From: Acidimicrobiia bacterium
Lineage (GTDB): Bacteria; Actinomycetota; Acidimicrobiia; IMCC26256; PALSA-610
DNA: 64,000 nt
Direction: 5' to 3'
Assembly: GCA_036271555.1 (NCBI GenBank)
Contig: DATBAK010000077.1
Location: 1-64,000 of the forward strand
In this document: one piece after another, positions 1-64,000 of the stretch
How positions within the stretch are numbered: position 1 is the stretch's first letter
Layout: each line of letters starts with the position of its first letter
The notes under the pieces: generated by a model
Databases searched by the model: none
The model's input: the letters and a program-made list of their open reading frames with translations, nothing else
Told to the model about the DNA's origin: nothing
Translations under genes and position numbers: made by a program

Positions 1-2434
1 CGCCGCGGGCGGTCGGCGCGAACGTGACCTTCTGGTGGATCACGGCATCGGGATCGAGGGTGAGACCTTCCGACACCGGCGTCGACGTGGAGAACACGCC
101 CGCCGGCGCCTTCGCCTTCGTGAGCGTGATCGGGATGTTGCCGGTATTCGAGATGTCGAACGCCATGGTCTTCGAATCACCGATCGCGACCTTGGCGAAC
201 GCGAGCGGGTTCGGCGTGACCTCGAGGTGACCATGGCCCGACAGCGCGCTCCCGGTGAGCGGGATCGTCGCGGCGCCGTGGTTACTCGTCACGACGAGCG
301 AGTCGCTCGACGTTCCCGCGGTCGCGGGGTTGTAGAGGATCGACACCGTCACCGATTGCGCGGGTGTGAGCACCTGCCCGATCGAGGGAAGCCCGGTGAC
401 CGAGAACGGTGAACCCGGTGGTGTCGTCGCGGTGATCTTCTCCGGTTTCGTCCACGAATTCGCAATGTTGACCGAGAGCGTCTTCCCCCCGGCGCCGACC
501 GCGATCGTCCCGAAGTCGATCGACGGAGGCGCGGCGAGGAGTCCTTGCGCGGTGCCATAGCCGTGCAGATCGAGCGCGTACGCGCCCGCGTCCGACGCGA
601 TCGACAGTTGCGCGGTGGTGTCGCCGGCACTCGCGGGCGCGAAGTGCACCGGTACCTCGAGCGAGTCGCCCGCGTGCAGGAGCACGGGGAGCGAGGGCGG
701 AGTCGCGGTGAACGGCGCCGCGGTCGACACCCCGGTCACCTCGACGTCGCGCGTCGCGGTGACGACCGTGGTGAGCGTCTTGCGCGTCCCCACCTTCACG
801 TCGCCGAACTCGAGCGAGCTGGTTTGCAGCGCGGGGGTCGCCGGTCGGCCGAAGCCGAACACGTGCCCGTCGCGCGTGCCCACGTACACGCGGCCGGAGT
901 CGGTGGCGGGCACCGCGAACTTCGACGCGATCCCGATCGGTGACGACCACAGCAGCTGCAACACGCTGCCGCTCGGAACGGCGGCGTACGCGCGCAGCTG
1001 CCCGCCGGTTCCGGACGAGCCGGTCGACGACTCCACCCACACGATCGCGCTGCCGGGCGTCGTGCCGTCGCTCGTCACCACCGGCGAACCCGAGGTGTAT
1101 CCGAACGTGCCGGCACTCGTCGCGGCCGAGCTCAGTGTCGGTACTCCCGCGCCGTCGACGCCGTAGCGCAACGCGCGCAGATAGCTCGTGTTCTCGACTG
1201 TGTAGACCCAGCCGCCTTCGCCGCCGTACACCGCGGGATGACCCCACACGCCCGCGTACGGACCCGACATCGCGAGCATGCCGTCGGTGTGGTGCGGACC
1301 CTGTTCGCGGCCACCGAGGTTGTCGCGGTCGAGGAGGAACACCCGCCCGTCCTTGCCCACCTCGACGAGGAGGTTCGGGTGCGCGGCCGTGCCGAAGTAC
1401 CGCGAGGGCAGCGCAGCCGGGCCGCCGGACCCGAGGTCGGTGTCGTTCTGATCGAGGGTCGGCGCGTCGGCCGGCGAGAAGAAGTCCTTGGCGCTGAGCT
1501 TGCCGTTCGCTCCCACGGCGAGGCGCACCACCGACTCCGCGAGCGTCTTCGGTGGCGGCGAACCGGGCGCCGCCGGCGGCGACACACCGTTGCCCGTGGC
1601 GAGGATGATCCGTCCCGGACCGTCGGACACGAGCCCACCGCCCGACTGCCAGATCCCGGCCATGGAGCTCGCGTCGGCGCCGGAGCCCGCTTCGGTGCTC
1701 CACATCGCGGTGATCGCGTGCTTCGCGGTGCTCACTCCGACGACGTAGCCGCGGTACGGGTTGATGTCGCAATGCGACGCGAAGCCCGCGTACACCACGC
1801 CGCCGAGCAACAGCAGCCCCGGGCGCTGCATCGCGGTGAACGGTTGGAACGGGATCCCCGCCGTGTTGTCGGGCTTGCCCGCGATCGTGACGGGGAACCC
1901 GGCGCGTTCGCTGCCGTCGGCGACGGAGATCGCGTGCATGAACCACGTCGGCCGATTCGGGTTCTCGCCCGTGACGATCTTCGTCGTGAGATACATCGTG
2001 GCGGTCTTCGGGTCGTAGACCGGCGTCGACGTCGATCCGAGATTCGGGGTGAGGTCACCGCAGCCGATGGCCGACGCGGGGAACGGCGTGCCGAAGTCGC
2101 GTTCCCAACGGATCGCGCCGCTGATCTTGTCGATGCCGTACGCCTTCGCGTTCTCGGTGGTGACGACGACGAGGTCGCCGATCACGAGGGGCTGCGCGTA
2201 GACGGAACCATCGACCGTGGTGGAGAACAGCTGACCGAAGTCGGCGGCACCCACGTCGGCGGGCGCCAGGTTCGGCTCGGCCGGATCCCAACCGGTGCGC
2301 ACTCGGTCGGCCGACACCGTCGTCTCATTGGCGCGCGCGGTGACCACCGGGGGCAGCGCGGTCACGCCGATCAGCACCGCGACCAGCACCGACAACCGGG
2401 TCACGCCGCGACGAGTGCGCCGGATTCGAGTCAC
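1..2434 (-). CDS. Secreted beta-propeller protein with choice-of-anchor D (ASPM/SPD-2/Hydin-type) repeats, truncated by window edge
   Basis: The reading frame runs off the left edge, so the C-terminus is missing; 811 codons are present. The start is GTG at 2434, with a good ribosome site (GGAGGG) about 5 nt upstream. Residues 1 to about 35 form a signal peptide: an Arg-rich stretch, then LSVLVAVLIGVTALPPVV, then an Ala-x-Ala-type end. The middle resembles the PQQ-like/BamB beta-propeller fold, with repeated motifs such as SGAIRWERDF and GKDGRVFLLD. Three Ig-like repeats follow, encoded near 830-560, 540-290 and 220-20; each carries an F-G-x-V/I-x-V-G type core (LEFGDVKVG, IDFGTIAVG, LAFAKVAIG). 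The family suggests an exported structural or adhesive protein; no enzymatic residues were recognised. It is divergent from the LuxR-type regulator at 2547. Confidence 0.85.
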   Translation of the reverse strand, partial: MTRIRRTRRGVTRLSVLVAVLIGVTALPPVVTARANETTVSADRVRTGWDPAEPNLAPADVGAADFGQLFSTTVDGSVYAQPLVIGDLVVVTTENAKAYGIDKISGAIRWERDFGTPFPASAIGCGDLTPNLGSTSTPVYDPKTATMYLTTKIVTGENPNRPTWFMHAISVADGSERAGFPVTIAGKPDNTAGIPFQPFTAMQRPGLLLLGGVVYAGFASHCDINPYRGYVVGVSTAKHAITAMWSTEAGSGADASSMAGIWQSGGGLVSDGPGRIILATGNGVSPPAAPGSPPPKTLAESVVRLAVGANGKLSAKDFFSPADAPTLDQNDTDLGSGGPAALPSRYFGTAAHPNLLVEVGKDGRVFLLDRDNLGGREQGPHHTDGMLAMSGPYAGVWGHPAVYGGEGGWVYTVENTSYLRALRYGVDGAGVPTLSSAATSAGTFGYTSGSPVVTSDGTTPGSAIVWVESSTGSSGTGGQLRAYAAVPSGSVLQLLWSSPIGIASKFAVPATDSGRVYVGTRDGHVFGFGRPATPALQTSSLEFGDVKVGTRKTLTTVVTATRDVEVTGVSTAAPFTATPPSLPVLLHAGDSLEVPVHFAPASAGDTTAQLSIASDAGAYALDLHGYGTAQGLLAAPPSIDFGTIAVGAGGKTLSVNIANSWTKPEKITATTPPGSPFSVTGLPSIGQVLTPAQSVTVSILYNPATAGTSSDSLVVTSNHGAATIPLTGSALSGHGHLEVTPNPLAFAKVAIGDSKTMAFDISNTGNIPITLTKAKAPAGVFSTSTPVSEGLTLDPDAVIHQKVTFAPTARG

Positions 2435-2546
2435 CTTCGCCCTCCGCAATCGTCCCCCGCGCGGCCATCCTCGCGCCCGACCGGCGAGCCGAGCCACCGG
2501 GACGCTTCGTAGGTAGCCCCGGCGAGAGATCTGAGGAGTTCTTCCG

Positions 2547-5500
2547 ATGCCCCGTCGCGATGGTCGGCAGATCCTGGATCCCGAGGCCGATTCGGCCTTC
2601 GATCACGGCCGATCCGTCTCCGTGATCGCGAGGTCGGGAGGGCGCGTGGCCGTCGTGCTGTGGGACGATCAAGTCGTGGACGAAGTGCCCTCCGGGACAC
2701 TCGCAGGTCGGGACTCGGAGCTCGCGGTGATGGGCGCGCTGCTCGACGGGCTCGAGGCGACGGGCGCGCGGACGCTGCTCGTCGGCGGAGAGGCCGGCAT
2801 CGGAAAGACCCGGTTCGTCGACGAGCTGCTGCAGCGCGCGCGAGTCGGCGGGCTGCTGACCGCGATCGGTGTCTGCACACCGTCCGAGGGCGGCGGGCTC
2901 GCGTACGGACCCATCGTCGGCGTCGTGCGGGACATCTCCCGGCGGCTCGACGCGGCAATCGTGGGGGACGCCCTCGCGTCGGCCCGGCGAGCGCTCGGCC
3001 TCGACATCGACACCTCCGATGCCGCGTCGGCCGACGGCGCGAACCGGGTTCATCTCGCCGAAGCGCTCCTCGCGTGTTGCCAATCGCTCGGAGCGCGCGG
3101 ACGTGCGGTGCTCGTGTTCGAGGATCTCCACTGGGCGGACTCGACGAGCCTCGAGATGATCGACTTCCTCGCCCGGAACCTCGGCTCGAGCCCGATTCTG
3201 ATCATCGCGACCTACCGCAGCGACGAGACGGACCGCGCCAGCGCGCTCGGCTCGATGCTCACGGAGCTCGTGCGTCACCGCGCGGCCTCGTGTCTCGAGC
3301 TGACCGGCCTCGATCGCGACACCACCGCGTCGCTGATGGGCGAGATTCTCGGCTCGCCACCGGAGTGGTCGCTGCTCGATGCCGTGCACGCGCGCAGCGG
3401 CGGGAATCCGTTCTACGCCGAAGAGTTGACCGCGGCGCGGGGGAGCCCGTCGCTGCCGGGAACGCTGCTCAACGTCGTGTTGCTGCGCACCGAGCGCCTG
3501 AGCGCCGACGCGCGCACGCTCGCGGCAACGGTGGCAACGGCCGGCCTCTCGATCGACCATCGCCTGTTGCCGACCGCGTGCGCGCTCGACGACCATCGGT
3601 TGCACGCCGCGACTGCAGAGGCGGTGGCCGGTCACCTCCTCGTCGTCGACGGCGGCACGCGGCTTCGGTTCCGGCACGCGCTGCAACGAGAGGCGATGTA
3701 CGAATCGCTTTTGCCGACCGAACGAACGCGACTGCATCACCAGCTGGCGGTCGCGCTCAGCGCACTCGACGACCGGCAGGCCGAGGGCTTCGGGCGTGTC
3801 GACGGCGAGCTCGCGCACCACTGGTGGGAGTGCGGCGAATGGCCGGCTGCGATGCACACGGCGCTCCGGGCCGCTGATGCGATGGCCGCGCTGCTCGCGA
3901 TCCCCGAGGCGTACGCGCAGTACGAGCGTGCGCTCGCCGCCTACGACCGCTGTGGCGCGCTCGAGCGCGCCGGCATCGACCGCGTCGACCTGTTGATCAA
4001 GGCCTCGGACATGGCGTACATCGCCGGGCAGACCAATCGTGCGCTCGAGCTCGTCGAGTGCGCGATCGACGACGCCGATCCCGACGTCACCCCGGAACGG
4101 GTCGCCACCGCGCTGACGATGTTCGCCCGCCAGACATCCGTGGCCGGCGACATCGACGGTGCGGTCGCCGCGCTGGCGCGTGCGGCGGCGCTCCTCCCGG
4201 CGGACCTCCCGACGAGCGAGCTCGCGCTCGTGGTCGCGTACGAGGCCGGGCTCCGTATGGTGATGGGACGCCTGGACGCCGCCGCGGAACGCGCGAACGA
4301 GGCAATCGCCATCGCGCGTGCGGCGGGCGCGCGTGTCGCGGAATGTCATGCCGAGTGCACGTTGGGCGTGTGCCTGGTCGAGACCGGCGCCGTCGAGGAC
4401 GGGCTCGGTCACGCTCGTCGCGCGGTCGACCTCGCCGAAGACCTCCAGCTGCCCGTCGCGCTCGACCGTTGCTACGGAAACCTGTCGCACGTCCTCATGA
4501 CGGCCGGACGTCTCGACGAGACGGCGCTCCTCGTCAAGAGCTCGACCACCGGCGAATGGGTCACGGGAATCCGCCTGTACGCCGCCGGCCAGAACAGCAG
4601 CGAGGCGCTCATCCGGTCGGCTCGCTTCGACGACGCGACGGCGGTGCTCGACCGCATGCCGGAACGCGGCACGAGCAGCTGCGTGTACGGCCCGCACGCC
4701 CTGCGCGCGCTCCTCGCGCTGCGCCGAGGTCAGCTCGACGACGCGGAGAGCCACCTCGACGCCGCCGACCGGCTCGCCGCCGACCAGCCGGCGTTCGTCG
4801 GGGGCGGGACGGCGGACACGCTGCGCGCGGAGTTGCTCCTCGAGCGGAATGCACCCGACGACGCCTACGCCGCGATCGAGCGCGCGCTCACCAACATCGG
4901 GGCGACGGAGGATCATTTCCGGCGGTCCGAGATCTGCACACTCGGCGTTCGAGCACTGGCCGACATCGACGACGCCGCACGGCTCAGAGGCCGCACGGTC
5001 GATCGCGACAAGCTCCGCCGGCTCGCGGCCGGGCTCGTCGAACAGACGCGCGGCGGTGTCGACACCCTCAGTCGACCCGCGAACCCGGCACCGCCCCGAG
5101 TGCGCGCCATGCTCGCACAGTCCGTTGCCGAAGCCACCCGTCTGGACGAGCCCGATCCCGCTCTCTGGCGCGCCGCCGCGGCCGCATGGATCGAGGCGTC
5201 CGAGCCGTGGTCGACGACCTATTGCGAGTGGCGCGCGGCGCAGGCCGCCCTCGCAACCCACGCGCGATCCGACGCGATCGCGGCGGTCACGAGCGCGTGG
5301 AACCGGGCCCGCGAGATCGGCGCGCAGGCGCTCGTCGTGCACGTCGAGCGCCTGGCGCAGCGGGCGCGCATCACGTTGGTCGACGAGTCGCTACGGGTCG
5401 ACATTCCGCAGCATGCCGTCGCTCGGGACCTCGGTCTCACCGCGCGCGAGGGCGAGGTTCTGGACCAGCTCGCGCGGGGCCGAACGGACCGTCAGATCGC

Positions 5501-5633
5501 GGAGATCCTGTTCATCAGCACGAAGACCGCGAGCGTGCACGTGTCGAACATCCTGCGGAAGCTCGACGCCGGAAATCGCGTCGACGCAGGCGAGATCGGT
5601 CAACGCGCCGGACTCGGCGCGTCCTCCGACTGA
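2547..5633 (+). CDS. Large LuxR-family (LAL/MalT-like) transcriptional regulator with AAA ATPase domain
   Basis: This is a 1028-residue cytoplasmic regulator of the STAND/LAL type. Walker A GEAGIGKT lies at residues 81-88 and Walker B VLVFEDLHWAD near 188-198. A long helical, TPR-like middle (about 400-900) probably senses a ligand or partner. A C-terminal LuxR helix-turn-helix (LTAREGEVLDQLARGRTDRQ, then the recognition helix with TKTASVHVSNILRKL) spans about 960-1015. ATG 2547 was chosen because GAGGAG lies 8 nt upstream. The first 45 residues look unlike the family, so a GTG near 2647-2674, just before the usual LAGRDSEL motif, is a possible alternative. The effector and target genes are unknown; the divergent surface-protein gene is one candidate target. 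Confidence 0.9.
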   Translation: MPRRDGRQILDPEADSAFDHGRSVSVIARSGGRVAVVLWDDQVVDEVPSGTLAGRDSELAVMGALLDGLEATGARTLLVGGEAGIGKTRFVDELLQRARVGGLLTAIGVCTPSEGGGLAYGPIVGVVRDISRRLDAAIVGDALASARRALGLDIDTSDAASADGANRVHLAEALLACCQSLGARGRAVLVFEDLHWADSTSLEMIDFLARNLGSSPILIIATYRSDETDRASALGSMLTELVRHRAASCLELTGLDRDTTASLMGEILGSPPEWSLLDAVHARSGGNPFYAEELTAARGSPSLPGTLLNVVLLRTERLSADARTLAATVATAGLSIDHRLLPTACALDDHRLHAATAEAVAGHLLVVDGGTRLRFRHALQREAMYESLLPTERTRLHHQLAVALSALDDRQAEGFGRVDGELAHHWWECGEWPAAMHTALRAADAMAALLAIPEAYAQYERALAAYDRCGALERAGIDRVDLLIKASDMAYIAGQTNRALELVECAIDDADPDVTPERVATALTMFARQTSVAGDIDGAVAALARAAALLPADLPTSELALVVAYEAGLRMVMGRLDAAAERANEAIAIARAAGARVAECHAECTLGVCLVETGAVEDGLGHARRAVDLAEDLQLPVALDRCYGNLSHVLMTAGRLDETALLVKSSTTGEWVTGIRLYAAGQNSSEALIRSARFDDATAVLDRMPERGTSSCVYGPHALRALLALRRGQLDDAESHLDAADRLAADQPAFVGGGTADTLRAELLLERNAPDDAYAAIERALTNIGATEDHFRRSEICTLGVRALADIDDAARLRGRTVDRDKLRRLAAGLVEQTRGGVDTLSRPANPAPPRVRAMLAQSVAEATRLDEPDPALWRAAAAAWIEASEPWSTTYCEWRAAQAALATHARSDAIAAVTSAWNRAREIGAQALVVHVERLAQRARITLVDESLRVDIPQHAVARDLGLTAREGEVLDQLARGRTDRQIAEILFISTKTASVHVSNILRKLDAGNRVDAGEIGQRAGLGASSD

Positions 5634-5664
5634 CGGCCGCGCGGCGGCCTCGGTCGACACCGGT

Positions 5665-6501
5665 TCACAGCGACCGCCGACTCGCAGAGGCGGTGCGGAA
5701 GATGGGCCATCCGATCTCGGTGCGCCACTGCCTTTCGTCGGTGGTGTCGTAGCGACCGACGAGGTAACGCTCGCGGACGGGTCCGTCGACGCCGATGGCC
5801 CGCTCGGCGACGTAGCTCGCGACCGCGCCGTAGGAGCGGTCGATGTCGGTGTGGGAGCCGTGGTGCACGGTGACGGCGAGCTCGGTCGGGGGGAGCAGCT
5901 TCGCGGTGACGCGCCCGACGGGTCGGGGCGGGGTGACGCAGGGGACGTAGACGGTGAGCTCGCCGTGCTCGTCGGTGAAGAACGCGTCGGCGACGACGGC
6001 GCCGCCGGGGCCCGCGGGTTCGATTCCTTGCGCGGCGAGCGTCGCGCGGAGCTCGCCCATGGCGCCGTCGAACCACGGTGCGAGGTCGGCGAGCTCGACC
6101 GCGGCTTCGATCGCGGCGACCGTGGCCGGGGGTTCGCTGCGATGGTCGATCGGCATGGAGGCGGGCGGCCCCTCGAGGAGCTCGCGCAGTGACGCGACGG
6201 CGGCTTGGGTCTGCGCGAGCTCGTGTTCGAGTCGCGCGAGGTGGCTCGCGATGAGCTCGGCTCGCGTGTCGGCATCGGGTGCGCGCAGCACGGTGCCGAT
6301 CTCGTCGAGCGGCATGTCGAGGTCGCGGAAGCGGCGGATGACCTGTGCGACCGGGATCTGCTCGGGGGTGTAGCGGCGGTATCCCGTTGCCGAGTCGATG
6401 TCGGCGGGAACGAGCAGCCCGACGTGGTGGTAGTGGTGCAGCGTCTTCACGCTGAGATGCGTGGCCCGGGCGAACGTGCCGATCGTGAGCGTTCCCGTCA
6501 C
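5665..6501 (-). CDS. MerR-family regulator with GyrI-like effector-binding domain
   Basis: This 278-residue protein has an N-terminal MerR winged helix (residues 4-72, LTIGTFARATHLSVKTLHHY and then GYRRYTPEQI), a dimerising helix (about 75-125) and a C-terminal GyrI/SOUL-like ligand pocket (about 125-270). This is the BmrR/BltR/TipAL-type layout that senses hydrophobic drugs and activates transcription by untwisting a promoter. The start is GTG at 6501, directly at the predicted transcription start (see the promoter at 6508-6538). That promoter has the 19-bp spacer typical of MerR control and faces this gene, so autoregulation is likely. The ligand is unknown. Confidence 0.92.
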   Translation of the reverse strand: MTGTLTIGTFARATHLSVKTLHHYHHVGLLVPADIDSATGYRRYTPEQIPVAQVIRRFRDLDMPLDEIGTVLRAPDADTRAELIASHLARLEHELAQTQAAVASLRELLEGPPASMPIDHRSEPPATVAAIEAAVELADLAPWFDGAMGELRATLAAQGIEPAGPGGAVVADAFFTDEHGELTVYVPCVTPPRPVGRVTAKLLPPTELAVTVHHGSHTDIDRSYGAVASYVAERAIGVDGPVRERYLVGRYDTTDERQWRTEIGWPIFRTASASRRSL

Positions 6502-6507
6502 CGGCTC

Positions 6508-6538
6508 AGTATCGACTCTCCCGCGACCGGAGAGTCAA
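6508..6538 (-). promoter_or_regulatory. MerR-type promoter and operator, 19-bp spacer, leaderless start
   Basis: Read leftward, the -35 TTGACT (6538-6533) and -10 GATACT (6513-6508) are separated by exactly 19 bp. A perfect 8-bp inverted repeat (GACTCTCC 6514-6521 and GGAGAGTC 6529-6536, 7-nt centre) lies across the spacer. Over-long spacers with a dyad are the hallmark of MerR-activated promoters. Six nt separate the -10 from the GTG of the MerR gene, which implies a leaderless transcript. Confidence 0.85.
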
Positions 6539-6619
6539 GCGCCCTGATGGGTGTTGACCCTCCGGCATGCGAAGGCTCGAAGGTGGGCGTGAACATCCGT
6601 CGAGCCGAAGGGGACCTCC

Positions 6620-7012
6620 ATGACCGTCGAGCTTCCAACCATCGTCAGCGAGCACATCCGCGCCGTCAATGCCGGCGATGTCGATGCCGTCGTGGCCACG
6701 TTCACCGACGATGCGCTCGTCAACGACGCGCGTCGCGAGTTTCGTGGCGCGCGGCAGATCCGCGTGTGGATTGCCGAGGAGATCGTCGGCGACCGGGTCA
6801 CGATGCAGCCGATCGAGGCTGCCGAGCATCACGGGACGACCGTCCTGCGGGCGAGCTACGACGGCGACTTCGACAAGTCGGGTCTGCCCGACCCCGTGAT
6901 CCTGACGAACTACGTCACGATCCGCGACGGCCGGATCGCGACGCTCATCGTCATCCTCAACGATCCCGCACCCCGGGTACGCGGCCTGCTGCTGGCGGAG
7001 GTGCAGGGGTGA
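6620..7012 (+). CDS. SnoaL/NTF2-like small protein
   Basis: This 130-residue protein has the NTF2-like cone fold signature: an N-terminal helix, then AVNAGDVDAVVATFTDDALV and a strand-rich end with VTIRDGRIATLIVIL. Such proteins act as small hydrolases, isomerases or carriers, and the substrate cannot be read from sequence. The start is ATG 6620, with GGGGACC just upstream. Its stop codon overlaps the GTG start of the next gene (GTGA at 7009-7012), so the two are translationally coupled and probably act on the same compound. The MerR gene is divergent. Confidence 0.85.
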   Translation: MTVELPTIVSEHIRAVNAGDVDAVVATFTDDALVNDARREFRGARQIRVWIAEEIVGDRVTMQPIEAAEHHGTTVLRASYDGDFDKSGLPDPVILTNYVTIRDGRIATLIVILNDPAPRVRGLLLAEVQG

Positions 7013-7794
7013 CCGCGCACGATGCGTGCAGCGTCGCCGGCGCGCGCGTGCTCGTGACCGGCGGCACGCGCGGCATCGGCGCCGCGAGCGCGTCTCTGCT
7101 CGCGTCGCGCGGCGCGCGCGTCCTCGTCGCCGCCCGCACCGCGCCCGCGGACGATGCGCAGCGCTTGCCGTTCGTCGCCGCCGACCTCGCCTCCGCGAGC
7201 GGGGCCGTGCGCATCGTCGATGCCGTCCGCGACGTGCTCGGAGGCGTCGATGTCGTGGTCCATGCGGTCGGCGCGTCGTTCGCGCGGCCCGGCGGCGTGC
7301 TGTCGCTCGGGGACGAAGACTGGATGCGGGTGCTCGACACGAACCTGTTCGCGGCGGTCCGCATCGACCGGCTGCTCGCGCCGCTGATGCTCGAGCAGGG
7401 TTCGGGCTCGATCGTGCACGTCTCGTCGTTGCAGTGGAAGCGGCCCCATCCGTCGTCGCACGCGTACGGGCCGGCAAAGGCCGCGCTGACGAGCTACAGC
7501 AAACTGCTCGCGACCGAGTGCGCGCCGGCGGGTGTCCGCGTCAACGTCGTCACTCCCGGCTTCATCGCCACGCCCGGTGCGGAACGCCGCCTCGCGCAGA
7601 TCATGGTCGACGCCCACGTCGACCGCGACCACGCCGAGGCGCTGCTGCTCGAGACGATCGGAGGCGTGCCGCTCGGACGGCCCGGCACCGCGCACGAGGT
7701 CGCGGAAGTCGTCGCCTTCCTCGCCTCCGGCGCCGCGTCCTATGTCACCGGGAGCGAGTTCACGATCGACGGCGGCAACAATCGCGTCCTGTGA
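7009..7794 (+). CDS. Short-chain dehydrogenase/reductase
   Basis: This classical SDR has 261 residues. The nucleotide-binding motif TGGTRGIG is near residues 17-24, the catalytic serine is in HVSSLQ, and YGPAK gives the Tyr-x-x-x-Lys pair; the C-terminus ends in IDGGNN, typical of the family. It should oxidise or reduce an alcohol/ketone with NAD(P)(H); the substrate is unknown. The start is GTG 7009, overlapping the stop of the SnoaL-like gene. It converges with the thiolase-like gene at 7853. Confidence 0.92.
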   Translation: MTAHDACSVAGARVLVTGGTRGIGAASASLLASRGARVLVAARTAPADDAQRLPFVAADLASASGAVRIVDAVRDVLGGVDVVVHAVGASFARPGGVLSLGDEDWMRVLDTNLFAAVRIDRLLAPLMLEQGSGSIVHVSSLQWKRPHPSSHAYGPAKAALTSYSKLLATECAPAGVRVNVVTPGFIATPGAERRLAQIMVDAHVDRDHAEALLLETIGGVPLGRPGTAHEVAEVVAFLASGAASYVTGSEFTIDGGNNRVL

Positions 7795-7852
7795 ACCGTG
7801 AAGTGATCGAAGTCCCGAAGCGGCCGGAAGGCAGCGATGAGGCGACGGCTCC

Positions 7853-9034
7853 TCAGCTGCGCGTGAGGATGGCGCCGGTTCGGCTCGCCGAAACGAGGGC
7901 GACCTCGACGGCCGGCAGCGGGTTCGCGGCGGTGCCCCGGATCTGGCGCACGGCTTCGGTCACCATGTTGAGGCCGTGGATGTAGCCCTCACCGATCAAG
8001 CCGCCATTCGTGTTGCACGGCAGTGATCCGTCCGGCGCGAGGTTGCCGTCGCCGACGAAGTCCTTCGCTTCGCCGGGCCCGCAGAAGCCGAGCGCCTCGA
8101 GCTGCATGAAGAGGATCGGCGAGAACGCGTCGTAGATCATCGCGAGGTCGATCTCGTCGCGCCGGAATCCCGCGTCGTCGAACAAGCGTCGTGCGAGCAC
8201 CGCCGACGACTCCATCACCGACAGGTCCGGGCGATAGTGATCGGACGCGATCTCCTGTTCGAAGCGGGCGGCGCCGGCGACGGCGGCGATCCCGACCGGA
8301 GGGTGGGGCATCGCGGCGGCTCGCTCGTGACTCGTGACGACGACCGCGACGGAGCCGTCGGTCTCCTGACAGCAGTCGAACATGCGGATGCACGGTTCTG
8401 CGATCCAGCGGGACGCCTGGTGGTCGGCGAGCGCCATGGGTCGCTGATAGCCCCACGCGGCGGGATTCGTCGCCGCGTACGTGCGCAGCTGCACGACGGC
8501 GCGTCCGAAGTCTTCGTTGGTCGCGCCGTACTGATGCATGTAGCGGGTCGCGTTGAGCGCGATCCACGAAGCCGGTGTGAGCGCGCCGTGCGGCATGCAC
8601 CACTGGCTCGCCGTCGTGCCGGCGTGCGTATTCGCGACGTTCACGGCGACCTTGGCGCCTCCGAAACGCGTCGCGCCGGAGCGCGCCCGCACCGCGCGGT
8701 AGCAGACCACGATGTCGGCGACACCGCTCGCGACGGCGGCCGCCGCGTGCATGAGCACGCCCATCGAGCCACCACCGCCGTACGGCACGCGCGCCGAGTA
8801 GCCGATCTCCTGGAGTCCGACGGTGCGGACGAGCTCGGTCTCCTCGACGGGGTCGATCGTGTAGCTGACGAGCCCGTCGACGTCGGCAACCTCGATCTGC
8901 GCGTCCGCGCAGGCCGCGACGATCGCCTCGCTCGCGAGTTGGAGCTCGGTGCGGCCCGCGTGCCGCGAGAACTCGGTCTGGCCGATGCCCGCGATCGCGG
9001 CCGCGTCGCGCGGCAGGACGTGCGCGCGCGTCAT
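7853..9034 (-). CDS. Ltp/SCP-x type thiolase-like protein, probable retro-aldolase partner of DUF35 protein
   Basis: This 393-residue member of the non-specific lipid-transfer (SCP-x thiolase) family begins DAAAIAGIGQTEFSRHAGRT and ends with NTNGGLIGEGYIHGLN, the conserved His region. At the position of the thiolase nucleophilic cysteine it has a glycine-rich GGGGSMG with no Cys. Known Ltp2-DUF35 complexes of actinobacterial steroid side-chain degradation also lack thiolysis activity and act as retro-aldolases. Here the DUF35 gene lies immediately upstream and overlaps by ATGA (9031-9034), so I infer a similar two-subunit aldolase. The substrate is unknown. Confidence 0.85.
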   Translation of the reverse strand: MTRAHVLPRDAAAIAGIGQTEFSRHAGRTELQLASEAIVAACADAQIEVADVDGLVSYTIDPVEETELVRTVGLQEIGYSARVPYGGGGSMGVLMHAAAAVASGVADIVVCYRAVRARSGATRFGGAKVAVNVANTHAGTTASQWCMPHGALTPASWIALNATRYMHQYGATNEDFGRAVVQLRTYAATNPAAWGYQRPMALADHQASRWIAEPCIRMFDCCQETDGSVAVVVTSHERAAAMPHPPVGIAAVAGAARFEQEIASDHYRPDLSVMESSAVLARRLFDDAGFRRDEIDLAMIYDAFSPILFMQLEALGFCGPGEAKDFVGDGNLAPDGSLPCNTNGGLIGEGYIHGLNMVTEAVRQIRGTAANPLPAVEVALVSASRTGAILTRS

Positions 9035-9447
9035 GCGGGAACGGTGTCGTTCGGGTCCGGGCCGAAGACCGGAACGGCTGCGCCGTCGCTCGTCGCTTCG
9101 AAGGCGACGCGGAGCCGCATCCCGATGCGAATGTCTCGGGACTCGATGTCGACGAGGTTGGTGACGATGCGTATGCCTTCGTCGAGGTCGACGAGTGCGA
9201 CGAGGACCGGATAGTCGAACGCCGGGCTGCGCGGGTGATGCAGGACGGCGTAGCTGTACAGCGATCCGGTCCCGGCGAGCCGTTGCTCGCACCACTCGAG
9301 GCTCCGGCAGTGCGGACACATGGGGCGCGGTGGATGCCGCAGCGTGCTGCAGCCGTCGCAGCGTTGCGCAACCAGCTCGTGACGCGCGATCGCATTCCAG
9401 TAGACCGCGCTGTCGTCGGTCGGGCGCGGCGCGGGACGCGCGGTCAC
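9031..9447 (-). CDS. DUF35 OB-fold protein with N-terminal zinc ribbon
   Basis: This 138-residue protein has a rubredoxin-like zinc ribbon with four cysteines (RCDGCSTLRHPPRPMCPHC, residues about 30-48), followed by an OB-fold (GTGSLYSYAVLHHP and onwards). DUF35 proteins are acyl-CoA-binding partners of thiolase-like enzymes. The start is GTG 9447, overlapping the stop of the amidohydrolase; its stop overlaps the start of the thiolase-like gene. This three-gene chain is translationally coupled throughout, which supports a stoichiometric complex with the 7853-9034 product. Confidence 0.92.
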   Translation of the reverse strand: MTARPAPRPTDDSAVYWNAIARHELVAQRCDGCSTLRHPPRPMCPHCRSLEWCEQRLAGTGSLYSYAVLHHPRSPAFDYPVLVALVDLDEGIRIVTNLVDIESRDIRIGMRLRVAFEATSDGAAVPVFGPDPNDTVPA

Positions 9448-10568
9448 AGATTCCACACCCGCGCGGCGTTGCCGCTCACGATCAGCTCCCGCTCGTGCGG
9501 GTCGGCGCTCGCGAACATGGCGCCGACGATCGCCCTCGAGTTCGGGAAGCTCGTGACCGGATGCGGGTAATCGGACGACCACATCACGTTCTCGAGACCG
9601 AGTCGCCCGCGCGCGTGTTCCAGTGCATCCGGTTCGTCGACGAACGTGAGGGAGACGTTCTCGTGGAAGTAGTGGCTCGGCAACTCGGTGATCGCCGGGA
9701 ACTCGTAGCCCTGTCGAGCCGTGAGATCGTCGGCGACGTACAGCCACCACGACAACCATCCGAGTCCCGGTTCGACGAACACGACCTTCAATCGCGGGAA
9801 CTTCTCGAAGACACCGCCCATGATCCACATGCCGAGCGCTTCGGCCGCCGACAGCGGAACCATCGGCACGAAGATTCCCTTCTGCGGTGTCGGATCGCGC
9901 TGCGCGAGATCGTCGAGCATGGTGTTCATCCCGATGTGGCAGCAGATCGGCAGCTGCGCCTCCTGGATCGCGGCGAACAGCGGCTCGTAGCGCGCGTCCC
10001 AGTAGTCGGGAAGGCCGAGCTCGGTCGGGAACACCGGTAGCTGCAGCGACTTGCCGCCGCTCGCGGCCGCCCACTGCACCTCGGTGATCGCGTCGGGGAT
10101 GTCGTGGATCGGAATCTGGTACGAGATGATCAGGCGGCTCGGATCGACTGACGCGAACTCGGCGAGCGCGGTGTTGAACGCGCGCGTCGACTCGCGGCGA
10201 CCGTCGCGCACCAGGTAGAGGTAGCGGAACGCCGAGACCTCGCAGTACGTGACCGACGCGTCGACGCCGTCGCGATCCATGTCGGCGAGACGCGCGCGTG
10301 GGTCGCGGTGTCCCGCCGCGTCGAAGACGATGTGACTCCGGCCGGTTCCCATACCGACGGGTGACGTCGGCGCGCCGAGGCGTTGCTGGCTCCGCCACCG
10401 CTGGTTCGCTTCGACGGATCGGAGGTTCGTCATCGTCGCCGCGAACTCTCGCAACGCGGCGTCGTACGCGTCGTGGTACTTCGTCGCGAGGTGGGTCTTG
10501 ACCGCGCTGTGGGACAGATCGACGTGATCGTCGGCCGAGATCAGTCGTTCGTGCGGCGCAGTGGTCAC
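9444..10568 (-). CDS. Amidohydrolase-2 family (ACMSD-like) metal-dependent hydrolase or decarboxylase
   Basis: This 374-residue protein belongs to the amidohydrolase_2 family (COG2159). It has the N-terminal ISADDHVD motif, where metal ligands normally occur as D/H, the central CCHIGMN histidine, and a C-terminal MWSSDYPHP, in which the Asp is a conserved ligand. Members decarboxylate or hydrolyse aromatic or cyclic acids. The start is GTG 10568, with GGAGGG immediately upstream. It is first in a leftward operon with DUF35 and Ltp-type genes and divergent from a CoA-transferase. Together they suggest activation to a CoA thioester followed by ring or side-chain cleavage of an unidentified organic acid. 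Confidence 0.88.
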   Translation of the reverse strand: MTTAPHERLISADDHVDLSHSAVKTHLATKYHDAYDAALREFAATMTNLRSVEANQRWRSQQRLGAPTSPVGMGTGRSHIVFDAAGHRDPRARLADMDRDGVDASVTYCEVSAFRYLYLVRDGRRESTRAFNTALAEFASVDPSRLIISYQIPIHDIPDAITEVQWAAASGGKSLQLPVFPTELGLPDYWDARYEPLFAAIQEAQLPICCHIGMNTMLDDLAQRDPTPQKGIFVPMVPLSAAEALGMWIMGGVFEKFPRLKVVFVEPGLGWLSWWLYVADDLTARQGYEFPAITELPSHYFHENVSLTFVDEPDALEHARGRLGLENVMWSSDYPHPVTSFPNSRAIVGAMFASADPHERELIVSGNAARVWNL

Positions 10569-10595
10569 GGGCCCTCCGATCTCGCCTTCATCGCA

Positions 10596-10619
10596 ACATA
10601 GTAGATACTATGTCGACAT
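10596..10619. promoter_or_regulatory. Divergent operator/promoter: 18-bp palindrome overlapping a leaderless start
   Basis: ACATAGTA and TACTATGT (10596-10603, 10606-10613) form a perfect inverted repeat around GA. A second palindrome, ATGTCGACAT (10610-10619), overlaps it. TACTAT (10606-10611) is a good -10 element with 6 nt before ATG 10618, so the CoA-transferase mRNA is probably leaderless. The same dyad provides a -10 on the opposite strand for the amidohydrolase operon. A TetR dimer bound here would shut both directions; the TetR gene at 13037 is the obvious candidate. Confidence 0.75.
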
Positions 10620-12996
10620 GAACGACGCAGGCGACTCGGCCACCGCGGCGCCGGGGCGGGGGATTCTCGATGGCATCGACGTCCTCGACCTCTCGTGGGG
10701 CGTCGCGGGACCCATGACCGGCATGCTGTTGTCGGATCACGGCGCGCGCGTGACGCGGATCGAGGCGCCCGCCGGTGATCCCTTCGCCGAGCTGTCCGGC
10801 TCGTGCGTGTGGTCGCGCGGCAAGCGCCGCGCGACGCTCGATCTGCGCGCCGACGCCGACCGTGAGGTGTTCCTCGCGCTCGCGCGCCACGCCGACGTCG
10901 TGATCGAGAGCTTCGGGCCGGGTGTCGCGGCGAAGCTCGGCATCGACCATCCGACTCTGCTCGCCGCGAATCCGCGCTTGATCCATTGCTCGATCACCGG
11001 CTACGGCGAGACCGGCAAGCACGCACATCGCCCCGCGTACGACGCGCTGGTCGCGGCGCGCACGGGTCAGCAGTTCGAGAGCCGCGGTGTCGCGGGCACG
11101 ACGATCGGGCGTTTGTCGCGCGCGGAGATCCTCGCGGGTCGCGAAGCGCCCGCCGGTCAGGCGATCGGCGCGGCACGACTCGGCCCACTGTTCAGCGGTC
11201 TCCCGTGGATCAGCCTCGCGACGTTCTACAACGCTTCGGTCGCGATCAACGCGGCGCTGTTCGCGCGCGAGGTCACCGGCCGCGGCCAGCACGTGCACAC
11301 GTCGATGCTGCAGGGTGCGCTCGCGACGACCGTCGGCACGTGGCAACGCGTCGAGCGCGCCGACCGCGACGGGTTCAACTCGTGGGTGTTCGACTCGCGC
11401 GCGCCGAAGGGGTTCTTCAAGGGCTCCGACGGGCGCTGGACCCACCATTGGGTTGCGGTGCCGCGCTTCATCCTGAGCGCGGGGGAGTTGGACGCGCTCG
11501 AAGCGGGACCGGCGCTCAACGCGCGTCGTGACGCTCCGGCGCGCGTGTCGCCGGCGCCGGACGGCATGACGGTGTTGCACGAGCTCCACGACGCGATGCG
11601 GGACGCCGTGGCGAAGTTTCCGGCCGAGGATTGGGCTCGGCTCGCGGCGGAGGTCGGGCTACCGGTTCAGCGGGTCCGGTCGCCCGAGGAGGCGTTGTGC
11701 GATCCCGAGTTCGAGCGCGACGGCAGCGTTGTCGAAGTCGACGGCATGCGGATGGTCGGTCACGCGTACCGGTTCGAGAAGGTGGCGGCACCGCCGATCC
11801 GCGGCACCGCGGCCCGGGGGGCGCACACGGCCGAGGTTCGGGCCGAGGCCGCGCACGCGCGTGAGGCGACGCCGGCCGTCGACGGGACCCGGCGCGCGAT
11901 CGGATCGCCACTCGAAGGCGTCGTCGTGCTCGACCTCGGTCTGGCCGTTGCCGGCCCGTTCGGCACCCAGCTGCTTGCCGATCTCGGAGCGACGGTGATC
12001 GCGGTCAACAGCGCGAACTTCGACGGCTTCTTCCTGCAGACCTGCTTCGGGATGTCGTGCAATCGCGGGAAGCAGAGCATCGCGGTCGACCTGAAGCATC
12101 CCGACGGTCTCGCCGTGCTCCACGATCTCGTGCGCGGCGCCGATGTGCTCCAGCACAACATGCGTTACGACGCCGCGGAACGTCTCGGTGTCGACTACGA
12201 GTCGCTCCGGCATCTCAATCCGGCACTGATCTACTGCCACACGCGCGGTCACGACTCGAGCCGCATGTTGCTGCCGGGCAACGACCAGACCGCCGCCGCG
12301 CTGGCGGGCACTTCGTGGATGGAAGGCGGCGTCGAGTCCGGCAACGCGCCGATCTGGCCCAACACCTCGCTCGGCGACACGGGTAACGGCTACCTGTCGG
12401 CGATCGCGATTCTCCAGGCGCTCTCGCACCGCGGGCGCTCGGGGGAAGGCCAGTTCGTGCACACGTCGATCGTGAACGCGCATCTGCTGAACGCGTCGAT
12501 GACGTGGCTCGCGGTCGACGGGACACCGGCGAAGCGGCCGGTGCTCGACGCGATGCAGACCGGCTGGGGCGATCGGTACCGCCTGCACGAGACCGCGGAC
12601 GGACGGTTGTGCCTCGCGCTGGTGACCGACGAGCACGTCTCCGAATTCGCGCGCCTGACCGGCGGTGACATGACGACGCGAACTGCGCGCGAATGGTTCG
12701 ACGCGCTCGACGGCGCGGGCATCCCGTGCGAGATCGCCGACCCCGACTTCGTCGTCTCGCTGTTCGACGATCCGGAGCTCATCGCCAAAGGCTGGGTCAC
12801 GTCGTACGAGCAAGCGCTCGTCGGTCGCATGGACGTCGCCGGATTGCTCTTCGACCTCGAGGCCACCCCTGGTCGCATCCAGGGCCCGCCGATCGCGGTC
12901 GGCCAGGACACGCGCGCCGTCCTTCGGAACATCGGCTACGAACCCGACCGCATCGAAGGGCTCATCGCCGCCGGCGCGGTCAGCACGAGCACGTGA
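10618..12996 (+). CDS. Tandem (two-domain) CaiB/BaiF-type CoA-transferase
   Basis: This 792-residue protein contains two consecutive family III CoA-transferase domains (about 15-400 and 425-785). Both open with the family start motif (GIDVLDLSWGVAGPMTGMLL and VVVLDLGLAVAGPFGTQLL) and both carry later motifs such as HCSITGYGE and YCHTRGHD. Family III enzymes move CoA between acids without hydrolysis through an aspartyl-CoA intermediate. Fused double domains are known in actinobacterial fatty-acid, steroid or aromatic catabolism. ATG 10618 is preferred over an upstream GTG at 10561 because of the -10 box and operator just before it. It probably activates the substrate of the divergent amidohydrolase/Ltp operon. 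Confidence 0.92.
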   Translation: MNDAGDSATAAPGRGILDGIDVLDLSWGVAGPMTGMLLSDHGARVTRIEAPAGDPFAELSGSCVWSRGKRRATLDLRADADREVFLALARHADVVIESFGPGVAAKLGIDHPTLLAANPRLIHCSITGYGETGKHAHRPAYDALVAARTGQQFESRGVAGTTIGRLSRAEILAGREAPAGQAIGAARLGPLFSGLPWISLATFYNASVAINAALFAREVTGRGQHVHTSMLQGALATTVGTWQRVERADRDGFNSWVFDSRAPKGFFKGSDGRWTHHWVAVPRFILSAGELDALEAGPALNARRDAPARVSPAPDGMTVLHELHDAMRDAVAKFPAEDWARLAAEVGLPVQRVRSPEEALCDPEFERDGSVVEVDGMRMVGHAYRFEKVAAPPIRGTAARGAHTAEVRAEAAHAREATPAVDGTRRAIGSPLEGVVVLDLGLAVAGPFGTQLLADLGATVIAVNSANFDGFFLQTCFGMSCNRGKQSIAVDLKHPDGLAVLHDLVRGADVLQHNMRYDAAERLGVDYESLRHLNPALIYCHTRGHDSSRMLLPGNDQTAAALAGTSWMEGGVESGNAPIWPNTSLGDTGNGYLSAIAILQALSHRGRSGEGQFVHTSIVNAHLLNASMTWLAVDGTPAKRPVLDAMQTGWGDRYRLHETADGRLCLALVTDEHVSEFARLTGGDMTTRTAREWFDALDGAGIPCEIADPDFVVSLFDDPELIAKGWVTSYEQALVGRMDVAGLLFDLEATPGRIQGPPIAVGQDTRAVLRNIGYEPDRIEGLIAAGAVSTST

Positions 12997-13036
12997 TTCA
13001 TGACGAGCACCGGTCGGATCCGGCATCCTTGACGCG

Positions 13037-13684
13037 ATGAGCGTCGCCGACACCGCCGCCGCGACGCGCGCGATGGTGATCGACGCCACGATCGACTGCA
13101 TCCTCGAGGAAGGCTTCTACCGCGCGAGCTCGAACCGGATCGCCGAACGCGCCGGAGTGACGTGGGGTGTGATCCAGTACCACTTCGGGACGCGCGAGTC
13201 ACTCCTCCTCGCGACGTTCCAGCAGGGCATGCTCGAGCTGATCGACACGCTCGATTCCGCGGTGATCACGGGCGACACCTTCGAAGCACGGCTCGAATCG
13301 CTTGCCGACGTGATCTGGCGCTTCTACCGGCAGCCCCGGTTCGTCGCGTACGAACAGCTCACGCTGAACCTGCTGCGCGATCCGTCGATCGATGTTGCGA
13401 CCGTCCGTCTGGTCCGCCGCCAACAGGCGAAGATCGGCACGCGGCTCACCGAGCTCACCACGCAGGTTGCCGGCGCGGAGATCGCCGACGTGCTCCCGCC
13501 TCCGGCACTTCTGCACATCCTGCGCGGCCTCGCGATCGGCCTTGCGCTCTCCGATGCGGTGCCGCGTCGCGCGCGTCACGCCCCCGAAGCTGTCACGACG
13601 GATCTCGAGCGGCAGGTTCTGCTCGCCGCCCTCGGCGCGCTCGTCCGCGACGCACAACGGCACGGTCGCACTTCCCAGCGGTGA
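13037..13684 (+). CDS. TetR-family transcriptional regulator
   Basis: This 215-residue protein has the TetR helix-turn-helix at residues about 10-60 (ATIDCILEEGFYRASSNRIA, then WGVIQYHFGTRESLL) and a helical ligand-binding C-terminus. It is 40 nt downstream of the tandem CoA-transferase and on the same strand, so it is probably co-transcribed and represses the divergent palindromic promoter at 10596-10619. The ligand is likely the acid or acyl-CoA handled by the neighbouring enzymes (inference). Confidence 0.92.
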   Translation: MSVADTAAATRAMVIDATIDCILEEGFYRASSNRIAERAGVTWGVIQYHFGTRESLLLATFQQGMLELIDTLDSAVITGDTFEARLESLADVIWRFYRQPRFVAYEQLTLNLLRDPSIDVATVRLVRRQQAKIGTRLTELTTQVAGAEIADVLPPPALLHILRGLAIGLALSDAVPRRARHAPEAVTTDLERQVLLAALGALVRDAQRHGRTSQR

Positions 13685-13771
13685 CTCGCCGCGGCTCGAT
13701 GCCGTCGCCACGGAGACGCGCTCGCGCGAGTGCCCTCGACCGCCGGGGATTAGCGAGGCCGGTGCGCGGGC

Positions 13772-15349
13772 ATGGGTGTCGGGTTGAGCACCCCGGACGC
13801 CGTCGTCGTCGGCGCGGGCCCGAACGGGCTCGTGGCCGCAAACCTGCTGGCCGAGCGCGGCTGGCACGTCGTCGTGCTCGAGGCGAAGGCGACCCCTGGC
13901 GGCTCGGTCCGTTCGACCGAGCTGATCGAGCCGGGCTACGTGAACGACGTCTGCAGCGCGTTCTATCCGCTCGGCGCGGCGTCGCCGGTGCTCGCGCGGC
14001 TCGGGCTCGAGCAGTACGGGCTGCGGTGGTTGCACGCGCCGCTGGTCGTCGCGCATCCGGCGCTCGACGGCAGCTGTCCCGTGCTGTCGCGCGACCTCGA
14101 CACCACCGCGGCGAGCCTCGACGCGTGCCATCCGGGCGACGGTGACGCGTGGCGTGCGCTGTACGCGCGGTGGACCAGGATCGAGCGCGCAATCCTCGCG
14201 ACGCTGTTCGCGCCGTTCCCGCCGATCGCGGGAACCGCACGACTCGCGACGCGCATTCGACCGCGCGACTACACCGAGTTCATTCGCTTCCTCCTGCTGC
14301 CCGTGCGCCGCCTGGGGGAGGAGCACTTCGGAGGCGGCGCGGCGCGGCGACTCGTGGCCGCGAGCGCGCTGCACGCGGATCTCGCGCCCGAAGCCGCGCT
14401 CAGCGGGTTCTTCGGCTGGTTGCTGACGTCGCTCGGGCAGCGCGTCGGGTTTCCCGTACCGGCCGGAGGCGCGAGCGGGTTGACCGACGCGCTGGTGCGG
14501 CGGCTCGAGCACTTCGGAGGCGAAGTGCTGTGCAACGAGCCGGTCGAACGAGTCGTCGTCCGTCGCGGGCGCGCGGTCGCGGTCCGCACGCGCGACGGGA
14601 CGGAGATCGGCGCGACGCGCGCGGTGCTCGCCGCGGTGTCGGCGCCCGCGTTGTACCGGCGGATGCTCTGCGCAGACGATCTCCCCGCGGGCTTCCGGTC
14701 GCGACTGCAGCAGTTCCAGTGGGACAACGGCACCGTGAAGGTCGACTGGACCCTCGACGGTCCCATCCCGTGGACGGCCGACGCCGCGCGCCGCGCCGGC
14801 ACCGTGCACCTCGTCGAGAGCGTCGACGCCCTGACCCGCATCGCCGCAGAGACCGTGTGCGGCGACATCACCGACGACCCGTTCCTCATCGTCGGGCAGC
14901 AGAGCATGACGGACCCGAGCCGCCAGCCCGCGGGAAAGGAGACCGCGTGGGCGTACACGCACGTGCCCCATCCGGATCGCGCGCCGGCGTCGAAGGACCC
15001 GACGGTGATCGCGCGTCTCGTCGAACGGATGGAAGCGACCGTCGAGGCGCACGCGCCGGGCTTCCGGCAGCTCGTACGCGGCCGCCACGTGTTGACGCCG
15101 TCGAGCTTCGAGACCGAGAACCCGAGCCTCGAAGGCGGCGCCTTGAACGGCGGCACCGCACAGCTGCATCAGCAGCTCGTGTTCCGGCCGTTCCCGGGGC
15201 TCGGCCGTCCGGAGACGCCGGTCGCGAGCCTGTTCCTCGCGTCCGCCGCGGCGCATCCGGGAGGCGGCGTCCACGGTGGTCCGGGTGCGAACGCGGCGCG
15301 CGCCGCCGTGTTGCACGACCGGCTCGCACACATCGGGAGGCGCACATGA
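13772..15349 (+). CDS. FAD-dependent oxidoreductase, phytoene dehydrogenase/CrtI-like
   Basis: This 525-residue flavoprotein of the COG1233 type has an N-terminal dinucleotide-binding motif, VVVGAGPNGLVAANLLAERG, at residues about 10-30, followed by VLEAKATPGGSVRS. A C-terminal segment with HPGGGVHGGPGANAA is the conserved FAD-contact end of the family. Relatives desaturate or isomerise carotenoids or other polyprenyl lipids, but most actinobacterial paralogs are uncharacterised. No phytoene synthase gene is nearby, so a carotenoid role is not supported here. Its stop overlaps the ATG of the SRPBCC gene (ATGA, 15346-15349), which suggests joint function on a hydrophobic compound. Confidence 0.88.
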   Translation: MGVGLSTPDAVVVGAGPNGLVAANLLAERGWHVVVLEAKATPGGSVRSTELIEPGYVNDVCSAFYPLGAASPVLARLGLEQYGLRWLHAPLVVAHPALDGSCPVLSRDLDTTAASLDACHPGDGDAWRALYARWTRIERAILATLFAPFPPIAGTARLATRIRPRDYTEFIRFLLLPVRRLGEEHFGGGAARRLVAASALHADLAPEAALSGFFGWLLTSLGQRVGFPVPAGGASGLTDALVRRLEHFGGEVLCNEPVERVVVRRGRAVAVRTRDGTEIGATRAVLAAVSAPALYRRMLCADDLPAGFRSRLQQFQWDNGTVKVDWTLDGPIPWTADAARRAGTVHLVESVDALTRIAAETVCGDITDDPFLIVGQQSMTDPSRQPAGKETAWAYTHVPHPDRAPASKDPTVIARLVERMEATVEAHAPGFRQLVRGRHVLTPSSFETENPSLEGGALNGGTAQLHQQLVFRPFPGLGRPETPVASLFLASAAAHPGGGVHGGPGANAARAAVLHDRLAHIGRRT

Positions 15350-15798
15350 GCGTGAACCGCATCGACGTCGACGCATCACCGCATGACGTGTTCGCGGTGT
15401 TGACCGACCCGGAGGCGTACGTCGACTGGGTGCTCGGCGCCAAGCGGGTGCGCGCCGTCGACCCGGAATGGCCGGCGCCGGGTTCCCGCTTCCACCACGC
15501 CGTCGGCGCGCCGGGCGTCGAGCTCAAGGATTCGACGAAGATCCTGCGGATCGAGCCCGATCGCGTGCTCGAGCTCCAAGCTCGTTTTCGTCCGCTCGGC
15601 GAAGCACTCGTGAAGCTCGAGCTCGAGCCGCTCGCCGGCGGTCGGCGCACCCGCATCACGATGCGCGAGGAGCCGAAGGGCAAGGTTCCGCAGCCGTTCG
15701 GCTTCGTGCTCGACATCGCGACGAGCGCGCGCAACGCGCTCTCGCTGCGCACGCTCGCGCGTCTCGGTCGCGAACGAGCGGCGCGCGCCGCGGGCTGA
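15346..15798 (+). CDS. SRPBCC (START/Bet v1-like) family protein
   Basis: This 150-residue protein has the polyketide-cyclase/START-like opening (VDASPHDVFAVLTDPEAYVDWV) and the beta-rich helix-grip pattern through about residue 110. These proteins form a hydrophobic cavity and bind or cyclise lipids. It is translationally coupled to the upstream flavoprotein, so a cargo-holding role for that enzyme is likely. It converges with vanS, with only 17 nt between the stop codons. Confidence 0.85.
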   Translation: MSVNRIDVDASPHDVFAVLTDPEAYVDWVLGAKRVRAVDPEWPAPGSRFHHAVGAPGVELKDSTKILRIEPDRVLELQARFRPLGEALVKLELEPLAGGRRTRITMREEPKGKVPQPFGFVLDIATSARNALSLRTLARLGRERAARAAG

Positions 15799-15815
15799 CG
15801 CGACCGCAGCGATCG

Positions 15816-16910
15816 TCAGTCGCTCGCGGTAGGCAGCTGCACCGTCGCGCGCAGGCCGCCGCCGTCGCGCGGCGTGAGCGTGAGGGTGCCGTCGTGTGCC
15901 TGCGTGATGCTCTTCACGATCGCCAGACCGAGGCCGACTCCGGCGTGGTCGCCGTGCACGCGTTCGCTGCCGCGCCGAAACGGCTCGGTCAGCGTGGCCA
16001 CCAGGTCGGGGGTGAGCGGCTCGCCCGTGTTCTCGACGCTGAGCACGGCACTTCCGGCCTGCACGCCGGTCGTGACCCACACGGTGCCGGCTTCGGTCGC
16101 GTTGTGGACGATCGCGTTGTGCACGAGGTTCGTCGCCAGCTGGAGCAGGAGCGCGGGTGAACCGGTCGCGACCGTCGTCGGGCCCGAAGTCTCGATGGTG
16201 ACGCCGCGGCGCTCGGCGAGCGGCAGCAGCGTCTCGGTGGCGTCCTCCGCGACGAGCGAGAGGTCGACGGGCTCGCGCGTGAACGACCGTTGGTCGGCCC
16301 GACTGAGCAGGAGCAGCGCTTCGGTGAGGTCGATCGCGCGCGTGTTGACGGCGTCGAGACGTTCGAGGAGCTCGCGCGGGTCGAGGTCCGGATCCCTGCG
16401 CGCGACGTCGAGCAGGGTCTGCGTGATCGCGAGCGGCGTGCGCAGCTCGTGCGATGCGTTGGCGGCGAATCGCTGCTGTTCGGCCACGTGCGCTTCGAGC
16501 CGCGTGAGCATGGCGTCGAAGGCGTCGGCGAGCTCCCGGAACTCGTCGTTGGGGCCTTCCAACTGGATCCGATGGGAGAGCGATCCGCCCGCGGCGACCC
16601 GGGTGGCGTCGGTGATGCGCGTCAACGGCGCGAGCACCCGGCCCGCGAGCAGCCACCCCCCGCCGAGACCGAACACCAACAGGCACGCGAGCGTGACGGC
16701 GGCGGCCGGCCCGAAGTCGCGGAGCAGCGCACCGCGGCCGGGCGTGATCAGAACCCGCGCGCCGTGGACGATGACGTCTTGCCCTCGCGGCACGTATCGC
16801 AGCAGGAACAACCACACCGCGCCGAGCAGCAGCGCGCCCCCGAGCATGACGAAGCCCGCGTAGCTCAGGGTGAGCTTGAGCCGAACGCTCAATCCCGGCT
16901 CTCTCGTCAC
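15816..16910 (-). CDS. vanS: VanS-type membrane sensor histidine kinase
   Basis: This 364-residue kinase has TM1 at about 11-35 and an extracytoplasmic loop of roughly 30 residues (YVPRGQDVIVHGARVL region). TM2 is at about 66-88, followed by HAMP, a phospho-acceptor motif ANASHELRTPLAITQ, an N-box NLVHNAIVHN and a G-box HAGVGLGLAIVKS. The short sensor loop and overall sequence closely resemble actinobacterial (Streptomyces-type) VanS as I remember it. It should detect a glycopeptide or its cell-wall effect and phosphorylate VanR. The start is GTG 16910, overlapping the vanR stop (GTGA), so vanR and vanS are coupled. Assignment as VanS rather than a generic kinase rests on the adjacent vanHAX genes. 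Confidence 0.92.
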   Translation of the reverse strand: MTREPGLSVRLKLTLSYAGFVMLGGALLLGAVWLFLLRYVPRGQDVIVHGARVLITPGRGALLRDFGPAAAVTLACLLVFGLGGGWLLAGRVLAPLTRITDATRVAAGGSLSHRIQLEGPNDEFRELADAFDAMLTRLEAHVAEQQRFAANASHELRTPLAITQTLLDVARRDPDLDPRELLERLDAVNTRAIDLTEALLLLSRADQRSFTREPVDLSLVAEDATETLLPLAERRGVTIETSGPTTVATGSPALLLQLATNLVHNAIVHNATEAGTVWVTTGVQAGSAVLSVENTGEPLTPDLVATLTEPFRRGSERVHGDHAGVGLGLAIVKSITQAHDGTLTLTPRDGGGLRATVQLPTASD

Positions 16911-17584
16911 CGTTGCGTCCCTCCGGACGCGGGCGCGGTATCGATGCGATAACCGACGCCCGCGACGGTGGCGATGACCCAAGGCTCACCGAGTCGCTTG
17001 CGCAGTGCGGAGACGGTGATGCGCACCGCGTTGGTGAACGGGTCGGCGTTCTCGTCCCACGCGCGCTCCAACAGCTCTTCGGCGCTCACGACACCGCCTT
17101 CCGCCGCGACGAGGACTTCGAGCACGGCGAACTGCTTCCGGGTCAGCGCGATGTACCGGTCGTCGCGGTAGACCTCGCGACGGAACGGGTCCAGCCGCAG
17201 CCCCGCGATCTCGCGCACCGGCGGGCGGCTGAACGCGCGCCGTCGATCGAGCGCGCGAAGGCGGAGCACGAGCTCGCGGAGCTCGAACGGCTTCGTGAGG
17301 TAGTCGTCGGCGCCGAGCTCGAACCCGCTGGCCTTGTCGTCGAGTCGGTCGGCCGCGGTGAGCATGAGGATCGGCATGCCGCTGCCCGACGCGACGATGC
17401 GCGCGGCGATCTCGTCGCCGGTCGGTGCCGGGATGTCGCGGTCGAGGACGGCGATGTCGTAGGCGTTCACGCCCAGCAGCTCGAGCGCGGTGTCGCCGTC
17501 GCCGGCAATGTCGGCGGCGATCGCTTCCAGCCGCAGGCCGTCGCGGATTGCTTCCGCCAGATAGGGCTCGTCCTCGACGATCAA
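16907..17584 (-). CDS. vanR: VanR-type OmpR/PhoB-family response regulator
   Basis: The receiver domain (about residues 1-115) has the acidic pair in VEDEP, the phospho-acceptor Asp in AVLDRDIP, Thr in MLTAAD and Lys in YLTKPFE. The winged-helix DNA-binding domain follows (LTRKQFAVLEVLVAAEGG, then RITVSALRKRLGEP). The first good start codon is TTG 17584, giving 225 residues that begin IVEDEP. Relatives start MRVLIVEDEP; the matching Met codon here is ACG at 17593-17591, with a -10 box TAGCAT exactly 6 nt before it. An in-frame stop lies just upstream, so no longer form exists. The gene is divergent from vanY-H-A-X, which it presumably activates. Confidence 0.93.
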   Translation of the reverse strand: MIVEDEPYLAEAIRDGLRLEAIAADIAGDGDTALELLGVNAYDIAVLDRDIPAPTGDEIAARIVASGSGMPILMLTAADRLDDKASGFELGADDYLTKPFELRELVLRLRALDRRRAFSRPPVREIAGLRLDPFRREVYRDDRYIALTRKQFAVLEVLVAAEGGVVSAEELLERAWDENADPFTNAVRITVSALRKRLGEPWVIATVAGVGYRIDTAPASGGTQR

Positions 17585-17593
17585 GACACGCGT

Positions 17594-17680
17594 GCCCGGA
17601 TGCTAACGAGCGGGTGCCTTTCGTCGGCATATCGAAAATCACGTACGGGCCCGCAACGCCACTCGGCGTTGACTCGGCGG
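17594..17680. promoter_or_regulatory. Divergent van control region
   Basis: This is the only gap between vanR and the vanY-H-A-X operon. Toward vanR it holds TAGCAT (17605-17600) as a -10. Two dyads are visible: TTTCG (17619-17623) with CGAAA (17633-17637), and AACGCC (17655-17660) with GGCGTT (17665-17670). The first sits where an activator such as VanR could bind; the second is close to the vanY start and could form a small mRNA hairpin. The exact vanY promoter is not clear. Confidence 0.5.
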
Positions 17681-18172
17681 GTGACCAGATCCACCACCGA
17701 CCTCGTGCGCGACGCTCTCGGCGCGGCCGACGGCGTCGTGCCGGCCGGTGTGACGGTCTTCGACGGCGACCACCCCGCCCTCGCCAACCTCGATCCCGCG
17801 CTCCTGCGTGCCCTCTGCGCCGCCGCGACGGACGCGGCGGGCGATGGAGTCGGCCTCTTCGTCGAGAGCGGCTGGCGTTCTCCGAAATACCAGCAGCACC
17901 TCCTCGACGAAGCGATCTCGAAGTACGGCTCGAGCGACGAAGCGGCGCGATGGGTGGCCTCGCCCGCCACGTCGGCGCACGTTTCCGGGAACGCGGTCGA
18001 CATCGGTCCCGTCGCGGCGACGGCGTGGCTCTCGGAACACGGCGCGCGGTACGGGTTGTGCCGGATCTACCGCAACGAACCGTGGCACTACGAGCTGCGC
18101 CCCGACGCGATCGACCACGGTTGCCCGCCCATGTATGCGGATCCGTCGCACGATCCCCGGATGTGGCCGTGA
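17681..18172 (+). CDS. vanY: VanY-like D,D-carboxypeptidase (peptidase M15), cytoplasmic form
   Basis: This 163-residue M15-family metallopeptidase has the zinc motif SAHVSGNAVDIGP (His and Asp ligands) and the C-terminal EPWHYEL (catalytic Glu and third ligand His). Members cleave the terminal D-Ala from D-Ala-D-Ala peptides. No signal peptide or membrane segment is visible from GTG 17681 or from any upstream in-frame start, unlike the membrane-bound VanY of enterococci. It should therefore act on cytoplasmic precursors, as VanXY enzymes do (inference). It is the first gene of the rightward van operon; its stop overlaps the vanH start (GTGA). Confidence 0.85.
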   Translation: MTRSTTDLVRDALGAADGVVPAGVTVFDGDHPALANLDPALLRALCAAATDAAGDGVGLFVESGWRSPKYQQHLLDEAISKYGSSDEAARWVASPATSAHVSGNAVDIGPVAATAWLSEHGARYGLCRIYRNEPWHYELRPDAIDHGCPPMYADPSHDPRMWP

Positions 18173-19188
18173 CCCAACTCGGGCTCACCGTCTACGGCTG
18201 CGAGCCGGACGAGGCGCGGCTCTTTCTCGAGTTGTCGCCGCGGCTCGGGATCGTTCCGACGATTTCGAGCGACGCGGTCTCGGAGGCGGGCGTCGTCTCG
18301 GTGCCGCGAAACCGGTGCGTCAGCGTCGGGCACAAATCCGAGATCTCGGCTCCGATCCTGCGCGCGCTGCAGCACGCGGGCGTCGAGTACGTGTCGACGC
18401 GCAGCATCGGCTTCGATCACATCGATCTACCGGCCGCGGAACGCGCGGGCATCGCGGTCGAGAACGTCGTGTACGCGCCCGACGGCGTCGCCGACTTCAC
18501 CGTGATGCTGATCCTGATGGTCATTCGGAACGTCAAAGCAGTGCTCGGTGCTGCCGAACAACATGACTTCCGGCTCGGCGCCCTCCCCGGCAGAGACCTG
18601 CGCGACCTCACGGTCGGCGTCGTGGGCGTCGGGAACATCGGCACCGCCGTGGTCACGCGCCTGCGCGCGTTCGGATGCCGCGTGCTGGCTTGCAACAACG
18701 GGCCGACGACCGCGGCCGTCGCGGACTTCGTGTCCCTCGACGAGCTGCTCCGCGAGAGCGACGTCGTCACGCTGCATCTGCCGCTCGATCGCGACACGCA
18801 TCACATCATCGGACGCGCACAATTCGAAGCGATGAAGCCGGGCGCATCTCTCGTCAACACCGGTCGTGGCGCGCTCGTGGATACCGCCGCGCTGCTCGTC
18901 GCGCTCGAGACCGCAAGGCTCGGTGGTGCGGCACTCGATGTGCTCGAAGGGGAAGACGGGGTCTTCTACCGCGATCGCACGACGAGTCCGGTCGACCATC
19001 CGTTCCTGCTGCGGCTGCAACAGCTGCCCAACGTGATCGTCACTCCGCACACCGCGTACTACACCGCGCGGATGTTGCGCGACACGGTGGAACAGACGCT
19101 CGTGAACTGCCTGCGCTTCGAAAGGAACCAAGCCCATGCATCGACTCAAGGTCGCGATCTTGTTCGGGGGCTGCTCGGAGGAGCATGA
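18169..19188 (+). CDS. vanH: VanH-type D-lactate dehydrogenase
   Basis: This 339-residue D-2-hydroxyacid dehydrogenase reduces pyruvate to D-lactate for the altered peptidoglycan terminus. It carries the NAD site VGVVGVGNIGTAV, the substrate Arg in NTGRGALVDT, the Glu in DVLEGEDGVF and the catalytic His in TPHTAYYT. The latter segments closely match enterococcal VanH. GTG 18169 overlaps the vanY stop. The C-terminus continues about 15 residues past the usual end (after CLRFERNQAH), and the gene overlaps vanA by 53 bp, an unusually long overlap in this cluster. Confidence 0.95.
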   Translation: MTQLGLTVYGCEPDEARLFLELSPRLGIVPTISSDAVSEAGVVSVPRNRCVSVGHKSEISAPILRALQHAGVEYVSTRSIGFDHIDLPAAERAGIAVENVVYAPDGVADFTVMLILMVIRNVKAVLGAAEQHDFRLGALPGRDLRDLTVGVVGVGNIGTAVVTRLRAFGCRVLACNNGPTTAAVADFVSLDELLRESDVVTLHLPLDRDTHHIIGRAQFEAMKPGASLVNTGRGALVDTAALLVALETARLGGAALDVLEGEDGVFYRDRTTSPVDHPFLLRLQQLPNVIVTPHTAYYTARMLRDTVEQTLVNCLRFERNQAHASTQGRDLVRGLLGGA

Positions 19189-20173
19189 CGTCTCCGTGAA
19201 GTCTGCAACCGAGATCGCGGCGAACATCGACACACGGAGATACGAGCCGCTCTACATCGGCATCACGAAGTGCGGCGTGTGGAAGACGTGCGCCCGGCCG
19301 TCCGTCGACTGGGAAGCCGGGGATTGCCGGCCCGCGGTGATCTCGCCCGACCGGGAGACGCACGGGTTGCTCGTCGGCGCGCGTGATGGCTGGCGCGCGG
19401 TTCGCATCGACGCGGTGTTTCCGGTCCTGCACGGGAAGTCCGGTGAGGACGGTGCCGTCCAGGGCCTGCTCGAGCTGTCCGGCATTCCGTACGTCGGATG
19501 CGGAGTCCAGAGCTCGGCGACCTGCATGGACAAGTCGCTCGCGTACGTGGTCGCGAGCCGCGCGGGGATCGACACTCCCGAGTTCACGATCGTCGACGCG
19601 GGCGAGACGCACGTACCCCACGACCTCGCGTACCCCGTGTTCGTCAAGCCCGCGCGTTCGGGCTCGTCGTTCGGCGTGACCAAGGTCGAGGGCGCGGAAG
19701 CGCTGGGCGCCGCGCTCGCTGCGGCGCGGCAGTACGACTGCAAGGTTCTGATCGAGCAGGCCGTTTCCGGCACCGAAGTCGGCTGTGCCGTGCTCGGGAG
19801 CGGCGCGCACCTGATCGTCGGAGAAGTCGATCAGATCGAGCTCCGCCACGGCTTCTTTCGCATCCATCAGGAGACCGAGCCGGAGCAGGGCTCCGAGAAC
19901 GCGGTCATGACCGTTCCCGCGGCACTACCCGAACCGCAACGCGACCAGATCCGGCGCGCGGCGAAGCGCATCTATGCCGCGCTCGGCTGCGAAGGCCTGG
20001 CGCGCGTCGACATGTTCCTGCAAGCCGACGGCCGCATCGTGCTCAACGAGGTGAACACGATGCCCGGGTTCACGGCCTACAGCCGCTATCCGCGCATGAT
20101 GGCCGCCGCCGGCATCGAGCTCTCCGAGGTCGTCGACCGCGGCATCGCGATGGCGATGGCGATGGCGCGGTGA
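19136..20173 (+). CDS. vanA: VanA-type D-alanine--D-lactate ligase
   Basis: This ATP-grasp ligase of 345 residues joins D-Ala and D-Lac, giving the depsipeptide that vancomycin binds poorly. It begins HRLKVAILFGGCSEEHDVSV, nearly identical to enterococcal VanA. It keeps the active-site GKSGEDG (100-106), the omega-loop RIHQETEPE with His at residue 244, the position that sets lactate preference in VanA, and NEVNTMPGF near the end. The C-terminus has a short GCGATG tandem repeat giving AMAMAMAR. AAAGGA lies about 10 nt before ATG 19136. Only 1 nt separates its stop from vanX. Confidence 0.97.
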   Translation: MHRLKVAILFGGCSEEHDVSVKSATEIAANIDTRRYEPLYIGITKCGVWKTCARPSVDWEAGDCRPAVISPDRETHGLLVGARDGWRAVRIDAVFPVLHGKSGEDGAVQGLLELSGIPYVGCGVQSSATCMDKSLAYVVASRAGIDTPEFTIVDAGETHVPHDLAYPVFVKPARSGSSFGVTKVEGAEALGAALAAARQYDCKVLIEQAVSGTEVGCAVLGSGAHLIVGEVDQIELRHGFFRIHQETEPEQGSENAVMTVPAALPEPQRDQIRRAAKRIYAALGCEGLARVDMFLQADGRIVLNEVNTMPGFTAYSRYPRMMAAAGIELSEVVDRGIAMAMAMAR

Positions 20174-20174
20174 C

Positions 20175-20783
20175 GTGGACGCCGGATTCGTCTTCCTCGA
20201 CGAAGTGCTGCGCGGCGTCCGGTGGGACGCCAAGTACGCGACCTGGGACAACTTCACCGGAACGCCGGTCGACGGATACGAAGTGAACCGGGTCGTGGGT
20301 TCGCTCGCCCTCGCGAGCGCGTTGCTCGAGGCGAAGACGCGGGCCGCTGCGATCGGCTTCGGCTTGTTGCTCTGGGACGGGTATCGCCCGCAACGCGCGG
20401 TGAACCGGTTCTTGGAGTGGTCGGGACAGCCGGAGGACGGCCGCACGAAGTCGCGTTTCTATCCGAACATCGGGCGGGTCGAGATGTTCGCGAGCGGATA
20501 CGTCGCGACGAAGTCGGGCCACAGCCGGGGAAGCGCGGTCGACCTCACGCTCTACCGACTCGACACCGGCGACCTCGTGCCCATGGGCGGAGGCCACGAC
20601 CTGATGGACGCGCGCTCGCGTCACGGCGCGGACGGAGTGTTGGGCAACGAAGCGCGAAATCGTCAGACCTTGTGTTCGGTCATGGAACGCAGCGGCTTCG
20701 AACGGTACGAGTGCGAGTGGTGGCACTACGCGCTGAGCGACGAGCCGTATCCCGACACCTACTTCGACTTCCCGATCCTGTAG
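20175..20783 (+). CDS. vanX: VanX-type D-Ala-D-Ala dipeptidase
   Basis: This 202-residue zinc dipeptidase (M15D) destroys normal D-Ala-D-Ala so that only D-Ala-D-Lac enters the wall. The zinc ligands His116, Asp123 and His184, the base Glu181 (EWWHY) and the transition-state Arg71 (DGYRP) all fall at the numbering of enterococcal VanX; the length also matches. GTG 20175 follows the vanA stop by one base, so it is surely co-transcribed. It ends the van operon; no vanZ, vanJ, vanK or femX-like gene follows. Confidence 0.97.
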   Translation: MDAGFVFLDEVLRGVRWDAKYATWDNFTGTPVDGYEVNRVVGSLALASALLEAKTRAAAIGFGLLLWDGYRPQRAVNRFLEWSGQPEDGRTKSRFYPNIGRVEMFASGYVATKSGHSRGSAVDLTLYRLDTGDLVPMGGGHDLMDARSRHGADGVLGNEARNRQTLCSVMERSGFERYECEWWHYALSDEPYPDTYFDFPIL

Positions 20784-20820
20784 GTGCGTACCGACCACTC
20801 CCGTGTGATCATCTGACGCG

Positions 20821-21729
20821 ATGCCGATGGCGGTCGAGACGACGGAGATCCGCGACGACGGAATCGTCGGTGTGCTCGCGACTCCGACGGGTTCCGATCC
20901 GACTCCGGGCGTCCTGCTCCTCGGTGGTTCTGAAGGTGGTCTGCACGCGCGCGACGCCGAAGCGCTCGCGGCCGAAGGTTTCACCGTGCTCGCGTTGGGC
21001 TATTTCGGAATGCCCGGCCTGCCGCGCGGCCTCGTCGAGATCCCGCTCGAATACGTCACGCACGCGCTCGGCTGGTTGGGCGCACGCTCGCGTGATCCCG
21101 ACCGGCTCGGCGTCACGGGCGGTTCACGCGGTGGTGAGCTCGCGCTGCTCGTCGCCGCACACGACGAACACATCGGCGCGGTCGTCAGCGTCGTGGGCAG
21201 CGGCGTGCTGACGCCCGGCATCGACTTCGGTCGGGGCGCGCTGCTCGACATCCTCACCCACGCTCCGCCGTCGTGGACGATCGGTGGCTCGCCCCTCCCG
21301 TTCCTCGACCATGTCTTCCCCGAGGAGCTGCGCGCCGGCGTCGCGGCGCGCCGGCCCGTGCGGCTCGCGCTCGCGTTCGCGCCACCGCCGAGCGATCCCC
21401 TCGAGCTCGAACGGGTGAGCATCCGCGTGGAGAACACCCGCGGCGCCGTGCTGCTCGTCTCCGCGGCCGACGACGGCGGCTGGCCGAGCACGCCCTACAG
21501 CCAGGTCGCCGCCGACCGCCTCGCGGCGGCCGGGCATCGGTTCCCGTACGAGCACCGGATCCTCGACGCCGGTCACCTCATCGCGGGACCGCCGGGTGCG
21601 CCGATGAAGACCACGACCGGGCCGGGGCCCGGCGTCACCTTCGAGATGGGCGGAACGCCCGCCGCGAACACCGCGGCGCGGGCCGAGGCCTGGCGGCTCA
21701 CCGTCGACTGGTTCCGCGAGCACCTGTAG
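20821..21729 (+). CDS. Alpha/beta hydrolase, acyl-CoA thioesterase/BAAT C-terminal family
   Basis: This 302-residue protein resembles the C-terminal domain of bile-acid/acyl-CoA thioester hydrolases. It has the oxyanion strand VLLLGGSEGGL, the nucleophile elbow GGSRGGEL (Ser), the acid Asp likely in SAADDGGWP and a His in DAGHLI. Unlike the animal enzymes it lacks the N-terminal Ig-like domain. It probably hydrolyses acyl-CoA or similar esters. It starts 37 nt after vanX on the same strand; I see no functional link to glycopeptide resistance. Confidence 0.85.
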   Translation: MPMAVETTEIRDDGIVGVLATPTGSDPTPGVLLLGGSEGGLHARDAEALAAEGFTVLALGYFGMPGLPRGLVEIPLEYVTHALGWLGARSRDPDRLGVTGGSRGGELALLVAAHDEHIGAVVSVVGSGVLTPGIDFGRGALLDILTHAPPSWTIGGSPLPFLDHVFPEELRAGVAARRPVRLALAFAPPPSDPLELERVSIRVENTRGAVLLVSAADDGGWPSTPYSQVAADRLAAAGHRFPYEHRILDAGHLIAGPPGAPMKTTTGPGPGVTFEMGGTPAANTAARAEAWRLTVDWFREHL

Positions 21730-21950
21730 CCGGAGTCCGCGCGCCGACCGATCGGTTCCGAAACGGTCGAGAATTCGTGTCCCGGCGCACGTCAGGAGCG
21801 CGAGCCGAGCCGGCTTGCGTCCTCGGCGACGAGGGAGAACGCGCCGGCGCCGGGGCGCTCCGGACCGAAATCCGCATCTTTGGCGCAGTTCTCGATAGCG
21901 TGCCCGTCGGGCGTAGGCGCTGGCCGCCTCCAGCGCGGGAGGACTGACGC

Positions 21951-22580
21951 ATGAGAACTGTGAAGACTTTGACTGGCCTCGCGATCGTTGCCGTGTCGCT
22001 GGCCATCGCGATACCGGCCGGCGCGCACACGTTCGCGGTCACGGGGAGCGCGTCCTGCTCCGACGGATCGCACCTGGTGACGTGGAGTATCACGAATGAT
22101 CTCCCGCGCAAGGACATGAACGTCAGCGCGACCGCGGAGGCGGCAGGTACTGCGTACGACGTGTCGGTGGTGACGAACCCGGTACCGGGCGGTGGCACCA
22201 CGTCGGCCACGACGGTGGTCCCCGGCGCGGTCACCGGCGACATCACGATCACGGTCGTCGCGACGTGGCCCGACGAGTTCACGAGGACCGAGACCGCGAC
22301 CGTCGGACTGCCGACCGCGTGCTCCACGACGACCTCCACCACACCGCCGACGACGGTGACGTCGCCCACGTCGACCGTGCCGCAGTCCGTCGAGGGCGTG
22401 TCGACGTCGGTCGTGCCGTCGACGACGACACCTACCGGTGTCGAGGCGGCCGAGTGCGGCCCGGGCGAGCTCGCCTGCACGGGTTCCGACACCGGAACGC
22501 CGGTGGCCGTCGGCTTCGGGCTGTTGGTCGTCGGTGCGGCGATGATCGCGATCCGGCGCCGGCCGGTCGAGGACCGCTGA
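21951..22580 (+). CDS. Surface protein with signal peptide and LPXTG-like C-terminal anchor
   Basis: This 209-residue exported protein has a signal peptide at about 1-26 (ending PAGAHT) and a beta-rich domain (27-125). A Thr/Ser/Pro-rich spacer follows (about 125-160). Its tail is LACTGSDTG, a hydrophobic helix (VAVGFGLLVVGAAMIAI) and RRRP. This is the sortase-signal architecture, with LACTG instead of canonical LPXTG. No sortase gene is in the window, so it may simply be a C-terminally membrane-anchored protein. The function is unknown. The 220 nt before it hold no gene I can support. Confidence 0.8.
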   Translation: MRTVKTLTGLAIVAVSLAIAIPAGAHTFAVTGSASCSDGSHLVTWSITNDLPRKDMNVSATAEAAGTAYDVSVVTNPVPGGGTTSATTVVPGAVTGDITITVVATWPDEFTRTETATVGLPTACSTTTSTTPPTTVTSPTSTVPQSVEGVSTSVVPSTTTPTGVEAAECGPGELACTGSDTGTPVAVGFGLLVVGAAMIAIRRRPVEDR

Positions 22581-22902
22581 GCGAACACCTTTCGAACGAC
22601 CGGATCGCGCGTCGGCCTCGGGTCGGCGCGCGATTCGCGTCGCCTGCCGGCGCGATGACCGCCGCGGCACATGATCCTCGTCGATGCCAAGGACTCGTCG
22701 CGGCTGCTCGCGCGATCGGGCGGACGTCGTAGTAGACACGCGCCGGATGGTCACCGACTCGCGAGAGGGGGACGCCGTGCCGCGCCGCCGCTGAGCCGCT
22801 TGGTGTGTGCATCCGGTCGGATGCAGCCGATCCGGGCTCCGCGGTCGCGTCGAGACGTGCGTGACGGGGGCTCGCTGACTTCACGCACTCGAAGGAGTCC
22901 CC
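22581..22902. other. Intergenic stretch without recognised gene
   Basis: These 322 bp lie between the anchored surface protein and the acyl-CoA dehydrogenase. Open frames here show no family motif and no ribosome site. The end (22880-22902) carries GGAG just before ATG 22903, the ribosome site of the next gene. The rest could be leader or promoter, but no clear -35/-10 pair stands out. Confidence 0.5.
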
Positions 22903-24027
22903 ATGACGTTCGATGTCGACGCGTTCGAGCGCGTCGTCTCCGATGTTGTCCTCCCGCACGCGCGCACGATCGACGCGAACGGCGAGTGGCCGACGGAAGG
23001 TCTGGCCGCGCTGACCGCGGCCGGAGTGCTCGGGCTCACCGTCGCGAGCGATCAGGGCGGCGGCGGGGGGTCGATGGCCGATGCCGCGCTCGTGATCGAG
23101 CGCCTCGCGACCGCCTGCGGCTCGACCGCGATGATCGTCCTGATGCACTACGCCGCGACCGCGGTGATCGAGGCGCACGGTCCGGCCGAGGTTCGTTCGG
23201 CGATCGGTGCGGGTTCGCATCTGACCACGCTGGCGTTCTCGGAGTTCGGTTCACGCAGCCACTTCTGGGCACCCGCGGGCACCGCGACGATCGCCGGCGA
23301 CCGAGCACGACTCGATGCGCGCAAGAGCTGGGTCACGAGCGCGCGCGCCGCGACGAGCTACGTGTGGTCGAGTCGCGCGGTTGCGGGCGACGCGGGCATG
23401 ACGCTGTGGCTCGTGCCGTCCGCCACGCCGGGTTTGGAGTGTGGAAGCGAGTTCGACGGTCTGGGCCTCCGCGGCAACGGCTCGGTGCCCGTCACCGCCA
23501 CCGGTGCCGCGATCGATCGTGACGCGCAGCTCGGCGACGACGGCGCCGGCCTCGACATCGCGCTCGCGACCGCGCTGCCGTGGTTCCTCGTGCTGAGCGC
23601 CGCGTTCTCGCTCGGACTCATGGAGGCGGTCACGAGCGAGACCGGATCGCACTTGTCGTCGACGCGCCTCGAGCATCTCGGTGTGACGCTGATCGAGCAG
23701 CCGATCGTGCGCGCCGACTTCGCTCGCATGCGGCTCGCGACCGACGCGACGAGGGCGTTCCTCGCCGACACGCTCGGTGCGCTCGCCGCGGGTCGCGAGG
23801 ATGCGGTGCTGCGCGTGCTCGAGAGCAAGGCGCTCGCGGCGGAGGCCGCGATCGACGTGACCGACCTCGCGATGAAGGTGTGCGGCGGCGCGGCGTTCCG
23901 CAAGGAGCTCGGCATCGAGCGCCGCTTCCGCGACTCGCGCGCCGCGCGGGTGATGGCACCGACCACCGACGCGTTGCTCGACTTCGTCGGGCGCGCGGTC
24001 AGCGGCCTGCCGCTGCTCGACGCATGA
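22903..24027 (+). CDS. Acyl-CoA dehydrogenase family protein
   Basis: This 374-residue flavoenzyme of the acyl-CoA dehydrogenase fold has an N-terminal helical domain, then FSEFGSRSHF in the flavin-contact strand, where many members have E-x-x-x-G-S. C-terminal helices with CGGAAFRKELGIERRFRDSR form the FAD-binding and tetramer region. It should introduce a double bond into an acyl-CoA or oxidise a related substrate. AAGGAG precedes ATG 22903. Its stop overlaps the start of the PhnD-like gene (ATGA), and a diiron-type gene follows, so the three act together. Confidence 0.9.
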   Translation: MTFDVDAFERVVSDVVLPHARTIDANGEWPTEGLAALTAAGVLGLTVASDQGGGGGSMADAALVIERLATACGSTAMIVLMHYAATAVIEAHGPAEVRSAIGAGSHLTTLAFSEFGSRSHFWAPAGTATIAGDRARLDARKSWVTSARAATSYVWSSRAVAGDAGMTLWLVPSATPGLECGSEFDGLGLRGNGSVPVTATGAAIDRDAQLGDDGAGLDIALATALPWFLVLSAAFSLGLMEAVTSETGSHLSSTRLEHLGVTLIEQPIVRADFARMRLATDATRAFLADTLGALAAGREDAVLRVLESKALAAEAAIDVTDLAMKVCGGAAFRKELGIERRFRDSRAARVMAPTTDALLDFVGRAVSGLPLLDA

Positions 24028-24893
24028 GCGCCGGTGACCGTGCGCTGCTGCTCGGCGCCGTGGCCTACGACCCGAAGGTGGTGACGATCTGGGACGGCTT
24101 CCGCGCGTGGTTCGCGGAGCAGGATCTGCCGTTCGACTTCGTCCTCTACTCGAACTACGAGCGTCAGGTCGACGACCTCATCGCCGGGCGCATCGACGTG
24201 GCGTGGAACTCGCCGCTCGCGTGGGTGCGCGCGCGGCGCGCCGCCGTGGCCGCGGGTTGCCGGGTCTCCGCGCCGATCATGCGCGACACCGATCGTGACC
24301 TCACTTCGATCGTGATCGCGCGCGCCGGGAGCGGGATCGAGACCACCAATGATCTCCGGGGCAAGGTCGTGGCAACGGGCGCGGTCGACTCCCCGCAGGC
24401 GACGCTGCTGCCGCTCGACCGTTTGCGCGGCGACGGCCTCGAGCCCGACACGGACTTCATGGTGCGCCGCTTCGATGTGGGCGTGGGATTGCACGGTGAC
24501 CACGTTGGTGGCGAGCGCGACGCGGCGCGTGCGCTGGTCGCCGGCGAGGTCGACGCCGCGTGCATCCTCGCCGCGAACCACTTGGTGTTCGCGCGCGAAG
24601 GCACGCTCTCGGCGGACGCGATCCGCGTCGTGGCCGAGACCGAGCCGTTCGATCACTGCAACATGACGGTCAACGACGACGTCGCCGACCGCGCCGACAT
24701 GGCGCGCTTCTGTGAGTTGTTGCTCGGCATGGACTACGGCGACGACCGCGTGCGCCCGTTGCTCGACCTCGAGGGTCTCACCCGCTGGCTTCCCGGACGA
24801 TTGGATCTGTATCAACCGCTCGAACGCGCGGTCGACCGCGCCCGGTTCTACGACGACGATGGACGCATCACCGCCCGCGACTATCGACCTTGA
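24024..24893 (+). CDS. PhnD/SsuA/transferrin-like substrate-binding protein without signal peptide
   Basis: This 289-residue protein has the type-2 periplasmic-binding fold: GAVAYDPKVVTIWDGFRAWF, later RIDVAWNSPLAWVRA and LRGKVVATGAVDSPQATLLP. It matches the phosphonate-binding (PhnD-like) family. No signal peptide or lipobox is present and no ABC permease or ATPase is nearby, so it probably binds a ligand in the cytoplasm or acts as an enzyme of the same fold rather than serving transport. Its start overlaps the dehydrogenase stop, and its 3' end overlaps the next gene by 35 bp. Confidence 0.82.
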   Translation: MSAGDRALLLGAVAYDPKVVTIWDGFRAWFAEQDLPFDFVLYSNYERQVDDLIAGRIDVAWNSPLAWVRARRAAVAAGCRVSAPIMRDTDRDLTSIVIARAGSGIETTNDLRGKVVATGAVDSPQATLLPLDRLRGDGLEPDTDFMVRRFDVGVGLHGDHVGGERDAARALVAGEVDAACILAANHLVFAREGTLSADAIRVVAETEPFDHCNMTVNDDVADRADMARFCELLLGMDYGDDRVRPLLDLEGLTRWLPGRLDLYQPLERAVDRARFYDDDGRITARDYRP

Positions 24894-26037
24894 CGACCTC
24901 GGTTTCGAGGGCGGCGCGCATCTGCTGATCGATCGCGCGCTGCACCCGCTCGCGCCGGGTGATCGTGTGCGCGTCGTCGGTTCGCACCGCGACCTCGCGC
25001 TGCACCTCCGCAGTTGGGCGCGCAGTCAAGGTCACGCGGTCGACGGCGACATCCTCACGAAGGGCACGACCGGCGCGCAGCGCTGGCGCAGCGCGGTTCG
25101 CGCCGGCACCGTTGATCGTCCCGCCGACCGCGCCGATCCGACGTGGGGCCTTGCGGCGCGCGGCGCGCTCGTCGAAGGCGGCGGGCCCGCGCTGACGAGC
25201 GCCGACCTCGTCGAGCGCGACGTCGTGTGGGCCGACATCGCGGCGAAGCTCTACGCGCAGGCGCTGGCCGGCCAGTGGGATCCGAACACCGCCATCGACT
25301 GGCGCAGCGACGACGATCTGCCGCCCGAGGTCGAGGACGCGGTCGTGCAGGTGATGACCTACCTGATCGAGAACGAGCAGGCCGCCTTGGTGGTGCCGGC
25401 GCGACACCTCGCGCGGATCCATCCGCAGTTCCGCGAAGTGGTCGCGTTCCTCGCGACGCAGATCGCCGACGAGGCCCGTCACGTCGAGGTGTTCACGCGA
25501 CGCGCGCTCCTGCACCGGACGACGTTGGGGACGTCGAGCGTCGGTGGTCGGGCTTCGTTGCAGACGCTCGTCGACGAGCCCGACTTCACGCTCGCGTCGT
25601 TCCTCTTGAGCGTGCTCGGCGAAGGCACGTTCCTCGACCTGCTGTCGTTCCTCGAGCGCCATGCTCCCGATCCGGTGACCCGCAGGGTCGCGCAGCTCAC
25701 CCGGCAGGACGAAGCCCGCCACGTCGCGTTCGCGCAGGCACATCTCGAGCACCGCGTCGCGACCGACCCGATGGTTCGCGGCGCGCTGTCGACCGCGATC
25801 CAGCGGCGCCACGACGCGCTCCGTCAGAGCACCGGGCTCAATGCCGACGTGCACGATGCGCTCGTGCTGCTCGCGGCCGGCGCGTTCACGCCCGCGGCCG
25901 TGCGCGTCGGCTGGGATCGCGTCCACGAGCTCGAGGCCGCGATGCGCGAGGGTCGCCGGCGCCGCCTCGCGCGACTCGGCTTCCTGCCCGACGAAGCCGA
26001 GCGGCTCGCGTCACTCCACACCCGCAACTTCATGTGA
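24859..26037 (+). CDS. TusA-like domain fused to ferritin-like diiron domain
   Basis: This protein has 392 residues. Residues about 8-62 follow the TusA/SirA pattern (IDLDDLGFEGG, RALHPLAPGDRVRVVG, then WARSQGHAV), but the sulfur-carrying Cys-Pro is absent. Residues about 120-380 form a helical bundle with the ligand set of class I diiron proteins: Glu in IENEQ (171-173), E205-x-x-H208 (DEARH), a Glu in GEGTF (255) and E285-x-x-H288 (DEARH again). An oxygenase or oxidase role is likely. ATG 24859 was chosen because it begins the TusA-like domain and overlaps the PhnD-like gene by 35 bp. Confidence 0.8.
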   Translation: MDASPPATIDLDDLGFEGGAHLLIDRALHPLAPGDRVRVVGSHRDLALHLRSWARSQGHAVDGDILTKGTTGAQRWRSAVRAGTVDRPADRADPTWGLAARGALVEGGGPALTSADLVERDVVWADIAAKLYAQALAGQWDPNTAIDWRSDDDLPPEVEDAVVQVMTYLIENEQAALVVPARHLARIHPQFREVVAFLATQIADEARHVEVFTRRALLHRTTLGTSSVGGRASLQTLVDEPDFTLASFLLSVLGEGTFLDLLSFLERHAPDPVTRRVAQLTRQDEARHVAFAQAHLEHRVATDPMVRGALSTAIQRRHDALRQSTGLNADVHDALVLLAAGAFTPAAVRVGWDRVHELEAAMREGRRRRLARLGFLPDEAERLASLHTRNFM

Positions 26038-26096
26038 GATGCGGGGCGGCCCCCGTCGCCGGGTTACGCCCACCCGCGCGCGGGTAGCAGGGGCGG

Positions 26097-26753
26097 ATGC
26101 AGGACGCCGCGGTCTTCGTCGACGTCGACGGCACACTGGTCGACAGCAACTTCCATCACGCGATCGCGTGGTCCCGCGCACTGCGCGATCACGGCGAGAA
26201 CGCGCGGCTCGCGGCGATTCATCGACTCGTCGGCATGGGCGGTTCCGAGCTGCTCGAATCGTTGATCGGACGCGACGACGACGCGATCCGCGCGTCGTGG
26301 CGCGAGCACTTCGACCAATTGCTGCCCGAGGTCCTTCCGTTCGAGGGCGCGGCAGAGCTGCTCCGCGCCTTTCATGCGCACGGTGTGACGGTCGTGCTCG
26401 CGACGTCGTCGCCCGAGGACCTCCTCGATGTCCTGCGGGCCAAGATCGGCGCCGACGACGCGATCGACGTCGTGGTCACGGCCGGCGATGCCGATCAGGC
26501 GAAGCCGCACCCGGACATCTTCGACACCGCGCTCGAGAAGTCGCACGCGGATCCCGGGCGCGTCGTCGTGTTGGGTGACTCGGTGTGGGACGTCGAGGCG
26601 GCGAAGCGCGCGCACCTGCCGTGCGTCGGCGTGGAAACCGGCGGCTTCAGTCGGATGGAGCTCGAAGCGAGTGGCGCGGTCGCGGTCTTCCGCGATCCGG
26701 CCGATCTGATCGCGCGGATGGCCGAGAGCCCGTTCAACGATCTCTGGACGTGA
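26097..26753 (+). CDS. HAD-superfamily hydrolase, phosphoglycolate phosphatase-like
   Basis: This 218-residue HAD hydrolase has motif I FVDVDGTLVDS (nucleophile and acid Asp), motif II LATSSPEDL, a motif III Lys in AKPHPD and motif IV VLGDSVWD. A four-helix cap lies between motifs I and II, as in Gph/beta-phosphoglucomutase relatives. It removes phosphate from a small metabolite, identity unknown. ATG 26097 follows a GGGGCGG stretch. Confidence 0.92.
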   Translation: MQDAAVFVDVDGTLVDSNFHHAIAWSRALRDHGENARLAAIHRLVGMGGSELLESLIGRDDDAIRASWREHFDQLLPEVLPFEGAAELLRAFHAHGVTVVLATSSPEDLLDVLRAKIGADDAIDVVVTAGDADQAKPHPDIFDTALEKSHADPGRVVVLGDSVWDVEAAKRAHLPCVGVETGGFSRMELEASGAVAVFRDPADLIARMAESPFNDLWT

Positions 26754-26774
26754 GCGCGGACGAGGACGAGCTCG

Positions 26775-28310
26775 TCACTCGCGGCGCAGGCTCTCGGCCG
26801 CGCTGATTCGCGCCGCGGCCGCGGCCGGAACCAGTGCGGCGGCGTTGCCGGCGACGAGTGCGGCCGCGGCCACCGCGACGATCGTGCCGACCGGGACGAC
26901 GTTGTACACGGCGATGCCGAGCCAGTGCGCGGTCAACGACCAGAGCAGTCGCCCCGCGAAGACCCCGGCCGGGATCGCGAAGACGAGCGTCGCGATCAGC
27001 GCCGCGACCGCGAGCCCGACTCCGAACGTGGTCGACCGGACCGGGACCGCCGAGTCGCCGCGCCCGGCGTCGAACACGAACCGCAGCCCTGCAGCGACCG
27101 ATGGCGAGCTCGTGGAGCGGGTCACGTTCTCCGCCCGCCGAACCGGTCGCGCTGCGCGCCGGCGCGGGGCACGACCCGCCGCCGATCGCGTTCTGCCGCG
27201 CGACCAACACGAGGATCGCGAGCACCGACCCGGCGACCACGGTGACGTCGACGTCGATCCCCTGATGCGGCTCGAGCGCGCGCATCGGACCGATCGGCAT
27301 GAGGAGCGAACCGGCGACCGCCGTCACCGTTGCGACGATGCTCGCGACCACGCCGATGCACGCGCCGCGCAACAGACCGACGCGCGCGAGATCGGCGCGC
27401 GTCGCACCAAGCGCGCGCAGGATCGGACGTCCCGATGCCTCGAGCCGCTGCTGACGCGTCGCGATCTGCGCAACGACGGCTGCGCCGGCGAGCAACGCGA
27501 GCCCCGCGAAGACCCAGAGCGCGACGACGTAGGGGCGCAGTGCGCGTCGCGCGCGCTGCAGCGTGCCGCTCAGCTCCTCGAAGTCGAGGACGTTCCCGCC
27601 TGCGACGCGGCGCGCGTCGCGCTCGAACCGCGTGAGCTGCGCGTCGTCGTGCAGCTGCACGCTCATGCCCGAGTAGAACGATCCGAGCGGCGCGATGCGG
27701 CGCGCCAGAGTGCGCCAGAGGTAGAGGAACGGCGACCGGCGCGGGTCGTCGGGCGCGCGCGTCGCGTCGTCGAGGGGACGAACGACGGCCGCGACCATCA
27801 GGGTCGTCCGGTCCTGCAATTTGGGCGCACCGCCATTCGGATCCGTCACCGCGGTCGCGTCGAAGAAGCCGACGGCGAGCCGGCTCCGACGTGGAGATGG
27901 TCGACCTTCTCGGCGGTCTCGTTGATGACGAGCGCGTTGGTGTCGTCGGGCGCCGGCATCCGTCCGGCGGCCACCGCGGCCCGGTCGATGGTGCGCAGCT
28001 CCGCGCCGTCAGGGCTGGCGATGATGGCGGTGCCGCGCGCCGACTCGACGAAGCCGAAGTCGGGACGACCGCTCGCGTCGACCGGCACCATTGGCGCGCC
28101 GACCTCGATGCTGGACCGTGCGACTTCCGGCAGCCGCGCGAGCTGCCGGTATCTCGATGCGGCGAAGGTGCCGTTGTCGGGATTGGCGAGGACGTCGGCG
28201 GCCCGTGTGTCGACGACGACCCGATGCAGCGACGAATCGGTCCGGCGCGCGCCGGCAACGGCCGTCATCACGACGCCCGCGGCGAAGCCGACGAGCACGC
28301 CAATCGCCAT
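26775..28310 (-). pseudogene. Decayed FtsX-type ABC transporter permease, multiple frameshifts
   Basis: Three consecutive frames together encode one FtsX-like permease. The N-terminus (from 28310, MAIGVLVGFAAGVVMTAVAG and the usual GARRTDSS) ends early near 27846. The next frame takes over with GFFDATAVTDPNGG, so a shift lies near 27870-27885. The middle frame carries a membrane helix (VVALWVFAGLALLAGAAVVA) and runs out after ILVLVARQ near 27190. The third frame (TRSTSSPSVAAGLRF, through the last helices to SAAESLRRE at 26775) follows. A stop codon also cuts the probable original N-terminus at 28355-28353. No LolD/MacB-type ATPase gene lies next to it. Assembly errors are an alternative to real decay. 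Confidence 0.8.
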
Positions 28311-28513
28311 CCAGGTCGGCCAGCGGGCGCGGCCCGCGGCACGAAGTTGGAACTACGCGGCCGTCACGAGATGGATTGGAGCGCGCGCGGCCTCGGTCAC
28401 ACAATCGTGGCGTCACGGCCGTCGGGCGGGTGGTGGCACGCCCTGTGACCGAGTCGTCGCGTGCGGCGGCGACGCTGCTCGAGCGGGTCGAGGCGCGACC
28501 GATCGCAGGCGCG

Positions 28514-29380
28514 TCAGCGGTTGACGACGACCGACAGGCGCGCCGGGGTCTGGGGCCGGTGTTCGTCGACGAGTGCGGCGAGGCGCGGCGCAGTGATGTC
28601 GTCGGCGGCGCGCCACGTGACGAGACGCTGGTCGTCGTCGGCGAGGAGCAGGACCTCGTACGCGATCGCGAGCGCCCCGGCCTCCGGATGCTCGAGCCGC
28701 TTCGTGCCCCGCTGCTTCTCGCCGACCGGGTGCGTCGACCAACGCGCGCGGAACTCGTCGAGCGTGAGCAGGTCGTCGAGCAGCACGCGGAACGCGGCGT
28801 CGTCGCCCCACCGCGGCTCGGCGGCGCGCAGCCGTGCGACCTGCTCCGCGGCGGCGGCCTCCCAATCGCGGTACACCGAACGCGCTCGCGGATGCGTGAA
28901 CGCGAAGCGGGCGAGATTCGGCGGAACGTCGTCGAGCAGGCCGAAGCCACCGACGACGCGCGCCCACTGGTCGTTCCAGGCGATCACGTCGCCGATCGGG
29001 CCGACGACGAAGGCGGGCGCGTCGAGGCTGTCGAGCAGATGACGCACACCGGCGCCGACGTTGGTCGCGAGCGGTGTCGCTTCGGGGCACAGCTCACGCG
29101 AGTTCGTGATTGCGGCGAGCCGTGCGAGATGCGTGCGCTCTTTGTCGTCGAGCTGGAGGGCGGCCGCGAGCGCCGCGATCACCGACGTCGACGGGTTGAC
29201 GTCGCGACCCTGTTCGAGCCGCGTGAGGTAGTCGATGCTGACGCCCGCGAGCGCCGCGACCTCTTCCCGGCGCAACCCAGGCGTGCGCCGCCGGCCGTGA
29301 TCGACGAGGCCGACATCGGTGGGCCGCAGCGCCTCGCGGCGGGCCCGCAGGAAGGCGCCGAGATCGGTCGGTCCGCTCAC
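28514..29380 (-). CDS. XRE-family regulator with MmyB-like C-terminal domain
   Basis: This 288-residue regulator has an N-terminal helix-turn-helix (LRREEVAALAGVSIDYLTRL, residues about 34-55) preceded by FLRARREALRP. The PAS-like MmyB ligand domain (about 105-280) includes WNDQWARVVGG, and a typical tail ends TPARLSVVVNR. These proteins are common actinobacterial regulators, often next to short-chain dehydrogenase genes, and may bind fatty acids. The start is GTG 29380; CACACT, a weak -10, lies 6 nt upstream. It is divergent from the YceI gene, which may be its target. Confidence 0.9.
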   Translation of the reverse strand: MSGPTDLGAFLRARREALRPTDVGLVDHGRRRTPGLRREEVAALAGVSIDYLTRLEQGRDVNPSTSVIAALAAALQLDDKERTHLARLAAITNSRELCPEATPLATNVGAGVRHLLDSLDAPAFVVGPIGDVIAWNDQWARVVGGFGLLDDVPPNLARFAFTHPRARSVYRDWEAAAAEQVARLRAAEPRWGDDAAFRVLLDDLLTLDEFRARWSTHPVGEKQRGTKRLEHPEAGALAIAYEVLLLADDDQRLVTWRAADDITAPRLAALVDEHRPQTPARLSVVVNR

Positions 29381-29480
29381 CGCACCAGTGTGACGCACCG
29401 CGCCGGGCCCATCCTGGTCCCCGCACTCCCCGGATCGAACCGGCCTTCCTCCGCGGCGCCGGCGGGGTGACGATCGTCGC

Positions 29481-30047
29481 ATGACCACTGGCCCCGCCAA
29501 GACCCTGCCCCTCGTCCCCGGCCGTTGGGCCGTGGACCCCGCCCACTCGTCCGTCGGCTTCAGCGTCCGCCACCTCGGCGTGTCGAAGGTCCGCGGCCGC
29601 TTCAACGCGTTCGCCGTCGACGTCGTCGTCGGCGCCACGCTCGAGCAGACGTCGGTGACCGCGACCATCGACGTCGCGTCGATCGACACCGGCGTCGCCG
29701 ACCGGGACGCGCACGTGTTGAGCGCCGACATCGTCGACGTCGCGCGGCGGCCCACGATCGAGTTCCGTTCCACTCACATCACGGAAGCCGGCGACGGCTA
29801 CGAGCTGCAGGGCGATCTCACGATCGGAGAGATCACGAAGCCGGTCACGCTCGCGTTGGAGCTCGGTGGTGTCGGTGACTTTCCGGGCGGACCGCGTCAC
29901 GCCGGTTTCGAAGCGACCACGCAGATCCGTCGCAAGGACTTCGGCATCGACGTCGCACTGCCGCCCGGCGTCAGCGCGGTTGCACTCGGCGACGTGATCA
30001 AGGTCGAGATCGACGTGCAGCTGCTCGAGCCCGGCGCCGACGCGTGA
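29481..30047 (+). CDS. YceI-family lipocalin-like protein
   Basis: This 188-residue protein matches the YceI fold, a beta-barrel that binds polyisoprenoids: WAVDPAHSSVGFSVRHLGVS at the N-terminus, then RPTIEFRSTHI, and RKDFGIDVALP toward the end. No signal peptide is present, so it should be cytoplasmic. ATG 29481 has GACGAT 6 nt upstream, which may be a leaderless -10. It converges with the acyl-CoA synthetase gene, with 4 nt between the stops. Confidence 0.92.
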   Translation: MTTGPAKTLPLVPGRWAVDPAHSSVGFSVRHLGVSKVRGRFNAFAVDVVVGATLEQTSVTATIDVASIDTGVADRDAHVLSADIVDVARRPTIEFRSTHITEAGDGYELQGDLTIGEITKPVTLALELGGVGDFPGGPRHAGFEATTQIRRKDFGIDVALPPGVSAVALGDVIKVEIDVQLLEPGADA

Positions 30048-30051
30048 GTCG

Positions 30052-31500
30052 CTACGCGAGCCGGTCGGCGCGGAGCTGGCTGCGCCGCACCTTCCCGGCG
30101 TCGTCGCGCAACGGCGCGTCGACGAGCTCGAACGTACGCGGCAGCTTGTAGGTCACCAGGCGTTCCGCGAGGAACATGCGGACATCCGCTTCGTCGAACA
30201 CATCCGTATCCGCCTCGACGATCGCGTGGATGCGGTTGCCCTTGTCGTCGTCGGGCAGACCGATCACCGCGCAGGAACGGACCGCGGGGTGCTCGAGCAA
30301 TGCCGCCTCGACCTCGGCCGGATACACGTTCGCGCCGCCCGTGAGGATCATGTCGGCGACGCGGTCACCGAGATACAGGTAGCCGTCGTCGTCGAGCCAG
30401 CCGTTGTCGCCGAGCGACTCCCACCCTCCCTCGCGCGTGCGCGCGGTCGCGCCCACGTAGCGGTACGACGGCGTGGTCCGCGCCGATTGCATCCACACCT
30501 CACCGAGCTCGTTCCTCGGAAGCTCGTTGCCGTCGGCGTCGCAGATCGCGATCGCGCCGCCGGTCGGCTTGCCCACCGAGCCGCGGTGCGCGAGCCATTC
30601 CTTCCCCGTGATGATCGTCGCGAGCTGGCCCTCGGTGCCGCCGTAGAGCTCGAAGATCTTCTCGGCACCGAGCCACTCGATCCACGCGTCCTTCAGCCAC
30701 GCCGGGCAGGGCTCCGCGAGGTGCCACACGACGCGCAGCGACGAGACGTCGTACGCGTCGCGCACGTCGTCGGGCAGCGCCCAGATGCGCTTCATCATCG
30801 TGGGTACGAGGTAGACGACCTGCGCGCGATGTGTCGTGATCGCGGCGAGCGTGCTCTCGGCGTCGAAGCGCGGGAGCACGATCACCTCGCCGCCCCAGAT
30901 CAACGCGTGGCACGACCACACGATCGGACCGTTGTGGTACAGCGGGCCCGGCATCACGAGGCAGTCGTCCTCGCGGAACGCGAGCAGCGGTCCCGCGTCG
31001 AGGTCCACGAGTCCGGGATCACCCGCGACGATGAGCTTCGGACGGCCGGTCGATCCTCCGGACGTCGGTGCCTTCCACGCGGGGCTCACCGCGTCGGGCA
31101 ACGGCGCGCGCTCGACGCGTTCCGTCGGTTGGTAGCCAAGCGGCAGGCACCACCGCGCGCCGAGCGAGCCCGGCTCCGCGCCGATCACCACGGCCGCGTC
31201 CGCGAGCTCGACGATCGCCTCCAGCTCGCGACGAGGGAGCCGGCTGCTCAACGGCTGCGGGATCGCGCCGAGCTTCCACGCCGCGACCGTCGCGACGAAC
31301 CAGTCGACCGAGTTCGGCAATGCGATGCTCACCATCGAGCCGACTTCGACCCCGCCGTCGGCGAGGTCGCGTGCGAGCGCGTCCGCGCGAGCCTCCAGCT
31401 CGCGGCGCGTCACGCGCTCGGTGCCGCACGTCACCGCGGGGTGTTCGGGCTCGGCCTCGGCGAGGTCGGTCAACCGGCGGGCGTACGAGACGGTGCGCAT
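30052..31500 (-). CDS. Acyl-CoA synthetase/AMP-dependent ligase
   Basis: This 482-residue ANL-family enzyme has the phosphate-binding loop TSGGSTGRPKL (about 160-170) and the A5 motif ELYGGTEGQ. It also has the A7-A8 region GDNGWLDDDGYLYLGDRVADM and the catalytic Lys in DDAGKVRR near the C-terminus. It adenylates an organic or fatty acid and transfers it to CoA. The length is near the short end for the family. ATG 31500 was chosen; an in-frame GTG slightly upstream cannot be excluded. It is a single gene, divergent from the secreted repeat protein at 31687. Confidence 0.92.
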   Translation of the reverse strand: MRTVSYARRLTDLAEAEPEHPAVTCGTERVTRRELEARADALARDLADGGVEVGSMVSIALPNSVDWFVATVAAWKLGAIPQPLSSRLPRRELEAIVELADAAVVIGAEPGSLGARWCLPLGYQPTERVERAPLPDAVSPAWKAPTSGGSTGRPKLIVAGDPGLVDLDAGPLLAFREDDCLVMPGPLYHNGPIVWSCHALIWGGEVIVLPRFDAESTLAAITTHRAQVVYLVPTMMKRIWALPDDVRDAYDVSSLRVVWHLAEPCPAWLKDAWIEWLGAEKIFELYGGTEGQLATIITGKEWLAHRGSVGKPTGGAIAICDADGNELPRNELGEVWMQSARTTPSYRYVGATARTREGGWESLGDNGWLDDDGYLYLGDRVADMILTGGANVYPAEVEAALLEHPAVRSCAVIGLPDDDKGNRIHAIVEADTDVFDEADVRMFLAERLVTYKLPRTFELVDAPLRDDAGKVRRSQLRADRLA

Positions 31501-31686
31501 GTCGGCGTGCAGTGTGCCTCGCGCGACGCGTCGGTCGCAGAGTGCGCTGATCAGGACCGACGCCCGGCGCGATGTCGCGCGGGCGCGACACGTGCCGGAA
31601 ATCGCGGCCGGGTTCCGGCGCGGCGATCCGTCGCGCCCTACGGTGGGCGCACCAGCCAACAACCCCCACGGACGGAGGGTACGCGC

Positions 31687-32436
31687 ATGCGGAGCATGTT
31701 CCGAAGCGCGAGCGTGGTCGCGCTCGCGATGATCATCGGCACCACGGGAGCGCTCGTCGACGCCGGCGCCGGCGGCGCGAAGGTGCGGTACGCCGCGGGC
31801 ACCTACACCGCGAGCTTCCCGGACTCGACGGGCAGCACGCTCGTCGTCACCAACGCGACCGGCTCGACGACGTCGGGAACGTTCGAGTTCACCGACTTCG
31901 GTGACTTCGGCACCTGGGTCGCGCAGGGCAAGACGGTCGCGTTCCTCGTGTCGGCGTCGAGCGTCGGTCACGAGGGTTCGGTATTGATCGCGAAGCTCTC
32001 GGCGACCGGCCTCGCGCCCGGCGAGCTCGGCGCACCGGGCGAGACCGAGCAGCCGTGGAGCGCGACGCGCGTCGAAAGCGTCGCCCCGAGCGCATCCTCG
32101 GCCGCGAGTGCGAACGCGATCGCGCGCGCCGCGGCGCCGAAGGGCGTGTACTACGACGCGGTGTTCGACGGCACGGTCGACGACACGTTGACGACGGTGC
32201 ACTACCAGGGCACCCCGACGTCCGGGATCTTCGGCTTGACGAACCTCCAGGATCTCGGCGTGTGGGCGAAGCTCGGCAAGCAGATCGTCCTGGGCATCAC
32301 GTACGGCGAGGACGCGGGCATCGTGCTGCTCGGTACGCAGTCGCCGACCGCGATCAGCTCCGTGGGCGCGCCCGGCGTCTACTACCAGGAGAGCACCGGC
32401 GTGCATCCCTGGTACGCGACCAAGCGCGCGACCTGA
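31687..32436 (+). CDS. Secreted protein with two internal repeats, function unknown
   Basis: This 249-residue protein has a signal peptide (about 1-30, LAMIIGTTGALVDAGAGG). Two copies of a module of about 75 residues follow: the first (about 33-110) contains TSGTFEFTDFGDFGTWVAQG, the second (about 150-235) TSGIFGLTNLQDLGVWAKLG. An Ala/Ser-rich linker joins them. I do not recognise the family. GGAGGG about 8 nt before ATG 31687 is a good ribosome site. Confidence 0.8.
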   Translation: MRSMFRSASVVALAMIIGTTGALVDAGAGGAKVRYAAGTYTASFPDSTGSTLVVTNATGSTTSGTFEFTDFGDFGTWVAQGKTVAFLVSASSVGHEGSVLIAKLSATGLAPGELGAPGETEQPWSATRVESVAPSASSAASANAIARAAAPKGVYYDAVFDGTVDDTLTTVHYQGTPTSGIFGLTNLQDLGVWAKLGKQIVLGITYGEDAGIVLLGTQSPTAISSVGAPGVYYQESTGVHPWYATKRAT

Positions 32437-32520
32437 CCGAGTGTGACATCCGGTACGTGTGAATCGAGGCCACGGTTTTCGGGCCCCGGCAACGACTCAC
32501 GCCACCTGGTGCGCGCTGCT

Positions 32521-32526
32521 TAGTGT
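32521..32526 (+). promoter_or_regulatory. -10 box of leaderless GNAT gene
   Basis: TAGTGT lies 7 nt before ATG 32534, and no Shine-Dalgarno sequence is present. Confidence 0.6.
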
Positions 32527-32533
32527 GCGGGCA

Positions 32534-33151
32534 ATGCCCGACATCGACATCGATCACATGCGCGGCGACGAGCGCGACGCGGCGGTGCTCGCGCTCGCGC
32601 GAGCGTTCCACGACGACCCGCTCTTCAACTTCCTCGTCCCGAACCTGCGCAGCCAGTCGCGCGCGCTCGTCACGTTCATGGGCTCGCTGCTCGCGGACGC
32701 GCGTCCGTTCGGTGAGGTATGGGTCGCGCGCGCTGATCGTGCGATTGCGGGTGTCGCGGTGTGGCTGCCGCCGGGCGCGTTCCCGCGCGGCACGCGCCGC
32801 GAGGTCGCGGCGTACGCGCGCGAGATGCCGTCGGTGCACCGGCTCGGTCGCCGGCTTCCCGCCGCGCTGCGACTTCAAGCGCTGCTCGACCGCAAGCACC
32901 ACGAGGTCGCCGAGCCGCACTGGTACCTCAGCCTGCTCGGCACCGACCCGTCGTTCCAGCGTCGCGGTGTCGGCAGCGCGTTGCTCGCGCCCGTGCTCGC
33001 GCGCGCACACGAGCAGGGAATTCCCGCATACCTCGAGACGCAGAAGGAAATGAACGTGCCGTATTACCGGCGCCACGGGTTCGAGCTCGTCGAGCAGATC
33101 CAGGCGCGCGGGTGTCCACCGATGTGGACGATGTCGCGCGCGGAACCCTGA
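32534..33151 (+). CDS. GNAT-family N-acetyltransferase
   Basis: This 205-residue acetyltransferase has the acetyl-CoA motif A region (HWYLSLLGTDPSFQRRGVGS) and the C-terminal YYRRHGFELVEQ of motif B. The N-terminal half (AFHDDPLFNFLVP) resembles a common actinobacterial GNAT subgroup related to puromycin acetyltransferase-like proteins. The substrate is unknown. ATG 32534 lies directly behind a -10 box, so the mRNA is probably leaderless. Confidence 0.92.
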   Translation: MPDIDIDHMRGDERDAAVLALARAFHDDPLFNFLVPNLRSQSRALVTFMGSLLADARPFGEVWVARADRAIAGVAVWLPPGAFPRGTRREVAAYAREMPSVHRLGRRLPAALRLQALLDRKHHEVAEPHWYLSLLGTDPSFQRRGVGSALLAPVLARAHEQGIPAYLETQKEMNVPYYRRHGFELVEQIQARGCPPMWTMSRAEP

Positions 33152-33219
33152 CGCCGAGCGAAGCGCCGGATACGGTACGGCGCGCGTGGGTGGGGAAACC
33201 GAAACCGAGGAGATGACGG

Positions 33220-34008
33220 ATGAAGATACGGATGTCGGTGGGTTCGGTAGCCGTCAGCGCGTGCGCGCTCATCTCGATGTCGCTTCCGGTCGCGGCATCG
33301 GCGGCATCGGCTGCCCCCGCGGTGCAGGCACCGAACCATCGCGTTGGTCGCGTTGCCGGGTGGCCCGGAAGCACGTCGGGCAACTGGTCCGGCTACGCGG
33401 GAGTCGCGAACGGGATCAAGCTCACGTACGCGAGCGCGACGTGGAAGGTTCCGAAGGTGCAGGCGAAGCAGGGCTACTCGTCCAGCTGGGTCGGCATCGA
33501 CGGCGCGAACAACAACAACCTCATCCAGACCGGGACCGAGCAGGACTACATCAGCGGGCATTTCGTCTACCGCGCGTGGTGGGAGATCCTGCCCGCGGCC
33601 GAGACGATCATCCCGTCGCTCACGATCCATCCCGGTGACACGATGACCGGCTCGGTGAAGAACACCGCCGGGAACAAGTGGGTCATCGCGCTGAAGGACG
33701 TCACGACCGGGAAGTCGTTCTCGATCAACAAGACGTACACAGGTCCCGGCCAGTCGGCCGAGTGGATCCAGGAAGCTCCGACCGGATCGGGTGGCGTCCT
33801 GCCGCTCGCGCACTACTCGCTCACGAAGTTCTCGAAGATCAAGATCGGCGGGAACTTCTCGGCGCCGGTGAACCCGCACCTCGCGTTCCCCGGCATGGCG
33901 ATCGCGATGGTGCAGAACGGCAAGCAGTTGTCGACGCCATCGAAGCCCAACGCCGCGGGCAACGCGTTCAACGTCGCCTACGGCGCGAAGCAGCCGGCCG
34001 CGCCGTAA
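33220..34008 (+). CDS. Secreted G1-family (eqolisin) glutamic endopeptidase
   Basis: This 262-residue exported protein has a signal peptide (1 to about 31, ending AASAASA). Its mature part follows the G1 peptidase pattern: SGNWSGYAG, WVGIDGANNNNLIQTGTEQ (catalytic Gln region), YRAWWEILPA and AEWIQEAP (catalytic Glu). Eqolisins are acid-active glutamic peptidases best known in fungi, and bacterial members exist. Secretion suggests extracellular protein breakdown in acidic surroundings. GAGGAG 6 nt before ATG 33220 fixes the start. It converges with the P450 gene across a GC-rich repeat. Confidence 0.88.
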   Translation: MKIRMSVGSVAVSACALISMSLPVAASAASAAPAVQAPNHRVGRVAGWPGSTSGNWSGYAGVANGIKLTYASATWKVPKVQAKQGYSSSWVGIDGANNNNLIQTGTEQDYISGHFVYRAWWEILPAAETIIPSLTIHPGDTMTGSVKNTAGNKWVIALKDVTTGKSFSINKTYTGPGQSAEWIQEAPTGSGGVLPLAHYSLTKFSKIKIGGNFSAPVNPHLAFPGMAIAMVQNGKQLSTPSKPNAAGNAFNVAYGAKQPAAP

Positions 34009-34022
34009 CGATTGCTGTTCAC

Positions 34023-34048
34023 TCCGCTCGCGCGCTCCGGTGCCCGCT
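34023..34048. repeat. Partial copy of intergenic GC-rich repeat
   Basis: TCCGCTCGCGCGCTCCGG at 34023-34040 matches 46076-46093 with one mismatch. It sits between the convergent G1 peptidase and P450 genes, as the fuller copies do between their convergent genes. Confidence 0.5.
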
Positions 34049-35248
34049 TCAGGCGCCCGAGCGCGCGGCCGGCGTGAACGCGACCCGCATCGATTCGTAG
34101 CCGCTCACGAAGTTGGCGGGTCGGTGCGCGGGCTCCGTGTCGTCGACGAGGTGCAGATCGGGAAGTCGTTCCAGCAGTTGTTCGAACATCACGCGCAGCT
34201 CGATACGAGCCAGTGAGCTGCCGAGGCAGAAGTGGGGACCGAAGCCGAACGCCACGTGGTCGTTCGGGTTGCGCGTGATGTCGAACCGGAACGGGTCGAC
34301 GAAGTGGTCCTCGTCGCGGTTCGCCGACGGGTACAGCAGCACCAGCTTGTCGCCCGCGTGGATCTGCGCGCCGTGGAAGTCGACGTCGCGCGTCGCGGTG
34401 CGCGCCATGTTCTTGATCGGGCTGACCCAGCGCAGCATCTCCTCGACCGCGGGCACCACGAGCGCGCGGTCGGCGAGGAGGCGCTCCCAGTGCGAACGCT
34501 CCTGCAAGACCTGGAACGCGCCGCCGCTGATCACGTGGCGCGTCGTCTCGTCGCCGCCGATGAGGATGAGCAGCGAGTCGAAGAGCAGTGCGCCGTCGTC
34601 GAGCCGCTCGCCGTCGACCTCCGCGTGCACGAGCGCGCTCATGAGATCGTCGCGCGGGCAGCCGCGGCGGTCCTCGATGACGCGCGCCGCGTACGCGGAA
34701 TAACCCTCGAACGCCGCGAGCATCTTGCCCACGAGCGCCTCGTCGCTCTGACCCTGACCGCGCAGCAGATCGTCGGACCACGTCATGAGCGTCGGGTGAT
34801 CCACGGGGTCGACGCCGAGCGCGTCGCCGATCATCACCAGCGGCAGCCACGCCGCGATGTCCCACACGAAGTCGCACTCGCCGGCCTCGCAGACCTGATC
34901 GATGAGGCGGTCGACGATCGCGCGCACCTTCGGCTCGAGCGCGCGCACGCGCTTCGGCGTGAAGCCCTCGTTCACGAGCTGCCGGCGGCGCCGGTGCTCC
35001 GGATCGTCGAGGTCGATGAGCATCGGGGTCGGGCCGGTGTCCGGGCGGATCCCCTGCGCGTTGGAGAACGTGGCCGCGTCGCCCTCGACCTCCTTCACGT
35101 GGTCGAAGCGCGTGATGCCCCACACGCCGCCGCGCTCGTCCCAGTGGACGGGGGAGTGGGCGCGCAGCCACGCGAGCTCCTCGTGCGGGTTGCGGCCCCA
35201 GAACTCGCCGCTCGTGAGGTCGATGTCGAGGTCGATGCCGCCGCTCAT
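34049..35248 (-). CDS. Cytochrome P450
   Basis: This 399-residue soluble bacterial P450 has the I-helix GGDETTRH, the K-helix E-x-x-R within EEMLRWVSP and the heme loop FGFGPHFCLGSSLAR with the thiolate Cys. It hydroxylates or epoxidises a lipophilic substrate using electrons from a ferredoxin; no ferredoxin gene is adjacent. ATG 35248 lies 6 nt after the box TATCCT (35260-35255), consistent with a leaderless transcript. It is divergent from the enoyl-CoA hydratase/dienoyl-CoA reductase pair, hinting at shared lipid or steroid metabolism. Confidence 0.96.
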   Translation of the reverse strand: MSGGIDLDIDLTSGEFWGRNPHEELAWLRAHSPVHWDERGGVWGITRFDHVKEVEGDAATFSNAQGIRPDTGPTPMLIDLDDPEHRRRRQLVNEGFTPKRVRALEPKVRAIVDRLIDQVCEAGECDFVWDIAAWLPLVMIGDALGVDPVDHPTLMTWSDDLLRGQGQSDEALVGKMLAAFEGYSAYAARVIEDRRGCPRDDLMSALVHAEVDGERLDDGALLFDSLLILIGGDETTRHVISGGAFQVLQERSHWERLLADRALVVPAVEEMLRWVSPIKNMARTATRDVDFHGAQIHAGDKLVLLYPSANRDEDHFVDPFRFDITRNPNDHVAFGFGPHFCLGSSLARIELRVMFEQLLERLPDLHLVDDTEPAHRPANFVSGYESMRVAFTPAARSGA

Positions 35249-35254
35249 CCGGCC

Positions 35255-35260
35255 AGGATA
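35255..35260 (-). promoter_or_regulatory. -10 box of leaderless P450 gene
   Basis: TATCCT, read leftward, ends 6 nt before ATG 35248, and no ribosome site is present. Confidence 0.6.
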
Positions 35261-35291
35261 CGGTCACGTCCTCGACGGGGAGGCAACCGAG

Positions 35292-36083
35292 ATGACGGGA
35301 CGCGTGCAGCTCGATATCGAGTCGTTGGACAGCGGCGCGATCGCCACGATCACGAACGACAATCCCGAGAAGCACAACGCGTTCGACGACGACATGGACG
35401 CGGAGCTGTTCGACATCCTTGCCCGGCTGCGCGAGATGCCCGACGTGCGCGTGATCGTGTGGCGCGGTGAGGGCACGTCGTTCTCGTCGGGTCGCGACGT
35501 CGGTTCGATCGGCGTGCAGAAGACACCGCTGTCGCACCACGAGCTCATGCGCCGCGGCCATCGCGGTATCCAGCAGCTGTGGGAGATCGACGCGCCGGTG
35601 ATCGTCGCGTGCAAGGGCTGGGTGATGGGCGGTTCGTTCCAGCGCGCGTTGCTCTGCGACGTGCGCATCGCGGCGGAGGGCACGCGCTTCCGACTCCCCG
35701 AGCTGACCTACGGCGTGATCCCCGACACCGGTGGCGTCGGCGTGCTCTACGAGATGTGCGGTCCCGGTCTCGTGAGCGACCTCGTGCTCACCGGCCGCGT
35801 GATGCCCGTCGACGAGGCGTTGCGGCACGGCGTCGTGAGCCGTGTCGTGCCGGTCGACGACCTCGACACCGTCGTGCACGACGCCGCGCTGCAGATCGCG
35901 AAGTCGCCGAAGGTGACCGTGAAGCTGGCGCGCGAGGTGATCCGGCATCTCTCGCTGCCGCAGCTGCGCGCGTCGATGACCGACGAGATGACCTATCAGA
36001 CGACGATCAACAAGAGCGACGACTTCGCCGAGCTGCGCGCCTCGCGCACGGAGCAGCGACCGCCGCGTTACACGGGGAGCTGA
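35292..36083 (+). CDS. Enoyl-CoA hydratase/isomerase family protein
   Basis: This 263-residue crotonase-fold protein binds acyl-CoA through the oxyanion-hole segments SSGRDVGSI and KGWVMGGSFQRALLCD. In true hydratases the second segment reads GGxxE (first catalytic Glu); here it is Gln, while the second Glu region LPELTYGVIPDTGG is kept. It may therefore be an isomerase or other crotonase-family enzyme rather than a hydratase. The start is ATG 35292, with GGGGAGG upstream. The dienoyl-CoA reductase-like gene begins 2 nt after its stop. Confidence 0.9.
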   Translation: MTGRVQLDIESLDSGAIATITNDNPEKHNAFDDDMDAELFDILARLREMPDVRVIVWRGEGTSFSSGRDVGSIGVQKTPLSHHELMRRGHRGIQQLWEIDAPVIVACKGWVMGGSFQRALLCDVRIAAEGTRFRLPELTYGVIPDTGGVGVLYEMCGPGLVSDLVLTGRVMPVDEALRHGVVSRVVPVDDLDTVVHDAALQIAKSPKVTVKLAREVIRHLSLPQLRASMTDEMTYQTTINKSDDFAELRASRTEQRPPRYTGS

Positions 36084-36085
36084 CG

Positions 36086-36970
36086 ATGGCCGAGCTCATC
36101 GGACTGCCCGCACCGCCGCCCGTCGGCACGACCGCGCTCGCGTCGGACACGTTCGCGGGCACTGCCGTCGTCGTCACCGGCGGCGGTACCGGCCTCGGCA
36201 AGGCGATCGCGTCGGAGTTCGCCCGGCTCGGTGCCGCGATCGTCGTGATGAGCCGCAAGCCCGACCACCTCGATGCCGCGCGCGAGGCGATAACCGCGCT
36301 CGGGGCCGATGTGCTCGCGGTGACGTGCGACATCCGCGACGCCGAATCGATCGCGGGCGCGTTCGACGCCGCGACCGAGCGCTTCGGACTGCCGGCGGTG
36401 CTCGTGAACAACGCGGCCGCGAACTTCCCGGTGCCGTCCGAGGACCTGTCGCCGAACGGTTGGCGTACCGTGGTCGACATCACGTTGAACGGCACGTTCT
36501 TCTGTGCGCGCGAGTTCGCGCGCCGTCATCTCGCGGCGGGCACGCCCGCGTCGATCATCAACGTCGGGGCAACGTACGCGTGGACCGGTGGGCCCGGCTT
36601 CGCGCACTCGGCCGCGGCGAAGGCGGGGGTGAAGAACCTCACCGAGTCGCTCGCGGTCGAGTGGGGCCCGTACGGGATCCAGGTGAACGGGCTCGTGCCC
36701 GGGCTCTTCCCGCACGAGGACATGACCGGCGACATCCAGGAGAACCTCGCGCGCACGAGCGACAAGGACGTCTGCCAGCCCGCGCTGCGCGTCGGTCAGC
36801 GGCAGGAGCTCGGTTGGGCCGCGACGTTCCTCGCATCGCCGTACGCGCGCTTCATCTCCGGCCACACGCTCGTCGTCGACGGCGCGAACTGGCAGCGGCG
36901 GCTGCTCACCAACCCGCCGGTCGTGACCGTGCGCGACCAGATGGGCAAGGGCGCGTTCACGCCCGAATAG
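36086..36970 (+). CDS. SDR-family 2,4-dienoyl-CoA reductase-like enzyme
   Basis: This 294-residue short-chain reductase has TGGGTGLGKAIA for NADP binding. Where ordinary SDRs have Tyr-x-x-x-Lys it has HSAAAKAGV, so the Tyr is missing, followed by ESLAVEWGPYGIQVNGL. The same loss and the LAVEWGP stretch mark 2,4-dienoyl-CoA reductases. It should reduce dienoyl-CoA during breakdown of unsaturated acyl chains. It is nearly contiguous with the crotonase gene, so the two likely serve one acyl-CoA pathway. Confidence 0.88.
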   Translation: MAELIGLPAPPPVGTTALASDTFAGTAVVVTGGGTGLGKAIASEFARLGAAIVVMSRKPDHLDAAREAITALGADVLAVTCDIRDAESIAGAFDAATERFGLPAVLVNNAAANFPVPSEDLSPNGWRTVVDITLNGTFFCAREFARRHLAAGTPASIINVGATYAWTGGPGFAHSAAAKAGVKNLTESLAVEWGPYGIQVNGLVPGLFPHEDMTGDIQENLARTSDKDVCQPALRVGQRQELGWAATFLASPYARFISGHTLVVDGANWQRRLLTNPPVVTVRDQMGKGAFTPE

Positions 36971-37028
36971 CTACGGAAAGTCGGTGATTGCGCCGGTCGA
37001 GGTGTCACGACGCGCGCCCGACGGCTTC

Positions 37029-37034
37029 TAGGCT
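37029..37034 (+). promoter_or_regulatory. -10 box of leaderless glycosyltransferase gene
   Basis: TAGGCT lies exactly 6 nt before ATG 37041. Confidence 0.6.
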
Positions 37035-37040
37035 CTGCCG

Positions 37041-37955
37041 ATGACGAGCGACGTGCTGGTGCTGTGCACCCGCAACCGTCCCGAGGAGCTCGGGAACTGC
37101 CTCGTGAGCGTGCGCATGCAGCACCGCGTGCCGACCCGCGTGCTCGTCGTCGACTCGAGCGACGACGACGCCGTCGCGCGCGTGGTCGTCGACCTCGCGC
37201 AGACCTGGGCGCCCGGCTCGGTGCTCGACTACCTCTGGTCCGACCCGGGTCTGGCGCGTCAGCGCGCCGCGGGCATCGACGCGACCGTCGAGGACATCGT
37301 GCACTTCGTCGACGACGACACCGTGCTCGAGCGTGATTACTTCGAGGCGATCGTCGCGGTGTTCGAAGACGACACCGAGGGCACCGTCGGCGGCGTCGGC
37401 GGGTTCGTCACCGACCAGCCACCGCACCGCTTCACGCGCGTCGACGAGTGGCTCGGGCTCGACACGCGGCGCGAGGGCGTCGTGCTGCCGTCGGGTCGGA
37501 ACGTGCGCGTGTACACCGCGCCACCCGAGCCGATCGAGGTCGACTGGTTGCCGGGATGCGCGATGTCGTACCGCCGCGCGGTGTTCGTGCGCGAGCGTCC
37601 GAACGCCGCGCTCGGCCGCGACCGCAACGGCGAGGACGTCGAGCTCTCGTACCGCGTGCGCCAGCACTGGCGGCTGCTCATCACGCCGTTCGCGCGGCTC
37701 GAGCACCACGAGTCACCCGCGGGCCGGCGCTCGGTCGACGAGCTCGTTCGGGTCGAGCTGATCTCGCGCTACGAGCGCGTCGCCGCGGGCACGGGTCGGC
37801 TCAGCAAGCCCGCGTTCTGGTTCTCGGCCGTCGGCCAGCTCGGGTGGTACGGCGCGAAAGGCGTCGTGACCTGGAACGACGAGCGACTCGCGATCGCACG
37901 CGAGACCGGCGCCGCGATCGGCAAGATCGCGCGCCGTCAGACCAAGAAGTCCTAG
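37041..37955 (+). CDS. Family 2 glycosyltransferase
   Basis: This 304-residue GT-A fold transferase has DVLVLCTRNRPEELGNCL at the N-terminus, HFVDDDTVLERDYF as the metal-binding D-x-D region, and WLPGCAMSYRR and GEDVELSYR for acceptor binding. There is no membrane helix. It transfers a sugar from a nucleotide donor to an unknown acceptor. Its stop codon TAG shares the palindrome CTAG (37952-37955) with the stop of the convergent gene on the other strand. Confidence 0.92.
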   Translation: MTSDVLVLCTRNRPEELGNCLVSVRMQHRVPTRVLVVDSSDDDAVARVVVDLAQTWAPGSVLDYLWSDPGLARQRAAGIDATVEDIVHFVDDDTVLERDYFEAIVAVFEDDTEGTVGGVGGFVTDQPPHRFTRVDEWLGLDTRREGVVLPSGRNVRVYTAPPEPIEVDWLPGCAMSYRRAVFVRERPNAALGRDRNGEDVELSYRVRQHWRLLITPFARLEHHESPAGRRSVDELVRVELISRYERVAAGTGRLSKPAFWFSAVGQLGWYGAKGVVTWNDERLAIARETGAAIGKIARRQTKKS

Positions 37956-38632
37956 ATCCGGCTGACCCGGCGATTGAGCGCGTCGAGCGTGGCGCGCGCC
38001 GCCGCGTCGATCGGCGTGGCGCCGGACGCGACGCCGTAGAGCACGCGCTCGCCGCCTTCGCCCTCGTCGAGCGCGACCGCGATGAGCGCCTCTTCCTGCG
38101 CCGACTCGAGCGCGCGGGCCCAACGCGGCGTGGGTGTGAAGTCGAGCTCGAAGTCGGCGATCGCGGCGAGCGTCGCGTCGAGCGCGGCGACGAGGCCCCG
38201 ACTCGCGGGCGCGCGTCCGATCGTGCGGCGACCGTCGAGGATGAGGTGCACCTCGAGCTCGTCGGTGTCGGGGAACGACAGCACGGCGAGGAGCCGCAGC
38301 CGCTTCGGCTCCGGTTCCGCGGGCGCCGCCGCGGGCATCTCGGTTGGCGCCGGTGCCGGCGCAGGAGCCACGGGTGCCGCGGGTGCCGCGGCGGCCTGAC
38401 TCTCGCTCGACTCGCGCCACCGCACGACCTCGACCGCGACGGGCCGGTCGGCGTGCCGCGCCGCGATCCGTGTCGCCGCGAGTGGTAGCGACCCTTCGGA
38501 TGTGACGCCCGGCGCGACGTGCAGCTGCACGATCAGCAGCTCGTCACGCGCGTCGAAGCCCGCGCTGCGCACACCGGGCAGCTTGCGGAGCTCGAGCTCG
38601 AGGTCGTCGAGGACGAGGTCGCTCGCGTTCAC
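37952..38632 (-). CDS. Hypothetical protein coupled to the GGDEF gene
   Basis: This 226-residue protein has a small alpha/beta N-terminal domain (about 1-75), an Ala/Pro-rich linker (about 78-105) and a C-terminal domain with LRLLAVLSFPDTDELEVHLI. Both ends look like small alpha/beta sensory modules, but I cannot name a family. GTG 38632 overlaps the stop of the GGDEF gene (GTGA), so the two are made together and may interact. Confidence 0.75.
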   Translation of the reverse strand: MNASDLVLDDLELELRKLPGVRSAGFDARDELLIVQLHVAPGVTSEGSLPLAATRIAARHADRPVAVEVVRWRESSESQAAAAPAAPVAPAPAPAPTEMPAAAPAEPEPKRLRLLAVLSFPDTDELEVHLILDGRRTIGRAPASRGLVAALDATLAAIADFELDFTPTPRWARALESAQEEALIAVALDEGEGGERVLYGVASGATPIDAAARATLDALNRRVSRI

Positions 38633-39522
38633 TCTGCGTCCTTCGTCTGGGTGCGCGCCGCCTTCGCCTCGTACAGCCGCGCGTCCGCGAGCCGGTACAG
38701 CGCGTCGAAGCTGTCGGCGTCGTCGGGACACTTCGCGGTGCCGAACGAGAAGTCGGGTGCGGTCGCGATGCCGGCGCCCGCCGCGCGCACGCGGTCGAGG
38801 AGCGCGGGCACGGTGTCGGGCTCGGTGTCGGGGAGGATCATGGCGAACTCGTCGCCGCCGATGCGCGCCGCGTTGTCACCGAAGCGCAAGACCCGGCGGA
38901 AGCGTTCTCCGAGATCGCGCAGCGCGTCGTCGCCCGCGGCGTGCCCGTCGCGGTCGTTGATCTCCTTGAGGTGATCGAGGTCGAGCATCACGAGCGTGAA
39001 CGTCCAGCCGTACCGGACGGACCGCGCCACCGCCATCTCGAGCAGGCGGTCGAAGCTGCGGCGGTCGTAGAGCGCCGTGAGCGGGTCGTGCCAGGCGTCG
39101 TAGCGCATGACGTCGAGGCGCAACGCGAGCGTGCACAGCGAGAGCACGAGCGCGCGGTCGAGCTCCGGGTCGGCGAGCGGGCGCTCGGTGTAGAGACCGG
39201 GCAGCGCCTCGAGCAGTGCCTCGTCCTCGGAGTCGAGCGGCTTGCGTCCGGCGCGGAAGATCTGGCGGCCGAGGCCGGGCTCGTCGAGCACGACCGCGGC
39301 GTCGTCGAGCTGGTACTCCGAGACCAGCGCGTCGAGGGTTCGGTAGACGAGCGCGATGCCGGAGTCGTTGGTCGCGAGCTGTGAGGCGATGGCGTCGCTC
39401 AGCATCCGCGTCGACCGCGTTGGGTGGTCAGCCCCTTCGGGCGCTGCGGGCTCGGTCGTGGCGAGCACATCCGGCAGGATGGAGGAGAGTCCGCGCCCCA
39501 GACCCGATTGTCGCGACGCCAC
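38629..39522 (-). CDS. GGDEF diguanylate cyclase with ParB-like N-terminal peptide
   Basis: This 297-residue cytoplasmic protein has a complete C-terminal GGDEF domain (about 135-290). FTLVMLDLDHLKEINDRDGH gives the metal Asp and substrate site; ARIGGDEFAMILP is the signature. The preceding part (about 45-130) is helical. The N-terminus reads RQSGLGRGLSSILPD, strikingly like the ParA-contact motif that opens ParB proteins. No RxxD inhibitory site was found 5 residues before GGDEF. The start is GTG 39522. It is divergent from argS. Confidence 0.88.
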   Translation of the reverse strand: MASRQSGLGRGLSSILPDVLATTEPAAPEGADHPTRSTRMLSDAIASQLATNDSGIALVYRTLDALVSEYQLDDAAVVLDEPGLGRQIFRAGRKPLDSEDEALLEALPGLYTERPLADPELDRALVLSLCTLALRLDVMRYDAWHDPLTALYDRRSFDRLLEMAVARSVRYGWTFTLVMLDLDHLKEINDRDGHAAGDDALRDLGERFRRVLRFGDNAARIGGDEFAMILPDTEPDTVPALLDRVRAAGAGIATAPDFSFGTAKCPDDADSFDALYRLADARLYEAKAARTQTKDAE

Positions 39523-39715
39523 TCGCTGCCTCCGTGTTCCGCCCGGTCGCCACCCCGCGTGGCCGGTCGTGGTCCTGTCATCTTCCAGCCCCTCGCCCGG
39601 GGACACCATACAAGAACCACGGCCCGTGGGGAACCCCGACGCGAAGGTCACGGTCCGCGACCAAGGCCGCGTGTACGATTCGCGCCTTCGCGTCGGTAAT
39701 TCGCGCCGCCCGCGC

Positions 39716-41428
39716 GTGACCACGATCCGGTGCGAGCCCGTGCCCAGCCCGTCGGCGAGCGAGCCAGCCGTTGTGATCCGCGACCGTCTCACGTCCGCCC
39801 TGCGCGCCACTCTCGGATCGCTCGGTCTGCCCGAACCCGCGGCCGGCGTCGCGCTCGAAGTGCCGCGCCGGCGCGACCAGGGCGACTTCTCGACGTCGGT
39901 GGCGCTCCAGCTCAAGGGTCCGACCGGGCGACCGTCGCAGGAGCTCGCCACCGAGATCCGCGACGCGTTGCTCGCGCAGTCCCCGCCCCACGTGGTCGCG
40001 ATCGACGTCGCCGGTCCCGGCTTCCTCAACTTCCGGCTCGACCCGAGTTGGACGCACGACGTGCTCCGCGACGTCGTCGCCTCGGGCGCGCGTTACGGCC
40101 ACTCCGACGCGCTCGCAGGGCAGCGCATCAACCTCGAGTTCGTGTCGGCGAACCCGACCGGTCCGCTGCACGCCGGTGGCGGCCGTTGGGTCGCGGTAGG
40201 CGACGCGATCGCGAACCTGCTTGCGGCGCAGGGTGCCGAGGTGCACCGCGAGTACTACCTGAACGACGCGGGCACGCAGCTCGACAACTTCGGCCTGTCG
40301 TTGCTGGCGCGATTGCACGGCACGGAGCTGCCCGAGAACGGCTATCACGGCGAGTACGTCGTGGAGATGGCCGCGCAGATGCGCGCCGAGCTCGGCGACG
40401 ACGTCTCGCTCGACGACGCACGCGAGTGGGGTTACCACGAGGCGGTGCGGCAGCTGACGCACGACCTCGGTCGCATCGGCGTGCACTTCGACACGTGGTT
40501 CTCCGAGCGCCTGCTGCACGAGCGCGGCGATGTCGACGACGTGCTGCGCACGCTCGAAGCCTCGGGTCATGTCTATGAGCACGAGGGCGCGCGCTGGCTG
40601 CGCACGACCGACGGCGGCGACACGCGCGATCGCGTCCTCGTGCGGAGCAACGGCACGACGACCTATCTCGCGAACGACCTCGCGTACCACCGCGACAAGT
40701 TCCGTCGCGGCTTCACACACCTGATCGACATCTGGGGCGCCGACCACCACGCGCAGGTGAAGTCGCTGCAGGTCGGCCTCGAGATGCTCGGCTTCGGACC
40801 GCCGGCCGAGCCCGAGGTGCTGCTCGGTCAGTTCGTGAAGCTCATGCGCGGCGATCAGGAAGTACGGCTGTCGAAGCGCGCCGGCAACATCATCACGCTC
40901 GCCGACATCCTCGACGACGTCGATCCCGACGTCGTCCGCATGACCTTCCTCTTGCTCTCGCTCGACTCCACGCAGACGTTCGACCTCGAAGTCGTCACGT
41001 CGCAGTCGATGGAGAACCCCGTCTATTACGTGCAGTACGCGCACGCGCGGGTGGCGTCGATCGCGCGGCGCGCGACGGAAGCGGGCGTGACCCGCCGCCC
41101 GCTCACGGAGGTCGACCTCGGCCGGCTCGCGCACGAGCGCGAGCTCGAAGTGCTGCGCGTGCTCGACGGTTATCCCGAGGTCGTCGCCGACGCGACCTCG
41201 ATGCGCGCGCCGCAAAAGGTCACGACGTGGGTGCGAGAGCTCGCGGCGCGCTTCCACAGCTTCTATCGCGAGTGCCGTGTGCTCACCGACGACGCCGAGC
41301 TCACGCAGGCGCGCCTCTGGCTCGTCGAGGCGAGCCGGGTCGGGCTCGCGTCCGCGCTCGGGCTGCTCGGTGTGAGCGCGCCGGAGTCGATGGAACGGCT
41401 GGCCGACGACGAAGAAGTGGACGAATGA
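39716..41428 (+). CDS. argS: Arginyl-tRNA synthetase
   Basis: This 570-residue class Ia synthetase carries the N-terminal Add-1 domain (about 15-110) and the HIGH-like motif NPTGPLHAGGGRW (about 145). The KMSKS-like region is degenerate, EVRLSKRAGNI, as usual in ArgRS, and the DALR anticodon-binding domain forms the end. It charges tRNA-Arg. GTG 39716 is chosen as nearest the domain start. TACGAT (39674-39679) could be the -10, leaving a leader of about 30 nt without a clear ribosome site. It heads a run with lysA, hom and thrC. Confidence 0.97.
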   Translation: MTTIRCEPVPSPSASEPAVVIRDRLTSALRATLGSLGLPEPAAGVALEVPRRRDQGDFSTSVALQLKGPTGRPSQELATEIRDALLAQSPPHVVAIDVAGPGFLNFRLDPSWTHDVLRDVVASGARYGHSDALAGQRINLEFVSANPTGPLHAGGGRWVAVGDAIANLLAAQGAEVHREYYLNDAGTQLDNFGLSLLARLHGTELPENGYHGEYVVEMAAQMRAELGDDVSLDDAREWGYHEAVRQLTHDLGRIGVHFDTWFSERLLHERGDVDDVLRTLEASGHVYEHEGARWLRTTDGGDTRDRVLVRSNGTTTYLANDLAYHRDKFRRGFTHLIDIWGADHHAQVKSLQVGLEMLGFGPPAEPEVLLGQFVKLMRGDQEVRLSKRAGNIITLADILDDVDPDVVRMTFLLLSLDSTQTFDLEVVTSQSMENPVYYVQYAHARVASIARRATEAGVTRRPLTEVDLGRLAHERELEVLRVLDGYPEVVADATSMRAPQKVTTWVRELAARFHSFYRECRVLTDDAELTQARLWLVEASRVGLASALGLLGVSAPESMERLADDEEVDE

Positions 41429-42738
41429 GCGACGCGCCGTTCGACCGGTCGCTGCTACCCCGTTCGGCGGCGGTCGACGACGAGGGCCGCTGCGTGCTCG
41501 GCGGCATCCCGCTCGACCAGCTCGCGGAACGCTTCGGCACACCGCTCTACGTCTACGACGAGGCCGAGCTGCGCGGTCGCTGCCGCGAGTACATGGACGC
41601 GTTCCCCGGTGGTGTCGCGTACGCGAGCAAGGCGTTCCTCTGCGTCGCGATGGCGAAGCTCGTCGCGAGCGAGGGCCTCGCGATCGACGTGGCGACGGGG
41701 GGCGAGCTGCACCTCGCACTGCACGCGGGTATCGACCCCGCAATGATCGTCTTCCACGGCAACAACAAGTCGGAGGCCGAGCTCGAGCGTGCACTGCGCG
41801 CCGGCGTCGGGCGCGTCGTCGCCGACTCGTTCGCCGAGCTCGACCGCATCGATGCGCTCGTCGCCGGCGGCCTGCGCGCGCCCGCGGTCATGGTGCGCGT
41901 GACGCCGGGTATCGAGGCCCACACGCACGAATACCTCGAGACCGCGGTCGACGACTCGAAGTTCGGCTTCGGCCTCGGCAGCGGCGACGCGCTCGTCGCC
42001 GCGCGTCGCGTCATCGAGTCGAACACGACGACGTTCGCGGGCCTGCACTGTCACATCGGCTCGCAGGTGTTCCGCTCCGACTCGTTCGACCGCGCGCTCG
42101 ACCGCATGGTCGGTCTCATCGCCGAGATCGTCGCGACCACGGGCGCGACCGTCGACGAGCTGAACATGGGCGGCGGGCTCGGCGTGCGGTACGTCGCCGG
42201 CGACGATCCGCCGACGATCGCGGAGCACGGCGCGTCGGTGCACGCCTCCCTCGCGAAGGCGGTCGCCGCGCACGGCGTGCTCGACACGCCGCGCCTGTCG
42301 ACGGAACCCGGTCGTTCGATCGCGGCGCCCGCCGGTATCACGCTCTACCGCGTGGGCACGATCAAGCCGATTCCGAACGTGCGCACGTACGTCGCGGTCG
42401 ACGGAGGGATGAGCGACAACCTCCGTCCCGTCACCTACGGCGCGCAGTACGAATCGTTCGTACCCGCCCGCGTCGACGCACCGCGCCCCGCGACCGTCAC
42501 GATCGCGGGCAAGCACTGCGAGCAGGGCGACCTGCTCGTGCGGGACGCGTCCGTGCCCGACGACCTCGCGGTCGGTGAGGTGCTCGCGGTGCCGGTGACG
42601 GGCGCATACGGTCACTCGATGGCGTCCAACTACAACCGTGTGACCCGCCCGGCCGTCGTGTTCGTGCGGGACGGCGACGCTCGGGTCGTCGTGCGGCGCG
42701 AGACCGAGGCGGACCTGCTCGCCCGCGAGGAAGAATGA
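41425..42738 (+). CDS. lysA: Diaminopimelate decarboxylase
   Basis: This 437-residue PLP enzyme of the alanine-racemase fold makes lysine from meso-diaminopimelate. It has the PLP Lys in VAYASKAFLC, the glycine loop MGGGLG (about 247-252), LSTEPGRSI for phosphate binding and MSDNLRP near the active site, with Cys-containing HCEQGD. ATG 41425 overlaps the argS stop. In Actinobacteria lysA commonly follows argS and precedes hom/thrC. Confidence 0.97.
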   Translation: MSDAPFDRSLLPRSAAVDDEGRCVLGGIPLDQLAERFGTPLYVYDEAELRGRCREYMDAFPGGVAYASKAFLCVAMAKLVASEGLAIDVATGGELHLALHAGIDPAMIVFHGNNKSEAELERALRAGVGRVVADSFAELDRIDALVAGGLRAPAVMVRVTPGIEAHTHEYLETAVDDSKFGFGLGSGDALVAARRVIESNTTTFAGLHCHIGSQVFRSDSFDRALDRMVGLIAEIVATTGATVDELNMGGGLGVRYVAGDDPPTIAEHGASVHASLAKAVAAHGVLDTPRLSTEPGRSIAAPAGITLYRVGTIKPIPNVRTYVAVDGGMSDNLRPVTYGAQYESFVPARVDAPRPATVTIAGKHCEQGDLLVRDASVPDDLAVGEVLAVPVTGAYGHSMASNYNRVTRPAVVFVRDGDARVVVRRETEADLLAREEE

Positions 42739-42742
42739 CGCG

Positions 42743-44125
42743 ATGAGTGCGGGGGCCGAGAGCGAGAGCGGGACGGCGAAGCCGGCCCGCGGCAAGCGGG
42801 GCCCGAGCGGCGCGCTTCCGGAGGCCGACGGAGCGGGCGTCGCAGAGATCGGGGTCGGGATCCTCGGGTGCGGAAACGTCGGCGGCTCGCTCGTCGCGCT
42901 GATCGACCGACACCGCGACCTGATCGCGGCGCGTGCCGGCGTCGATCTGCGCGTGCGGCGCGTCGCCGTGCGCAACGTGTCGAAGGACCGGCCCGTCGAC
43001 CTGCCGGAGGGCGTGCTCACGGCCGACGCGGTGTCCGTGGTCGCGGATCCCGATGTCGACATCGTCGTCGAGGTGATCGGTGGCATCGAGCCCGCGCGCG
43101 CGTTGATCCTCGACGCGCTCGGGCGGGGCAAGCCGGTCGTGACCGGCAACAAGGAGCTGCTCGCGAACGTCGGCAGCGAGCTGTTCGAAGCCGCGGAGGC
43201 CGCGCAGGTCGACCTGCTGTTCGAAGCGTCGGTCGCAGGCGGCATCCCGCTCATCCGCCCGTTGCGCGAGTCGCTCGCGGGCGAGCGCATCCGGCGCGTC
43301 ACCGGGATCGTCAACGGCACGACGAACTTCATCCTCACGCGCATGAGCGAGGACGGCCTCTCGTTCGCCGACGCGCTCGCCGAGGCGCAGTCGCTCGGCT
43401 ACGCGGAGAGCGACCCGACCGCCGACGTCGGCGGTTTCGACGCAGCTGCGAAGGCCGCGATCATTGCGTCGATCGCGTTCGACGCGAAGGTCGTCGCCGG
43501 CGACGTGTACCGCGAGGGCATCGCCGCGATCACCGCGGCCGACATCGCCGCGGCGCGCGACCTCGGCTTCGTCGTGAAGCTGCTCGCGGTCGCCGAGGAG
43601 ATCGACGGCTCGATCGCGGTGCGCGTGCACCCCGCGATGATCCCGGCGCAACATCCGCTCGCATCGGTACGCGGGTCGTTCAACGCGGTGTTCATCGAAG
43701 GCGCGGCCGTCGGCGAGCTCATGCTCTACGGCCGCGGCGCGGGCGGGGACCCGACCGCGGTCGCGGTGCTCGGCGATCTCGTCGACGCCGCCAAGAACCT
43801 GCGTACCGGCGGGCACAACGCCAACTTCGGAGCGCGGCCGCGCGTGCCGATCCACCCGATCGACGAGGTCGAGTCGCAGTTCTACGTGACGGTCGACGTC
43901 GCCGACCGACCCGGTGTGCTCGCCGCGATCGCGGGTGTGTTCGCGAAGTTCGACGTGTCGATCCAGTCGATGGAGCAACAGGGACGCGGCGACGAGGCGC
44001 ACCTCATCTTCGTCACGCACCTCGCGCGCGAGGCCGACCTGCGCGCCACCATGCACGAGGTCGGCGGGCTCGACGCGGTGGAGCGCGTCGGCAGCGTGCT
44101 GCGCGTCGTCGGAGGCAGCGGATGA
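42743..44125 (+). CDS. hom: Homoserine dehydrogenase with C-terminal ACT domain
   Basis: This 460-residue enzyme reduces aspartate semialdehyde to homoserine. The NAD(P) site is [13 protein letters not shown] (after a polar N-terminal extension of about 35 residues), the catalytic Lys lies in [18 protein letters not shown] is the family motif, and an ACT domain (about 375-455, beginning [16 protein letters not shown]) implies feedback control, probably by threonine. It starts 4 nt after the lysA stop, with GAGGAAG as ribosome site. Confidence 0.97.
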
Positions 44126-44180
44126 CGGGCCCTGTGATGTCGCGCGCGACGCACTCTCACGCGGCCGAAGGAGCGAGCGC

Positions 44181-45233
44181 ATGAGCTGGCCCGGGCTCAT
44201 CGAGGCGTATCGCGATCGCTTGCCGGTCGACGCGTCGACGCCGGTCGTCACACTGCTCGAGGGCAACACACCGCTCGTGAGCGCGCCGCGCCTCTCGGAG
44301 CAGACGCGCGCCGACGTGTACCTCAAGGTCGAAGGCGCGAACCCGACGGGCTCGTTCAAGGACCGCGGCATGACGCTCGCGATCAGCAAGGCACTCGAAG
44401 GCGGCGCCAAGGTCGTCGTGTGCGCGTCGACCGGCAACACGTCGGCGGCGGCGGCCGCGTACTCGGCGCGTGCCGGACTCATCGCGGCCGTGCTCATCCC
44501 CGACGGTCACGTCGCACTCGGAAAGCTCGCGCAGGCGCTCATCCACGGCGCGCGCGTCGTGCCGATCCGCGGCAGCTTCGACGACGCGCTGCGGATCGTG
44601 CGCGAGCTCGGAGAGCGCGGCGGCGTCACGGTCGTGAACTCGATCAACCCGTTCCGCATCGAGGGCCAGAAGACCGCGGCGTTCGAGGTGTGCGACGTGC
44701 TCGGCCGCCATCCCGACGTGCACTGCTTGCCGGTCGGGAACGCGGGCAACATCACCGCCTACTGGCGCGGTTACGTCGAGTACGAGCGCGACGCCGTCAC
44801 GAAGGGCCGGCCCCGCATGCTCGGGTGGCAGGCCGCGGGCGCAGCGCCGCTCGTGTCGGGTGAACCGGTGCCGTATCCCGAGACGATCGCGACCGCGATC
44901 CGCATCGGGAACCCTGCGTCGTGGGACGGCGCGATCGCGGCGCGGGACGAGTCCGGTGGCGCGATCGAGTCGGTGACCGACGCCGAGATCCTCGCCGCGT
45001 ACCGGTCGCTCGCATCGCTCGAAGGCGTGTTCGTCGAGCCCGCCTCGGCGGCCTCGGTGGCGGGCTTGCTGAAGGCGTCGGAAGCCGGACTCATCGAGGC
45101 GGGGGAGACCGTGGTGTGCACCGTCACCGGTCACGGGTTGAAGGATCCGAACCGCGCGATCGCCGAAGTCGAGACGGGTGAAGCCGTCGATGCCGACGCC
45201 GACCTCGTCCTTCAGGAGTTGGGTCTGTCATGA
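44181..45233 (+). CDS. thrC: Threonine synthase
   Basis: This 350-residue PLP enzyme converts O-phosphohomoserine to threonine. The PLP Lys is in [12 protein letters not shown] (about residue 59), the phosphate loop is [11 protein letters not shown], and SVAGLLKA with [11 protein letters not shown] closes the fold. AAGGAG lies upstream of ATG 44181. Its substrate requires a homoserine kinase, yet no GHMP-type thrB follows; the candidate replacement is the gene at 47386. Confidence 0.97.
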
Positions 45234-46006
45234 CAACCGCATTGATCACCGGCGCGTCGGCGGGGATCGGCAACGCTTTTGCGAGTCAGCTCGCGGCGCG
45301 CGGCAACGATGTCGTCCTCGTCGCGCGCGACGAGGAGCGCCTGCAGAAGCTCGCGGCCGAGCTGCGCGCGCAGCACAACATCGCGGCCGAGGTGCTCGCG
45401 GCCGACCTCACCGATACGGGCGCGCTCGCGCGCGTCGAGGCGCGCTTGGCCGACGCGGCGCGACCGATCGACACGCTCGTCAACAACGCGGGGTTCGGCA
45501 GCAACGGACTCCTGCACGAGCTCGATGTCGATGACGAGACCCGCGAGATCAACCTCAACGTCGTCGCACTCGTCCGGCTGACACACGCGGCGCTCGGACC
45601 GATGGTCGCGCGGCGCGCGGGCGGCATCCTCAACGTGTCGTCGATCGCGGGCATGCAACCGACACCGCGCAACGCGACCTACGGCGCCACGAAGGCGTTC
45701 GTCACGAGCTTCACGCAGTCGGTGCACGAGGAGCTGCGCGGCACCGGCGTGCGCGCGACGGTCGTGTGCCCGGGCTTCACCCGCACCGAGTTCCAGGAGC
45801 GCGCCGGCATCGACTCGAGTCGCCTGCCGGGCTTCCTCTGGCAGAGCGCCGGCGAGGTCGCGGCCGGTGCCCTCGACGCGCTCGAACGCGGGCGCGCGGT
45901 CTACGTGCCGGGGACGATGAACCGCATGACGGCGGGATTCGTCAGCGTGCTGCCCGACTCCGTGACGCGCCGCGCTGCCGCCCTCGTCATCAAGTTCTCC
46001 GAATAG
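45230..46006 (+). CDS. Short-chain dehydrogenase/reductase
   Basis: This 258-residue SDR of the DltE/YqjQ-like subgroup has [21 protein letters not shown], Ser in NVSSIAGM and YGATK as the catalytic pair, plus [13 protein letters not shown] 45230 overlaps the thrC stop (ATGA), so it is translated with the threonine genes. It has no obvious role in threonine synthesis and occupies the position where thrB stands in many Actinobacteria. Confidence 0.93.
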
Positions 46007-46008
46007 AT

Positions 46009-46109
46009 CTGGTCGGGCTCGCAAGCTTCGCCCTCCCTGACGCCTCAGGCTCCGGTCGAGGCCGCGCTGCTCGCTCCGCTCGCGCGCTCTGGCGGGAACG
46101 TCGGTCCCT
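46009..46109. repeat. Intergenic repeat element, copy 1
   Basis: CTGGTCGGGCTCGCAAGCT opens the element and recurs at 54962 with the following CGCCCTCC...GACG-CTCAGGC-CCGGTCG nearly unchanged over about 50 bp. It fills the gap between the convergent SDR and PQQ-type genes. GC-rich dyads suggest a transcription-termination or structural role. Confidence 0.7.
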
Positions 46110-47345
46110 TTACGCCGGGTCGATTCGGAAGACGGAGCCGCCCTCGAGGTCGGCGACGTAGAGCTCGCCGTTGTTGTCCTGGCCGAAGCTCGACACCTCG
46201 CCCTGCGCCTGCGCGAGCGGCCGGTGCGCGGTGACGACGCCGTCGTGCTGCTGCAGCCCGATGATCTGCGCCTGGTAGTAGTCGCAGAACACGTACGTGC
46301 CGACGAGGTTCGGGATGCGCGTACCGCGGTACACGTAGCCGCCGGTCACCGCGACACCGCCCGACGCGTGCGAGAACTCGTACACCGGGTCGACCTCGCC
46401 GGGCGGGCGCGCGCCCTTGTACTTGTGGTCCCCTTCGCGCAGGCTCCAGCCGTAGTTCAACCCGCCCTGGCCCGCCTTCGCGAAGTCGACCTCTTCCCAG
46501 TCGCCCTGCCCGACATCGCCGGTCCAGAGGTCACCGGTCTTCTTGTCGAACGAGAAGCGCCACGGGTTGCGCAGTCCCCACTCCCACGTCTCGGGCCGCG
46601 AGCTCGCCTGCCCGACCCACGGGTTGTTCGCGGGCACGGAGTACGCACCGGTCGCCGTCGGGTTCGGGTTGATGCGCAGGATCTTGCTGAGGAACGTCGT
46701 GCGGTTCTGCCCGTTGTTGTTCGGGTCGCCCTCGCTGCCGCCGTCGCCGAGGCCGATGTACAGCATCCCGTCGGGACCGGTGAGCACCTCGCCGCCGTTG
46801 TGGTTCGAGAACGGCTGGTGCACGAGCAGCACGCGCCGGCGCGTCTGCATCTGCGCGACGTCGTGCGCCATCAGGAACTCGTCGACGTTCGTGTCGTCGT
46901 TCTTGTCGGTGTAGTCGACGTACAGCTTGTTGCCGTCGGGTGAGAACGTGATTCCGAGCAGACCCTGCTCGCCACCCGACTTCAGCAGACTCCGGATGTC
47001 GAGCACCGGCGTCTTCAGCAGTGCTCCGTTCGCGTACGCGCGCACGCGTCCGACCTGCTCCGCGATGTAGAGCGTCGACGTGCCGTGACGGGGCACGATC
47101 GCGAGCGGACTGCTGAGTCCCGACGCGATCTCGGTGAGCTTGATGTTCGCCTTCGCGAAGTTCGGCGCCGCGGTCGACGACGGGCTCGCGGACTTCGTCG
47201 TCGTGGTCGTCGCCCGCGCGCTCGTCGCGGGAATCGTGGCCGGGCTGCCGCCCGCGCTCGTCGACTTCGAGCTGCCGCACGCCCCGACCGCGAGACAGGC
47301 TGCGGCTCCCACGGCAACGCTTCGGACCCACCGGTGCCGGCGCAC
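46110..47345 (-). CDS. PQQ-dependent sugar dehydrogenase-like lipoprotein (GSDH family)
   Basis: This 411-residue exported protein has an N-terminal lipobox (AACLAVGAC, Cys about 24) followed by a Ser/Thr-rich linker. The six-bladed propeller of soluble glucose/sorbosone dehydrogenases follows: SSPLAIVPR, GGEQGLLGITFSPD, NHNGGEVLTGPDGMLYIGLG, then WEWGLRNPWRFSFD and GDVGQGDWEEVD. Members oxidise aldose sugars with PQQ and Ca2+ outside the cell. GTG 47345 has TACGCT 8 nt upstream (47359-47354) and no ribosome site, so it is probably leaderless. It is divergent from the gene at 47386. Confidence 0.9.
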   Translation of the reverse strand: MRRHRWVRSVAVGAAACLAVGACGSSKSTSAGGSPATIPATSARATTTTTKSASPSSTAAPNFAKANIKLTEIASGLSSPLAIVPRHGTSTLYIAEQVGRVRAYANGALLKTPVLDIRSLLKSGGEQGLLGITFSPDGNKLYVDYTDKNDDTNVDEFLMAHDVAQMQTRRRVLLVHQPFSNHNGGEVLTGPDGMLYIGLGDGGSEGDPNNNGQNRTTFLSKILRINPNPTATGAYSVPANNPWVGQASSRPETWEWGLRNPWRFSFDKKTGDLWTGDVGQGDWEEVDFAKAGQGGLNYGWSLREGDHKYKGARPPGEVDPVYEFSHASGGVAVTGGYVYRGTRIPNLVGTYVFCDYYQAQIIGLQQHDGVVTAHRPLAQAQGEVSSFGQDNNGELYVADLEGGSVFRIDPA

Positions 47346-47372
47346 GGAAGGAGAGCGTAGGCCCTCGTTGCG

Positions 47373-47378
47373 TACGAT
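47373..47378 (+). promoter_or_regulatory. -10 box of leaderless PGM-like gene
   Basis: TACGAT lies 7 nt before GTG 47386. The divergent TACGCT (47359-47354) serves the opposite gene, so about 40 bp contain both promoters. Confidence 0.6.
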
Positions 47379-47385
47379 CCCGGTC

Positions 47386-48570
47386 GTGCCCACCGGACGC
47401 AGGAAGTACGTCGTGTTCGTGCCCGACGGTTGTGCCGACGTCGCGCTGGCCGAGCTCGGCGGCCGCACGCCGCTCGAAGCCGCGCGCATGCCGAACCTCG
47501 CGGCCCTCGCCGCCGAGTCCGAGGTCGGTCGCGCCCGCGTGATCCCGGACGGGCTGCCCCCGGGCAGCGACGTCGGCAACATGGCGATCCTCGGCTACGA
47601 CCCCGAGCGTTTCCACACGGGCCGCGCGCCGATCGAGGCCGCGGCGATGGGTGTGACGCTCGCGGCCGACGAGGTCGCCTTCCGCTGCAACCTCGTGACG
47701 CTCTCGGACGACTCCGACCGCCCGACCATGCTCGACTTCGCGGCCGGCCACATCAGCAGCGAGCAGAGTCATCCGATCGTCGCCGCGCTCGACGACGCGC
47801 TCGGCAACGGGCGCGACGGCGTCCGCTTCCATCCCGGTGTCGAGTACCGCCACCTGTGTGTGGTGCCGCGCGACTGGAGTGACGCGCAGTGCACTCCACC
47901 GCACGACCTCACCGGTGATCCCGTCGTGTGGCCGTCGGGTCCGGCCGCGCCGAAGCTGCAGGCGTTGATGGACGCGTCGCGCGCGGTCGTCGCGGGCGCG
48001 GCGCGCGATGTCGGCTCGGTCGCGACGCAGATCTGGTTGTGGGGCCAGGGCGCGATGCCGTCGTTGCCGCCGTTCGCGCAGACCTATGGCGTCGACGGTC
48101 GGCTGACGTCCGCGGTCGATCTCGTGCAGGGCCTCGGTGTGTTGACCGGCATCGAGATCGTCGACGTGCCCGGCGCGTCCGCGGGCTTCGACAACGACTA
48201 CCGCGCGCAGGCCGATGCGTGCGTCGCGTCGCTCGAGGATCGCGACTTCTTCCTCGTGCACGTCGAGGCCACCGATGAAGCGGGGCATCAGGGACTGAGC
48301 GACGTGAAGGTCGACGCGCTCGAGCGTTGGGACGCCGACATCATCGGCCCGGTGTTGAGCGCGCTGCGCGCGACCGGCGATCCCTTCCGCGTGCTGCTCC
48401 TGCCCGACCACGCGACGCCGTGCTCGTTGCGCACGCACACGGACCAGCCGGTTCCGTACCTTCTCTTCGACTCCGAGCGCCGCGGCGCCGGCGGCGTCTA
48501 CACGGAACCCGGCGTCGCGACCGCGCCGCTCGTCGACGCGCACACCCTCATGGCCCGCCTGGTGGGGTGA
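47386..48570 (+). CDS. ApgM-family protein: proposed homoserine kinase or cofactor-independent phosphoglycerate mutase
   Basis: This 394-residue alkaline-phosphatase-superfamily enzyme has metal and nucleophile motifs FVPDGCAD, PPGSDVGNMAILGYDP (nucleophile Ser), HVEATDEAGHQG, LLPDHATPC and HTDQP. It belongs to the archaeal-type phosphoglycerate mutase group, which includes a subfamily (TIGR02535) proposed as a non-orthologous homoserine kinase because it sits with threonine genes. Here it stands two genes after thrC, before rho, where thrB is expected, and no GHMP kinase is in the window. I favour the homoserine kinase role but cannot exclude phosphoglycerate mutase. The start is GTG 47386. 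Confidence 0.85.
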   Translation: MPTGRRKYVVFVPDGCADVALAELGGRTPLEAARMPNLAALAAESEVGRARVIPDGLPPGSDVGNMAILGYDPERFHTGRAPIEAAAMGVTLAADEVAFRCNLVTLSDDSDRPTMLDFAAGHISSEQSHPIVAALDDALGNGRDGVRFHPGVEYRHLCVVPRDWSDAQCTPPHDLTGDPVVWPSGPAAPKLQALMDASRAVVAGAARDVGSVATQIWLWGQGAMPSLPPFAQTYGVDGRLTSAVDLVQGLGVLTGIEIVDVPGASAGFDNDYRAQADACVASLEDRDFFLVHVEATDEAGHQGLSDVKVDALERWDADIIGPVLSALRATGDPFRVLLLPDHATPCSLRTHTDQPVPYLLFDSERRGAGGVYTEPGVATAPLVDAHTLMARLVG

Positions 48571-48882
48571 CGCGCCCAACGGCGGGGCGCAGCGCGACGC
48601 CCGCGTGGGTTCGGTCCGACCCCTGAGTTCAGGTTCCGGTCTCGAGCGCCGAGAGGTGTAAAGTCGCGCCGATCCTCGAGGGCCCGGCCCGTGTTCCACG
48701 CAGGTTCCGCGGGTCGCTCCGCTCCCAACCCCACAGCCCCGGGTGTTGGTCGCGGTCGGATCCGGTCCGAGGTCGATCGCTCGCCGGCGAGGCGCCGTCC
48801 CCGGCGAGGATGCGCGTTGGCAACCCCGATGTGACAGGCGGGACCGGCGGCCCCGCGTTCGCGTCCGCCCGAGGAGCAGGTG
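48571..48882 (+). promoter_or_regulatory. rho promoter and long 5' leader
   Basis: This 312-bp gap holds no gene. TAAAGT (48659-48664, within TGTAAAGT) is a good -10, giving an mRNA leader of about 210 nt before rho. GC-rich dyads such as CGCCGGCGAGGCG-like stretches near 48780-48815 could fold. Long leaders that let Rho limit its own expression are known in other bacteria, so autoregulation here is plausible but inferred. GAGGAG 6 nt before the start is the ribosome site. Confidence 0.6.
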
Positions 48883-50646
48883 ATGAGCAACGAGACCTTC
48901 GAGCGGACCGCGCTCGACGGCAAGGATCGGGAGCAGCTGCAGGCGATCGCCTCGGCGCTCGGTCTGAAGGCGATCAGCCGCCTGAAGAAGGCCGAGCTGG
49001 TCGATGCGATCCTCGGCGCGACCGCCGGCGCCAACGGCGGGAAGGGCGCGTCGGGGAACGGCGATCGCGCGACGAAGTCGCGCACGATCCGCTCCACGGG
49101 TCCTGCGAAGAGCGACCTCGACGTGCTCGCGGAGGAAGAGGCCGCGATCGCGGCCTCGGCCGCGACGCCGGAGCCCGACCTCATGCCGGCGCGCCGCCGT
49201 CCCGCGGCCGCGGCCGAGACCGAGAAGAACGGCCGCGCCGACACCGCGGCGGCGTCCGCACCGGCGTCCGCACCGGCGTCGGCCGCGTCGACCGATGCGC
49301 CGCCCGCGACTTCCCGTCAATCCGCGCCGGCCGACGACCACGCCGCGGTCGGTCACCACGACTTCGGAGGCTCGACGCCCGTCGGCGCGCCCGACAACGG
49401 CCAGCCCGGAAACGACTACGAGGGCAGCGGCAACAAGCGTCGCCGCCGACGACGCGGGCGTGACCGTGATCGCGAGCGCGGCTTCGAGCCCAAGCCCGAA
49501 GAGGCGACCGGCGAGGCGATCGAGGTCGAGGGTCTGCTCGACCTGCGCGACGAGGGTTACGGCTTCCTCCGCACCGGCAGCTACCTCGCGGGACGCGACG
49601 ACGCGTACGTGTCCGCATCGCAGGTGCGCCGCTTCGCGCTGCGCAAGGGCGACTTCATCAAGGGCGCGACGCGCGCCGCGGCGACCACCGAGAAGTACCC
49701 GGCGCTCATGCGCGTCGACGAGATCAACGACATGACGCCCGACGAGGCGCGGCAGCGGCCGCGCTTCGAGGACCTCACGCCGCTCTTCCCCGACGAGCGA
49801 CTGCGACTCGAGCTCGCCGGCAACCCGGCCGAGATGACCGGCCGGGTCGTCGACCTGATCTCACCGATCGGCAAGGGCCAGCGCGGGATGGTGGTGTCGC
49901 CGCCGAAGGCCGGCAAGACCACGATCCTCAAGCAGATCGTGTACTCGATCGAGCGCAACAATCCCGAGGTGCACCTCATGGTGCTGCTCGTCGACGAGCG
50001 GCCCGAAGAGGTCACCGACATGAAGCGCCACGTGCAGCGGGGCGAGGTGATCGCGAGCACGTTCGACCGTCCCTCCGACGAGCACACGCAGGTCGCCGAG
50101 CTCACGATCGAGCGCGCGAAGCGACTCGTCGAGCTGGGCAAAGACGTCGTGATCATCCTCGACGGCATCACCCGCCTGGCCCGCGCCTACAACCTCGCGG
50201 CGCCTGCGTCCGGCCGCATCATGTCGGGCGGTATCGACGCCGGCGCCCTCTATCCACCCAAGAAGTTCTTCGGCGCGGCCCGCAATGTCGAAGAGGGCGG
50301 CTCGCTCACGATCATCGCGACCGCGCTCGTCGAGACCAACTCGAAGATGGACGAGCACATCTTCGAGGAGTTCAAGGGCACCGGGAACATGGAGCTGCGC
50401 CTCGACCGCCGCACCGCCGACCGCCGCATCTTCCCGGCCATCGACGTCGAGCAGTCGAGCACCCGCCACGAGGAGCTTCTCTTCGACCGGATGGCGCTCC
50501 AGCAGGTCTGGAAATTACGGAGGGTCATGAGCGCGTTGGATGGCGGCGCGGGGCTCGAGCTGCTGCTCGACAAGCTCCGCACGACCAAGGGCAACGACGA
50601 GTTCCTCGCCCAGATCGCCAAGACGCCCTCGGGCATGGGCGCCTAA
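48883..50646 (+). CDS. rho: Transcription termination factor Rho
   Basis: This protein has 587 residues. The N-terminal Rho_N helix bundle (about 8-48) is followed by a disordered Ala/Pro/Ser then Arg-rich insertion (about 50-205, including KRRRRRRGRDRDRERG). Then come the cold-shock RNA-binding domain (GLLDLRDEGYGFLRTGSYL), Walker A SPPKAGKTTI, Walker B DVVIILDGITRL and the Q/R-loop region. Long inserts of this kind are typical of actinobacterial Rho and add RNA contacts. ATG 48883 is chosen over GTG 48880 because of GAGGAG spacing. Confidence 0.98.
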   Translation: MSNETFERTALDGKDREQLQAIASALGLKAISRLKKAELVDAILGATAGANGGKGASGNGDRATKSRTIRSTGPAKSDLDVLAEEEAAIAASAATPEPDLMPARRRPAAAAETEKNGRADTAAASAPASAPASAASTDAPPATSRQSAPADDHAAVGHHDFGGSTPVGAPDNGQPGNDYEGSGNKRRRRRRGRDRDRERGFEPKPEEATGEAIEVEGLLDLRDEGYGFLRTGSYLAGRDDAYVSASQVRRFALRKGDFIKGATRAAATTEKYPALMRVDEINDMTPDEARQRPRFEDLTPLFPDERLRLELAGNPAEMTGRVVDLISPIGKGQRGMVVSPPKAGKTTILKQIVYSIERNNPEVHLMVLLVDERPEEVTDMKRHVQRGEVIASTFDRPSDEHTQVAELTIERAKRLVELGKDVVIILDGITRLARAYNLAAPASGRIMSGGIDAGALYPPKKFFGAARNVEEGGSLTIIATALVETNSKMDEHIFEEFKGTGNMELRLDRRTADRRIFPAIDVEQSSTRHEELLFDRMALQQVWKLRRVMSALDGGAGLELLLDKLRTTKGNDEFLAQIAKTPSGMGA

Positions 50647-50679
50647 CCTTCACCCCTCCACGAACGAGACGAGATCGCC

Positions 50680-50931
50680 ATGAAGACCGAGACTCACCCG
50701 AACTACATCGAGTGCCAAGTGCACTGCTCCTGTGGGAACGAGTTCACGACCCGCTCGACGCTGCCCTCGCTGCGGGTCGAGCTGTGCTCGGAGTGCCACC
50801 CCTTCTACACCGGCAAGCAGAAGCTGGTCGACACCGGTGGTCGCGTGGATCGCTACCAGCGCCGGCTCGCGAAGTCGACGGCCGCGAAGGCCGCGGCGAA
50901 GAAGAAGCCGGCCGCCGCCCCTCCGGCGTAG
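50680..50931 (+). CDS. rpmE: 50S ribosomal protein L31, zinc-binding type
   Basis: This 83-residue protein opens [21 protein letters not shown] and has [13 protein letters not shown], so four cysteines can hold zinc (the C+ form). A lysine/alanine-rich tail follows. It sits in the large ribosomal subunit near the central protuberance. It begins 33 nt after the rho stop; the rho-rpmE order is conserved across Actinobacteria. The C+ form usually implies that a zinc-free paralog exists elsewhere for zinc starvation (family knowledge). Confidence 0.97.
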
Positions 50932-50962
50932 TCGTCCCGGTCTCGGCTCGGCCGGCGACGCG

Positions 50963-52042
50963 GTGAGCAACCTCCAGACGCACTGGACCGAAGCGGAGCT
51001 ACTGGCGACGCACGCGGTCGCCGAGCCGGTCGTGATCGAAGGCGTGCATTGTCACGGCGGCTTCGATGACGACGGCAACTACGTGTCGCCCCGCACGAAG
51101 TTCCGCGTGCCCGCGACCGCGGCGTGGCAGCAGGCGCATCGCGAGACGTTCGGGACCGACCTCATCGATGCGCCGCTCGCGTCGTGGCCCGCGCCGTACC
51201 CGAGCGTCGCGCAGGCCAAGTACCTCTTGTCGGAGGGCGTGCGGGGCCCGGTCGTCACGACGCTCACGCGCATCGGGACCGTCGAGGGCTTCGGCGCGAT
51301 GATCCGCCACCTCGGGCCCGACGATCTCCAGCCGTTCTTCGTCGAGAGCATCGACGGCACCTGCCTCGCGCACCTGCACCGCGGCCTGTTCGAGGCGCAG
51401 GCGCGCGACGAAGCCGGCTTCGAGGACGAAGCCGGTCACCGCGACATGTGGTTCGTCGCGCGCGACGTCGCCTTCGAGGACCCGGTGACTGCCGACGAGA
51501 GCCGCCGCATGCTCGGGCGCATGGGCATCCCCGCGTCGGCCGCGGCGGCGGTGCCCGCGTCGCCGACCCGTGCGCCGCAGCTCGTCGACGACCTCGATCC
51601 CGACATCGAGGCGATGGCCCGTTTCATGATCGGACTCCTCTTCATCGAGCTCTCCGCGTTCCACACGTTCGCGTGGGCCGAGGCGCTCCTCTCCGACGAC
51701 GACCTCGTCGCGGGCGACGGGCTCGCCGCACGCGTCGTGTCGTTCATCCGCAGCGACGAGACCCCACACGTCGAGTACTTGAAGACCGCGATCACCGAGA
51801 TGCGCGACCGCACCTTCGTCGGCGAGTCCGGCCGTCGGCACCCCGGCGCCGACGTCATCGCGCGCATGTGGGACGTCGCGCGCACCGAGTCGCGCACGGT
51901 GCGGCGGCCGACGCTGCTGCGCCAGACCCTCGCCGAGGTGGAGTACGCACTGCGCGACCATCGCCGCCGCGCCGACATCCTCGAGCAGTTCCACGCGCTC
52001 GGCACGCTGCGGCCGAACGCGCAGGGCGACCTCGCCGAGTAG
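50963..52042 (+). CDS. Uncharacterised protein with ferritin-like diiron ligand pattern
   Basis: This 359-residue soluble protein matches no family I can name. Residues line up as a diiron four-helix set: Glu128 (FFVESID), E156-x-x-H159 (DEAGH), Glu229 (FIELSAFH) and E266-x-x-H269 (DETPH). The pattern E, ExxH, E, ExxH is that of class I diiron carboxylate proteins. The region after about 320 is Arg-rich and helical. GTG 50963 is used. It lies between rpmE and prfA, an otherwise housekeeping stretch. Confidence 0.75.
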   Translation: MSNLQTHWTEAELLATHAVAEPVVIEGVHCHGGFDDDGNYVSPRTKFRVPATAAWQQAHRETFGTDLIDAPLASWPAPYPSVAQAKYLLSEGVRGPVVTTLTRIGTVEGFGAMIRHLGPDDLQPFFVESIDGTCLAHLHRGLFEAQARDEAGFEDEAGHRDMWFVARDVAFEDPVTADESRRMLGRMGIPASAAAAVPASPTRAPQLVDDLDPDIEAMARFMIGLLFIELSAFHTFAWAEALLSDDDLVAGDGLAARVVSFIRSDETPHVEYLKTAITEMRDRTFVGESGRRHPGADVIARMWDVARTESRTVRRPTLLRQTLAEVEYALRDHRRRADILEQFHALGTLRPNAQGDLAE

Positions 52043-52102
52043 TTCCTGAGGAATCAGGCCTACACTTCCGCCCCTCGTTGGACTGTGGGAAGTGGGGGCG
52101 AC

Positions 52103-52696
52103 ATGGGGACTCCTCGTACGGCGAAGCTCTGGATCGGACTCGTGCTCGCGATCGGCCTGGTGGCCGGCGCAGCCGGAAGCGCCGGAGCCAGCGATTTTCT
52201 GGTGCGCGACGGCAACTTCGAATACCCGAAGCTCCCAGCCGGCGGTGCCGGCTCCTTCTCCAAGGGCGACACGTTCGGCGCGTGGTCCGTGACCCGGGGC
52301 ACCGCGCAGCTCTTCACGGCCGTGCCCGGTCAGGCGAAGCCGCGGCAGGGCGCGCAGTTCCTCGCGCTCAACGGCCTGCCCACCGGCAACGGCGCCAAGA
52401 TCTGCCAGAACCTTCCCGGGCTCATCGAAGGCGGGGACTACACGCTGAGCCTCGCGGCCGCGTCGCTCAACCCGATCTCCTCCTCGACGGACTACAGCAC
52501 GTTCGATGTGCGAATCAACGACATTCGCATCGGCTTCCTCGACTTGAATGCGGCGCTTCCGGCGAAGTGGACGCACGCGAGCTTCGGGTTCGGCGCGAAC
52601 CTCCCGCACGAGAAGCTCTGCATCGAGGGCATCGGGAGCAGCACCTTCACCTTCCCGCTCATCGACGCGCTGTCGATCAAGCGCGTCGAGAGCTGA
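52103..52696 (+). CDS. Secreted protein, DUF642/choice-of-anchor C-like
   Basis: This 197-residue exported protein has a signal peptide (about 1-29, WIGLVLAIGLVAGAAGSAGA). One beta-sandwich domain begins FLVRDGNFEYPKLPAGG and includes WSVTRGTAQLFTA and QFLALNGLPTGNGAKICQNL. That pattern, an N-terminal NGNFE-type motif followed by Q-F/V-L-x-L-N-G, is found in DUF642-like carbohydrate- or wall-associated proteins. It has two Cys that may form a disulfide. TACACT (about 52058) and a G-rich stretch precede ATG 52103. Confidence 0.78.
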   Translation: MGTPRTAKLWIGLVLAIGLVAGAAGSAGASDFLVRDGNFEYPKLPAGGAGSFSKGDTFGAWSVTRGTAQLFTAVPGQAKPRQGAQFLALNGLPTGNGAKICQNLPGLIEGGDYTLSLAAASLNPISSSTDYSTFDVRINDIRIGFLDLNAALPAKWTHASFGFGANLPHEKLCIEGIGSSTFTFPLIDALSIKRVES

Positions 52697-52753
52697 CCTC
52701 GACCCGCCGCCCGTCCGACGTCGGCGACCACCGGTCGACGCACGAGTAACCCT

Positions 52754-52759
52754 TATCCT
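52754..52759 (+). promoter_or_regulatory. -10 box of leaderless prfA
   Basis: TATCCT lies exactly 6 nt before GTG 52766. No ribosome site precedes the start. Confidence 0.65.
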
Positions 52760-52765
52760 GCGTAG

Positions 52766-53830
52766 GTGTTCGACCACCTGCCGGAGCTGGAAGCGGAGTT
52801 CGACCGGCTCGAGGGGAGCCTCGCCGACATCGCCGCGGCCGGCGATCGACGCGCGACGCGCGACGCGGGGCGTCGCTACGCGGAGCTGAAGCCGGTCGTC
52901 GAGACCTGGCGCGCGCTCGCGACGGCGAAGGCCGAGCTCGCCGGCGCCCGCGAGCTGCTGAGCGGCGAGCGCGACTCCGAGATGAAGGCGATGGTCGAGA
53001 GCGAGATCGAGACGCTGCTCGCCCGCACCGCCGACCTCGAAGCCGAGCTCAAGGAGCTCCTGCTGCCCCGCGACCCGAACGACGGCCGCAACGCGATCGT
53101 CGTCATCCAGGGCACCGAGGGTGGGGAAGAGGCGAACCTCTGGGCCTCCGACCTGTTCCGCATGTACCAGCGTTTCGCCGAGACGCACGGGCTCAAGCTC
53201 GAAGTGCTGTCGAGCCAGCCGTCGGACCACGGCGGGTTCCGTGACGTGTCGTTCGTCCTGAAGGGCGCCGAGGCCTGGGCGGCGATCAAGTACGAGGGCG
53301 GGCCGCACCGTGTGCAGCGCGTCCCGGAGACGGAGAGCCAGGGGCGCATCCACACGAGCGCGGCGACGGTCGCGGTGTTGCCCGAAGCCGACGACGTCGA
53401 CGTCGAGATCGACCAGAAGGATCTCGAGATCGACGTCTTCCGCTCGAGCGGGCCCGGTGGGCAGTCGGTGAACACGACCGACTCCGCCGTGCGCATCACA
53501 CACGTGCCGACCGGCATCGTCGTCAGCTGCCAGAACGAGCGCAGCCAGCTCCAGAACCGCGACAAGGCGATGGCGATCCTGCGCGCACGCCTGCTCCAAC
53601 TCCAGCAGGAGCAGCAGGACGAAGCGCTCGCCTCGGCGCGCAAGCAGCAGGTGAAGGGCGGCGGTCGCTCCGAGAAGATCCGCACATACAACTACAAGGA
53701 CAACCGCGTCACCGATCACCGCATCGGGCTCACGGTCTACGCGCTCGACAAGGTGCTCGACGGCGACCTCGACGAGTTCATCGCCGCGCTCAAGGCCGAC
53801 GAACGGCAGCGGCAGCTCGGCGCGGAGTGA
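52766..53830 (+). CDS. prfA: Peptide chain release factor 1
   Basis: This 354-residue factor ends translation at UAA and UAG. The N-terminal coiled domain (1-110) precedes the recognition loop [10 protein letters not shown], with a P-x-T motif of the common PET type, and the peptidyl-hydrolysis motif [15 protein letters not shown] (GGQ). C-terminal [17 protein letters not shown] is the typical end region. GTG 52766 appears leaderless. Its stop overlaps the start of prmC, the enzyme that methylates the GGQ glutamine. Confidence 0.98.
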
Positions 53831-54732
53831 CGACGGCTCGCGCGAGCTGGGCGCAGCAGCGCCGCTTCGTGACCGATCGATTGCGTGAGGTCGGCATCGA
53901 CTCGGCCGACGCCGAGGCGCGGTGGCTCACCGAGACCGCGTCGGGATACGCGGGCGCCGAGTGGCTCGCAGTCGCAGCGAAGCTGCCCAACGACCGCGCG
54001 CAGGCGCACCTCGACGCGATGGTCGAGCGCCGCCTCGCGGGTGAGCCGTTGCAGTACGTGCTCGGTTCGTGGAGCTTTCGCGGGCTCGACCTGATGGTCG
54101 ATCACCGCGTGCTGATCCCGCGACCCGAGACGGAGTGGGTCGTCGAGGTCGCGCTCGAAGAGGCGACGCGCGTCGGCCTGCGGCGCGGCGTGCATCGCGC
54201 GCTCGACGCCGAGACGACCGCGGTCGTGGCCGACCTCGGTACCGGCTCGGGCGCGATCGCGCTCGTGCTCGCGGCCGAGCTGACCGACGCGGAGGTGTGG
54301 GCGACCGACGTCAGCAGCGACGCGCTCGCCGTCGCGGCGGCCAACATCGCGGGATGCGGCGCGACGCGCGTGCGGCTCGCCGAAGGCTCGTGGTTCGACG
54401 CGCTGCCCGGCCCGCTCGCCGGCACGCTCGCGCTCGTCGTCGCGAACCCGCCGTACGTTGCCGCACACGAGCTCGACGGGCTCGCGCCGGAGGTCGCGCA
54501 GCACGAACCGCACCGCGCGTTGGTGAGCGGACCGACGGGACTCGAGGCGATCGAGGAGCTGCTCGCGTCGGCGCCGGCCTGGCTCGCGCCCGGTGCGGCG
54601 ATCGTGCTCGAGATCGCGCCGCACCAAGCGGACGTGGTCACGGCGATCGCGCGCACCGCCGGCTTCGACGACGTGCGCGTGCTCGACGACTTCTCGTTCC
54701 GGCCGCGCGTCCTCGTCGCGCGGCGCGGATAG
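53827..54732 (+). CDS. prmC: Release factor glutamine methyltransferase
   Basis: This 301-residue enzyme methylates the GGQ Gln of release factors. The N-terminal helical domain (1-75) binds the factor. The catalytic domain has the SAM loop [18 protein letters not shown] and the substrate motif VVANPPYV (NPPY). GTG 53827 overlaps the prfA stop, so enzyme and substrate are coupled, as in most bacteria. Confidence 0.97.
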
Positions 54733-54735
54733 CGT
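54730..54735 (+). promoter_or_regulatory. -10 box of leaderless small gene
   Basis: TAGCGT begins with the prmC stop codon and ends 7 nt before ATG 54743. Confidence 0.5.
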
Positions 54736-54742
54736 CTCGCGT

Positions 54743-54958
54743 ATGGCCGACGAGCTCGACGTCGACGCGATGCTGACCCGCTTCCGCGATCGCGCGGAGG
54801 CCGTGCGGAACCGGCCGCTGCCACCGGTGGCCGGCCCCGATCGACAGCGGTTCGTCGACCAGGCGCAGACCGACTATCAGGACTTCGCGATCGTCGGCGA
54901 CGCGAGCTGGTCCTTCGACGACGGCGTCCTGACCTTCACGATCGATCTGCGTCCGTAA
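54743..54958 (+). CDS. Small acidic hypothetical protein
   Basis: This 71-residue protein begins ADELDVDAMLTRFRDRAEAV, has a conserved-looking FVDQAQTDYQDFAIVGDASW and a beta-strand tail LTFTIDLRP. I do not recognise a family; the mix of an amphipathic helix and a strand-rich tail and the codon use are those of a real gene. It follows prmC by 10 nt and seems to have its own leaderless promoter. Confidence 0.72.
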   Translation: MADELDVDAMLTRFRDRAEAVRNRPLPPVAGPDRQRFVDQAQTDYQDFAIVGDASWSFDDGVLTFTIDLRP

Positions 54959-54961
54959 CTA

Positions 54962-55101
54962 CTGGTCGGGCTCGCAAGCTCGCCCTCCTCGACGTCTCAG
55001 GCGCCGGTCGCTCCTGCCGGAACGGGCGGTCGTTTCGCGGCCCGTCCGACTCGAGACCTGAGGCGTCAGGAGCGGCGAGCGCAGCGAGTGCGACCGGAAG
55101 G
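54962..55101. repeat. Intergenic repeat element, copy 2, with internal dyad
   Basis: The left part repeats 46009-46060 (CTGGTCGGGCTCGCAAGCT, then CGCCCTCC). The right part carries CCTGAGGCGTC followed by AGGAGCGGCGAGCGCAGCG, which is inverted relative to the left part (GACGTCTCAGG, GGTCGCTCCTGCCG), so the element can fold on itself. It fills the gap between convergent genes and may act as a bidirectional terminator. Confidence 0.7.
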
Positions 55102-55102
55102 C

Positions 55103-55498
55103 TCAGATCCGGTTGTGGTCGTCGATGCCGGCGCCCTGATCGAGGCCGTGGAGGAACGCGCGGTCGACCGCGACCCAGAGCGTCTTCGAGAACGGGTACC
55201 AGAGGATCGGTCCGAGGGCCACGATCGGTACGAAGATCGCCAGCATCAACGGGATCGGCGTATCGGGAACGGTGAGGATCATCGCGACGGTGAAGCCGAT
55301 CACGAACACCACGCCGACGCAGATGATGTTGATCGCGATCGCGCCCGCCCAGTAACCCTGCTCGCGTTCGAAGTGCAGACCGCAGCGCGGGCAGTCGGGC
55401 ACCATCGAGAGGTAGTGGCGGAAGAGCTTGCCCGAGCCGCAGCGCGGGCAGCGGCGCGTGAACCCACGGGCGAACACCGTGGCTCGGCTCGTCGGCAT
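55103..55498 (-). CDS. DUF983-family zinc-ribbon membrane protein
   Basis: This 131-residue protein has an N-terminal zinc ribbon of two CPRCG-type knuckles ([15 protein letters not shown] and PDCPRCGLHF). Two membrane helices follow (AIAINIICVGVVFVIGFTVA and LMLAIFVPIVALGPILWYP). The family function is unknown. ATG 55498 has TACGCT (55512-55507) 8 nt upstream, consistent with a leaderless mRNA. Its stop faces the repeat at 54962-55101. Confidence 0.9.
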   Translation of the reverse strand: MPTSRATVFARGFTRRCPRCGSGKLFRHYLSMVPDCPRCGLHFEREQGYWAGAIAINIICVGVVFVIGFTVAMILTVPDTPIPLMLAIFVPIVALGPILWYPFSKTLWVAVDRAFLHGLDQGAGIDDHNRI

Positions 55499-55515
55499 GG
55501 GGTGAGAGCGTACGG

Positions 55516-57021
55516 TCAGGCCAGCGTGTTCGCCGTACCGTCGTTGACCACTCGCACGGTGCGGCCTTCCCAACCGGTGCGCGTCAGCTCGAGCATCAGG
55601 TCGGGATCACGCGAGTTCGCGAGGGCGCGCCGGCTGTCGGGCAGCAGACCGGCGACGATCGCAACCGCGGGCGTGCCGTCCCGCTCCATCACGACGGATG
55701 TCGCCTCGATCGTCATGTCGCCTTCGACGAGCCCGGCCGGCTCGCGGCGGGGGAGCGCGTCGGCCTCGGCCTGCGTGCGCGCAGGATCGACGCGCGCGAA
55801 CCGCGCGGGCGGCGACGTCGACCACACGCCGGCCGAGTGCTTCGTCGCGTACCAACCGAGCGCGGTCGTCAGCCCGACCGAGCCGGGATCGGCGCGCAGC
55901 GCGTCGACCATCGCGGCGATGCCGTGCGTCGGGTAGTTGTTGACGGGACCGCCGGCGAAGCCGAGTCCGCCCGTGACGGTGAGCGGCCGGTCGTCCCCGC
56001 CGGCGCGGCCGCGCAACCCGATCGCGTGCATCGCCATCTGCACGGCCGACGGGAAGCACGAGTAGAGGTCGAAACGCGCGACGTCGTCGACGCCGAGGCC
56101 CGCCGCGTCGAGCGCGGCGCGCACGGTGATCCCGATCGCCGGCGCCTCCGCGAGCGCGGCCCGCTCGGTGACGAACCAGTGGTCGTGCGCGTCGGCGCCC
56201 GCGTGCAGGAACACCATGCGATCCTCGGCGATCCCCATCGAACGCGCCGCCTCGTACGAGCACAGGATGACGGCCGCGCCCTGGTCCACGTCGATGTTGG
56301 CGCACATGCGCTTCGTGTACGGGAACACGACCATGCGGTTCTCGGCCGTGGGCGTGACGATCGCTTCGGCTGTGTACGCGACGCGCGACCACGCGTGCGG
56401 GTTGCTCGCGGCGACGGCCGCGAACTGCGACCACAGCTCGCCGGTTGCCTGCTGGTGCTCGGCGATCGTGCGGTCGGCGGCCGCGCGCAACGCGGTCTCG
56501 AACAGCGGATAGATGTGCGTCGGCGCGACCGCGAAGTGGGCCTGCTCGATCTCGTTCGTGCCGGCACGCGGGTCGCCGATGACGCGCGCGTACGGCGTGC
56601 CCTCGTCGACGGCCCAGTCGAGATGCACGCGTGGCTCGCGGCGCGCACCCCAGCGGGCGTGCATCGACTCCGCGCCGCCGATGACGACGACGTCGCACGA
56701 GCCCGCCGCGATCTCCGCGGCCATCTCGTTCACGAGCAGTTGCGGGCTGTTGCCGCCGACGGTGCTGACGACCGCGCGGCGCGGCTCGATGCCGAGCTCC
56801 GCCGCGACGCGCGCGCCGGGATCCGCGTACGGCCACGACACGATCTGGACCGCGGCGACCGTGTCGACGCGCGCGAGCACGCTGCCGCCTTGCCCGCTGT
56901 CGTCGGCCGCGGCGCGCACCGCGTCGGCGAACAGCGCGATCGGCTCACGCGCGTCCGCGGGTGCGACGCGCTGCTCGACCTGTCCGACTCCGACGACCAC
57001 CGGCGTGCGCGGGTCGGTCAC
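55516..57021 (-). CDS. Thiolase-like protein type 1 (TLP1) with C-terminal extra domain
   Basis: This 501-residue thiolase-superfamily protein opens PRTPVVVGVGQVEQRVAPAD. The usual nucleophile-Cys segment reads STVGGNSPQLLVNEMA without Cys, so thiolysis is unlikely. The His region is FAGGPVNNYPTHGIAAM. Beyond about residue 415 a small beta-rich domain follows, like the additional C-terminal domain of mycobacterial TLP1. Its ligand and reaction are unknown; CoA esters are expected. GTG 57021 overlaps the stop of the nuclease gene, making it the last gene of a leftward chain. Confidence 0.88.
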   Translation of the reverse strand: MTDPRTPVVVGVGQVEQRVAPADAREPIALFADAVRAAADDSGQGGSVLARVDTVAAVQIVSWPYADPGARVAAELGIEPRRAVVSTVGGNSPQLLVNEMAAEIAAGSCDVVVIGGAESMHARWGARREPRVHLDWAVDEGTPYARVIGDPRAGTNEIEQAHFAVAPTHIYPLFETALRAAADRTIAEHQQATGELWSQFAAVAASNPHAWSRVAYTAEAIVTPTAENRMVVFPYTKRMCANIDVDQGAAVILCSYEAARSMGIAEDRMVFLHAGADAHDHWFVTERAALAEAPAIGITVRAALDAAGLGVDDVARFDLYSCFPSAVQMAMHAIGLRGRAGGDDRPLTVTGGLGFAGGPVNNYPTHGIAAMVDALRADPGSVGLTTALGWYATKHSAGVWSTSPPARFARVDPARTQAEADALPRREPAGLVEGDMTIEATSVVMERDGTPAVAIVAGLLPDSRRALANSRDPDLMLELTRTGWEGRTVRVVNDGTANTLA

Positions 57022-57827
57022 TCGCTCTCCTCGCCGTCGTTGTCGCCGGCGAGCGCGAGCACGGGCCAGTCGGGCTCGCCCGCCGCGGCGCTGTCGACGC
57101 AGACCGACCGGAACCGGCACCATTGGCACACGGCCGGGTCGCGCACGCCCTGCCATTCCTCGAGCGACCACCACGTGGCCACCGTCGCGCGCAGCTCCTC
57201 CTCGATCGCGTCGAGATCCTCGTCGTCGGGCTCGTACGGCTCGGGATCGTCGTCGACCTCGGCCGCGAGGTGCTCGTAGCGCAGCCGCAGCCGCAGCCCC
57301 TGGCGCTGCGCGTGCTGCGCGAGCACGAACGCCTGCACGCGCGCACGCGCGTCGTCGCCGACGCGCTCGTACCAACGCGAGCCGGTCTTGTAGTCGCGTG
57401 CGTCGAGGAGCCCATCGTGGATCCAGACCGCGTCGATGCGCGCGGTCGCCATGAACATCGGCGCGGGCGCGCGGTGGAATCGCGCGAGGTCGATCTCGTG
57501 CTTCTGGCGGTCGGACTCCGACGGGCAGCGCGCCGCGTGGCGGGCGACCATCCCCGCGAAGTGCGGATCGTCGACGCCATGGCCCGCGAGCACGTCGCGC
57601 ACGTGGTCTTCGTCGTGGCACGTGCCCTGCTCGTGCACGACTCGCAGCATCTCGTGCAACAGGATTCCGTGGTCGGTCGGCTTGCTCGAGTCGCTCGGCG
57701 GCACCCCGAGCAGGTGCTGCAGGAGGAACTCGCGCGGGCAGCGCCTCCAGGTCTCGTACGCGGTCGGCGTGATCGTGACGATGTCGGACAACAGCTTGCG
57801 CCGCCCCGCGGCGCGCTCGTTGCTCAT
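57018..57827 (-). CDS. PD-(D/E)XK nuclease with four-cysteine (Fe-S) staple
   Basis: This 269-residue RecB/Cas4-like nuclease has His58 in GILLHEML, Asp132 in RIDAVW, the core D145-Y-K147 in DARDYKTG and Gln165. Cys30 (RRCPREF) together with C233-x2-C236-x5-C242 (CQWCRFRSVC) forms the iron-sulfur staple pattern of AddB and Cas4-type nucleases. It should cut or resect single-stranded DNA ends. No helicase gene is adjacent. ATG 57827 overlaps the stop of the mini-ORF; its own stop overlaps the thiolase-like gene. Confidence 0.9.
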   Translation of the reverse strand: MSNERAAGRRKLLSDIVTITPTAYETWRRCPREFLLQHLLGVPPSDSSKPTDHGILLHEMLRVVHEQGTCHDEDHVRDVLAGHGVDDPHFAGMVARHAARCPSESDRQKHEIDLARFHRAPAPMFMATARIDAVWIHDGLLDARDYKTGSRWYERVGDDARARVQAFVLAQHAQRQGLRLRLRYEHLAAEVDDDPEPYEPDDEDLDAIEEELRATVATWWSLEEWQGVRDPAVCQWCRFRSVCVDSAAAGEPDWPVLALAGDNDGEESE

Positions 57828-57931
57828 GCGGCTTCGTCCGCCACCGCTCGATCCGCACGGTTCGGCGCCGTGGGTGAGCCCTCCGCGGCGGCGGTCTGCG
57901 CCTCGCTCGTCTCGGGGGTGGCCGTGCTCAC
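57824..57931 (-). CDS. Candidate 35-residue coupling mini-ORF
   Basis: GTG 57931 overlaps the stop of the upstream gene (GTGA), and its TGA overlaps the ATG of the nuclease gene (ATGA). The product (STATPETSEAQTAAAEGSPT and onward) is rich in Ala, Thr and Glu and likely disordered. Both junctions fitting the overlap style of this genome argue that ribosomes pass through it. It may serve coupling rather than encode a folded protein. Confidence 0.45.
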   Translation of the reverse strand: MSTATPETSEAQTAAAEGSPTAPNRADRAVADEAA

Positions 57932-58626
57932 GAGTGTGCCTTGCAGCCGGGCACGAACGCGCAGCCGCGGCAGTCGTCGCCGGCCTTGGGAGTCGGGTCC
58001 GCGGCGCGCTCGCGCACGAGCGCGATGCGATCGTCGATCCATGCGCGCGCATCCGACAACGCGCCGGCGACGTCGAGCACGTCCTCCACGAGCGCGCCCG
58101 CGAGCAGGTCGACGGCCACGAGCCGCAGCGGCCGCTCGCCGACCCACGCGGCGGCCCGTACGACGAGCGCCCGCCGGTCGGCGTCGTCGATCAACGGGCG
58201 GTTGCCCGCGACACCGATGCGCAGCGACCGGATCTCGGGCGTGCCGTCGGCCCGCTCGAGCGCGAGACCGAGCGGCGACACGAGCCGCATGCCGACGTCG
58301 GCGAGCTCGGCCTCCCACGGATCGACCGCGACCGCGCGCGCCGGACGGTCGGCGAACAGCGCGACGTAGCCCTCCGCCGCGGCTCGGTAGACGCGCTGCT
58401 GCTCGAGGACGAGATCGGTCGGTGGTGGGAAGTCGGAGACGTGCGCGGCGCGCAACTCGGTGTGCGCGACGCGTGCGTCCTCGGTGATGCGATTGTTCAC
58501 CGCGAAACGCGCCGACGGCCCGCGGTGACCCCGCACGCCGGCGAGGTCGCGCTCGAGCCGCCGGCGGCACATCGTCTCGGCTCGGCGCAGGTGCGTGAGC
58601 GTGACGCGCGGCAGCTCGTCGTCCAC
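57928..58626 (-). CDS. Putative inactive PD-(D/E)XK-like partner with matching four-cysteine staple
   Basis: This 232-residue protein is not obviously in a known family. It has Cys20 (RRAETMCRR) and C219-x2-C222-x5-C228 (DCRGCAFVPGC). The C-terminal spacing is identical to that of the nuclease two frames downstream, and the N-terminal Cys is similarly placed. The segment where D-x-K is expected reads EIRSLRIG, without the catalytic Asp-Tyr-Lys. I infer a degenerate nuclease fold that pairs with the active one. GTG 58626 has TAGGCT 6 nt upstream, so the operon seems leaderless. Confidence 0.7.
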   Translation of the reverse strand: MDDELPRVTLTHLRRAETMCRRRLERDLAGVRGHRGPSARFAVNNRITEDARVAHTELRAAHVSDFPPPTDLVLEQQRVYRAAAEGYVALFADRPARAVAVDPWEAELADVGMRLVSPLGLALERADGTPEIRSLRIGVAGNRPLIDDADRRALVVRAAAWVGERPLRLVAVDLLAGALVEDVLDVAGALSDARAWIDDRIALVRERAADPTPKAGDDCRGCAFVPGCKAHS

Positions 58627-58632
58627 GAGCGG

Positions 58633-58638
58633 AGCCTA
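58633..58638 (-). promoter_or_regulatory. -10 box of the nuclease-pair operon
   Basis: TAGGCT, read leftward, ends 6 nt before GTG 58626. Confidence 0.6.
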
Positions 58639-58690
58639 CGGTCCGCCACTGACACCGTCGGGGGTACCCGGCGCGTGCCGGGTGCGCCCC

Positions 58691-58696
58691 TACGAT
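58691..58696 (+). promoter_or_regulatory. -10 box of DUF4012 gene
   Basis: TACGAT ends 8 nt before ATG 58705; no ribosome site is visible. Confidence 0.55.
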
Positions 58697-58704
58697 GCGA
58701 AGCA

Positions 58705-60480
58705 ATGGAGACGAGGGCGCGCGGCTCCCGGCGCACCCGCCGACTCGTCCTGCTCGGCGTGTTCATCGTGCTCGTCGCGTGGGGCGCGTTCACCGCGCTG
58801 ACCCTCGTACGCGCGCGTCACGACACGCGCCTCGGCATCGACGCGCTCGAGTCGGTGCAGGAGAAGCTCACGCCGGGCCAGCTGCTGCGCGGTGAGGGCG
58901 TGCCGCAGCTCCGCACCGCGCAGACGGACTTCACGCGCGCCCGAGAACGCGTGCGCTCGCCGTTGCTCGCGCCGTTGCGCATCATCCCGGTGCTCGGTCG
59001 CCAGATCGACTCGGTCGACACGCTCACGGGCTCGGCCGCGCACGTCGTCGACATCGGGATCGACGCGGTCGTGCAGTCGCGGCGGGTCGTGAACGCGGGC
59101 CATCCGACCGGCGCCGCGCGCGTGCGTCTCGTCGCGCAGCTCGCGACGATCGCCGACCAGTCGTCCTCCCAGCTCCAGACCGTTGACCTCGGACCGACGC
59201 ACCTCATCGGTCCGCTCGCCAACGCGCGCTCCGAGTTCGCGACTCGCCTGCACGACCTCCGTCACGCGATCGGTCAGCTCCGGGCCGCGTCGCACGGTCT
59301 CGCCGCCTTCCTGCGCGGCCCGAGTCGCTATCTCGTGCTCGCGGCGAACAACGCCGAGATGCGGGTGGGATCGGGCACGTTCCTCGAGGTCGGCATGCTC
59401 ACGGTGAACCAGGGCAGCCTGCGGCTCGACTCGATGAAGTCGGTCGGCTCCTACCCGGTCGCGCCGGGTGCGGTGCCGTTGACCGGTTATGTCGCCGCCC
59501 GGTGGGGCTTCCTCCAGCCGAACGTCGAGTGGCGCAACCTCGGCGCCTCGCCCCAGTTCCCGTCGCAGGCCCGGCTCGCGAGTCAGATGTGGCATGCCGC
59601 GACCGGCCAGACGGTGAACGGCGTGCTCGCGCTCGACGTCGTCGCGCTGAAGGACCTGCTCCAGGCCACCGGGCCGGTGCACCTCGCCGACGGCACCACG
59701 ATGACCGCCGACCAGGTGCTCGGCGACGTCATGCTGCACCAGTACCTCGGCCTCGTCGGCTATCCCGACCAGACGACCCGCCGGGACCGGCTCAGCGAGA
59801 TCGCGCGGGGCGCCCTCGACGACCTCGACCACGGCGGCTGGCACGCGGCCGACCTGGTCGACGACCTCCGCGGCGCCGCGCAGGGCCGGCACCTGCTGGC
59901 CTGGTCCCCGAATCAGCAGGAGCAGGCGGGCTGGACCGCGGCCGGCATCGACGGGATCGTGCCCGACGACGGCGTGCTCGTGGGCCTCCACAACCGGGGC
60001 GGCAACAAGCTCGACCAGTTCGTCGTCATCCACGGGAAGGTCGGCGTGGGCCGGGCGCCGAAACCGACGGCCGGTGCGGGCTGGAGCGTCCGCCTCACCC
60101 TGCAGATGCAGAACGTCACCCCCGCGACCGGGATCCCGCAGTACGTCGAGGGCCCGTATCCAGGCGCGATCGGCGCCGCCGCCGGCCTCTACCAGGGCTA
60201 CGCGGTCGTCGAGCTCCCGCGCGCGGCCGAATCGATCCATCTGACGGTCGACGGAAAACCGGCGCCGCTCGTCACCGCGGGACCCGACGGCACGAGCCAG
60301 GTGGTGGCCGCCTACGTTCAGATTCCGCGCGGAATCTCACGCACAGTGGTCGCCTCGTTCACCCTGCCGACCGCCCAACGGTCGCTGTTCTTCGCGCCCT
60401 CCGCGCGAGTCCCGGCGATCGCCTGGACGGCTCCAAGCCTTACGTGGAGCGACGATGTGGGCCGAAGAGTGGCGTGGTGA
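58705..60480 (+). CDS. DUF4012 membrane-anchored extracytoplasmic protein
   Basis: This 591-residue protein has an Arg-rich start and one membrane helix (about 14-36, VLLGVFIVLVAWGAFTALTL), so most of it is outside. The DUF4012 core is marked by PSRYLVLAANNAEMRVGSGT and later LDVVALKDLLQATGPV. A C-terminal beta domain follows (about 470-585). DUF4012 relatives are often found in exopolysaccharide or wall-polymer loci, which fits the neighbouring sugar transferase and glycoside hydrolase, but no activity is known to me. Confidence 0.9.
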   Translation: METRARGSRRTRRLVLLGVFIVLVAWGAFTALTLVRARHDTRLGIDALESVQEKLTPGQLLRGEGVPQLRTAQTDFTRARERVRSPLLAPLRIIPVLGRQIDSVDTLTGSAAHVVDIGIDAVVQSRRVVNAGHPTGAARVRLVAQLATIADQSSSQLQTVDLGPTHLIGPLANARSEFATRLHDLRHAIGQLRAASHGLAAFLRGPSRYLVLAANNAEMRVGSGTFLEVGMLTVNQGSLRLDSMKSVGSYPVAPGAVPLTGYVAARWGFLQPNVEWRNLGASPQFPSQARLASQMWHAATGQTVNGVLALDVVALKDLLQATGPVHLADGTTMTADQVLGDVMLHQYLGLVGYPDQTTRRDRLSEIARGALDDLDHGGWHAADLVDDLRGAAQGRHLLAWSPNQQEQAGWTAAGIDGIVPDDGVLVGLHNRGGNKLDQFVVIHGKVGVGRAPKPTAGAGWSVRLTLQMQNVTPATGIPQYVEGPYPGAIGAAAGLYQGYAVVELPRAAESIHLTVDGKPAPLVTAGPDGTSQVVAAYVQIPRGISRTVVASFTLPTAQRSLFFAPSARVPAIAWTAPSLTWSDDVGRRVAW

Positions 60481-60598
60481 TGCCTCTCCCGGATGGGTAC
60501 GACGAGTCCGGAGTTGCGCGCGATCGCTTCGTGAACCCTTGTCAATGAGCGAGGGAACCGCTACACTCCGTGGCACAAGACCTGGGAGGGCTACAGCA

Positions 60599-60895
60599 AT
60601 GACCACCATTCGCACACGCGTTCTGCGATTCGCCGCAGCCAGCGGAATTGTCGCTGGTGTCGCGATGATGCCGGCTCACGCCTTCGCAGCCTGCAACAAC
60701 TACGGCGGCGGGAGCTGCGGCTCCGCCAGCAGCGTACCGACTCCGTCGACCGCGGTGAGCGCTCAGACTTCCAACGACGGAAGCCTGCCCTTCACCGGTG
60801 GCGACGTCGTCGGACTCTCGCTGATCGGTATCGGTGCTCTCGCCGGCGGTACGGCGTTGGTCCGGTCCGGTCGCCGCAAGGCCGTCGGCGTCTGA
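60599..60895 (+). CDS. Small LPXTG-anchored surface protein
   Basis: This 98-residue protein has a signal peptide (about 1-30, ending AHAFAA), a short Gly/Ser/Cys-containing mature part (CNNYGGGSCG) and a complete sorting signal. The signal is LPFTGGDVV, the hydrophobic VGLSLIGIGALAGGTALV and RSGRRK. Sortase would attach it to the wall; after processing only about 40 residues remain, so it may be a spacer or coat peptide. GGGAGGG upstream of ATG 60599 and TACACT near 60561 provide expression signals. Confidence 0.85.
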   Translation: MTTIRTRVLRFAAASGIVAGVAMMPAHAFAACNNYGGGSCGSASSVPTPSTAVSAQTSNDGSLPFTGGDVVGLSLIGIGALAGGTALVRSGRRKAVGV

Positions 60896-60907
60896 CGCGA
60901 CCCCCGC

Positions 60908-60925
60908 GATCCGCACCTGCGGATC
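60908..60925 (+). terminator. Hairpin after LPFTG gene
   Basis: GATCCGCA and TGCGGATC pair perfectly around CC, 13 nt after the stop. No U-tract follows, so termination strength is uncertain. Confidence 0.45.
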
Positions 60926-60971
60926 GTCTGCGTCACGACAACGAAGTTCGAATTTCCCCCTGTGATCGTCT

Positions 60972-61007
60972 GCGAGCGGCGGGCCCGTCGAGGCCCGCCG
61001 TTCTCGC
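60972..61007. terminator. Strong GC hairpin between convergent genes
   Basis: CGGCGGGCC (60977-60985) pairs with GGCCCGCCG (60992-61000) around CGTCGA, extended outward by GCGAG and CTCGC with a two-base bulge. It lies between the convergent LPFTG and sugar-transferase genes and could stop both. Confidence 0.65.
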
Positions 61008-61082
61008 GTCCGCGGACGACGTTCGCGCGCTGAGCGCGGCGCACCCCGCGGTGTCGATCGCCGGGCTGCGCGCGGTGCGGGG

Positions 61083-62666
61083 TTAGTCCCCGCCACCCTC
61101 GGCGGCCGGCGGCGGGAACTGCTCCGGTGGCTCCAGCTCGTCCTGCGTCTCGGGCGTCGACATGGTCGTCGGGCCCCGGAAGCCCGCGCTGAGCGTCCGG
61201 ATCAGGATCACGACGTCGCGCCACAGCGACCAGTGCTCGATGTACTGGTTGTCGAAGCGCACCCGTTCGCGCAGGGACGTGTCGCCCCGGAGCCCGTGCA
61301 CCTGGGCCCAGCCGGTGAGCCCGACGGGCAGCCGGTGCCGGTCGCGGTAGCCCGACACCGACGTGTTGAACTGCTCGACGAGATAGCCCCGCTCGGGCCG
61401 GGGGCCGACCAGGCTCATGTCGCCGCGGAGCACGTTCCAGAGTTGGGGGAGCTCGTCGATGCTGAGGCGGCGGAGCACCTTGCCGACCCGGTTGTAGCGC
61501 TCGTCGGCCGCGTTCCAGGAGTCGTCGACGTGGTTCGCCGGGAGGGTCCGGAACTTGAGCACCACGATCTCTTCGCCGTGCTGGCCGATCCGCCGCTGGC
61601 GGAACAGCACCGGCCCGGAGCTGCCGAGCTTCACCGCGAGCGCGGAGAAGGCCATGATCGGCGAGGTCAGGACGAGGAGCGCGAGCGACAGCACGACATC
61701 GACCGCGCGCTTGACCCGCCAGACCCGGGCGCGCAGCGCGGCCTGCCGCATGCGGTAGATCGGGATGCCCCAGAGGTCGTCGACGTCCGGACCGCGCGGT
61801 GCGACACCGACCTCGAAGAAACGGGGCACGACGTGCACCTCGACGTCGCGCAGCACCGCGGTGCGCAGCACGCCGACGAGGTCGGCCTCGCGGGTCGGAC
61901 CGAACGCCACGAGCACGCGGGTCACGCCGTAGTCGCGCACGACTCGCTCGAGATCGGCGACCTCGCCGAGGAGCGGGCTCGGGAGACCGGGATACGGCGC
62001 GCCGACGAAGCCGTTCAGCTCGAGCCCGTACTCGGGGTGATGGAGGATGAGGTTCGCGAGCTCGACGCCGACGTGTCCGGTCCCGGCGACGATCGTCGCT
62101 TCCCGCAGCCCGCGCCGGCGCACGCGGCGCAGCAGCGCGTAGCCGAACGAGCGCATCAACACGAGCGCGATGACGGAGAACAACGCCTGCCAGAGCAGGC
62201 GTGACTGCGAGGAACCGGCGATGGGTCCGAGCAGCAGGAGCGGCAACGCGGCGACGGTCGCGATGCGCGGCGCCTCGTCGAGCGAGCTGAGGCTGATCCG
62301 CAAGCGGTAGGCGCCGGACGAAAGCAGTGCGGCCATCGCGAGCAGCGCGTAGATCGCGTTCACGCCGGTTGCGGGCCGGGTGACGAGCAGCGCCACGCCG
62401 AGTCCGATCAGGTCGCCGCCGAAGACGACGGTCGCGGCGATCGCTGCGGGCCGGCGGTCACGTCGGTGCACCGGGACCGGGACGAGTTGGAGCGCGTCGG
62501 GACCCGTGGGGGACCCGTCGCCCGTGCGCTGTGGGTTGCCTCCGTGCCGTCGGCCGCTACTCGGCAAGCGACGTTCCGACGCCGAGGCAGTGCTCGCTGG
62601 CTTTGCCACGGTGCTCCTGGTGCCTCTCCCACGGAGGCGGCCGTTCCTGTTGCCGTTCCCCACCAT
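61083..62666 (-). CDS. Polyprenyl-phosphate sugar-1-phosphate transferase (WbaP/WcaJ type)
   Basis: This 527-residue membrane enzyme starts polysaccharide assembly by moving a sugar-phosphate from a nucleotide sugar to undecaprenyl phosphate. It has several N-terminal membrane helices (about 78-180) and a Rossmann-like middle (REATIVAGTGHVGVELANLI). The C-terminal sugar-transferase domain has VKRAVDVVLSLALLVLTSPI, FRQRRIGQHGE, KFRTL and DELPQLWNVLRGDMSLVGPRP. The first 70 residues are a disordered basic extension. ATG 62666 is used; the first helix follows much later, so shorter starts are possible. Confidence 0.95.
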   Translation of the reverse strand: MVGNGNRNGRLRGRGTRSTVAKPASTASASERRLPSSGRRHGGNPQRTGDGSPTGPDALQLVPVPVHRRDRRPAAIAATVVFGGDLIGLGVALLVTRPATGVNAIYALLAMAALLSSGAYRLRISLSSLDEAPRIATVAALPLLLLGPIAGSSQSRLLWQALFSVIALVLMRSFGYALLRRVRRRGLREATIVAGTGHVGVELANLILHHPEYGLELNGFVGAPYPGLPSPLLGEVADLERVVRDYGVTRVLVAFGPTREADLVGVLRTAVLRDVEVHVVPRFFEVGVAPRGPDVDDLWGIPIYRMRQAALRARVWRVKRAVDVVLSLALLVLTSPIMAFSALAVKLGSSGPVLFRQRRIGQHGEEIVVLKFRTLPANHVDDSWNAADERYNRVGKVLRRLSIDELPQLWNVLRGDMSLVGPRPERGYLVEQFNTSVSGYRDRHRLPVGLTGWAQVHGLRGDTSLRERVRFDNQYIEHWSLWRDVVILIRTLSAGFRGPTTMSTPETQDELEPPEQFPPPAAEGGGD

Positions 62667-62851
62667 CGCTACCCGTACAGGTAACGCCGCGCGTCTTCAA
62701 CCCTATCGGCCGACTTGCCGGGCGCGTAAAGGTTGCGGCGACACCGCGACTCCCGAGATGAGGGCGATTCGCGCACTCTGCGCGCTCAAGAGGTCGCGTG
62801 ACGTGGTCGACGGCCAAAGGAGAGACGCACGGACCTCGGGGGAATCGCTTC

Positions 62852-64000
62852 ATGCTCGGACGACGAATCGCGCAGCGAATCGCGGCCGGCGCCGCCATCG
62901 TGGTGGCGCTCGGGGGTGTCGCCACCGTGGCGGCCGCGAACACCGGTACGAACGTGGTGACCGTGCCGCCGCCGGCGAGCGGCGCGCAGCTGACGATGGG
63001 CTCGACGGTCGGTTTCAACGGCCAGCAGCTCATGTGGGCGAGCGACGCAGTGATGGCGCGCGAGCTCGACGGCGTCGCGGCGACGGGTTCGCGCTGGCTG
63101 CGTGTCGACTTCCCGTGGTCGTCGCTCGAGGCGGGCGGACGCGGTCGCTACAACTGGGCGCAGGCCGACCGGCTCGTCACGGCCGCGAACGCGCGCGGCA
63201 TCCACCTGCTCGCGATGGTCGCGTACACGCCGACGTGGGATCGGCCCGCGAACACGAACGACCACTACCAGCCGACCGACCCGACGGCGTACGCGGAGTT
63301 CATGCGCGCCGCGGCGCAGCGGTACGCGCCGCGCGGTCTGCACGCGTGGGAGATCTGGAACGAGCCGAACATGCGCGACTTCTGGCAGCCCGTGCCGAGT
63401 CCCGCGCGCTACACGCAGTTGCTGCGGCTCGCGTCCGCGGCCATTCACTCCGTCGACCGGTCGGCGTACGTCGTGAGCGGCGGGGTCGCGCCGGCGCGTG
63501 ATGTCGCGGGCTACTCGATCGCCCCCAACGAGTTCGTCGCCGCCATCTATGCGAACGGTGGACGCGGTGCGATGCAGGCCGTCGGTCTGCATCCGTACTC
63601 GTTCCCTTACGCGCCGATGACGCCCGCATCGTGGAACACCTTCTACATGGCGACGCAGACGCACGCGATCATGGCCGCGCACGGCGACGGCGCACGACCG
63701 ATCTGGGCGACCGAGATCGGGTGGCCGACGGGGACCGGTCACGGCGCGGTGAGCGAAGCGCAGCAGGCGGTGATGGCCGCGGCCGCGATCACCGCGTGGA
63801 ACCGCTTCTCGTTCGCCGGCAACTTCTTCTGGTACAACTGGCAGGACACGAGCGCGAACCCGGCGAGCACCTTCGACAACCTCGGGGTGCTCCGCTACAA
63901 CGGCACCGCCAAGCCTGCGCTCGGGGTGTTCAAGGCGATGCTGGCACGGCCGGCCGCGCACATCGATCACGGACCGCCTGCGTACGGACCGTGGCTCGTC
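62852..64000 (+). CDS. Secreted clan-A glycoside hydrolase (GH39/GH5-like), truncated by window edge
   Basis: There are 383 codons before the right edge. The N-terminal signal peptide is about residues 1-30 (GAAIVVALGGVATVAAA). The TIM-barrel domain has WLRVDFPWSSLE, the acid/base Glu in WEIWNEPN and the nucleophile Glu in WATEIGWPTG. The pair places it in clan GH-A, near beta-xylosidase-like GH39. GGGGGA precedes ATG 62852. With the sugar transferase and DUF4012 genes it suggests a locus for making and trimming a surface polysaccharide. Confidence 0.9.
   Translation, partial: MLGRRIAQRIAAGAAIVVALGGVATVAAANTGTNVVTVPPPASGAQLTMGSTVGFNGQQLMWASDAVMARELDGVAATGSRWLRVDFPWSSLEAGGRGRYNWAQADRLVTAANARGIHLLAMVAYTPTWDRPANTNDHYQPTDPTAYAEFMRAAAQRYAPRGLHAWEIWNEPNMRDFWQPVPSPARYTQLLRLASAAIHSVDRSAYVVSGGVAPARDVAGYSIAPNEFVAAIYANGGRGAMQAVGLHPYSFPYAPMTPASWNTFYMATQTHAIMAAHGDGARPIWATEIGWPTGTGHGAVSEAQQAVMAAAAITAWNRFSFAGNFFWYNWQDTSANPASTFDNLGVLRYNGTAKPALGVFKAMLARPAAHIDHGPPAYGPWLV

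Follow-up and report, generated by a model that had tools for sequence, protein, structure and literature searches.

An intact iron-sulfur (Fe-S) nuclease of the PD-(D/E)XK type, P1, and a degenerate protein of the same predicted fold, P2, are encoded by neighbouring genes in a 64,000-nucleotide stretch of Acidimicrobiia DNA (the window; Table 1). The two proteins probably make up a two-subunit, helicase-free DNA-processing enzyme, composed of an active nuclease and a pseudo-nuclease, whose role is most likely chromosomal repair or the trimming of DNA ends. As the genes are always found together, and sometimes as one protein, P1 and P2 probably constitute one small DNA-processing machine. In the collection of papers searched, none describing the pair was found.

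Table 1. Positions of the gene unit and associated features in the window
Feature	Position	Strand	Remarks
P2, degenerate Fe-S PD-(D/E)XK protein	57928..58626	-	232 aa, GTG start, first in the unit
P1, Fe-S PD-(D/E)XK nuclease	57018..57827	-	269 aa, ATG start
35-codon ORF bridging P2 and P1	57824..57931	-	candidate, read from the sequence
P1 stretch with H65, C70, H97 and C101, possible second metal site	57525..57635 (about)	-	residue conservation
-10-like TAGGCT, 6 bases before the P2 start	58633..58638	-	leaderless-type promoter, motif scan
Acetyl-CoA acetyltransferase-like (thiolase) gene	55516..57021	-	its GTG overlaps the P1 stop

Layout and expression of the gene unit

In the translated window, P2 lies upstream and P1 downstream, both on the minus strand. 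The sequence-only reading had described the two genes as coupled through overlapping codons, which holds for the window in an indirect form. The P2 stop (57928) and the P1 start (57827) are separated by 100 bases, with no direct overlap, and the coupling runs through the 35-codon ORF, the GTG of which overlaps the P2 stop (GTGA) while its own stop overlaps the P1 start (ATGA). The predicted product of this ORF begins VSTATPETSEAQ. The gap filled by this ORF is absent from relatives, in which direct ATGA overlap or fusion of the two genes is common. The thiolase-like gene overlaps P1 by GTGA at 57018-57021; it is a frequent downstream neighbour of P1 in the order, and a functional link to the pair is not evident.

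In 31 of 36 loci, a TANNNT motif stands 4-9 nucleotides ahead of a candidate start of P2, compared with 1.4% for random start codons, and this placement points to a putative leaderless transcript beginning at P2. The scan for sigma-70 promoters and terminators produced nothing useful, and the Rfam scan of positions 50000-64000 gave no match. In addition, no SOS box was detected upstream of P2, so that regulation lends no support to a damage-response role.

Residues and predicted folds of P1 and P2

P1 matches PF12705 (PDDEXK_1, RecB-type PD-(D/E)XK nucleases) with 68.4 bits, above the cut-off of 22. Its translation contains exactly the nuclease residues claimed from the sequence, namely H58, D132, D145-Y146-K147 and Q165, together with a four-cysteine staple formed by C30, C234, C237 and C243. 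Across 25 P1 homologues, no change is seen in C30, H58, D132, Y146, K147, Q165 or C234/C237/C243, and the only substitution at D145 is a single Glu. Because the residues, apart from this Glu, are kept in all these homologues, the pattern is not a product of chance. Moreover, H65 and C70 (H-x4-C) as well as H97 and C101 (H-x3-C) are invariant in the 25 homologues of the order. In distant pairs, H65, H97 and C101 are likewise invariant, and C70 is partly replaced, with a His nearby. Judging from the spacing of these residues and the exchange between Cys and His, they possibly constitute a second metal site. The corresponding stretch of AddB from the same genome, inspected by eye, has no H-x4-C/H-x3-C motif.

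From the sequence alone, P2 had been read as carrying a matching Cys20 and the same C-x2-C-x5-C end but no catalytic D-x-K, and this is borne out by its translation (C20, C219/C222/C228) and by 37 homologues. C20 is present in 36 of the 37 rows, one row being truncated, C219 and C222 in all 37, and C228 in 33, the gaps in the other four being due to rows cut to length. Residues vary freely in the columns where P1 has D145 and K147, and the D and K of motif III occur together in a single row out of 37 (locus L079, genome G006). One position has retained Asp in 13 of the 37 rows, perhaps a remnant of the Asp of motif II, and conservation beyond the staple cysteines takes in E75, Y87 and R133. 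P2 itself scores 13.1 bits against PF12705, below the cut-off of 22, while the same model matches 13 of 25 P2 homologues at E <= 1, with a best value of 7e-6. By profile and fold together, P2 is a distant, degenerate relative of PF12705. At two loci, L095 in genome G021 and L096 in genome G029, the P2 matches are in two pieces, possibly owing to an insertion, a broken frame, or an artefact of assembly or alignment.

Searches of the Protein Data Bank returned nothing with the P1 sequence alone, a marginal match to ACE1 with the P1 profile (E 0.1), and unrelated chance matches only with the P2 profile. Since these sequence and profile searches gave nothing firm, a comparison of folds was needed. 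The window P2, modelled alone (pLDDT 95, pTM 0.89), matches ACE1 with a Z score of 14.2 (4.0 Å over 223 residues), AdnA with 13.3 and AddB with 10.5, and on account of these matches P2 is predicted to adopt a full PD-(D/E)XK fold. For P1, the model used was that of a fused homologue of the order, predicted as a single chain from 12 alignment rows (pLDDT 80, pTM 0.78); its pTM value suggests that the two predicted domains have a fixed placement. The P1 half of this chain matches AdnA with a Z score of 16.1 (3.7 Å over 224 residues), ACE1 with 15.6 and AddB with 13.2. Unrelated folds, which would have spoken against a nuclease pair, were not what the models gave; the predicted fold is the same on both sides. 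The kinship is also apparent from the family profiles, which align over 218 columns (E 3.6e-5, probability 71%). The distance correlation between P1 and P2 is 0.80, a raw figure that includes common descent, and P2 diverges faster than P1, with mean identities of 36% and 49%, respectively. In the viral structure library, matches were limited to generic PD-(D/E)XK phage nucleases. The earlier statement that helicase domains are lacking is correct for both proteins, as none was found in P1 or P2 by a Pfam domain search.

Linkage, distribution and surroundings

In all 38 loci examined within one Acidimicrobiia order, probably IMCC26256 of GTDB, P2 immediately precedes P1 on the same strand; the searched set includes Actinobacteria bacterium IMCC26256 (CP011489, locus L134). 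The two genes mostly overlap or nearly do so, many of them by 4 bases (ATGA) and others standing a few bases apart, and in 11 of the 38 loci they form one continuous open frame. In the tree of P1, the 10 fused rows tested group as a single clade with 99/99 support, and the fusion therefore looks like a single event. Among 61 genomes searched around the window, a P2 match was obtained in 39 and a P1 match in 42 (E <= 0.001), the latter number taking in a few other nucleases or fragments, and the apparent exceptions to adjacency (G054, G025 and G013) sit at the end of a contig or close to it. The genes are found together in every case where the locus is represented on both sides, the 11 fused frames included, in keeping with the pairing first read from the window. 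The pair is missing from several genomes of the order that are nearly complete, and is consequently not essential.

In the wider search of the class, strong P2 matches were confined to the order; weak matches of the P2 profile outside it, mostly to ORFs of ~1000 aa or to stand-alone RecB-like ORFs, were not counted as P2. P1 was clear outside the order only in genome G062. A diverged P2 precedes P1 in G062 (locus L146), where the gene context differs, and also in an Acidimicrobiales record (L145), and in both the P1 start overlaps the P2 end, in L145 by ATGA. The search of the phylum added three genomes from a different class (G404, G434 and G414; loci L153, L154 and L155) in which P1 is present, each time with P2 in front, and with an ATGA overlap in G404, at L153. 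In that class, the pair adjoins phosphate-transport-like genes and is present in 3 of 66 genomes. Within the order, synteny accounts for part of the nearly constant adjacency. Inherited synteny as the only cause of adjacency is weakened by the pairs in other contexts and classes, and because these divergent pairs sit in different surroundings, the linkage between P1 and P2 is more than shared synteny.

On one flank of the pair, the neighbours conserved in the order, named from their sequences, are thiolase, DUF983, prmC, prfA and rho; the opposite flank carries either DUF4012 with sugar-transferase genes or glyA together with wecA-like and ATP-synthase genes. The setting is chromosomal, among housekeeping genes. 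None of the conserved neighbours was recognised as an Argonaute, cas (including cas1 and cas2) or restriction gene, nor was a helicase gene recognised among the recurrent ones. Intact, separate AddB and AddA genes are carried by another contig of the same genome (G000:C74, L151:2306-8998), and for this reason a replacement of AddAB by the pair was rejected. Both AddA and AddB of this genome have their own nuclease domains. The genome also contains a further stand-alone RecB-like ORF (G000:C30:38315-39046).

Known relatives and the probable function

The closest nuclease fold is that of AdnAB from mycobacteria and of AddAB, which resemble the pair in having an Fe-S-type nuclease domain and two linked subunits of nuclease fold. 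By cysteine pattern and predicted fold, the four-cysteine staple core of these enzymes is present in P1 and P2. Unlike the pair, AddAB and AdnAB have an SF1 (UvrD-type) helicase domain, which was recognised neither in P1 and P2 nor among their recurrent neighbours. The AddAB-like pairing put forward by the sequence-only reading thus holds for the nuclease fold and the two linked modules, with the differences that AddAB exists separately in the same genome and one partner, P2, is without the catalytic D-x-K. ACE1, an Argonaute-associated protein of the Cas4 family (PDB 9iab, 9iac), is similar to P1 and P2 in size and fold and in standing alone, whereas the pair consists of two different chains, one of them a pseudo-nuclease, and no Argonaute gene was recognised beside it. 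Cas4 and Csa1 of CRISPR adaptation modules also share the Fe-S four-cysteine staple and the RecB-type core. Paralogous cas4 genes, two of which share an operon in Sulfolobus islandicus, have been proposed there to form a complex, in a study that takes all Cas4 proteins as active nucleases (PMC5704561). P1, in contrast, is far under the Cas4 cut-off (TIGR00372, 13.8 bits against 65), and cas1 and cas2 are not among the recognised neighbours of the pair.

EXO5, MGME1 and Dna2 possess the same core, which acts on single-stranded DNA; EXO5 and Dna2 are Fe-S proteins, and EXO5 and MGME1, being helicase-free, offer a model for action without a motor. In contrast to the pair, all three are single active chains of eukaryotes, with Z scores lower than those of AdnA or ACE1. 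XPF-ERCC1 and MUS81-EME1 are heterodimers in which a catalytic subunit is joined to a degenerate one of the same fold. The pair appears to follow the same principle, and the likeness is one of design only; these heterodimers belong to another branch of the PD-(D/E)XK superfamily and are without the Fe-S staple. In its presumed working the pair resembles the nuclease portion of AddAB/AdnAB, and in its design XPF-ERCC1, and it is filed under neither. Linkage, fusion and motif loss support a putative heterodimer of nuclease and pseudo-nuclease with one catalytic site.

In the proposed mechanism, the unit would be expressed from one promoter, with P2 first. P1 would be the catalytic subunit, an Fe-S-stapled nuclease of the RecB/AdnA/Cas4 type that cuts DNA with a divalent metal, its substrate most likely being single-stranded ends or flaps. 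P2 would be a pseudo-nuclease of the same fold that has kept the Fe-S staple and, in a physical complex with P1, serves as structural and DNA-binding partner, holding or positioning the substrate for P1. The pathway would most likely be chromosomal DNA repair or the trimming of ends exposed by other enzymes. A bolder version can be put forward tentatively, according to which the Fe-S pseudo-nuclease and the Fe-S RecB-type nuclease, the latter with its second His/Cys metal site, may form an obligate, helicase-free, structure-specific machine, a parallel to XPF-ERCC1 made from domains of the Cas4/AdnA type.

It has to be considered whether the pair is instead an anti-phage or anti-plasmid nuclease, akin to the Cas4-like nucleases of defence islands. 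Cas4-like PF12705 nucleases do occur in defence contexts (PMC5704561), ACE1 is among the closest folds, and the presence of the pair outside the order is patchy. In PADLOC-DB 2.0.0, P1 matches models of DruK and Cas4, but weakly, the best E value being 5e-4 (DruK), and P2 gave no match. The neighbours are housekeeping genes in most of the order, with no Argonaute, restriction or cas gene recognised among the conserved ones, and they favour a chromosomal role over defence without proving it. Moreover, a scan of viral contigs (IMG/VR) yielded no relatives of the pair, and tblastn against plasmids and phages no copies, all of which leaves a defence function unlikely. Similarly low is the probability that the pair is a detachable accessory of AddAB or of another helicase, which would recruit the nuclease module in trans. 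AddA and AddB are indeed encoded elsewhere in the genome, and the nuclease folds of the pair are of the AdnA/AddB kind; however, these two proteins already have nuclease domains of their own, and the recurrent neighbours of the pair include no recognised helicase gene.

The remaining alternatives concern P2. Its faster divergence, and the restriction of its conserved residues mainly to the staple cysteines and a few of the core, would suit a passive partner, a chaperone or stabilising factor that helps P1 to fold or loads it with Fe-S and takes no part in DNA binding. Yet P2 has retained the whole predicted nuclease fold and its own staple across classes and became one chain with P1 in a clade, so a purely passive P2 seems improbable. 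The loss of catalytic residues might even indicate a decaying, functionless duplicate kept by position alone, as might the P2 pieces at the loci in G021 and G029, if those breaks are not artefacts. This possibility is strongly disfavoured and hardly credible, for the open frame and staple cysteines are conserved in 37 homologues, and P2 is kept in distant classes and in other contexts as well as in fusion with P1. A DNA-processing enzyme of nuclease and pseudo-nuclease remains the preferred reading.

Fe-S nucleases of the RecB type are usually found as the tail of a helicase or as a lone chain. If the preferred reading is true, this branch of nucleases also makes heterodimers of a catalytic and a pseudo-catalytic subunit. 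The pair would then offer a small, testable system for studying the non-catalytic function of the Fe-S staple, and it is a candidate DNA-repair factor in the poorly studied Acidimicrobiia.
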